DNA of 33,215 bases, from positions 1 through 33,215 of the forward strand of contig JAQBYJ010000063.1 of the NCBI GenBank assembly GCA_027622555.1, given 5' to 3'. This document shows, piece by piece, positions 1 through 33,215 of the stretch. Made by a program: the position numbers and the translations under genes. This DNA is from Verrucomicrobiota bacterium. Its GTDB lineage: Bacteria > Verrucomicrobiota > Verrucomicrobiia > Opitutales > UBA2995. Every line of letters begins with the position of its first letter. Positions within the stretch are counted from its first letter, which is position 1. The notes beneath the pieces were generated by a model that had not been told where the DNA came from, made no database searches, and worked only from the letters and a program-made list of their open reading frames with translations.

Positions 1-36
1 GAACTAATCTTCCACACATACAATAATACAAAGCTT

Positions 37-558
37 CTAGCCTCTTGCACTTGTTAGTTGAATCCGCGACTTATTAAAACGTCCATAAAAGGTTTCTCCT
101 TTCAGTTCCTTGAATGGAGTGTCGACCAAATATTCTGCAGATATCGAAAAAAAGCAAACCGGAGCGCTCTCGAAAACTATACAAAACTTTTTTAAAAGCC
201 CTCCAAATGGTTCGCGATCGGCTTCGATCACGGATTGCTGATCTCGGTTAAAACTATCCAAAACAATAGCGATGACTCCGTACTCAACAATGGCGTTCCC
301 TTCAGCAATTCGCAAAAAGACCTCTCGCAGATAAATGTCGGGTAGGCCCTTGTGTTGCAAACAATCGATGTAAATCTTGCTCCTGTGGTACTTCTCAAGC
401 GTCGACGTCATGTCATGGAGATGAAACATCAATTGCCTGGAAGGCTCGGGTAACTCCTCACCAGTCAGGATCTTAAAGGCCGTCGCAGGAATAGCGCATT
501 CTTCAATAATGAAATGCCGCAGCGAGTCCGGCATACCTTGAACAATCACTTCGTTCAT
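37..558 (-). CDS. Chorismate lyase-like (UbiC/UTRA fold) protein
   Basis: The 173-residue product from the ATG at 558 resembles UbiC, which splits chorismate into 4-hydroxybenzoate and pyruvate. The order of motifs matches UbiC as I remember it: HDMTSTLEKYH, where UbiC has a DSMTKRFE-type segment; YLREVFLR, with the arginine expected to bind the carboxylate; REPFGGLL, where UbiC has a TPLGRYL-type segment; and YGRFNKSRI near the end. The frame is open upstream to 672, but that start lies inside the radical SAM gene. The ATG at 558 gives UbiC-like length (UbiC is about 165 aa) and sits 40 nt after the preceding stop. The usual C-terminal strand is missing: the protein stops at ...TSARG, and a neighbouring frame encodes a hydrophobic tail. 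True chorismate lyase activity is inference; other proteins share the fold. Confidence 0.6.
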   Translation of the reverse strand: MNEVIVQGMPDSLRHFIIEECAIPATAFKILTGEELPEPSRQLMFHLHDMTSTLEKYHRSKIYIDCLQHKGLPDIYLREVFLRIAEGNAIVEYGVIAIVLDSFNRDQQSVIEADREPFGGLLKKFCIVFESAPVCFFSISAEYLVDTPFKELKGETFYGRFNKSRIQLTSARG

Positions 559-598
559 AAGTGGTCGTGTGATCAGGGGAAAAAGTATTTCAGGGAAT

Positions 599-1933
599 CT
601 AAACGATTTGATTCGTCCGATGATGTTGCAGGAAAAAGTCGTGGAGGAGATTGTCCACGCAAAGAAGCCCATCGCGACTTAGTAGAACAGCGCCGTCCTT
701 AACCGCCAGCAAGCCTTCGTCGGATAGCCCAGCCAATTGCCCGGCAAAACGTTCTGCTATATTCACACCGAATTTCTTGGAAAAATAGTCGAGTTCAACA
801 TGACCCAGTTTCATCTGCAGAATAAACTCACGGATCATACGCTCTTCTTCATTGGTCCGAAAGGCACGTTTGAGAGGAAGTTTACCTGCGGCTATAGCTT
901 CGAGATAAGGTTCGATCTCGGTCATATTCTGGTAGTGAACACCTGCGGCATGCGAGAAGGAGGCCACGCCCAATCCAATGAGATCTGCCCCACTCCACAA
1001 TTCGTCACGATAGATAAACTTGGTTTTGTCCGGATTCTTGACTGCCGTGTAACCACTCGCGATGGTGTAGCCTGCACTTTCCAGGGCAGCAAACGCCTCC
1101 TTGACCCAACGACGTTTGGTCTCCCAATCTGCCACAGGTGCCACCAATTGGCCGCTGGCTTTCATCTCTTTATAGATCCCGGTATTGTAGGGAATCTCCA
1201 TCTGATAGATCGTTACACTATCGGGAGACAGCTCGATCGTTTGTTCGATGTTCTTCTGCCAATTCTCTTCGGTCTCCTCGAGCATACCGGCGATCAGGTC
1301 GATGTTGATCTGGTCGAACTTCTCAGCCTGAGCTCTTTCATAAGCCCGGAAGACTTCAGGTCCACGGTGGGCGCGACCGTTGATTTCTAAAATGTGGTCG
1401 TCGAAATTCTCAACACCCAGGCTTAGTCTCGTGACACCGATATCTTTAACCGCAGTCAGTTTGCTTGGATTCAAGGTCCCCGGCTCACATTCGAAAGCCA
1501 CTTCTTCCGCTTCGTCCCATGGAAGAATCGCTTTCATCTGGTCGGTAAGATCGCCTAGCTGCCTGGCGGACAAGTAAGAAGGCGTACCACCACCAAAATA
1601 AACAAAGTGTGGTTTACGGCCTCGAATCAACGGACGGTCCGCCATCGATTTCAATTCGGCAATCGTTCCGTCCAGGTATTCCTGAATCTGCTTCGCATTT
1701 TTATCGGTATAGACCCGGAAGTAGCAAAAGTGACATCGTTTGCGGCAAAAAGGGATGTGATGGTAAAGACCCAGCTTTGCATCGGGATTCGGCTCCGAGT
1801 TAAGCGCAATCTCCACCTCAACCGCTTGATCCTCCGACCAAAAAGAAAACGGAGGATAATTTGAAATAAAGTAATTGCCGGCCCTCGTGGAGGTCTTGGC
1901 AGTTTTAGTTGTTTCTGAAGGATTTTCTTCCAT
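599..1933 (-). CDS. Radical SAM protein, HemN/HemW (coproporphyrinogen III oxidase-like) family
   Basis: The 444-residue protein has the radical SAM cluster motif C63-x3-C67-x2-C70 (PFCRKRCHFC), preceded by the HemN-family HIPFC context. It is followed by YFGGGTPSYL, which is the GGGTP SAM-binding strand, then FECEPGT and RLSLGVENFD...INGRAHRG, all typical of the HemN/HemW family. It should bind a [4Fe-4S] cluster and cleave S-adenosylmethionine in the cytoplasm. The family includes oxygen-independent coproporphyrinogen oxidase, the haem chaperone HemW and class C radical SAM methyltransferases. The sequence alone does not decide among them; HCHFCYF instead of CxYCDF and the long N-terminal leader argue against ordinary HemW. 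It starts 17 nt after the PQQ lipoprotein gene and probably shares its transcript. The chorismate-lyase-like gene follows. Confidence 0.85.
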   Translation of the reverse strand: MEENPSETTKTAKTSTRAGNYFISNYPPFSFWSEDQAVEVEIALNSEPNPDAKLGLYHHIPFCRKRCHFCYFRVYTDKNAKQIQEYLDGTIAELKSMADRPLIRGRKPHFVYFGGGTPSYLSARQLGDLTDQMKAILPWDEAEEVAFECEPGTLNPSKLTAVKDIGVTRLSLGVENFDDHILEINGRAHRGPEVFRAYERAQAEKFDQINIDLIAGMLEETEENWQKNIEQTIELSPDSVTIYQMEIPYNTGIYKEMKASGQLVAPVADWETKRRWVKEAFAALESAGYTIASGYTAVKNPDKTKFIYRDELWSGADLIGLGVASFSHAAGVHYQNMTEIEPYLEAIAAGKLPLKRAFRTNEEERMIREFILQMKLGHVELDYFSKKFGVNIAERFAGQLAGLSDEGLLAVKDGAVLLSRDGLLCVDNLLHDFFLQHHRTNQIV

Positions 1934-1950
1934 GGTAGTTGGGCTTAATT

Positions 1951-3150
1951 TTATTGAACCGCAGTATCAACGGACTCTTTCAGGGCAAAAACAGTTCCAT
2001 CTTCTCCGCTAATGATGAGTGTGCCATAGCCGTACGACGGGGAGGCAATCAACCCTTCACCTAGATCCAGCCTCCAGATTTCCTCACCACTGTCGAGGTT
2101 TAAGGCATATACGCGCCCGTCACTCGATCCGGCAATAAGCCCATCATTAAAAACGATGGGCGAGCCTTCCACCCGCGCACCCGTTGGAAATTTCCAGGCT
2201 GATTCGCCCGTTTCCTGAACAATGGCATGCAAGTGTTTGTCGCGCGAACCGATAAACAACAGTTTGTCACTTACACCCGGTGAGCTGAAAAACGGCAGGT
2301 TTTTATCCTCGTAAACCCAGGCAATCATGCCGAGCTCCACGTCAAAAGCCACCACCTGGTTCGCATAATTCCCTGAATAAGCCATGTGCTTGTATGTGGC
2401 GATGGAGTTTACGATTTGAGAGTCATTGGGAATCTTATGCTCGAGGGAACCGTCCACCAGGTTCACTACATGCAGCTGAGCATCGCAGCCACCAAAGACC
2501 ACCCATTTGCCATCCACCACTGCAGGAGATCCATTAATAAAATCTTCCGTTTCGTAGCTCCAGATCCTAGAGCCATCTTTGGCATTGAGACAGCGAGTGG
2601 TACCATCGTATCCATTCACCAACACCCAATCACCTTCTCCATTGGGATTTGGGGTAACAATCGGTGCAGCACTTATTTTGTCCTCAGCTCCGAACCTCCA
2701 GGCTTCTTCTCCTGTCTCGATGTTCAGGGCATACAAGTTGCCGTCGTTGGATGGCAAAAACACAAGCTCTCCACTTACCGCCGCCGCCGCGGTGATGGCA
2801 TCGTCGGATGTGAACTTCCAGAGCACTTCGCCAGTAGTTCGGTCGAAGCACAAAAATTCTCCATACTCAGTCCCTACAAATACATGACGCTCGGTTACAA
2901 CAGCCTCAGCGGTGATCATCTTTCCTTCCGTATAGGTCCACACGATTTCCATAGGTCCGGGAATCGGCTCGGCGATGTGACCCGAAAGATGAGGTCCTCC
3001 GCGTGTCATGGACCAGGAAGTAGTTGAAACTCTTTGCGGAGGAGCAGGTTCGGCGAGAGGCTCGGCCAAATTCGCTTTTTTTCCGCAAGCCGTCAGGAAA
3101 ACCAGAACAAAAACCACTACCAAATATAGAACTGTCTTCGGTGAGGCCAA
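1951..3150 (-). CDS. PQQ-type beta-propeller lipoprotein (BamB-like)
   Basis: The 399-residue protein has a hydrophobic signal segment ending in the lipobox LTAC (C22), so it should be a periplasm-facing lipoprotein. At least six W-docking style blades are visible, for example TTGEVLW, ETGEEAW, KDGSRIW, ETGESAW and DSGEEIW, consistent with a seven- or eight-bladed PQQ_2/BamB propeller. The start is TTG at 3150: an in-frame stop lies two codons upstream and AAGGA sits 6 nt before the TTG. The leader carries a REP-type hairpin. BamB is a scaffold of the outer membrane protein assembly machine. This protein could play that role or be one of the expanded PQQ-like proteins common in Verrucomicrobiota. 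I see no proof that it binds PQQ. Confidence 0.85.
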   Translation of the reverse strand: MASPKTVLYLVVVFVLVFLTACGKKANLAEPLAEPAPPQRVSTTSWSMTRGGPHLSGHIAEPIPGPMEIVWTYTEGKMITAEAVVTERHVFVGTEYGEFLCFDRTTGEVLWKFTSDDAITAAAAVSGELVFLPSNDGNLYALNIETGEEAWRFGAEDKISAAPIVTPNPNGEGDWVLVNGYDGTTRCLNAKDGSRIWSYETEDFINGSPAVVDGKWVVFGGCDAQLHVVNLVDGSLEHKIPNDSQIVNSIATYKHMAYSGNYANQVVAFDVELGMIAWVYEDKNLPFFSSPGVSDKLLFIGSRDKHLHAIVQETGESAWKFPTGARVEGSPIVFNDGLIAGSSDGRVYALNLDSGEEIWRLDLGEGLIASPSYGYGTLIISGEDGTVFALKESVDTAVQ

Positions 3151-3175
3151 AACTTATCCTTTCGAAAGCGTTACT

Positions 3176-3243
3176 GTAGGAGCCAGCTTGCTGGCGAAAC
3201 AAAGGTTTTCGAATCTAGAAATCGCCAGCAAGCTGTCTCCTAC
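3176..3243. repeat. REP-type inverted pair (REPIN-like hairpin)
   Basis: Two 22-nt arms (3176-3197 and 3222-3243) are inverted repeats with one mismatch, separated by 24 nt. The left arm begins GTAGGAGCCAGCTTGCTGG. The same core occurs at 24523 and 26087, so this is a dispersed repeat, not merely a local terminator. It lies between the alcohol dehydrogenase stop and the start of the PQQ lipoprotein, where a transcript hairpin could protect the 3' end of the upstream message or lower read-through. Confidence 0.8.
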
Positions 3244-3272
3244 ATTTAAATATCCAATCATCATCTCTCAAC

Positions 3273-4421
3273 TTAAGCGGGTTCCGGCAACGCGAATGCG
3301 GCCCGATACAAATCCACAAAGTCTTCTATGGAAACGGCCCGAGGATTGAAATTTCCCGTCCACTGCTGAGCGGCCTCCTCAGCCAGTTGTTGGAGTTCTT
3401 CCTCGTCTGCATTGAATTCAAGTTGCTTCATCCTTCCGGTCAAATCGCTGACCCATTCAATCAGAGGTTTGGAACTCACATCCAATTCCTGCAAAATGTT
3501 TGAATATCGAGCATACACTTTGGCCGATCTTTTGTCTTCTGCATTAAATCGCATCACGTGGGGCAACATCATGGCAACCGCACGACCGTGAATCACATTG
3601 TGCCGTGAGGTAAGAGGATTTGCAGAAGCGTGAGCAGCACCCAGCATACTATTCTCAATGGCCAAGCCGCTCAAGGCAGCACCCAAAAGCATATGACCTC
3701 GGTCATCACCCTGAGGATTGCAATCAACGATATCGTCGATCGCTCGAACGATGTGTCGAAAGGCCGCCTCCGAATACATGGTTGAGAGCTCGGTACGCTT
3801 GGTGGAAACGGCTGATTCAAGAGCATGCGCTAAAGCATCGACCCCCGTTTGAACCGCAACTGAACGCGGTTGACTATCGGTAATATCCGGATCGAGGATC
3901 GCCACGCGTGCCAGAACCTTTGGATCACCACAGGCCATTTTCTCATGACTACCATCACGACTTACCAAAGCATAGGACTGACATTCACTTCCAGTGCCCG
4001 CAGTCGTTGGAATGGCTATAAAAGGTAAGAGCGGTTTTGTAGCTTTTCCATAACCATGGTAATCGGCCATACGACCACCATTGGTCAGCAAAAAGTTACA
4101 GGCCTTCGCCGTATCCATACTGCTGCCACCACCAAGGGCGACAAATCCATCAAACTCAATTTCTTGAGCAAAGGTGCAGCATGCAGCGGCATCGCTTTCC
4201 GTTGGATTCTCGCTGACAGCATCATAAATCGTAACACCGATGCCTTCCTTTTCGAGCAGAGAACTCACCGTGGAAGCGTGACCAGCTTTCACAATGCCTG
4301 CATCAGTAACCAGCAAAACCGATTTGACTCCCAACTCGCGAACAGCGGTGGGGAGCTCCTTCAGGACACCATTTCCAAAGATGAGCTTTGGTGAGGGTCT
4401 GGAAACAAAAGGATCAACCAT
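3273..4421 (-). CDS. Iron-containing alcohol dehydrogenase
   Basis: The 382-residue cytoplasmic enzyme belongs to the group III (iron-containing) alcohol dehydrogenases. GGGSSMDTAKA at 97-107 is the NAD(P)-binding loop. The metal ligands fit D195 and H199 (GVDALAHALES), H264 (GAAHASANPL) and H278 (VIHGRA). Length is normal for the family. It starts one nucleotide after the stop of the aldehyde dehydrogenase-like gene (TAG-T-ATG), so the two are translationally coupled. It therefore probably interconverts the aldehyde made or used by that partner and the matching alcohol. Substrate cannot be read from sequence. Confidence 0.92.
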   Translation of the reverse strand: MVDPFVSRPSPKLIFGNGVLKELPTAVRELGVKSVLLVTDAGIVKAGHASTVSSLLEKEGIGVTIYDAVSENPTESDAAACCTFAQEIEFDGFVALGGGSSMDTAKACNFLLTNGGRMADYHGYGKATKPLLPFIAIPTTAGTGSECQSYALVSRDGSHEKMACGDPKVLARVAILDPDITDSQPRSVAVQTGVDALAHALESAVSTKRTELSTMYSEAAFRHIVRAIDDIVDCNPQGDDRGHMLLGAALSGLAIENSMLGAAHASANPLTSRHNVIHGRAVAMMLPHVMRFNAEDKRSAKVYARYSNILQELDVSSKPLIEWVSDLTGRMKQLEFNADEEELQQLAEEAAQQWTGNFNPRAVSIEDFVDLYRAAFALPEPA

Positions 4422-4422
4422 A

Positions 4423-5865
4423 CTATTTTTCCAAGGTGATCAAATCCCCTTGAAGCGCACGTCGTCGGTAGAGGAATTCAAAAATGTTACCCTCGTGAGG
4501 TTGCTCCCACTGAACGCGGTTTGTCGGATAGGGACCGATGTTCAGGCGTTCGATGTTGGTGCTTGTCATCAGATCAACAGTCCATTCCTGGTTCGCGGTA
4601 AAGGCTGAAACCACCAGAGTCTCACCAATGGTATCGAGCATTTCGTTTTGAGGAACTTCCACGATACTGGCAAACGGGAACATAAACTCGGTATTGGCCA
4701 GAGGATGATCCTTATCTTCGCAAAGAATGAGCGTAGGGCTCAGGAAGGTCTGGCCGTATTTCTCAACCAGACGAGGTCCTTCGCGGTATTGAGCTGTCAG
4801 ATCGACCGCACCAGGAGTTTTTAAATGCTCGTCGATCAATTCATCGATCGCCTTGGCAAAGTCGGTGTTGGCAAAGCCGCAGACCAGGGCATCTGGATGA
4901 TCGCGCGGAAGGGGCACGATCGCTGCCAATTTCCTGGCCAGAGCATGACCCACTTCATCCGCGTTTTTCGGAACGAGTACACCGGAAGCATTGATACAGC
5001 TTCGTCCACCGTTGGCGGAAACGGATTGAACGATGACATCCAGGTTTTCTTCCCAGTTATCTATAAAATCATCACCTATGAGCACCTTGCTGCGACCGGA
5101 ACCGTGCACCTGAATGCTTCGATACGGCGCGTACTGCTTCACCGTTTTGTCGGAGCCAAAAGCCACTCCACGACCCGTTTCGAAAAGCAGCGTGTTTCCA
5201 CCTTCGTGCGTCGTAGGATAAAAACCGAATCCCTCGGAAGGGAACCCCGCTGCAATCATCGCCTGGATGATGCGGAATGGTGTAAACGGATCTTCACGTC
5301 CTGGTTTTAAAACAACAGGAATTTTCAGCACGGGAGCAGGGAGCCAAAGTGAATTTACTCCAGGGGAGTTACTCGGAAGAAGAACACCGAGACTTTTGGT
5401 CTGAGGAAAGAAATTCACGTCGATTCCACCCTGATTTACATAACCATCGTCAAACAGAGAAAGCGGCATTCCTCGGGTCAGACCAGCAAGAATAGCGCGA
5501 ATGTTTGCCATGGCTTCATAGACCTTGCCCATGTTTAAACGACAAAGGCTGTGGGGGAGACCCGTAGAAAGTGAAAGAGCGGCAGCATAGTCTTCCGGAC
5601 TTTGCACCTCGTCGCCCATGCCCCAGGGCAGTTCGCCATTTAGAAAAAGCTCCGCAGCCTTCTCACAATAATCGGCAAGCGTCTCACAGGGAATGGCCTG
5701 GAGGGCGGCTACGGATTTATCAATTCCCAATAAATCGCGTCGGATAATTCCAGGATTAACCACACTTACTTCAATGGGCTTTCCGGCGCTTTCCAACTCC
5801 GTAGTGTCCAAGCTTTGGTACGCCTTTCCGAGGCGAAAGACTGGGATATGAATCGTATCGCTCAT
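4423..5865 (-). CDS. ALDH-superfamily acyl reductase / aldehyde dehydrogenase (GriC/LuxC-like)
   Basis: The 480-residue protein has the ALDH fold. PSNSPGVNSLWLPAPVL and VVLKPGREDPFTPF (about 164-196) form the nucleotide-binding region, and ANGGRSCINASG contains the catalytic cysteine C290. Divergence from ordinary ALDHs and its place directly after an adenylate-forming ligase suggest a reductase acting on an activated carboxylate. Two-component carboxylic acid reductases (GriC/GriD in grixazone synthesis) and LuxC/LuxE work this way. This direction is inference: oxidation of an aldehyde is also possible. It lies 17 nt after the ligase gene and 1 nt before the Fe-ADH gene. Confidence 0.8.
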   Translation of the reverse strand: MSDTIHIPVFRLGKAYQSLDTTELESAGKPIEVSVVNPGIIRRDLLGIDKSVAALQAIPCETLADYCEKAAELFLNGELPWGMGDEVQSPEDYAAALSLSTGLPHSLCRLNMGKVYEAMANIRAILAGLTRGMPLSLFDDGYVNQGGIDVNFFPQTKSLGVLLPSNSPGVNSLWLPAPVLKIPVVLKPGREDPFTPFRIIQAMIAAGFPSEGFGFYPTTHEGGNTLLFETGRGVAFGSDKTVKQYAPYRSIQVHGSGRSKVLIGDDFIDNWEENLDVIVQSVSANGGRSCINASGVLVPKNADEVGHALARKLAAIVPLPRDHPDALVCGFANTDFAKAIDELIDEHLKTPGAVDLTAQYREGPRLVEKYGQTFLSPTLILCEDKDHPLANTEFMFPFASIVEVPQNEMLDTIGETLVVSAFTANQEWTVDLMTSTNIERLNIGPYPTNRVQWEQPHEGNIFEFLYRRRALQGDLITLEK

Positions 5866-5882
5866 AACAAACTCAGGTTAAA

Positions 5883-6956
5883 TTAATAAACGCCTTCAAT
5901 CACTGTCTTTGTGCCGGACTGGAAGGGACGAACATCCCCTACTCCATCCCACGCAAATTCATCGCAAGGCTTACGACGAATCGCTTCATCTCTTTCGAGG
6001 AAACGTGGTACGAAAAATTCCTTGGTCATGGTGGTCAATTCCACCCGCCCGTATTCGTCATAGTCGACAACCTCATCAGGATTATCCGGCTCAACTACCC
6101 GAAGTACCGCACGTGGCTCAGGAGCATAATACGTGATGCTGTAGTTATCCTCGGGAACGAGCTTCTTACTGATCGCCAATCCCATAAGAGTGTTTCCATA
6201 AGTCGGAGCAAAATTGATCTGACCTTCGAGGACTTCCTCGTTGATGAAGCGTACGTATTGCGGGGTCATCGTGGTTCCTCCGGCAAACACACCTTTAAGT
6301 CCGGCTTTCACAAGCGACATGCGCTCGGCCAGACTCTCAAGAAGTTTAGGTGTAGTGAACATACACTGAATATTTCGGTGACGCAAAATCGCTGAAGCCT
6401 GGTCGATGACGTGTTCCTGATAGAGTTTGGCCATAGGAATCTCGCCCATGCCAATCAGACGTTTCACCCAACGAGGATCCAGATCGATATGGTAACAGGA
6501 TCCTCCGCGGTAGGCAGCCAGATGCTCGATCGCCAACCGCAGGCGACGTGGGCCCGTGGGACCTACCATCAACCAATTGGAACCCTTCGGGAAAAAGTCG
6601 TCGCTGTAGTGGTCACTGAATTCTTCATAATCGTGTTTGTAATCGTCCCAACCGATACGCTGCTTGGGCATACCGGTTGTTCCACCGGTTTCAAACACGT
6701 TGTATGGACGACCTGCATATGCTTTTGGAATAAAGCGTTCGGGCATTTCCTTGCGTAATGTATCGTCGTCAAAGTGATCAAACTTCAGAATGTCTGCAAA
6801 ACACTTTACTTCCTCGAGCGGATTCCAATCAGATTTGCTAGCCCAATCCAGCCAGTAATCGCATCCCGTCTCAGGCGAGAAATGCCATTTAATAATTTCC
6901 CGCACGCGGGCATCACGCGCTTCATTCGCGCCGTTTACGTCTAGTGATGAACTCAT
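5883..6956 (-). CDS. AMP-forming carboxylate ligase, PaaK/LuxE/GriD-like, no C-terminal lid domain
   Basis: The 357-residue protein carries the adenylate-forming P-loop ETGGTTGMPK at about 89-98, a FAPTYGNTLMG segment equivalent to the A5 motif, and a terminal VGDVRPF resembling the GD motif that precedes the hinge. It is shorter than PaaK-type CoA ligases (about 430 aa). It ends close to that hinge, so the mobile C-terminal domain is absent, as in LuxE. It likely activates a carboxylic acid as acyl-AMP and hands it to a thiol, perhaps the catalytic cysteine of the ALDH-like neighbour. The symporter gene ends 3 nt upstream, so uptake and activation are probably co-expressed. The substrate is unknown; an aryl acid is one guess. 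Confidence 0.75.
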   Translation of the reverse strand: MSSSLDVNGANEARDARVREIIKWHFSPETGCDYWLDWASKSDWNPLEEVKCFADILKFDHFDDDTLRKEMPERFIPKAYAGRPYNVFETGGTTGMPKQRIGWDDYKHDYEEFSDHYSDDFFPKGSNWLMVGPTGPRRLRLAIEHLAAYRGGSCYHIDLDPRWVKRLIGMGEIPMAKLYQEHVIDQASAILRHRNIQCMFTTPKLLESLAERMSLVKAGLKGVFAGGTTMTPQYVRFINEEVLEGQINFAPTYGNTLMGLAISKKLVPEDNYSITYYAPEPRAVLRVVEPDNPDEVVDYDEYGRVELTTMTKEFFVPRFLERDEAIRRKPCDEFAWDGVGDVRPFQSGTKTVIEGVY

Positions 6957-6959
6957 AAA

Positions 6960-8471
6960 TTATTTAGAAGGAAAGAATTTCTTAAGCGTGTCTGCTGATG
7001 GAACTTTGGTCGCCAGCGAAACCGCCACCAAGGTAACAGCACAGGTAGCAAACATTGCTACGACGGGCATCATTCCCCCAACCGCGTAGGCACCATTCGA
7101 GCCATAGCCCGAATTCCTGAAAAGAATAAACCAGCATACTGCCGTCGCAATAACGGCAGCATAAGCGCCTAGTTTTGTAGCTCGTTTCCAATAAATCGCT
7201 GCAAAAACTAAAGGGAATAATGAAGCGTAGCCGCTGAAACACCAAATCCCCAAGGTGAAAACCGACCGCGATTCAGCCAATGAAAAGAGAAAGGTAACCA
7301 ACACGATAAAGGAAATGAATCCGCGAGCCAACCACACCATGGCTGTATCGGAGAATCGATTCTTTCCAAACGAATGCGCAACAATGTCTCTCGTGAACAT
7401 GGTTCCCACAGACACAAATTGTGAATCGAGTGATGACATGATTGCCGCTAGCACACCAGCACTTACAAGACCGGCAATTATAGGCGTCGACAACTTGCCG
7501 ACCATGATTCCCAACACCGCATTCGGAACGGCTCCCGGCGGAATAATTGGGGTTTGCGTTCCGGGCATCAGTGCACCCGTCGCCCAGTAGCCAATCAAGA
7601 TACAGGGAATCCAGGTGACCATGATACTAAGCGGGTGAGCGATCAGCATGAACTTGAAATTCTTCGAGGACTTCGAGGTAAGGAAATTTTGGAACAGGTG
7701 GGGAAACATACCCACTGAGAGCGGAATAAACAAATAGGTAAAGAACTGCAGCTCCGAAATGTTACCCTGACGAACCGCTTTGGCGGGATTGGCCATTTCT
7801 GATGCGGCAGAAAACCCTCCCAGTTTGGATGAGATGAGAATGAAGGCGACGACTCCCATCACCATAAAGATGATCGTTTGAAAGGTATTGGCCCAGGCGG
7901 CTGATCGCACCCCCCCCATAAATATATAAGAGAGGACGACGCCACAGATAACCAGTGAAGTTAGCCAGGGCGGAACTGCACCTCCGGTTGAGGCAAACAC
8001 ATCGGGAAAAGCTCCGCGGGTTACTCCCCCGATAAATGAACCGGCACCTAGTAAACCTACCAGGAGATAGGGAATGATAAGGCCAACCAAAATGGGAAAT
8101 AACAAGTAGCCCAATCCATTACTTTCAAACCGGTCCCGGAAAAGTTCGATCTGGGTCATGTAGCCATTACGCTTACCCAGAGACCAGAGGCGTAGCCCAA
8201 TCAAAAAGAAAACCGCAGAATGGACCAAGGCTGAGGACGAGGCCATTTTACCAAAAGTAGCAACACCCAGGTGGAAAGCTTCGCCCGTACTTCCGACCAT
8301 GGCAAATGCGGTCATTGTCGTTCCAAAGACTGACATGAAAAGGACAAAGGGTCCAATAGAGCGACTGGCCACAAAGAAATCAGCCGCACCACCTCTAAAG
8401 AACTTTTTGCTAACGACCCCTAGGCCAATGAGAATGACCAAATAAATACAAATAATTACAACCTGAGTCAT
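6960..8471 (-). CDS. Sodium/solute symporter (SSS family)
   Basis: The 503-residue integral inner-membrane protein has about 13 hydrophobic segments. It opens with a transmembrane helix followed by FFVASRSIGPFVLFMSVFGTTMTAFAMVGSTG, typical of the first helices of SSS transporters (PanF/acetate-permease side of the family). A later GLVSAGVLAAIMSSLDSQFVSVGTMFTRDI matches the conserved region around helix 8. It should couple sodium entry to uptake of a small, probably acidic solute. Its ATG overlaps the stop of the DUF3311 gene by ATGA, and the ligase begins 3 nt downstream. The operon position suggests it imports the substrate of the ligase. Confidence 0.9.
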   Translation of the reverse strand: MTQVVIICIYLVILIGLGVVSKKFFRGGAADFFVASRSIGPFVLFMSVFGTTMTAFAMVGSTGEAFHLGVATFGKMASSSALVHSAVFFLIGLRLWSLGKRNGYMTQIELFRDRFESNGLGYLLFPILVGLIIPYLLVGLLGAGSFIGGVTRGAFPDVFASTGGAVPPWLTSLVICGVVLSYIFMGGVRSAAWANTFQTIIFMVMGVVAFILISSKLGGFSAASEMANPAKAVRQGNISELQFFTYLFIPLSVGMFPHLFQNFLTSKSSKNFKFMLIAHPLSIMVTWIPCILIGYWATGALMPGTQTPIIPPGAVPNAVLGIMVGKLSTPIIAGLVSAGVLAAIMSSLDSQFVSVGTMFTRDIVAHSFGKNRFSDTAMVWLARGFISFIVLVTFLFSLAESRSVFTLGIWCFSGYASLFPLVFAAIYWKRATKLGAYAAVIATAVCWFILFRNSGYGSNGAYAVGGMMPVVAMFATCAVTLVAVSLATKVPSADTLKKFFPSK

Positions 8472-8710
8472 GAGCCAGCTCCTCCATCACCAGGGTTTTC
8501 AGAATCGGGTTCACCATCCAGCCCTTCCGGCCAGGCAAACTTGATCACAAGTAGCCACCCAACAGCAGCTGCAATAACAAAGCCCATATGATAGGCCAAT
8601 GTTGCGGGCAAAACCCCGAACACCAACGTACCATCATTTTTTAGCCATGAGTCCTGATGCAAAAAGAAGAGCAGGACCAAATAGCCGAATACTAGCATTT
8701 TCTTGGACAT
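8468..8710 (-). CDS. DUF3311 small membrane protein, symporter partner
   Basis: The 80-residue protein has two transmembrane segments (about 5-17 and 38-62) and the LPATLAYHMGFVIAAAVGWLLV pattern seen in DUF3311 proteins. Such small proteins commonly precede SSS transporters and are assumed to be accessory subunits. The tail is acidic and glycine-rich (DSENPGDGGAGS). The stop codon overlaps the symporter start (ATGA), a strong sign of coupled translation. Confidence 0.75.
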   Translation of the reverse strand: MSKKMLVFGYLVLLFFLHQDSWLKNDGTLVFGVLPATLAYHMGFVIAAAVGWLLVIKFAWPEGLDGEPDSENPGDGGAGS

Positions 8711-8754
8711 AGAGTAATGGGGAGACGGTTAGAGAAGAAATGATGAGCCCTACT

Positions 8755-10284
8755 CTATTTGCCAATGGCATAGAGGTGCGTTTGCGTGGTCACGAACAAG
8801 GTATTGTTTGCAACAATCGGACTACAGTAAATAGGTGTATAAAAATCGACAACAGCGATCAGTTCTTTTTCGCGACCAGCTTTTAGAATAACCAACTCGC
8901 CATCTTCGTTGCCGATAAATAGCTTACCGTCAGCCACCATGGTGGAGGACCAGATTCTACTATTCGTTTCATGCACCCAAAGCTCTTCACCCGTGAGCGC
9001 GTCAAGGCAGTGAATATCGCCGTCGTATTCTGCTTGAAACAGCAATCCATCCACAATACTTGCTGTTGAGATGGAGCGCCCAATCGTAGTATTCGTCCAA
9101 ATCGCCTGACCGGAAATATCTCCGGTTTTAGATAAATCGATACAACTTACTCTACCAACACCATCGCCATGCTCAGGATCCTGTCCGGTTATCATGTAGG
9201 CTTTGTTGTCGTGGATGATGGTCGTGGCTATTATTTCACTGGCGCCATCATAGGTGGCATACTTAATCGGCTCGCCGTCCTTAAAACGGTATTCTGGCAA
9301 ATTGGCATCGTAGCGGAAAATCTCTTTCATCGCAGGGAAACCGTCTTCATGCATGACCGGCTCAACTTCAAATCCATAGCACCATCCGTCTCCCCCACCC
9401 CATACGACCATGGGCTTTCCATTTACGTCATCAATGGCGGGCGTACTCCAGCTTGCGTGCAACACTCTTTCCGATACGCCTGCGGTTTCCTCACCCAACA
9501 ACTCGCCGGTGTTTTTATCCATAACGATCAAGGCAGGTGCAAAAGGTGCAGGAATATTTTTGTGAGACCAGTCAACGCCATTTGAGGTGGCGGCAAATAT
9601 TTTATCTCCGTAAATAAGAGGAGAACAGCTGGAAACATTGTGAGGAAAAACTCCAAGCTGTTCGCGAGCATCCACTACCCAGAGGATATCCGCATCCTTG
9701 TCGTTCAATTTTACTGTGCCACCGGGCGTCTCTGAATAAAACTTCGCTTCATCCTGAAATTCTCCGTCGTTGCCGTTAGCCAGACCTTCGACATCGAAAC
9801 AAAGAACCTCGCCGCGGTTGGTAACAATCCATCCTCGCTCCCCTTCGATGGCGGGGGATGAACAAAGCCCAACGAACTCCCAGTCACTCACTTTACCTGC
9901 GCCCAATTTTGGGATCAGCAACTGCCAGAGGTATTCGCCTGTTTTCTCGTCGAAACACATCAAAACACCACGGTCACCCTTTTGTGATTCATTTCGTGGA
10001 GATTCATTATTCGTTCCAACGAAGATCTTTCCTCCAGAAACAACCGGAGTGCCATAGGTTTGTGAACCGAGCTTTGCTACCCACTTCACACCTTTGGTGG
10101 TTTCCATATTGATCTCCTCACTTTTGGGGATGTAATCGCCACTTTCTATCTCAGTTGGAATACCTGTTGCTTCCGTTACCATGTTACGATCAGAAGACCC
10201 GCCCCAGGTTGGCCAATCGGATGCGTGCGCGGAAACGGCTATTAATAAGGAGGAAAATGCTAAGTATGATTTTTTCAGGTTCAT
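8755..10284 (-). CDS. Exported PQQ-like beta-propeller protein (509 aa)
   Basis: A signal peptide ends near SAHA, and the mature protein begins SDWPTWGG, a start shared with the other propellers here (W-x-x-W-[RG]-G). Blade motifs include DEKTGEYLWQLL, DKNTGELLG and DALTGEELWVHE, so it is a periplasmic PQQ_2/BamB-like propeller. There is no CxxCH haem site. Some blades carry metal-like loops (WGGGDGWCYG), but I cannot identify a full PQQ-binding set. It begins 12 nt after the 754-aa propeller gene and probably acts with it, for example as a scaffold or quinoprotein-type oxidoreductase. The next gene, DUF3311, is 44 nt away. Confidence 0.85.
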   Translation of the reverse strand: MNLKKSYLAFSSLLIAVSAHASDWPTWGGSSDRNMVTEATGIPTEIESGDYIPKSEEINMETTKGVKWVAKLGSQTYGTPVVSGGKIFVGTNNESPRNESQKGDRGVLMCFDEKTGEYLWQLLIPKLGAGKVSDWEFVGLCSSPAIEGERGWIVTNRGEVLCFDVEGLANGNDGEFQDEAKFYSETPGGTVKLNDKDADILWVVDAREQLGVFPHNVSSCSPLIYGDKIFAATSNGVDWSHKNIPAPFAPALIVMDKNTGELLGEETAGVSERVLHASWSTPAIDDVNGKPMVVWGGGDGWCYGFEVEPVMHEDGFPAMKEIFRYDANLPEYRFKDGEPIKYATYDGASEIIATTIIHDNKAYMITGQDPEHGDGVGRVSCIDLSKTGDISGQAIWTNTTIGRSISTASIVDGLLFQAEYDGDIHCLDALTGEELWVHETNSRIWSSTMVADGKLFIGNEDGELVILKAGREKELIAVVDFYTPIYCSPIVANNTLFVTTQTHLYAIGK

Positions 10285-10296
10285 GGTTAGGGTCTC

Positions 10297-12561
10297 TTAG
10301 TTTTTGCTGGAAATTGAAATGTTATCGATGAAGACACGCTTTAAGCTCTGAGGTGCAAAAGCAAATACACCGGGTGCACCACGAAGGTGTACTTTCGGCT
10401 GCTTTGATTCTATAGTCCAGGAGTCCGGTTCTTGGGTTCCCTTCTCCCAGGCCTTCGCACGAACCACTCCGCTGCCATCGGCATTGGTATCGACACGCGT
10501 TTTCAAGTGATACCAGGTGCTTGCTTTAACAGAAAATGGAACCGAGTCTTTAACTCGTTCGTGATTACTGGAAACTTCCAACAGACGCTGGTTACCAGAA
10601 AGCGCGATTACATAACGTTGATTCACCAGGCCTACGGTCGACATCACACGTCGTGTGCCGTCAGTCATTACATCCGCCTCAAGGGTATAACTTTTCATAT
10701 CGGACTTACCGATGAAGTTCATACTTCTTTGCCAAAGCAAATTCTCCAAACGGAAAGCGACGACTTTATTTCCGTCTTGATCCATGACATGCCATTTCGG
10801 GCCCGCTCCCAGCCAGCTGCCCGGCGGAGGTGAAACGGCAACACCGTCTTTGTCCTTTAGAATGAGTTTGGTTTCTTCGAAATCTTCGGAGTACCCGTTC
10901 CCGGCAACCACACGACCACGACTGACACTGGTCATGCCATTCACAGTGGCTTGGATGCTTCCAGTGCTCAGCTTGCCTTGCCCATCTCGGGTCAACCGGT
11001 TACCTGAAAGTGTCGCATCTACTTCGGAGGGTCGAGGAGCGGTGGGAGGATTCCACATCGCAAAAGTTGCTTCGGAGGTAAGGTCTTTGACCCTGCGTCC
11101 ACTGGCGTCCAATCCATAGACGGTAAAGCTTTGCTCGTCATCAGAACCGAGTGCGAATTCGGAAGGAACCAACTGGATTTGGGTAATTTTCCCGGGCTTG
11201 ATTGTTTTGGCGGGACTCGGGTATTTTACTTTTTTCAGTGTTTTATCTCCAAAGCAATGCAGGCCTTCTTTGGAAAAAACATACACCCGATTGTTATAAA
11301 CCGCTGGGGCACCCAAGCAGTTGGAATCCATTTGGTTGGCACTGAGGATATTAGCAGAATCTCCGCCGTCCTTCAGGACGTAGGTCATTCCATCCATCAT
11401 GGGAACGTAGAGTTTTCCGTCGGCATAAGTAGGAGATGCGTGCAGTTGATCAGGAGCGAGCTTCTGGTTCCAAACCGTCTTTCCAGTCTCTATATCCACA
11501 GCAAGTAAACTTCCAGTCGCAATCGTGGTGTAGACACGGTCTCCAACCAAGGTCGGTGAACTGGTGAACGCCACGTGCTCATCGTTGCGCCACACTTCAG
11601 ACTCTGTGCCGAGGACCAACGGCAAATTGTCAGGATATTCTGAAGGAATTTTAAGACGAACCAGTCGGCCCTTCGCGGTGGTATCAACATTCTCCTTGCC
11701 ATGAACAGCAATCAAACCGTCTTTTCCAACCAAAACCACACTTGAATTGACACCGCCTATAGCTAATTGGAAACGCCAGACAGACTCACCGGTACGGGCA
11801 TTCACACAGACGATGTTTCCGCAACCCGTTCCAACATAAAACACACGTTGATTGCCGAGGTCGCCAAATACAGGGCTGGCAAAAGAACTATCGATAGGAC
11901 TCACTCCAGGAGTACTAGACCAAACCAGTTCGCCGGTGCGCTTATCGAAAGCGTAAAACCGGTTGCGGGCCGGGCCGTCGCCACCCCAGTTAGCCGTTAT
12001 ACCGCCGACAATGACAAGATTACGATCCAGAGCCGGCGAACCGGTTCTTCCATTGGGAAAGGTTAACATGCCAAATTCCTCCATCAAGGAATGCTCCCAG
12101 AGCAACTTGCCATCCTTGGTAAAACCCATGACCAAACCGTTGGTTGATTTCACATACACATTGCCGGTTTCCGCATCTATTGTCGGAGCGCCAATGGCAT
12201 AGCGGTTATACACGATGTCGCTGATGTAATCGGCGAATCGGTGTTCCCAGATTTTTTCTCCGGATTCTGCATCGAGACAGAGCAAGGTCTCTTCCACATC
12301 CTCAAACTCACCATAGAATCCAAACGCATAAATACGGCCATCCGCCGCTACGGGTGTTCCCGCACCACGAACCGGATAGGTCCAGCGATGTTCTTTTCCT
12401 TCCAAGTCGAGCGAATCCGGAAGTGAGACTTTAGACGGCGAATTTCCATTCTGATCAGGACCACGCCAATTAAGCCACCCATTGGCAGCAAAGCCCTGGG
12501 CAAAGGATAAAACCATTGCGAGGAAAACTAGAGGAAAGAGACAACGCATACGCATTTTCAT
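10297..12561 (-). CDS. Exported PQQ-like beta-propeller with Ig-like and concanavalin-like C-terminal domains (754 aa)
   Basis: A signal peptide (1-25, ...AQGFAA) is followed by NGWLNWRGPDQNGNS, the N-terminal signature of this PQQ-like family. The propeller spans about 27-445 with blades such as DAESGEKIWEHRF, DKRTGELVWSS, NARTGESVWRF and DIETGKTVWNQ. Residues about 455-555 (KPGKITQIQLVPSEF...) look like a bacterial Ig-like domain. Residues about 557-754 form a beta-rich module ending RVFIDNISISS, resembling LamG/DUF1080 concanavalin-like sugar-binding domains. It is exported and may bind a carbohydrate or cell-surface partner. The TonB receptor gene ends 65 nt upstream. Enzyme activity is not shown by the sequence. 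Confidence 0.85.
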   Translation of the reverse strand: MKMRMRCLFPLVFLAMVLSFAQGFAANGWLNWRGPDQNGNSPSKVSLPDSLDLEGKEHRWTYPVRGAGTPVAADGRIYAFGFYGEFEDVEETLLCLDAESGEKIWEHRFADYISDIVYNRYAIGAPTIDAETGNVYVKSTNGLVMGFTKDGKLLWEHSLMEEFGMLTFPNGRTGSPALDRNLVIVGGITANWGGDGPARNRFYAFDKRTGELVWSSTPGVSPIDSSFASPVFGDLGNQRVFYVGTGCGNIVCVNARTGESVWRFQLAIGGVNSSVVLVGKDGLIAVHGKENVDTTAKGRLVRLKIPSEYPDNLPLVLGTESEVWRNDEHVAFTSSPTLVGDRVYTTIATGSLLAVDIETGKTVWNQKLAPDQLHASPTYADGKLYVPMMDGMTYVLKDGGDSANILSANQMDSNCLGAPAVYNNRVYVFSKEGLHCFGDKTLKKVKYPSPAKTIKPGKITQIQLVPSEFALGSDDEQSFTVYGLDASGRRVKDLTSEATFAMWNPPTAPRPSEVDATLSGNRLTRDGQGKLSTGSIQATVNGMTSVSRGRVVAGNGYSEDFEETKLILKDKDGVAVSPPPGSWLGAGPKWHVMDQDGNKVVAFRLENLLWQRSMNFIGKSDMKSYTLEADVMTDGTRRVMSTVGLVNQRYVIALSGNQRLLEVSSNHERVKDSVPFSVKASTWYHLKTRVDTNADGSGVVRAKAWEKGTQEPDSWTIESKQPKVHLRGAPGVFAFAPQSLKRVFIDNISISSKN

Positions 12562-12626
12562 AACTTAGGGAGTTAATAAGGGTTACCGAATCTACTGTTA
12601 AAACACGGAAACTTCAATCAAAGGAA

Positions 12627-14723
12627 TTAAAATATGAGATCAAGGCGCAAGCCAAATCTCTGTGGAGCACCTGGACTTCCGGCTTGAATTTCGGGATTAA
12701 TGAACTGGAAATAGTGTTCTTCAGCCAAATTCCGGCCGTAAACAGCGATGGAAAAATTGTTATGACGATATCCGATTTGAGCATCCCAAATGCCAAAGGA
12801 AGACTGTGAAAATCTTTCCTGATTTAGTTCGTCGTAATAGGTATTACCATAAGCCGTATAGGAAGAACTTCCAAATAATCCGTTTTCCAATTCGAAACGC
12901 ACACCCGTGCGAACTGTGTATTCAGGGATAAAGGGCACGCTATTTCCAGAAACATCAACACCCATCGAATCAAGATGCTTTTCGAAATCCGCATTGGTAT
13001 AACCCGCTTGAAAATCGAAGAAGAGCCCTTGGCTTGGATTGAACACCAGTTTGCCTTCAATACCGTCGGAAGAAACTTTCTCCGCATTAATAACTACAAA
13101 GTCGGTTGAAAATGGAACCGTGCGCTCGTATTGGTAATCGTCGGTGTCGTTTCGAAATACCATGAGGGATCCGCTCACCCGATTTTCCTCAGAGGTGAAA
13201 TTGATCCCCAGCTCATTGGACCAAAGTTTTTCGGAGTTAAACCGTGTGAAAACGGGATTGGACGTAAAACCGCTGTAGCCTTCAGGTTTATGCGATATGG
13301 ATGAACGTACGATAAAATCTAAGGAATCGGTCGTTGTAATGGTTAGCCCGATTGTTCCAGCGGCTTTGGTTTCACTTTGTGAATCATTCACCCCTGGCTC
13401 AGGTGGACCTGGGAAATTGAAATTATTAGTAGAGACCTTGGTCCTCACAATCGAAGATTGGTTTTCTTCAAATCGGAGGCCGGTGTTGAGTACCACGTTG
13501 TCAGAAAGCGTCGTATCCGCATTGATATAAGCTGCTATATTTTGCCGTTCGATCTCAAAGATCGTTTGTTCAGTTAAAACAAATCCGGGTGGGATGAACC
13601 CTCCCGCCGGAACTGGAAACTGACGGGTCGCATCACCATTGGTTTCAGAATCCATGAAGAATAAGCCTGCGGTCCAGCGGATTGATGACAAATCAGAGTC
13701 CGAAATAAATCGAAATTCCTGGTTAAACAATTCTTCGTCCTGACTGACTTTTGAAAATCCAAAATCGAAGAAGCTCAAATCAAGATCTGTCAGGTTGGGA
13801 TCAAGATCCCAATCCTGGTAGGAAGTCGTTGCTGTAAGTTCTCCTTGATCGAACGCTTTTGTGAGCTGAAAGTTGAGCTGCATACGATCGAGCTCGGTGA
13901 TACCTTCCACATTCGAAGACACTTCATAGGGATCGGGACTAAACAACGAACTCAGACGAGTAGCGCCATCATTGATCGATTCCGCAAAGATGCCAAACCG
14001 CAGTTCCAGGTCGTCGGATGGATTCATGAAGAAGTTCAGACGGCCACTCAAAGATTCTCTGTCGTCCACGGTTTTGCCAGAAACCACATTGTCGATATAA
14101 CCATCGCGTGCGTTGTAACCGATCGAGGCGCTGTATGCCGCGGAATCACTGATAGGTCCGTCCGATAATCCTTTGATGATTATTGACTCGTAGGATCCGT
14201 ACTCAAGTTGAAGCGCCTGGCGAGATTCCGAACCCGGGCGGCGGGTTCTAATGTCGATCATCCCTGAGGAAGCGTTTCGCCCGAAACGTGTTGATTGCGG
14301 GCCGGATAGTATCGAAATGCTGGAAATATTAACCAACTCACCAGGATAAGTAGAAACAGATCCTCCCGGAACCCCATCTACGTACAACCCAACTGAAGGA
14401 GAGCCGAAAAAGATGGAATTGGCGCTTCCACGCATGGAGAGAATGTCACCAAATCCACGGGTATCACTGTTGATGGAAGCCAGATTGGGCGCCAAGCCGG
14501 AAAGATCCTGCAATTGGGTGGATCCATAGATATCGAGCACATTTTCATTTAAAACGGACCGGGACAGATCCACATTGAGGTCTTCAATTGAAAACTCCGA
14601 TCGGATCTCAAACTGATCCAATTCAACAGTATCCATCCCACCAGCAGATTCCTGGGAAAAAAGTCCGAAGGAACTCGCTGTTAATACTGACGAGATAGTT
14701 ATGGTTAGGCGTTTTAAGGACAT
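12627..14723 (-). CDS. TonB-dependent outer membrane receptor
   Basis: The 698-residue protein has an N-terminal export signal, a probable TonB box (DTVELDQFEI), a plug domain (about 50-160, with GLYVDGVPGG and GPQSTRFGRNASSGMIDIRTRRP) and a long 22-strand-type barrel ending in DLIF. The terminal phenylalanine is the usual barrel-assembly signal. It should import a scarce or bulky ligand across the outer membrane using TonB energy. It is the first gene of the minus-strand series and is followed by two exported propellers, a symporter and catabolic or reductive enzymes. It is therefore the likely entry gate for that system. The plug shows no Bacteroidetes SusC-type extension. Confidence 0.92.
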   Translation of the reverse strand: MSLKRLTITISSVLTASSFGLFSQESAGGMDTVELDQFEIRSEFSIEDLNVDLSRSVLNENVLDIYGSTQLQDLSGLAPNLASINSDTRGFGDILSMRGSANSIFFGSPSVGLYVDGVPGGSVSTYPGELVNISSISILSGPQSTRFGRNASSGMIDIRTRRPGSESRQALQLEYGSYESIIIKGLSDGPISDSAAYSASIGYNARDGYIDNVVSGKTVDDRESLSGRLNFFMNPSDDLELRFGIFAESINDGATRLSSLFSPDPYEVSSNVEGITELDRMQLNFQLTKAFDQGELTATTSYQDWDLDPNLTDLDLSFFDFGFSKVSQDEELFNQEFRFISDSDLSSIRWTAGLFFMDSETNGDATRQFPVPAGGFIPPGFVLTEQTIFEIERQNIAAYINADTTLSDNVVLNTGLRFEENQSSIVRTKVSTNNFNFPGPPEPGVNDSQSETKAAGTIGLTITTTDSLDFIVRSSISHKPEGYSGFTSNPVFTRFNSEKLWSNELGINFTSEENRVSGSLMVFRNDTDDYQYERTVPFSTDFVVINAEKVSSDGIEGKLVFNPSQGLFFDFQAGYTNADFEKHLDSMGVDVSGNSVPFIPEYTVRTGVRFELENGLFGSSSYTAYGNTYYDELNQERFSQSSFGIWDAQIGYRHNNFSIAVYGRNLAEEHYFQFINPEIQAGSPGAPQRFGLRLDLIF

Positions 14724-14916
14724 ATTACAAAAGAGTAATCTTGGGTAACGTAGGATTACTTAAAAAGGTAACGAGTTTGTTGTTTTGTTGTAGATTTCTT
14801 GGGCTTAACGAAATTAAAGGAAACACATAAAGTAGGATTTTGCCTGCACTCCAAGATTGAAATAACCTAAAATGCACAATACTTCCGTGAAGCTACAAAA
14901 TCACATAATCTAAATC
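14724..14916. promoter_or_regulatory. Divergent intergenic region
   Basis: This 193-nt AT-rich gap separates the start of the minus-strand TonB receptor operon from the plus-strand PQQ-like/DUF1080 pair. Both must be transcribed from here. No convincing -35/-10 pair, operator or ribosome-binding site stands out by eye. The location is the evidence. Confidence 0.45.
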
Positions 14917-16191
14917 ATGAGCATGAGACACACCCTAATCCTCCTTTGTTTCGCCTCAACTTCACTTTCTGCAGAGTGGACCAACTGGCGAGGGCCTAAC
15001 AACAATCTGTCAACAGATCACCAGGCTTTCCCAAACACGTTTTCCAATAACGAGAACGTAGTCTGGTCGATGGAGATCTCTGGAGAAGGCACTTCTACCC
15101 CGGCTATATGGAAGGACACACTCTATATTACCAGTATGAAGAATGGAATGGATACCCTGATTGCATTGAATCTGGACGGAATACAACAATGGGAGACCCA
15201 AATCGGAATTGGTGAGGAAGGAAGTCATAGGCAGGGAACAGGAGCAAACCCCAGTCCAGTTGTGGACGACAGTGGTATTTATGTTTATTTCAAATCTGCT
15301 TCTTTGGCTAAATTCAGCCATTCGGGGAAGGAGATCTGGAAGAAAAACCTCCAAAAAGAATACAGCATCACCAGCCAATGGTGGGATCTCGGAACGTCGC
15401 CGGTTCTCGAGGACGGAAAGATCTTTATCGCGGTTATGCAGCAGCTAGCGCGTCGGAGTGGTGAAAAAGCGGAAACCTATGTTGTGGCTCTGGACAAAGA
15501 TACCGGTAAAGAAATTTGGAAAGTAGACCGCGTTACTGGTGCCAACACGGAATCCAATGACGCCTACACAACTCCACTTATCGCTACAGTAGATGGTCAA
15601 AGACAACTTATTGTGTGGGGCGCCGACCAATTAAGTGGGCATTCCCTTAAAAACGGTGAAGCGATCTGGACCTGCGGTGACTTCAATCCGACTGACCACA
15701 AAAACTGGAGAACGATTGCCTCGCATACTATTGTGGGTGACATAGCAATCGTCCCTTACGGTAGAGGTTACGCTGTTGCCGCAATTAAGATGTCTGGGAA
15801 GGGAGATATCACCAGTAAATCAAGATTGTGGGAAATAGAAAAAATTGGACCTGATGTCCCCTCTCCAACCATTCACGGAGATTCGACCATTATTTTAAAC
15901 GACCGTGGCGTTCTCACAGCAATTGACATAGAATCGGGTGATATCCGCTGGACAAGCGAGCTACCCAGAACAGCAGCGAAGTACTTTGCATCCCCCATTA
16001 TTTCTGGAAACCGTCTGATTTGTAGTCGAGATGACGGCACAGTGTTTGTTTGTGAACTGAATAAGGATGGCGTTGAAGTTCTTTCAGAAAACAACATGGG
16101 GGAAGCCGTTATTGCGACTCCTGTTCCCTACGGAGACAAGCTATACGTCCGCACGGCAAGCACCCTTTACTGTATCGGCAAGTCCAGCTAG
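14917..16191 (+). CDS. Exported PQQ-like beta-propeller protein (424 aa)
   Basis: A short signal peptide (to about residue 19, LSA) precedes EWTNWRGPNNNLS, the same N-terminal signature as the 754-aa propeller on the other strand. Blade motifs include SHSGKEIWKKNL, DKDTGKEIWKVDR, SLKNGEAIWTCGD and DIESGDIRWTSEL. It is probably a single seven- or eight-bladed periplasmic PQQ_2-type propeller. Two ATG codons lie close together (14917 and 14923). It is divergent from the TonB receptor and is followed after 31 nt by a DUF1080 lipoprotein gene. The function is unknown. Homologues in PVC bacteria are usually annotated as outer membrane assembly-like or quinoprotein-like. Confidence 0.85.
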   Translation: MSMRHTLILLCFASTSLSAEWTNWRGPNNNLSTDHQAFPNTFSNNENVVWSMEISGEGTSTPAIWKDTLYITSMKNGMDTLIALNLDGIQQWETQIGIGEEGSHRQGTGANPSPVVDDSGIYVYFKSASLAKFSHSGKEIWKKNLQKEYSITSQWWDLGTSPVLEDGKIFIAVMQQLARRSGEKAETYVVALDKDTGKEIWKVDRVTGANTESNDAYTTPLIATVDGQRQLIVWGADQLSGHSLKNGEAIWTCGDFNPTDHKNWRTIASHTIVGDIAIVPYGRGYAVAAIKMSGKGDITSKSRLWEIEKIGPDVPSPTIHGDSTIILNDRGVLTAIDIESGDIRWTSELPRTAAKYFASPIISGNRLICSRDDGTVFVCELNKDGVEVLSENNMGEAVIATPVPYGDKLYVRTASTLYCIGKSS

Positions 16192-16222
16192 GATACTTTA
16201 TCAATCTTCTAATCACGCAATT

Positions 16223-17038
16223 ATGACAAATTACCTCCCTAAGCTTTCCATACTTTCCATTGTAGCTAGCATTGCCTTAATTGGATGCTCGGCACCCAAA
16301 GAAGGATCAGAAAACCACAATACTTCACCAGAGTCTTACATCGGCGTTGGAGCAGTTCCTCTTGTGGGCGCGGAGGTGCTTCTCGATGGAACACGCGAGT
16401 CACTCACTGCCAATTGGGAATACTGGGAAGGCCCTCGCTTTAATTCTGAAATGCCCATCAAGTGGCTGGACTCCGAAGATCCTGTTGATGGTGGTCCGGC
16501 AATTAGTGCCAAAGACCCGGCTGCTGCAGGAGGTAAGTATGGAAGCGCCGATATCGTTACCAAAAAAAAGTATGGAGACAAACGGGTACATGTTGAGTTT
16601 CTCATCACCGGCGAAGGAGGCAACAGCGGTGTGTACCTTCAAAACCGGTACGAGATTCAAGTCCTGGATGGTGACAAAACGAAACATGGCATGGGTGCTG
16701 TGATCAACGAAACGGAGTCGCCTTACCACGCTTATAACGGAATCGGCAAATGGAACGCCTATGACATCCAATTCCGTGCCGCCCGCTTCAAGGATGGTAA
16801 GCTAAGCGAGAAGCCAATTGTAAGTGTATATTTCAACGGACAAAAAGTGCACACGAATGTGACGATCAATAAAGTCTGGGGGGGTGCCAACTCCGGTCTT
16901 GATGGAGGTAACGACAATGGTTTCGGAATTACCGATCGACCTGGAGGACTTAAGCTACAAGCTGAAGGTTGGGATGTCCGTTACCGCAGCGTCTGGATCA
17001 AGGAAATGAATTTCGAGGAACCCGATACGGACTTTTAA
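16223..17038 (+). CDS. DUF1080 (3-keto-disaccharide hydrolase-like) lipoprotein
   Basis: Starting at the ATG at 16223 gives 271 residues with a signal segment and lipobox LIGC (C22). The frame is open further upstream into the previous gene, but that part lacks an export signal at its end. The body matches DUF1080: GGKYGSADIVTKKKYGDKRVHVEFLI, then EGGNSGVYLQNRYEIQVLD, NAYDIQFRAARF and a final RSVWIKEM strand. This is a concanavalin-like jelly roll. Members include 3-keto-disaccharide hydrolases, and others are thought to bind or cut sugars. It lies downstream of a PQQ-like propeller and is probably co-transcribed with it. The following gene is convergent, 20 nt away. Confidence 0.88.
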   Translation: MTNYLPKLSILSIVASIALIGCSAPKEGSENHNTSPESYIGVGAVPLVGAEVLLDGTRESLTANWEYWEGPRFNSEMPIKWLDSEDPVDGGPAISAKDPAAAGGKYGSADIVTKKKYGDKRVHVEFLITGEGGNSGVYLQNRYEIQVLDGDKTKHGMGAVINETESPYHAYNGIGKWNAYDIQFRAARFKDGKLSEKPIVSVYFNGQKVHTNVTINKVWGGANSGLDGGNDNGFGITDRPGGLKLQAEGWDVRYRSVWIKEMNFEEPDTDF

Positions 17039-17058
17039 AACCTTATCTAATTCAAGTA

Positions 17059-17553
17059 TTACCCAATCCGCTTGCCGTAATACACGTGGGCGCACTCCGT
17101 ACCGTCAAAATCCGCAACATTTGGCATATGCCCCCACTTTCCGAATCCGAGTTTTTCCAGCAGCCGAATACTGGCTTCATTCGTATCTAAAAGGATACCA
17201 AACAGGTTCTTGATTCCCAGTCGGCCACAATCTTCGATTGCGTGAAGCACGAGCCTGGTTGCGACGCCCTGTCTTTTGAAATCGTTGGACACGTAGTAGC
17301 TAATCTCAGCAGTAAATCGTAACGCACCTCGCCCCGCTCGATAGGGACTGATACTACACCAACCGGAAATGACTCCATCTACCTCCTCAACATAGATCGG
17401 ATACTTCTCGCGGGTGTGTTCATCGAACCATGCCGAACGCGACTCCACGCTGACTGGATTGGTGAGAGCTGTGGCGTTTGCAATTCCAATGGCCTCATTG
17501 AGAATCTCAACAACCCGTGACCTATCGCTCTCTTCTAAAAATCTGATCTTCAT
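17059..17553 (-). CDS. GNAT family N-acetyltransferase (phosphinothricin acetyltransferase-like)
   Basis: The 164-residue protein shows the GNAT fold. The N-terminal IRFLEESDRSRVVEILNEAI leads to the acetyl-CoA pyrophosphate loop in DFKRQGVATRLVLHAIE, followed by DTNEASIRLLEKLGFGKWGHMPNV. The order and the SRSAWFDEHT segment resemble the Bar/Pat subgroup, which acetylates phosphinothricin or methionine sulfoximine-like amines, so small-molecule amine acetylation is plausible. Its ATG follows directly on the TAA of the methyltransferase gene (TAA-ATG), indicating translational coupling. Confidence 0.88.
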   Translation of the reverse strand: MKIRFLEESDRSRVVEILNEAIGIANATALTNPVSVESRSAWFDEHTREKYPIYVEEVDGVISGWCSISPYRAGRGALRFTAEISYYVSNDFKRQGVATRLVLHAIEDCGRLGIKNLFGILLDTNEASIRLLEKLGFGKWGHMPNVADFDGTECAHVYYGKRIG

Positions 17554-18327
17554 TTAAATAGTCCCCGATATCACAAATACCCGGTGAGGGATATCCAAAG
17601 GATCATCAGGAAATAATTTTTTCAACATTTCCCCATGACGGCGATCGAAATCCGCGACTGCGTCAACCGGTAAACTTCCCTTGATTCCGGCGCTTGCTCG
17701 GATGCGCCCCCTCCAACCTTCATGCGAATAACTGACCATTTCGTCGTACGAGTAACTCGCTATGTTTTCAAATCCACCCTCTGCAAAGTGCCTGAACCAA
17801 TCAGGATAAATACCAACGCCGCCTCCCATATTCCACTCAGGATTCACTTCGCGAATTAGTTGCTCCGTGTGCCAGACGACGTTCTCTGGAGTTGGCAGCC
17901 AATCAAAGTGAGAAACAATTAACCGTGCGCCAGGTTTCAAAATTCTCCTTACTTCTTTTATTGCTTTTGCCGCATCGAACCAATGCCAACATTGGCCGGC
18001 CGTAACGACATCCACTGACCGATCTGACAAGCCAGTATTTTCCGCAGTCCCATCCAACCAATCAATTTGTAAGCCCTCTCCTTCAGCGAGTCGCCTGGCA
18101 ACTTCCAGGAGCGCCGGGGACGGATCAACTCCGGTTACTGTGCAACCCATCTTCGACAACCCTCTCGCAATGCTTCCAGTACCCGTTCCGAGGTCGACCA
18201 CTGTTTCCCCTCCAACGATAAATCGATTTTCTTCAAGCGATTCAAAAAACGAATTCGGGAAACCGGCTCTATGTTTTCCATAATCATCTGCCGCTTTTCC
18301 AAAATCAACTTTCACGGCAAAAATCAA
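17554..18327 (-). CDS. Class I SAM-dependent methyltransferase
   Basis: Motif I is TVVDLGTGTGSIARGL, followed by the acidic GVDPSPALLEVARR and the VVTAGQCWHWFDAAKAIKEVRRILKPGARL region, typical of Methyltransf_11/25 enzymes of the class I Rossmann fold. The substrate is unknown. The start is uncertain: the frame opens with a TTG at 18357, another TTG at 18327 has GGAGGA about 6 nt upstream and is chosen here, and a GTG at 18315 is also possible. Choosing 18327 gives 257 residues. It is coupled to the GNAT gene (TAA immediately followed by ATG), so the two may modify the same compound. Confidence 0.82.
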   Translation of the reverse strand: MIFAVKVDFGKAADDYGKHRAGFPNSFFESLEENRFIVGGETVVDLGTGTGSIARGLSKMGCTVTGVDPSPALLEVARRLAEGEGLQIDWLDGTAENTGLSDRSVDVVTAGQCWHWFDAAKAIKEVRRILKPGARLIVSHFDWLPTPENVVWHTEQLIREVNPEWNMGGGVGIYPDWFRHFAEGGFENIASYSYDEMVSYSHEGWRGRIRASAGIKGSLPVDAVADFDRRHGEMLKKLFPDDPLDIPHRVFVISGTI

Positions 18328-18372
18328 ACCAACTCCTCCAGCAGTTGTCCCGCACAAATACTCCTTCCTTTT

Positions 18373-18433
18373 AGCCCTTCACTTTTAAACATTCAGCCTT
18401 CAACCTTTCTACCCTGAGCTCAGTCGAAGGGCT
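18373..18433. repeat. Short palindromic repeat element (CCCTGAGCTCAG type)
   Basis: Between the methyltransferase and symporter starts lies CCCTGAGCTCAGTCGAAGGG (18412-18431), with the internal palindrome CTGAGCTCAG. Its end GAAGGGCT (18426-18433) is an exact inverted copy of AGCCCTTC at 18373-18380. Sequences close to CCCTTCGACTGAGCTCAGGG are dispersed intergenic repeats in many bacterial genomes. It is the leader of the symporter gene on one side and upstream of the methyltransferase on the other. Confidence 0.55.
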
Positions 18434-18457
18434 GCATTCAAACATTAACCACTCTCC

Positions 18458-20146
18458 ATGGGCACCATACTCTCTTTTTTCTTTTTCACAGGACTTGTCG
18501 GTTTCATAACCTACCTCCGAACTCACAACGATAACCTGAAAACCTCAAAAGGTTATTTTTTAGCAGGAAACAGTCTGAACGGCTGGGTAATTGCAGGTTC
18601 ATTGATGCTGACCAATTTGAGCGCAGCCAACTTTACGGGGATGACCGCCAACGTTTACGCAGGCAATCTGTCGCCGATTGCATGGACGGTTACGGTGATT
18701 CCTCCGTTGATATATTTCAGCGCCGTTTTATTACCCACTTTTCTGAGAGGAGGATTTACAACCATTCCCGAATTTCTGGAAAACCGATTCCATAAGTCGA
18801 CCCGCAGAACGGTCGCGGTGATGTTTTTGTTTTCCTACATCGTAAGCGCGATGCCGGTCGCACTTTACGGCGGATCAATCGCGATCAACTTACTTTTTAA
18901 TATTTCCGCCGGATTGGATATCAGCAACCAGGCCGTCATCTGGATTCTGGTTTGGTCATTGGGAATCATTGGAAGCCTCTACGCCCTGTTTGGCGGACTC
19001 AAAGGAGTAGCGATCTCCGATACCCTCAACGGCATCGGATTACTCATAGGTGGCGCCATGGTGTTCATTATCGGCATCTACAAAGTAGGCGAAAACAACT
19101 TCATCCAGGGATTCCAAACCATCCTCACAAAAAACACCCAGATTCTGGATGCGGTCGGCGATGTTACTGACGGCATACCTTTCTCAGTGCTCTTCACCGG
19201 CATGCTCATTCACAATCTATTCTTCTGGAGCACCAATCAGTTTATTGTTCAAAGAACCCTCGGTGCCCGTAGCTTGAAGGAAGGGCAAAAGGGCGTGATG
19301 ATCGCCTCGTTCTTCAAGATCCTGAACATTTGCTACATCGCCTTCCCCGGAGTCATCGCCTTCCACTTGTTTGGTCCAAATCATTTTGAGAACAACGACT
19401 TCGCCTACCCTTCCCTCATACGCGAAATCATGCCCGAAGTTTTCATCGGTTTTTTTGCAGCGGTCATTTTTGGTGCGGTCCTGAGCACGTTTAATTCGGT
19501 GTTGAATAGTTCGGTCACTATTTTCGCGTTGGACGTCTACAAACCTCTCTTTGGGAAAAACCTGGATGATCGAACCATCATTCAAAGAAGCAAGAAGTTT
19601 GGTATCCTGATGGCGGTAGCCACGATGATCATAGCGCCGTTTATCATGTATTTTCCCGAAGGCATTTTTACCTTCATGGTGAAGGTCGATAGTTTGTTTG
19701 GCGCACCCATCTTCATGGTGATGTTGCTGGGCTATTTTTCAAACCGGGTATCCCACAAGGTAGCCAATTTCTGCCTGACCCTTTTTCTGATCGTCTACGG
19801 TACCCTGTTATTATTCGTAAAGCCGGACCTCCATTACCTTCACTACATGGCTATTCTCTTTACCGCTTTCACCGGCCTGGCGTTTCTGCTTGGTAAAATT
19901 TTTCCGGTCAACAAACCGCCCATCGATACAAGCGGCATTGACGGTGTCGATATAACCCCCTGGAAATACTTTAAGCCTATATCGATCCTAGCGACGATTG
20001 CTATGGTGACGGTGTACATTCTTCTCTCCCCGGTAGGGTTAGTGGAACCAGGCCGTGAAAAAACAATAGAGTACGGAATAATAGCTGCGGGCCTCGTTAT
20101 GGCTTTTGTGCTTTTTGGAGTGCCTTTGATCAGAAAGAAGACCTGA
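18458..20146 (+). CDS. Sodium/sugar symporter (SSS family, SGLT-like)
   Basis: The 562-residue inner-membrane protein has about 14 transmembrane segments. Hallmarks are GYFLAGNSLNGWVIAGSLMLTNLSAANFTGM near the start, GGLKGVAISDTLNG in the middle, FFWSTNQFIVQRTLGARSLKEGQKG and FGAVLSTFNSVLNSSVTIFALDVYK. These patterns are typical of SGLT-type sugar/sodium symporters widespread in marine Bacteroidota and Verrucomicrobiota. It should bring a mono- or disaccharide into the cytoplasm. Downstream genes (sulfatase, DUF1080 fusion) support a sugar-catabolic context. It ends TGA, directly followed by GTG of the next reading frame. Confidence 0.92.
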   Translation: MGTILSFFFFTGLVGFITYLRTHNDNLKTSKGYFLAGNSLNGWVIAGSLMLTNLSAANFTGMTANVYAGNLSPIAWTVTVIPPLIYFSAVLLPTFLRGGFTTIPEFLENRFHKSTRRTVAVMFLFSYIVSAMPVALYGGSIAINLLFNISAGLDISNQAVIWILVWSLGIIGSLYALFGGLKGVAISDTLNGIGLLIGGAMVFIIGIYKVGENNFIQGFQTILTKNTQILDAVGDVTDGIPFSVLFTGMLIHNLFFWSTNQFIVQRTLGARSLKEGQKGVMIASFFKILNICYIAFPGVIAFHLFGPNHFENNDFAYPSLIREIMPEVFIGFFAAVIFGAVLSTFNSVLNSSVTIFALDVYKPLFGKNLDDRTIIQRSKKFGILMAVATMIIAPFIMYFPEGIFTFMVKVDSLFGAPIFMVMLLGYFSNRVSHKVANFCLTLFLIVYGTLLLFVKPDLHYLHYMAILFTAFTGLAFLLGKIFPVNKPPIDTSGIDGVDITPWKYFKPISILATIAMVTVYILLSPVGLVEPGREKTIEYGIIAAGLVMAFVLFGVPLIRKKT

Positions 20147-20215
20147 GTGAATAAACAATTGGTTTGTCCGGTTTCGTTTTACCTACGATCATTCCTTATC
20201 TTTTTAAACATTTCC

Positions 20216-20828
20216 ATGCAAACGGCTCCCAACAAAACATTTTCCCGGTCAACGAACGCCACTCTGAGTATAATCATTGTCGCTGCATTCCTGATCAGCC
20301 CGTCCGCTTTCGGGATTTTCGGTGACCTGTTTAAAAATGAACTGAATGTCATCATCAACACGGACCTAACCGCTGAGGGTAAAAAAGTAGGTCTGCCTAC
20401 TCCGAACAATCCCGTTTATATCGATGGGGTGTTCTATGGGTTCAACAACCTGGGAACCGCCTATGGCCACCAAAAGGAACCGCCTGCAGAGGATATGGTG
20501 AGCGGCATTTTCAAAGAGCTTCACAAGCAAGGCTATATATTTACAACCGAGAGACATCCACCCACCCAACTGATCACTATCCACTGGGGAACCAGAAAAA
20601 GCTATCGCCTATACAGGTTCGATAGCCGTCCAAGGCAGGTTTCGTTTTCATGCATCATTTCCAATAGAAAAACGAAATCTTTTAATGGAAGTCACAGCCC
20701 CATCGATCCTTTATGGCTCCGTCCGTGAAATGCTGATGAACCTGACCGCAAGAGGTCCGCACGGCATACTCACGCTTCCTTCGATTTCCTTTCAGAAAAT
20801 TCTTAAAAATTCCAAGGTTACCGTGTAG
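20216..20828 (+). pseudogene. Exported hypothetical protein, probably frameshifted
   Basis: From ATG 20216 (a GTG at 20147 is an alternative start, directly after the symporter stop) the product has a signal peptide ending near SPSAFG. About 110 further residues follow: NPVYIDGVFYGFNNLGTAYGHQKEPPAEDM...PPTQLITIHWGT. I do not recognise a named family, though small proteins of this style occur in Verrucomicrobiota. In the original frame the rest (to 20728) is low-quality sequence. Removing one A from the A5 run at 20596-20600 switches into a frame that stays open with sensible sequence (AIAYTGSIAVQGRFRF...) to a TAG at 20826-20828. That frame runs on after the TAG to 20969. This suggests a one-base frameshift, real or from sequencing. 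Confidence 0.5.
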
Positions 20829-21197
20829 GAATTTCCTCTGAACTTTCTCCGACTGCAGTGGGATAGAAAAAGGCTTAAATTGGATATCGCAAAACTGATT
20901 CGGGAACTGACGGTAACATTCAAACGCCATTTATTAACATCTGGCATTCCTCTCTCACCTGACCTTTAAGAACAGGCCGGACATATCGACCTGGCACAGG
21001 CCGGACATTTCGACCTGGCCCGGGCCGAGCTGATTTGTGCCGATTGAGATTTTCGGAAAACACCGTTCGGACAGTCAGGTAAATATCTGAACCTAAAGTT
21101 TCTTGCAACAACTCGCCACTTCCTCAATCAACATAAGCACGTTTTTCGCTACGCCTCTTCTACCCTTTGAGGCGTTCCAATTCTTCTACACTCAATT
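20829..21197. other. Non-coding gap with gene remnant, tandem repeat and leader hairpin
   Basis: This stretch of about 370 nt holds an in-frame tail of the preceding broken gene (to a TAA at 20967-20969), a 24-nt tandem repeat and, just before the next gene, an inverted repeat ACGCCTC/GAGGCGT (21151-21157 and 21169-21175). No intact gene is visible. The promoter for the large DUF1080/cytochrome gene should lie here, but I cannot pinpoint it. Confidence 0.5.
20972..21019. repeat. 24-nt tandem repeat, each copy a small hairpin
   Basis: Two adjacent 24-nt copies (20972-20995 and 20996-21019) differ at one position; a decayed third start (GGGCCGAGC) follows. The core GGCCGGACATATCGACC contains the near-palindromic arms CAGGCCG and CGACCTG around a 7-nt loop, so each copy can fold. 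Confidence 0.75.
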
Positions 21198-24100
21198 ATG
21201 ATTCATCGTTCTTCCATCTCACGCTTATCAGGACTATTGAAAATGGTTCCGGTCAGCTTGTTTACCGTTCTCGTCTGTGTCACTTTGGCCAGTGGCCAAT
21301 CAGATTTCAAATCTCTGTTTAACGGGAAAGATCTCAGTAGCTGGGAAGGCAGCTCGAAGCTTTGGAAAGTTGAAAACCGGGAGATTGTCGGTACAACCGT
21401 GGGAAATCCTTTGGAAGCCAATACCTTCCTCGTTTACAGCGGCGGCGATGTAACTAATTTCCATCTTAAGGCCAAGTTGAAGATGTTGGGGGAAAGCAAC
21501 TCAGGCATCATGTATCGGGCGCAGGCCATTCCCGATCTTCCGTTTGGATTGTCAGGTCCACAAATGGATATCCATCCCAAGCAGGAATACCAGGGCATGT
21601 ATTACAGCGAAAAAACGGGACGCGGTATTGTGGCCCAGAGAGGACAGAAAGTATCAGTACCAGCCGATCTCGACGCCAAAGGTAAAACAACGCCACAGGT
21701 GACCGACACCTTTCCGGCCGAACCCAGCTTCAACCTGGCCGAGTGGAATGATTACGAAATTATCGCTGTCGGAAATCGTAGTATCCATAAAATCAATGGT
21801 GTCGTCACAGTTGACGTAAACGATCGTGATCCAACCGCGTCAAGATCGGGTGCAATTGGATTTCAACTTCACCGTGGTCCTGACATGACGGTCTTCGTTA
21901 AAGACGTTGAATTGAAAAACCTAAATCGTGGAGCAGAAAGCCGAGCAGGGTTACAGGCATTCCTAGGTGCCCCAACTGCCTCTTCTGCCCCAGCCGCAAA
22001 GGAAGAACTTGAGGAAGGCCTGGCCATCAATGAAAACCGGGCGACCCCGATCGAAAACATCACCGCCCCAGCCGGGTTTAAGGTGGAACTGCTTTATTCA
22101 GTTCCCGGCCAGGAACAAGGCTCGTGGGTGAACCTCGGACTTGACGGGAAAAACCGCATCATCGCCAGCGACCAGTATGGCAGTCTTTACCGCTTCCCTG
22201 CTCCCAGAAAAGGGATGCCACTCGATCCAAACAGCATTCAAAAAATCCCGGTCAACATTCGCGCAGTCAATGGGATGCTCTGGGCCTTCGACTCACTTTA
22301 CGTTGGGGTTAATGATTACGAGGACAGTACTAAATCCGGTCTCTATCGAATTACCGATACCAATGGGGACGACATGCTGGATCATGTAGAGCTGCTTCGC
22401 CAGATTCCTTCACGAGGAGACCACGGTGTACACGCGGTTAAACTTTCGCCCGATGGAAAATCCATTTTCCTGATCTGTGGGAACAACGCTGAACCCACCA
22501 AAGTCGATGTCTCCCGTCCAAATCCAAATTTTGGCGAAGACCATCTCCTCCCCCGCATGCCCGACGGACGTGGTCACAACCGTTCCCGACTAGCACCTGC
22601 TGGAATCATATACAAAGTTTCACCGGATGGACAACACTGGGAAAACTACTCCATGGGCTATCGTAATATTTTCGATGCGGATTTCAATGCTGATGGCGAG
22701 CTGTTCACCTACGACGCGGACATGGAATATGATTTCAATACACCCTGGTATCGCCCTACCCGTGTGAACCATGTTGTAAGCGGCTCGGATTATGGCTGGA
22801 GAAATGGCACAGGCAAATGGGCTGAGTGGTATGCAGACAGCTTACCTGCCTCAGTGAATATCGGGGCAGGTTCTCCTACGGGAGTAACTTTTGGTTACGG
22901 AGCAAAATTCCCGGCCAAGTACCAGAAGGCTCTCTTCATCATGGACTGGAGCTGGGGCAAATTGTACTCCGTCAATCTTCATCCCCAGGGTTCCAGTTAC
23001 ACCGGCGAAAAGGAAGATTTCATTTCCGGCGTTCCTCTTCCTTTGACGGACATGATCATCAACCCGAACGACGGAGCGATGTATTTTGCCATCGGTGGCC
23101 GCAGGGTGCAGTCCGGCTTGTACCGGGTGACCTACACCGGCAAGGAGGACACTTCACCGGTTAACGCAAAAACGGGTAGCCAGAAAGCGCGCGACCTTCG
23201 GGCAAACCTGGAAGTTTTCCATGGAAAGCAAGACCCCAAAGCCGTTAAAGCCGCCTGGTCATTCCTCGACCACGATGACCCCTTCTTGCGCAATGCCGCC
23301 CGAATAGCCATTGAAAGCCAGCCCAGCAAATCCTGGATGAAACGCGCCCTGAGTGAGAAAAACTCCGGTTCCCAAATTCAAGCGCTCCTGGCATTGACTC
23401 GCGTGGAAGGAATCGATCCCTTCCACCGCGTACCATCCGACTCACCCGTGAACGAGAGTCTGCGTGACCAGATTCTCAGTGCACTGGTAACCATTAAATA
23501 CAAAGCACTCTCGGAACGCAATCGACTGGCCTTGGTTCGCACCTACCAGGTGGCCCTGAACCGTTTTGGTCGTCCTGGGGATGACTTGGTTAACAAGATC
23601 ACCAAACAACTCGATCCACAATTCCCTGCCTCCACGCAGGAATCCAATCGCCTGCTTTGCGAAACACTGGCTTATCTCCAGGCACCCAGCACAGCATCAA
23701 AGGGAATCGCGTTACTCAAGGCGGCAACAACCCAGGAAGAACAACTGGAGTATGCGCGATCATTGCGGTTGCTTACCACCGGTTGGACGAATACGCTGCG
23801 CACCGACTACATCGAGTGGTTTCTCAAAGCAGCGAACTATCGAGGTGGAGCCAGTTTCGTAATTTTTATCGATAATATTCGAAAAGAAGTAGAAGCGTCA
23901 CTCACCGCCAAGGAGAAAAAAGACCTGGCGGAAGTTCTAGCAAGAAAACCGGAAGTCAAATCATCCCTTGAAGCGGCGATGTCGGCATTATCTGGACGCA
24001 CAAACTTCACCAACTGGACGCTCGAAGATCTGGCAGAAGCAGACAATAACATGAAAGGAAGAGATTTCGGCCAAGGCCGTAAGATGTTCGCCGCGACCGC

Positions 24101-24503
24101 CTGTTTTTCTTGTCATAGGTTTAAGAATGAAGGCGGAAACACAGGACCCGATCTCACCGGGGCAAGTGGTAGATATTCCCCTCATGATTTCCTGGATCAA
24201 ATCATCAATCCTTCTAAAGAGATAAATGAGCAATTTGTTCCCGCTCAAGTTGAGATGCTCGATGGTAGCAGTGTCCACGGTGTCATCGTAAATCTGAGTA
24301 AAGATGTCGTTCAGATCAACACCGACCTGACCAACCCCAATCAGCGAACATCGGTTGATCGTAAGTTGGTAAAAAGTATCGGCCCTTCTAAAGTATCACC
24401 GATGCCACCGATGCTATTAGGCATGCTTGAAAAGGAGGAGATTTATGACCTGGTCGCCTACGTACTTAGCGGAGGTAATCCTGAGGACAAACGGTTTAAG
24501 TAG
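21198..24503 (+). CDS. Fusion: DUF1080 + PVC-type membrane-bound dehydrogenase + HEAT-like + cytochrome c
   Basis: The 1101-residue exported protein has a signal peptide to about residue 34 (ASG). Residues about 36-237 are DUF1080 (SLFNGKDLSSWEG, GIMYRAQ, WNDYEIIAVGN). Residues about 285-655 form a soluble-glucose-dehydrogenase-like propeller of the PVC membrane-bound dehydrogenase type (APAGFKVELLYSVPGQEQGSWVNLGLDGKNR...). Residues about 660-930 are helical, HEAT-like. The C-terminal domain is a PVC-type haem c domain with C969-FS-C972-H973 followed by NTGPDLTG. A periplasmic protein that binds or cleaves a sugar and passes electrons to its own haem is plausible. This is inferred from the domains. 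Its neighbours are a sugar symporter and a sulfatase. Confidence 0.9.
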   Translation: MIHRSSISRLSGLLKMVPVSLFTVLVCVTLASGQSDFKSLFNGKDLSSWEGSSKLWKVENREIVGTTVGNPLEANTFLVYSGGDVTNFHLKAKLKMLGESNSGIMYRAQAIPDLPFGLSGPQMDIHPKQEYQGMYYSEKTGRGIVAQRGQKVSVPADLDAKGKTTPQVTDTFPAEPSFNLAEWNDYEIIAVGNRSIHKINGVVTVDVNDRDPTASRSGAIGFQLHRGPDMTVFVKDVELKNLNRGAESRAGLQAFLGAPTASSAPAAKEELEEGLAINENRATPIENITAPAGFKVELLYSVPGQEQGSWVNLGLDGKNRIIASDQYGSLYRFPAPRKGMPLDPNSIQKIPVNIRAVNGMLWAFDSLYVGVNDYEDSTKSGLYRITDTNGDDMLDHVELLRQIPSRGDHGVHAVKLSPDGKSIFLICGNNAEPTKVDVSRPNPNFGEDHLLPRMPDGRGHNRSRLAPAGIIYKVSPDGQHWENYSMGYRNIFDADFNADGELFTYDADMEYDFNTPWYRPTRVNHVVSGSDYGWRNGTGKWAEWYADSLPASVNIGAGSPTGVTFGYGAKFPAKYQKALFIMDWSWGKLYSVNLHPQGSSYTGEKEDFISGVPLPLTDMIINPNDGAMYFAIGGRRVQSGLYRVTYTGKEDTSPVNAKTGSQKARDLRANLEVFHGKQDPKAVKAAWSFLDHDDPFLRNAARIAIESQPSKSWMKRALSEKNSGSQIQALLALTRVEGIDPFHRVPSDSPVNESLRDQILSALVTIKYKALSERNRLALVRTYQVALNRFGRPGDDLVNKITKQLDPQFPASTQESNRLLCETLAYLQAPSTASKGIALLKAATTQEEQLEYARSLRLLTTGWTNTLRTDYIEWFLKAANYRGGASFVIFIDNIRKEVEASLTAKEKKDLAEVLARKPEVKSSLEAAMSALSGRTNFTNWTLEDLAEADNNMKGRDFGQGRKMFAATACFSCHRFKNEGGNTGPDLTGASGRYSPHDFLDQIINPSKEINEQFVPAQVEMLDGSSVHGVIVNLSKDVVQINTDLTNPNQRTSVDRKLVKSIGPSKVSPMPPMLLGMLEKEEIYDLVAYVLSGGNPEDKRFK

Positions 24504-24522
24504 ATAGACAATTTGTTGGAAA

Positions 24523-24642
24523 TGTAGGAGCAAACTTGTTCGCGACCACTATGATAAAGAAATTCATTACCTCCCCTAAAAATCAGGGCGTTCCATCCGC
24601 CCTTCAAGAGCTATGGAGGACTAAAGAAAGCCCCCTCCTACA
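24523..24642. repeat. REP-type repeat overlapping the sulfatase start
   Basis: TGTAGGAGCAAACTTGTTCG begins at 24523 and continues to about 24547; it matches the REP core seen at 3176 and 26087. CTCCTACA at 24635-24642 is the inverted form of the repeat's first eight bases, so the whole 120-nt segment has inverted ends. It spans the translation start and the first part of the sulfatase reading frame. Confidence 0.65.
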
Positions 24643-26083
24643 GTTCTCTCCGTTCTGCTTTTTATTTTTCATCCTTCTGAATTTTGCCTTCAACCTTCAG
24701 GCAGCACAGCTTCCCAACATCGTTCTCCTGGTCGCCGACGATCTCGGTTACGGCGAGCTGGGTTGTCAGGGCAATCCGGAGATTCCAACACCCCATATTG
24801 ATTCGCTGGCCGAACAAGGTGTTCGATTCACACAGGGTTACGTAACTGCCCCGTTTTGCAGTGCCTCCCGCGCGGGCCTGATGACTGGGCGCTATCAAAC
24901 ACGTTTTGGCTATGAGTTTAATCCGATCGGAGCGAAGAATGAAGAACCCGACGCAGGGCTTCCGCTTAGTGAAATGACAATCGCAGACGTGTTAGTCGAC
25001 GCCGGTTATGTAACCGGTATGTTCGGAAAGTGGCACCTCGGTGGTTCCGCCAAATACAACCCTATTCGACGCGGCTTTGATGAGTTCTTTGGGTTCCTTC
25101 ACGAAGGTCATTACTTCGTTCCACAGCCCTACACGGATAGTACGACCACCTGGTTGCGCCGCAAAGTGCTTCCTGGCGGAGGTGAAGGCCGTTGGATTTC
25201 CCAGGACGAAAAATTAATTTACTCCACTCACATGGGTGGAACTGAACCGGATTACGATGCGGACAATCCCATCTATCGTGACGGCCAACCAGTTGAGGAA
25301 GAAGAATACCTGACAGATGCATTCACACGTGAGGCCGTTTCATTCATAGGCCGTCATGCGGATAAACCCTTTTTCCTGTATGTACCCTATAATGCGGTCC
25401 ACAGCCCACTACAAGGTGCCGACCCTTATATGAAAAAGTTTGAGCACATTGAGGATATTCAACGCCGCATCTTCGCCGCAATGCTTTCCAATCTGGATGA
25501 CAGCGTGGGAGCCATCCTTGCCAAGCTCCGCGAGAAAGGCATGGAAGAAAATACGCTCATATTTTTCATCAGCGACAACGGTGGCCCCACTCGCGAACTC
25601 ACTTCCAGTAATCTGCCCCTGCGCGAAGGAAAAGGAAGCGTGTACGAAGGGGGAAATCGGGTTCCCTTTATGGCAAAATGGCCAAGTCAAATTCCTGCCG
25701 GGGCTGTTTACGAGCATCCTGTGATCTCACTCGATATCTTTGCCACGGCAGCGGCAATCGCCAATGCCCAATTGGACAAACGGAAAATCATCGACGGGGT
25801 GAATCTCATCCCCTACCTCACCGGCGAAAATAAAAGCCGTCCTCACGATACACTCTTCTGGAGAATCGAGAAACGGACCGCCATCCGAGTCGGCGATTGG
25901 AAACTGCTACGCAATCCTGGCCGCGGCCAAGGGGACGATTGGGAACTCTACAATCTTGCCACCGACATCAGCGAATCCAACAATCTGGCATCCTCCAATC
26001 CCAGCAAATTAAAGGAAATGATCAAAGCCTGGGAATCCGTGAATGGTGAAATGATCGATCCCGTTTGGAGTCCGCGGGGGTAA
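24551..26083 (+). CDS. Type I (formylglycine) sulfatase, exported
   Basis: The alkaline-phosphatase-fold sulfatase is shown by VLLVADDLGYGELGCQGN (calcium-binding aspartates), the CSASR motif whose cysteine (residue 103 from this start) is converted to formylglycine, GRYQTRFGYEFNP, GKWHLGG and FFISDNGGPTRE. It hydrolyses sulfate esters, probably on a polysaccharide or sugar imported by the cluster, in the periplasm. ATG 24551 is the first good start; the frame opens at a TTG at 24536 inside a REP element. A signal-anchor-like stretch (FCFLFFILLNFAFNLQA) comes only after about 30 residues, so the leader is unusually long and probably REP-derived. CSASR implies an anaerobic/aerobic sulfatase-maturating enzyme elsewhere in the genome. 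Confidence 0.92.
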   Translation: MIKKFITSPKNQGVPSALQELWRTKESPLLQFSPFCFLFFILLNFAFNLQAAQLPNIVLLVADDLGYGELGCQGNPEIPTPHIDSLAEQGVRFTQGYVTAPFCSASRAGLMTGRYQTRFGYEFNPIGAKNEEPDAGLPLSEMTIADVLVDAGYVTGMFGKWHLGGSAKYNPIRRGFDEFFGFLHEGHYFVPQPYTDSTTTWLRRKVLPGGGEGRWISQDEKLIYSTHMGGTEPDYDADNPIYRDGQPVEEEEYLTDAFTREAVSFIGRHADKPFFLYVPYNAVHSPLQGADPYMKKFEHIEDIQRRIFAAMLSNLDDSVGAILAKLREKGMEENTLIFFISDNGGPTRELTSSNLPLREGKGSVYEGGNRVPFMAKWPSQIPAGAVYEHPVISLDIFATAAAIANAQLDKRKIIDGVNLIPYLTGENKSRPHDTLFWRIEKRTAIRVGDWKLLRNPGRGQGDDWELYNLATDISESNNLASSNPSKLKEMIKAWESVNGEMIDPVWSPRG

Positions 26084-26086
26084 TTT

Positions 26087-26111
26087 TGCAGGAGCATGCT
26101 TGCTCGCGACC
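26087..26111 (+). repeat. REP-type repeat copy
   Basis: TGCAGGAGCATGCTTGCTCG begins at 26087, 3 nt after the sulfatase stop, and continues with CGACC as in the copy at 24523. It is a single, uninverted copy. GCATGC and the GC-rich ends can pair to a short hairpin. Confidence 0.65.
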
Positions 26112-26175
26112 GTTGGGCTGTTACATATCCATTTAACCACCGGGAAGTGTACACCCATAACATTTCCGAACCGCT

Positions 26176-27243
26176 ATGAACAAGTTGAAGCAACCAATCC
26201 TCTTATTTCCATTCCTTTTGTTCATCAGCCTAAGCTGTGGCTGCTCTGATAAAGCTTCAAAGATTCCGGTAAAGGTTGTTGTGCTGACCATGTTCGAGCA
26301 TGAAGGAGAGCGCCCCGGTGAACGACAATTGTGGGAAGAGCGACTGAAACTTAACACACGCCTTCCCTTTCCCGCTGGACAATCGGATATTTATACCAAT
26401 GGACAAGGTTTGATTCTCATTACAACCAACATGGGTGTGTCAAACGCTGCTGCCTCGGTTATGGCATTGGGACTGGATCCCCGATTCGATTTTAGTAAGG
26501 CTTACTGGCTCGTCGCTGGCATTTCTGGTATCGATCCGAACGACGGCTCCATGGGGAGCGCAGTCTGGACGGACTACGTAGTCGATGGTGGCCTGGCTCA
26601 CGAAATTGATGCACGCGAGATTCCTGATGATTGGAAAACCGGTTATACGCCGCTACGATCACCCCGACCTTACGACCGTAATGGAGAACCAGTGAATCCA
26701 AGTCAGTTTTTCAAGCTCAACCATGCTCTGCTTCAATGATCATATGGGTTAACGAAGGATGTCCAGTTGCTCGATCGACCGGAGCTTGTCCAACGTAGGG
26801 CTGAGTATGTGGGCTACCCCAATGCGCAAAAGAAACCTTTTGTATTAATCGGCAGCCATATAAGTGATTCCACTTTCTGGCACGGCGAAAAGATGACCGA
26901 GTTCGGAAACGACTGGGTCGAATTCTGGACTGAAGGTCAGGGCAACTTTACTACGAAAGCGATGGAGGACAGCGGGACTTTACAGTCACTGAAGAACCTG
27001 GATAACGCAGGTATGGTCGACTATGACCGAGTGATGATCCTCCGCACGGCAGCCAACTACACCATGCCCTCTCCAGGCATGACGGCAGCCGAGAGTCTGG
27101 CTCGAGAACGTGGAGCTTCGCTTTCAGCTTTCAATGAATCGTTGGAGGCAGCCTTTCGGGTGGGCAATACAGTGGTGCAGGAGCTTCTTACAAATTGGGA
27201 AATCTACGAGGACAAGATTCCTGTGCAGAGACCGAGAGACTGA
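26176..27243 (+). pseudogene. Purine nucleoside permease-like protein (NUP family), interrupted by in-frame TGA
   Basis: One continuous frame from ATG 26176 to TGA 27241-27243 encodes a 355-residue NUP-type protein broken by a single in-frame TGA at 26737-26739 (codon 188). The upstream part has a signal peptide with cysteines C21/C23 and the family motifs VVVLTMFEHEGERPGE and GLILITTNMGVSNAAASVMALG...YWLVAGISGIDP. The downstream part continues SYGLTKDVQL...VLIGSHISDSTFWHGEKMTEF...RTAANYTMP. The family normally has Trp before SYGLT, so TGG to TGA is the simplest change. NUP proteins were described as yeast nucleoside permeases, but the fold resembles nucleoside phosphorylases. Gene decay, a sequencing error or read-through are all possible. 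Confidence 0.85.
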
Positions 27244-27259
27244 TGTTGATTTCAAAAAC

Positions 27260-27287
27260 GTAGCCATGGCCGTGAGACCATGGCTAC
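27260..27287 (-). terminator. Rho-independent terminator of the beta-lactamase-like operon
   Basis: A perfect 10-bp stem, GTAGCCATGG and CCATGGCTAC, encloses an 8-nt loop. Read on the minus strand it is followed by GTTTTTG, a short U-tract. It lies 27 nt past the beta-lactamase stop and between convergent genes; the plus-strand side lacks a U-tract. Confidence 0.75.
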
Positions 27288-27313
27288 AAATCTCTACCTC
27301 ATTCTGGAGTAGG

Positions 27314-28444
27314 TCACGGAGCAATCACTGGTCCGAATGCCTGGCTCAATGCCTGACCTACTTCTATTGACTGACCTGGATCAGAAACGGTGTAAAGAAT
27401 CGCCAGATAAATACCAGACTCCAGATTGATCTGGAACAAGGCACGACTTGAAGCCAAGGCTCCGGAATGCCCAAGGCCGAATACATTTCCATTCGCCTTC
27501 AATTGATTCCAGCCAAATGCATAGCCACTCTTTTCACTATAGGGAGTCGTGTAGGACTCAAACTGTTTAGAGCTCATCAGAACTTCATCGCCCTTGGTCG
27601 CCTGCTTCAAAACGGCTTGAAGAAAGACTGCACTATCTGCAGCTGTGGAATACAAACTGCCGCCAATCAAAGGCAGATTAAATGGCTCAGACAAATGAGG
27701 AGTGGATTTACTTATACTTCCGTTCACTGAACCAGAGGCTACGTTCTTGTTCGAGCTCGATGGAAAATACGAAGTGTGAGTCCACTCGAGTGGTTCGCAC
27801 ATACGCGATTGTAACAGTGCTTCGAAGGATTTTTCCGTGGCAACTTCAGCAACACGACCCAACACACAATAGCCAGCACCGCTGTAAGCGTATTCGTCGC
27901 CTGGCTTTGCATATAAAGGTTCCTTGGCAATACCGTCTACTGCTTCCCCAAGGTTCAATGTAAAATCACGAATCCATTTAGACTGCCGCTTAGTCATTCT
28001 CTTTTTTTGAGAGTAGATGCCGCCATGGTGACTCAGTAGTTCAGCCAGGGTTGGCACCCGGGCAGTTTTTCCGTTGGTCGTCTTAAGGGAACCAAATGCC
28101 GAAAGCCAGCCATCGATCCCTTTATCCAAAACCAGAGTACCGTCATCAACCAGGGTCATCACCACCGCGGATGCGATTGGCTTGGAACAAGAGCCGATAC
28201 AAAACATTGTTTCAGAATCAACCGGCGTATCGTCGTCAATTGAACGAACTCCAAAGTTCTCATTCAGCAAAGAACGGTCGCCTTGACCCATGGCCAATTG
28301 AGCACCGACCAGCTTTCCCAAATCGACCAAGGATTGAACTGCCTCCTTTACTTTGTTTAATTGATCCTGTGAAGGAGCCGAGTAAGCGCCAACACAAACG
28401 AATAGGAAAGAAGCTATCAGGAAAAGGTAGAACTTCTTATGCAT
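27314..28444 (-). CDS. Serine beta-lactamase-like hydrolase (class C/esterase family), exported
   Basis: The 376-residue protein has a signal peptide ending near AYSA. The nucleophile motif SxxK is S85-CS-K88 (IGSCSKPIAS), the second motif is Y187-S-G (family normally Y-x-N) and the third is H326-S-G (GLGHSGAL), so it fits PF00144 beta-lactamase-related esterases and D-Ala-D-Ala peptidases. Such proteins are usually esterases in PVC genomes; beta-lactam resistance should not be assumed. The gene begins 18 nt after the stop of the dehydrogenase/cytochrome gene, and a terminator follows it, making it last in a three-gene operon. Confidence 0.88.
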   Translation of the reverse strand: MHKKFYLFLIASFLFVCVGAYSAPSQDQLNKVKEAVQSLVDLGKLVGAQLAMGQGDRSLLNENFGVRSIDDDTPVDSETMFCIGSCSKPIASAVVMTLVDDGTLVLDKGIDGWLSAFGSLKTTNGKTARVPTLAELLSHHGGIYSQKKRMTKRQSKWIRDFTLNLGEAVDGIAKEPLYAKPGDEYAYSGAGYCVLGRVAEVATEKSFEALLQSRMCEPLEWTHTSYFPSSSNKNVASGSVNGSISKSTPHLSEPFNLPLIGGSLYSTAADSAVFLQAVLKQATKGDEVLMSSKQFESYTTPYSEKSGYAFGWNQLKANGNVFGLGHSGALASSRALFQINLESGIYLAILYTVSDPGQSIEVGQALSQAFGPVIAP

Positions 28445-28462
28445 TTTACTATGAGTTTGGAA

Positions 28463-31400
28463 TTACTTACCGTGAACGACTTGCACTTGCGCTGCCGAAT
28501 TGGATGCATCCAGAACTTCGATACGAAGCGATTGAACCGAACGCTTTTGGTTAATTGCAACTGTGATTTTATTCACTCCAGGCTTGAGAGTGACGCGTGT
28601 TGCGGGAATTACTTTTTCAACTTCTTCACTGCCAACAAAAAGAACTAGCTGTTCGGAATCATTGAATTTCAGAACAGCATCTCCCGGAATTTTCGCATCG
28701 AGATAAAAATGCAAATAATGAAACGCCTCCCTACCGACCTGGCGAATCGCCGGGAAATCAGACAAGGGCAATTGTCCATCCACCATTGAGTAAGTGGGAA
28801 CCCACAAAAGTTTCGGATCATCCGAAGCAACGAATTCAAAGGGACTGTGACGAATCATGTCCTCATAACCCTTATCACCACCTTTATCATCCAGATATCG
28901 ATAAGTTCGGACTAGGCGGCTAGGAGTAACATTGAAATCTCCTTCTTTACCGAGACGGGATAAGAACTTCACAAGGTCGGCGAACTCATCTTTCCGCAAC
29001 GATGCGGTAAGTCCTGGTGGCATGAGCGAAATAGGACTTATCTCTTGAGAGGCGATGACGGACTTCGGTATTTCGATCAATTGATCGGCAGGGTCTTGTA
29101 AAGTAACTGAAGTGTCATTTTCGGAGGCTAATCTTCCAGCGGCGATCGTACCATCTTTTTTGGTCACCATCACCACATGGTAACCCTCCTTTATCTGCTT
29201 CTGAGGCTGAAGCAGCGAATCGATTAGATAATCCACCGGAGCACTTGCGCCAATACTGGTAAAGTCCGGCCCTAGAGTTCCTCCAGCACCGCCGATGGCA
29301 TGACAAGCAGCACACAGCAAGTTCGGATGGCGATAAACCTGCTCTCCGCGAGCCGGATCGCCTACATTTTCAACCATATCAATCATGGCCTTCATTTCAT
29401 CTTCTGAAAGCGCCTGGTTCACGGGTTCTATACCAGCAGCTTTTTGCAAGGCAGCTTGCAGTTCGGACGTATCGATAGAGGCGGTGCTTGCACGACGAAG
29501 CAGGATAGTTGCGGCTTGTGTGTTTAAACTGCTCCCAGATAAACCTTTGGCCAAAATGGCGGGAAACTTTTGATTCTCCAAATACGGAACAACCAACGGA
29601 GTTCCATCATCTTCAGGCCCCAAACCTTCCAGCAGCTTCACGACCAGTGACACCGCCTGCCGAGGATCCGAGGACGCATAACCGGAGGCAATGGACATTC
29701 GTGTGTTAACCGGCAACTCAGAATTAGCCAGATCCGACAAAGCACTTCTAGAGCCTCGGGAGCCCATTTTCACCAAAGCCTTCACTGCTTCCGCTAATAC
29801 TTGTTTGTTTGTATCACGGTTGGAAATGGTGGATTCGATATCATCAATGGCTTCCGTCAACTTCCAGGTTCCAATCAAGCGCGCTGCTGCAAGCTGAAGC
29901 GAAACTTCAGGATGCGTTAGCAATGGAATTACTGTTTCTTGACCTCTAGTCGGACTCACTTCCCGTGAGTTTGAAGAAGCTTCCAAAGCGGCCAGAACTT
30001 CCACGGCGGCAGATGGGTTACTATTACTCAGTTCAATAGCTTCCGACAATACCTCTGACAAAATCTCTGCTTCACCCCTCTCCCCCAAAAGAACCATGGC
30101 ACCAGGTTTTTCTTCATCACCAATCTTTCCATCCGACCACAGACTTTCCAAGGGTTGAATGGCATCCTCATCTTCTACCGACCTTATGGCATAGAGCAGG
30201 TATTTTAAATTAGCTCCAAAGAAGTTTGGATTCAGTTTCGCAGGTGGAAGCCAAATCGGCTGCAGCGCACGCATGGTATTCCACATGGAGAAATCCAGAT
30301 TTTCGTCCATCGGAAAGTCCAAAACGCGAACCACCAGTCGAGCTGCCTCTTTCGTGCCCAGCTTTCGCAAAACCTGGATCGCTTCGTTACGAACGCGAGG
30401 CTCCTCATCCTGAATGGCACTTTCCAAGCGTGCATAAATGCCTTCGTACTGCTCAGGGCGTTCCTCTAAAACACGAATCGCTGCAGCTCGTGCTTTATAG
30501 TTTTTCGAATCCAACAAAGACTCCAAAGCATCCGTATTAACACTGTCTAACGATTGGGAAACCCAGAGGCCTTCGAGTAAAAACTCTTCGTGGCGGCTGT
30601 CTCTGCGATTCAGTTGCTTTATCCAAGATGACAGAGCCGGTAGTACTTCCGTTGCTCCACGAAACTTTAACTGTCGTTTGGCATGATCGCGCGTCCAAAC
30701 GTTGTCAGCCTTCAGCATATTAAGCAACTCATTGACAGAGGCAGCTGCGAAATCAGGCGACTTTTGCAATGGACTATCTTTCGCCGTAATCCTCCAAATC
30801 CGTCCATGTTCATGGTCGCGTCGCTCATCGCGAAAATCGACTTCACCGTGTTGAATTATCGGGTTGTACCAATCCGCCGCATACAAAGCTCCATCGGGAC
30901 CATTCTGCAGATCGATAGGACGAAACGCACCATGCGTGGAAGTAACGAGGTCCTTCTGTTTCTCTGAAATGAATCCAGAATTCGAATCTGAAACTATAAA
31001 GGTACTAATGCGGTTCCCGCGAAAATCGTTGGTGATCAAACGCCCCTGCCAATCATCAGGGAAGTGTGGGCCGTCGATGATTTCCAAGCCGGACATTTTT
31101 GGTTGCCCGGGATTGAGACCAGGCAGAATGCGCTCGTAACCAACGTTGGTTAGAAAGGCAGCTCCGGGAAATGAGTAGATGATTCCTTCGAATCCTGCGC
31201 CGTCTGTCTGGAAGGTTTGGCCCCACTTGTCGAATTGCAGCCCCCAGGTATTTACGAGTCCTCTTGAATAAACACCCAACTCCAAGGTCTCAGGACGAAT
31301 CTGCCAAACCCCACCCGCTTGTAGATCTTTATACCCATAGGGTGTCTCCACGTGCGAGTGGGTATAGATCGATTGGTTAAGATAGATGAGTCCATCAGGA

Positions 31401-31936
31401 CCCTGCCTCAATGTATGGATAACATGGTGAGTGTCTTCCGTCCCAAATCCGGAATAAATAATACGCCGTGTATCTGCGACCCCATCATCATTCTTGTCTG
31501 TGAAAAACAACAACTCGGTGGAGTTTGCCACATAGACTCCTTCCGGATTCGCCAGCACTGCGGTAGGAATTAACAAACCATCGGCGAAGACGGTGCTTTT
31601 GTCGGCAACGCCATCGCCATCAGTATCCTCCAGTCGAACCACTTGATCGGATGGAATTTCACCCGGCTTGACGTGCGGATAAATAGGCGTGCAGGTAACA
31701 AACAAACGACCTTTGGAATCGAAAGCCATTGAAGTCGGTTTCGCGATCATCGGATCTGAAGCAAAAAGACTGATCTCAAATCCTTCCGCTGCTTTAAGCA
31801 TACTGAGTTGGTACGCCGGATCCGAATTGGGTATCTCGGTCAGCGCACGCTGAGCATAAGTCGGAAGAAGCCCGAAGATCAAAGAGGCTAGAAAAAGAAA
31901 AGCTGATGCGAAAGAATTCTTAGTGCGTTTCATCAT
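28463..31936 (-). CDS. PVC-type membrane-bound dehydrogenase with HEAT repeats and C-terminal cytochrome c
   Basis: The 1157-residue exported protein has a signal peptide to about residue 29 (TYAQ). An N-terminal beta-propeller (about 45-390) carries two calcium-loop motifs, DTDGDGVAD (104-112) and DKNDDGVAD (147-155). About 400-860 are HEAT-like helices (VLRKLGTKEAARLVVRVLD; LLTHPEVSLQLAAARLIG). The haem c site is C875-AA-C878-H879 followed by GAGGTLGPDFTSIG. A beta-rich C-terminal carbohydrate-binding-like domain (about 1000-1157) ends the protein. It is likely a periplasmic dehydrogenase that donates electrons to its own haem. Its ATG overlaps the SGNH gene's stop (TAATG), so the two are translationally coupled. 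Confidence 0.92.
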   Translation of the reverse strand: MMKRTKNSFASAFLFLASLIFGLLPTYAQRALTEIPNSDPAYQLSMLKAAEGFEISLFASDPMIAKPTSMAFDSKGRLFVTCTPIYPHVKPGEIPSDQVVRLEDTDGDGVADKSTVFADGLLIPTAVLANPEGVYVANSTELLFFTDKNDDGVADTRRIIYSGFGTEDTHHVIHTLRQGPDGLIYLNQSIYTHSHVETPYGYKDLQAGGVWQIRPETLELGVYSRGLVNTWGLQFDKWGQTFQTDGAGFEGIIYSFPGAAFLTNVGYERILPGLNPGQPKMSGLEIIDGPHFPDDWQGRLITNDFRGNRISTFIVSDSNSGFISEKQKDLVTSTHGAFRPIDLQNGPDGALYAADWYNPIIQHGEVDFRDERRDHEHGRIWRITAKDSPLQKSPDFAAASVNELLNMLKADNVWTRDHAKRQLKFRGATEVLPALSSWIKQLNRRDSRHEEFLLEGLWVSQSLDSVNTDALESLLDSKNYKARAAAIRVLEERPEQYEGIYARLESAIQDEEPRVRNEAIQVLRKLGTKEAARLVVRVLDFPMDENLDFSMWNTMRALQPIWLPPAKLNPNFFGANLKYLLYAIRSVEDEDAIQPLESLWSDGKIGDEEKPGAMVLLGERGEAEILSEVLSEAIELSNSNPSAAVEVLAALEASSNSREVSPTRGQETVIPLLTHPEVSLQLAAARLIGTWKLTEAIDDIESTISNRDTNKQVLAEAVKALVKMGSRGSRSALSDLANSELPVNTRMSIASGYASSDPRQAVSLVVKLLEGLGPEDDGTPLVVPYLENQKFPAILAKGLSGSSLNTQAATILLRRASTASIDTSELQAALQKAAGIEPVNQALSEDEMKAMIDMVENVGDPARGEQVYRHPNLLCAACHAIGGAGGTLGPDFTSIGASAPVDYLIDSLLQPQKQIKEGYHVVMVTKKDGTIAAGRLASENDTSVTLQDPADQLIEIPKSVIASQEISPISLMPPGLTASLRKDEFADLVKFLSRLGKEGDFNVTPSRLVRTYRYLDDKGGDKGYEDMIRHSPFEFVASDDPKLLWVPTYSMVDGQLPLSDFPAIRQVGREAFHYLHFYLDAKIPGDAVLKFNDSEQLVLFVGSEEVEKVIPATRVTLKPGVNKITVAINQKRSVQSLRIEVLDASNSAAQVQVVHGK

Positions 31937-33153
31937 TATCGTTTCGGCTCGCGTTGAAGTTGTAGAGTATAGAACCGAGGCTGCTTAAGATCTTTGATCT
32001 TCAACTCTTCCTTTTCGATGAATTGATCGAACTGCTCGAGCTCCACCGCATTTTGTCCCTGTTCGTGTTTTCGAAATCCCCTAATGTAGGTTTCATTCTG
32101 CGGGCGCCATTTGTGAAAATAAAATTCGTTTTTTGTAAAAATCGTTTTCGTTAACAAACCAGCTTGTTCCACCTCTGGAGTCCAAGGTAATTCAACCCCC
32201 GAAGCCCATTGTTGGGAGGAATAGGTTCCCAAATTTCGGCCATTTATCCTGATGGTATAATTCCCGGCAAAAAGATCTAGAACGGAAAGTCTCAGTGGTT
32301 GATCCGCATTCAGGCTTTCATCACTGAGAGTCAGAAGAAGACCATTGCCAATGGGTTGGATTTGCTGGAGATTCGTCCCACTCATAGAAATCAGATTCCC
32401 TCGCGCATCTACCTGGAGAATATTTGGTTTAGCAACAAGTCCCATACCTGCCAGGATACCCCGAGCAGCCACACGATATCCTTCATCATTCAGATGGATA
32501 CCATTGTCGGTAAGCGGTTCTTTCGATTGTTTCATTGCCGTCTCCATGTGGCCGTAAAGATCGATAAACCAATGGTTTCTTTTTTGCGCGAGAGACCGAA
32601 TAGATTCCGCGTACAGTTTCAGGTTTTGGTTATTTAGTTTCGGATCGGGCAAAGGCGGTCCCATATTTTCCTGCGGGATGGTAGACACCAGAACGATACG
32701 CGCACGGGTCTTCGAAAGCATATCCAAGAGCGTATTCATGTTATCTTCGAAATCTGAAAGCCCGGCTCTTCCCTCGTAGGATTCCATGGCTCCATAAACC
32801 ACAAAAATGACTGTGGGCTTCAATCCTTCCACATGGGTTTTGAGATGATTGAATCCATCCTCCACCGGTCCAAAGAATCGGCGAGATCGTCCACGTGCAT
32901 CGTCCCCCGACCAACCCAGGTTTCTAAAAGTTATCGACCGGTTTGGCCAGTAAGTTGTCAGAGCTGCCTCGATATGTCCGTAGTCGATTTCCCGCTCAAC
33001 AAAGGTGTTTCCAACAAAGACAACCCGATCGCCGTCTTTAAGTTCGAAAACAGTTTCATCTTTGGCACCAAGCGAACTGAAACTGAAAAAGAAGGTGAGA
33101 AGGATAGTGAATAAATAATGGGGCCTTTTCGAATACCTTGATTGAGACGTCAT
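31936..33153 (-). CDS. SGNH/GDSL hydrolase-like protein, exported
   Basis: The 405-residue protein has a signal peptide ending near SLGA. Block I reads GDRVVFVGNTFVERE, where the canonical GDS serine is replaced by N49-T50. Block II is NLGWSGDD. Block III reads VVYGAMESYEG, where related PVC proteins have Asn in place of this Met as I recall them. Block V is DNGIHLNDEGY, with the Asp/His pair intact. The SGNH fold is therefore likely, but key residues are altered and activity is doubtful. Homologues of this type often accompany PVC dehydrogenase/cytochrome proteins, as here (TAATG overlap). The start has no strong ribosome-binding site. Beyond it, 33154-33215 holds only the upstream leader. 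Confidence 0.88.
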   Translation of the reverse strand: MTSQSRYSKRPHYLFTILLTFFFSFSSLGAKDETVFELKDGDRVVFVGNTFVEREIDYGHIEAALTTYWPNRSITFRNLGWSGDDARGRSRRFFGPVEDGFNHLKTHVEGLKPTVIFVVYGAMESYEGRAGLSDFEDNMNTLLDMLSKTRARIVLVSTIPQENMGPPLPDPKLNNQNLKLYAESIRSLAQKRNHWFIDLYGHMETAMKQSKEPLTDNGIHLNDEGYRVAARGILAGMGLVAKPNILQVDARGNLISMSGTNLQQIQPIGNGLLLTLSDESLNADQPLRLSVLDLFAGNYTIRINGRNLGTYSSQQWASGVELPWTPEVEQAGLLTKTIFTKNEFYFHKWRPQNETYIRGFRKHEQGQNAVELEQFDQFIEKEELKIKDLKQPRFYTLQLQREPKR

Positions 33154-33215
33154 AAGTGAAGAGCAAAACGAAGATGAAAAAGGTTCTGACCTGTAGAGTC
33201 CAGTTTCATGTACAC

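Follow-up and report, generated by a model that had tools for sequence, protein, structure and literature searches.

Proteins of the NUP family (PF06516) are annotated as 'purine nucleoside permease'. PMC9431476 terms NUP a characterised transporter too, and describes a Candida NUP that conferred no sensitivity to toyocamycin when expressed in yeast. The NUP profile has already been assigned in print to the PUP superfamily (PMC9815663). This superfamily includes the MTA/SAH nucleosidases and the purine and uridine phosphorylases. Bacterial nonsense pseudogenes carry one internal stop in a conserved frame and have intact orthologues elsewhere. False internal stops are known to arise from errors in assembly (PMC11017572), although MAGs lie outside the assessment of that paper. 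Internal UGA codons can also be read by tRNA-Trp(CCA). In E. coli, C27A, which unpins the 27-43 pair of the tRNA, raised UGA read-through ~2.5-fold on overexpression (PMC13092985).

The window analysed here is a 33,215-nucleotide stretch of DNA that makes up the whole of contig C63 of G000, an Opitutales-related genome of 6.0 Mb in 238 contigs that is 95.8% complete. It contains a NUP gene interrupted by a TGA codon. The features at and around this gene are as follows.

24536-26083, plus strand: upstream sulfatase gene, intact and syntenic in the congener G002 (PF00884, E 1e-61; 87% identity to L043)
26176-26739, plus strand: 5' portion of the interrupted NUP gene, 187 aa and the premature TGA (PF06516, E 7.9e-49, profile positions 2-153)
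26737-26739, plus strand: premature in-frame TGA at the Trp position of the family (from orthologues and aligned rows)
26740-26742, plus strand: Ser codon adjoining the stop, Ala in the family (Ala in 121 of 124 rows)
26740-27243, plus strand: 3' half of the NUP gene, 167 aa and the regular terminal TGA (PF06516, E 3e-48, profile positions 157-312)
27259-27288, minus strand: terminator-like hairpin of 13 pairs between the convergent genes (from sequence)
27314-28444, minus strand: downstream, convergent Beta-lactamase family gene (PF00144), intact and syntenic in G002 (from profile match and synteny)

Translation of 26176-27243 gives 187 aa, a TGA at 26737-26739, a further 167 aa in the same frame and a final TGA at 27241-27243. 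The initial annotation had described a TGA that splits one gene into halves sharing a frame, and this holds, with the starts at 26176 and 26767 lying 591 nt apart, a number divisible by three. The window gene resembles the family in matching its profile in consecutive parts and differs from it in that the single uninterrupted frame of NUP PF06516 is broken by the TGA. The two halves score 167 and 165 bits against a curated cut-off of 27 and match adjoining stretches of the one profile (length 313); thus, they were formerly one gene beyond reasonable doubt. The 5' half carries a lipoprotein-like signal peptide, as judged by eye, and the N-terminal half of the nucleosidase fold. Promoter-like sites around the gene are no more numerous than expected by chance.

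A structure model of the window protein, translated across the stop under code 4 and made with 22 relatives, has a mean pLDDT of 83.2. It is closest to the periplasmic MTAN 5b7q from Aeromonas hydrophila, with a Z of 23.6 over 236 aligned residues at 2.9 A, and Foldseek returned the MTAN 6ayq (E 4.6e-11); by sequence, no solved structure matched at E up to 1. By its fold, the model belongs with the PUP superfamily (MTAN/PNP fold) and is like its nucleosidases and phosphorylases, though identity to 5b7q is 12%, so that the likeness comes from the predicted fold and the activity is putative. The 'permease' label fits poorly with a predicted soluble fold, and proteins annotated in this way are probably exported nucleosidase-like enzymes. 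Of the family name given at first, the assignment to NUP (PF06516) is retained, whereas 'purine nucleoside permease' is a probable misnomer for what is predicted to be a secreted nucleosidase-fold protein. Residue 188 falls within model helix 183-193, and the truncated product would lose everything after it, from helix 202-208 onward. The lost half holds the invariant residues M263-E264 and N294, which may be active-site positions in this superfamily. Since the stop strips the C-terminal half of the fold, the 187-residue truncated protein is very probably inactive.

Comparison with relatives bears out the earlier claim that the TGA stands where the family has Trp. Of the 124 aligned rows, 117 carry Trp in the stop's column, and the rest are R (2), A (2), K (1), a gap (1) and the window itself (1). 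Trp also occupies this position in 86 of 86 spanning pieces, from at least 80 loci listed from genome records. The three nearest orthologues all have TGG and no stop: L006 (82% identical, syntenic), L007 (77%) and L019 (70%). The 3' half alone is 85% identical to the orthologue of G002. Among 134 tblastn pieces at 122 loci, some of which overlap, no stop within the gene was found besides that of the window, and no homologue conserves the TGA. Stops at positions 4, 13 and 352 of the query, in three other tblastn pieces, belong to 5' extensions or to the 3' end. Internal stops that had been flagged in the NUP genes of G003, G036 and G116 were rejected, being terminal stops. When the C-terminal half was used by itself as query, the genome scan found no relative. 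Intact relatives of NUP PF06516 occur in Opitutales and in other phyla.

L006 comes from G002, whose genome is a single contig, and is flanked by the same neighbours as the window gene. Identity between G002 and the window is 73% for the hydrolase/cytochrome c gene, 87% for the sulfatase, 67% for the beta-lactamase family gene, 69% for the HEAT/DUF7133 protein and 66% for the GDSL gene. The window gene thus has a premature stop where its syntenic counterpart (L006, with its neighbours in L043) is intact. It is like the bacterial nonsense pseudogenes in having one internal stop, a conserved frame and intact orthologues elsewhere, and shows no difference from them, provided that the stop is a real mutation and not an error. 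The split sequence is most likely an ordinary nonsense pseudogene. We consider it probable that a recent mutation in the lineage turned a normal, conserved, exported gene of the nucleosidase fold (NUP) into a nonsense allele.

A different arrangement would be a split gene whose halves are two separately translated subunits, with re-initiation after the stop. An in-frame TTG at 26767 with a GAAGGA-like stretch upstream could serve such a start, but there is no in-frame ATG near the stop, the GAAGGA-like stretch encodes the conserved K-D of TKD, and none of the homologues in the 134 tblastn pieces is split at this site. We give this arrangement hardly any credence.

Reassignment of TGA to Trp or selenocysteine in this organism is equally hard to credit. 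The family residue at the stop is Trp, and in a sulfatase on contig C99 a second TGA takes the place of the Trp in the GKWH motif. Against this, TGA terminates 5 of 23 selected ORFs of the window (two of these being the halves of the NUP gene), and three genes of the RF-1 family are present in G000. The one tRNA-Trp found among 37 tRNA matches in G000 has the anticodon CCA; the anticodon UCA is absent from all 37 in this 95.8% complete genome. UGA-to-Trp recoding was ruled out on the TGA terminators, the single CCA tRNA-Trp and the missing UCA anticodon. Selenocysteine recoding was likewise ruled out, with no tRNA-Sec match over the cut-off in G000 and the best two matches being tRNA-Ser genes. 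The initial annotation had regarded recoding as unlikely from TGA stops elsewhere in the window, and its examples are sound: the symporter has its TGA terminator at 20144-20146, and the ATGA overlap is present at 8468-8471 on the minus strand. TGA ends other window ORFs, and the tRNA complement agrees with that judgement. Recoding and split subunits, even taken jointly, have only a very small chance of explaining the locus.

Read-through of the UGA, low-level or programmed and inserting Trp or another amino acid, might instead keep the gene live. Both halves are constrained, and the locus recalls the system of PMC13092985 in having a TGA at a Trp position and a tRNA-Trp(CCA) whose top anticodon-stem pair is a wobble. 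Across the genus, this tRNA-Trp shows 97-100% identity. The top pair of its anticodon stem is a G27-U43 wobble in all six genus genomes (L190-L195), that is, in the sole tRNA-Trp(CCA) of G000 and in five congeners, and G27-C43 in the outgroup G009. The ~2.5-fold effect of C27A on overexpression in E. coli speaks for this reading. However, the 4-bp anticodon stem of that system has an unpaired 27-43 position, whereas here G27-U43 is a pair, weakened but unbroken, and A9 and G24 are normal, with neither A9C nor G24A. Since G-U counts as a pair, the tRNA-Trp is classed as having a 5-bp stem by the paired-length criterion of PMC13092985. The locus further differs from that system in its standard code and in the occurrence of all three kinds of stop. 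RNA structure downstream of the stop is nothing beyond shuffled sequences (z -0.08), the congener orthologues keep TGG despite having nearly the same tRNA, and other kinds of stop are equally common in the genus. Read-through is thus an improbable account. A more specific and speculative version, in which the weakened G27-U43 pair in the sole tRNA-Trp of the genus raises natural misreading of UGA as Trp and TGA at Trp codons is partly tolerated under the standard code, is more doubtful still. If true, such misreading would let the window NUP gene and the C99 sulfatase make some full-length protein. A full-length product, if found, would make the locus more important, given the top-pair wobble of the genus tRNA-Trp.

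The age of the break can be judged from constraint on the two halves. Against G002, dN is 0.109 before the stop and 0.115 after it, with dS saturated. When amino-acid changes are polarised by G004, the window branch has 15 and the G002 branch 21, with 8 on each in the 3' half. The even dN, together with no excess of changes on the window branch, suggests that the break is young. Changes in the 3' half are not raised, which points to selection on the second half over almost the whole period since the two lineages separated. The equal constraint would follow from a recent break, from an error or from a leaky gene. As a caveat to the nonsense allele, constraint on both halves is equally expected of a live or leaky gene. 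The window alters 4 of 31 near-invariant columns, two of which are shared with its clade. Its lineage-specific changes show a mild clustering at the stop, with 4 of them within 8 codons (p 0.037 by permutation, in a test chosen post hoc). The neighbouring Ala codon is also altered, so the change is more than a lone base. In the sequence, the Ala-to-Ser neighbour and the mild clustering are hints of a genuine mutation at this place or of slightly relaxed constraint after it.

The stop could also be a consensus error of the assembly, due to low coverage or mixed strains, with the gene intact in the organism. We rate this as possible but less likely than a real mutation. G000 is fragmented into its 238 contigs, both NUP halves are conserved, and pseudogene counts shift with assembler, platform and coverage (PMC11017572). 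On the other hand, one miscalled base would not alter two adjacent near-invariant residues, and single-stop genes are no commoner in G000 than in the one-contig G002 among the matches listed. This tally covered four families and left out frameshifted genes; GFO_IDH_MocA was counted in G000 and not in G002, and the sulfatases scored were the best 150 of 335 candidates in G000 and the best 150 of 312 in G002. Among the matches listed, single internal stops in G000 occur in 2 of 151 sulfatase, 0 of 69 GFO_IDH_MocA, 1 of 47 3-keto-disaccharide hydrolase and 1 of 4 NUP genes (4 of 271 in all). In G002, the matches listed have them in 4 of 150 sulfatases (one TGA, three TAA), 0 of 43 hydrolases and 0 of 3 NUP genes (4 of 196 in all). 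That the single-contig genome has at least as many single-stop genes among the matches listed favours real mutation over error. All seven of the flagged sulfatase and hydrolase stops sit within otherwise open domains. In G000, the stops are a TGA in the sulfatase on C99, a TAG in a sulfatase on C11 and a TAA in a hydrolase on C67. With single stops of all three kinds present, codon-specific recoding is not needed.

The initial annotation had left three options side by side: a point mutation, a sequencing error and low-level read-through. Of these, a real point mutation is the best fit, followed by an error in sequencing or assembly and then by meaningful read-through. Under the nonsense allele, an intact, conserved, exported NUP gene would have been the starting state, and a recent mutation in the lineage would have put TGA at the family's Trp codon. 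Translation would then halt after 187 residues, leaving a presumably inactive fragment whose fold is missing its C-terminal half; the loss would be recent. G000 has four NUP genes: the window gene, two intact genes on C139 and C3 (47% and 41% identical) and a frameshifted one on C82. The two intact paralogues, although distant, may lessen the effect of the loss. When an environmental assembly shows a stop in place of a Trp, no recoding need be invoked: here the orthologues, the tRNA set and the general level of broken paralogues account for it.

Several other genes were observed along the way. The second broken NUP gene, L004 (G000:C82, 1441-2558), has its frameshift near AAAAAGGCCCC, close to an A5 run. 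Sulfatases are very numerous, with at least 150 matches each in G000 (335 candidates) and G002 (312 candidates). The sulfatases L182 (G000:C99:270-1598) and L184 (G002:C1:2150181-2151503) are apparently orthologous, being 66% identical where the next nearest is 53%. In these two species, the stop of L182 is the TGA at the GKWH Trp and that of L184 is a TAA elsewhere. The G005 copy of this sulfatase, L183, is cut at a contig end and is without a stop. From their sequences, the differing stops may reflect parallel loss or a gene that has been switched off repeatedly. L201 (G000:C84:19638-20250), a gene of the 3-keto-disaccharide hydrolase family, has a frameshift near GCGCGCGAAGG that splits it. 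In the window, a beta-propeller (PQQ) gene at 14917-16191 overlaps a 3-keto-disaccharide hydrolase family gene at 16067-17038 by 125 bases in different frames.
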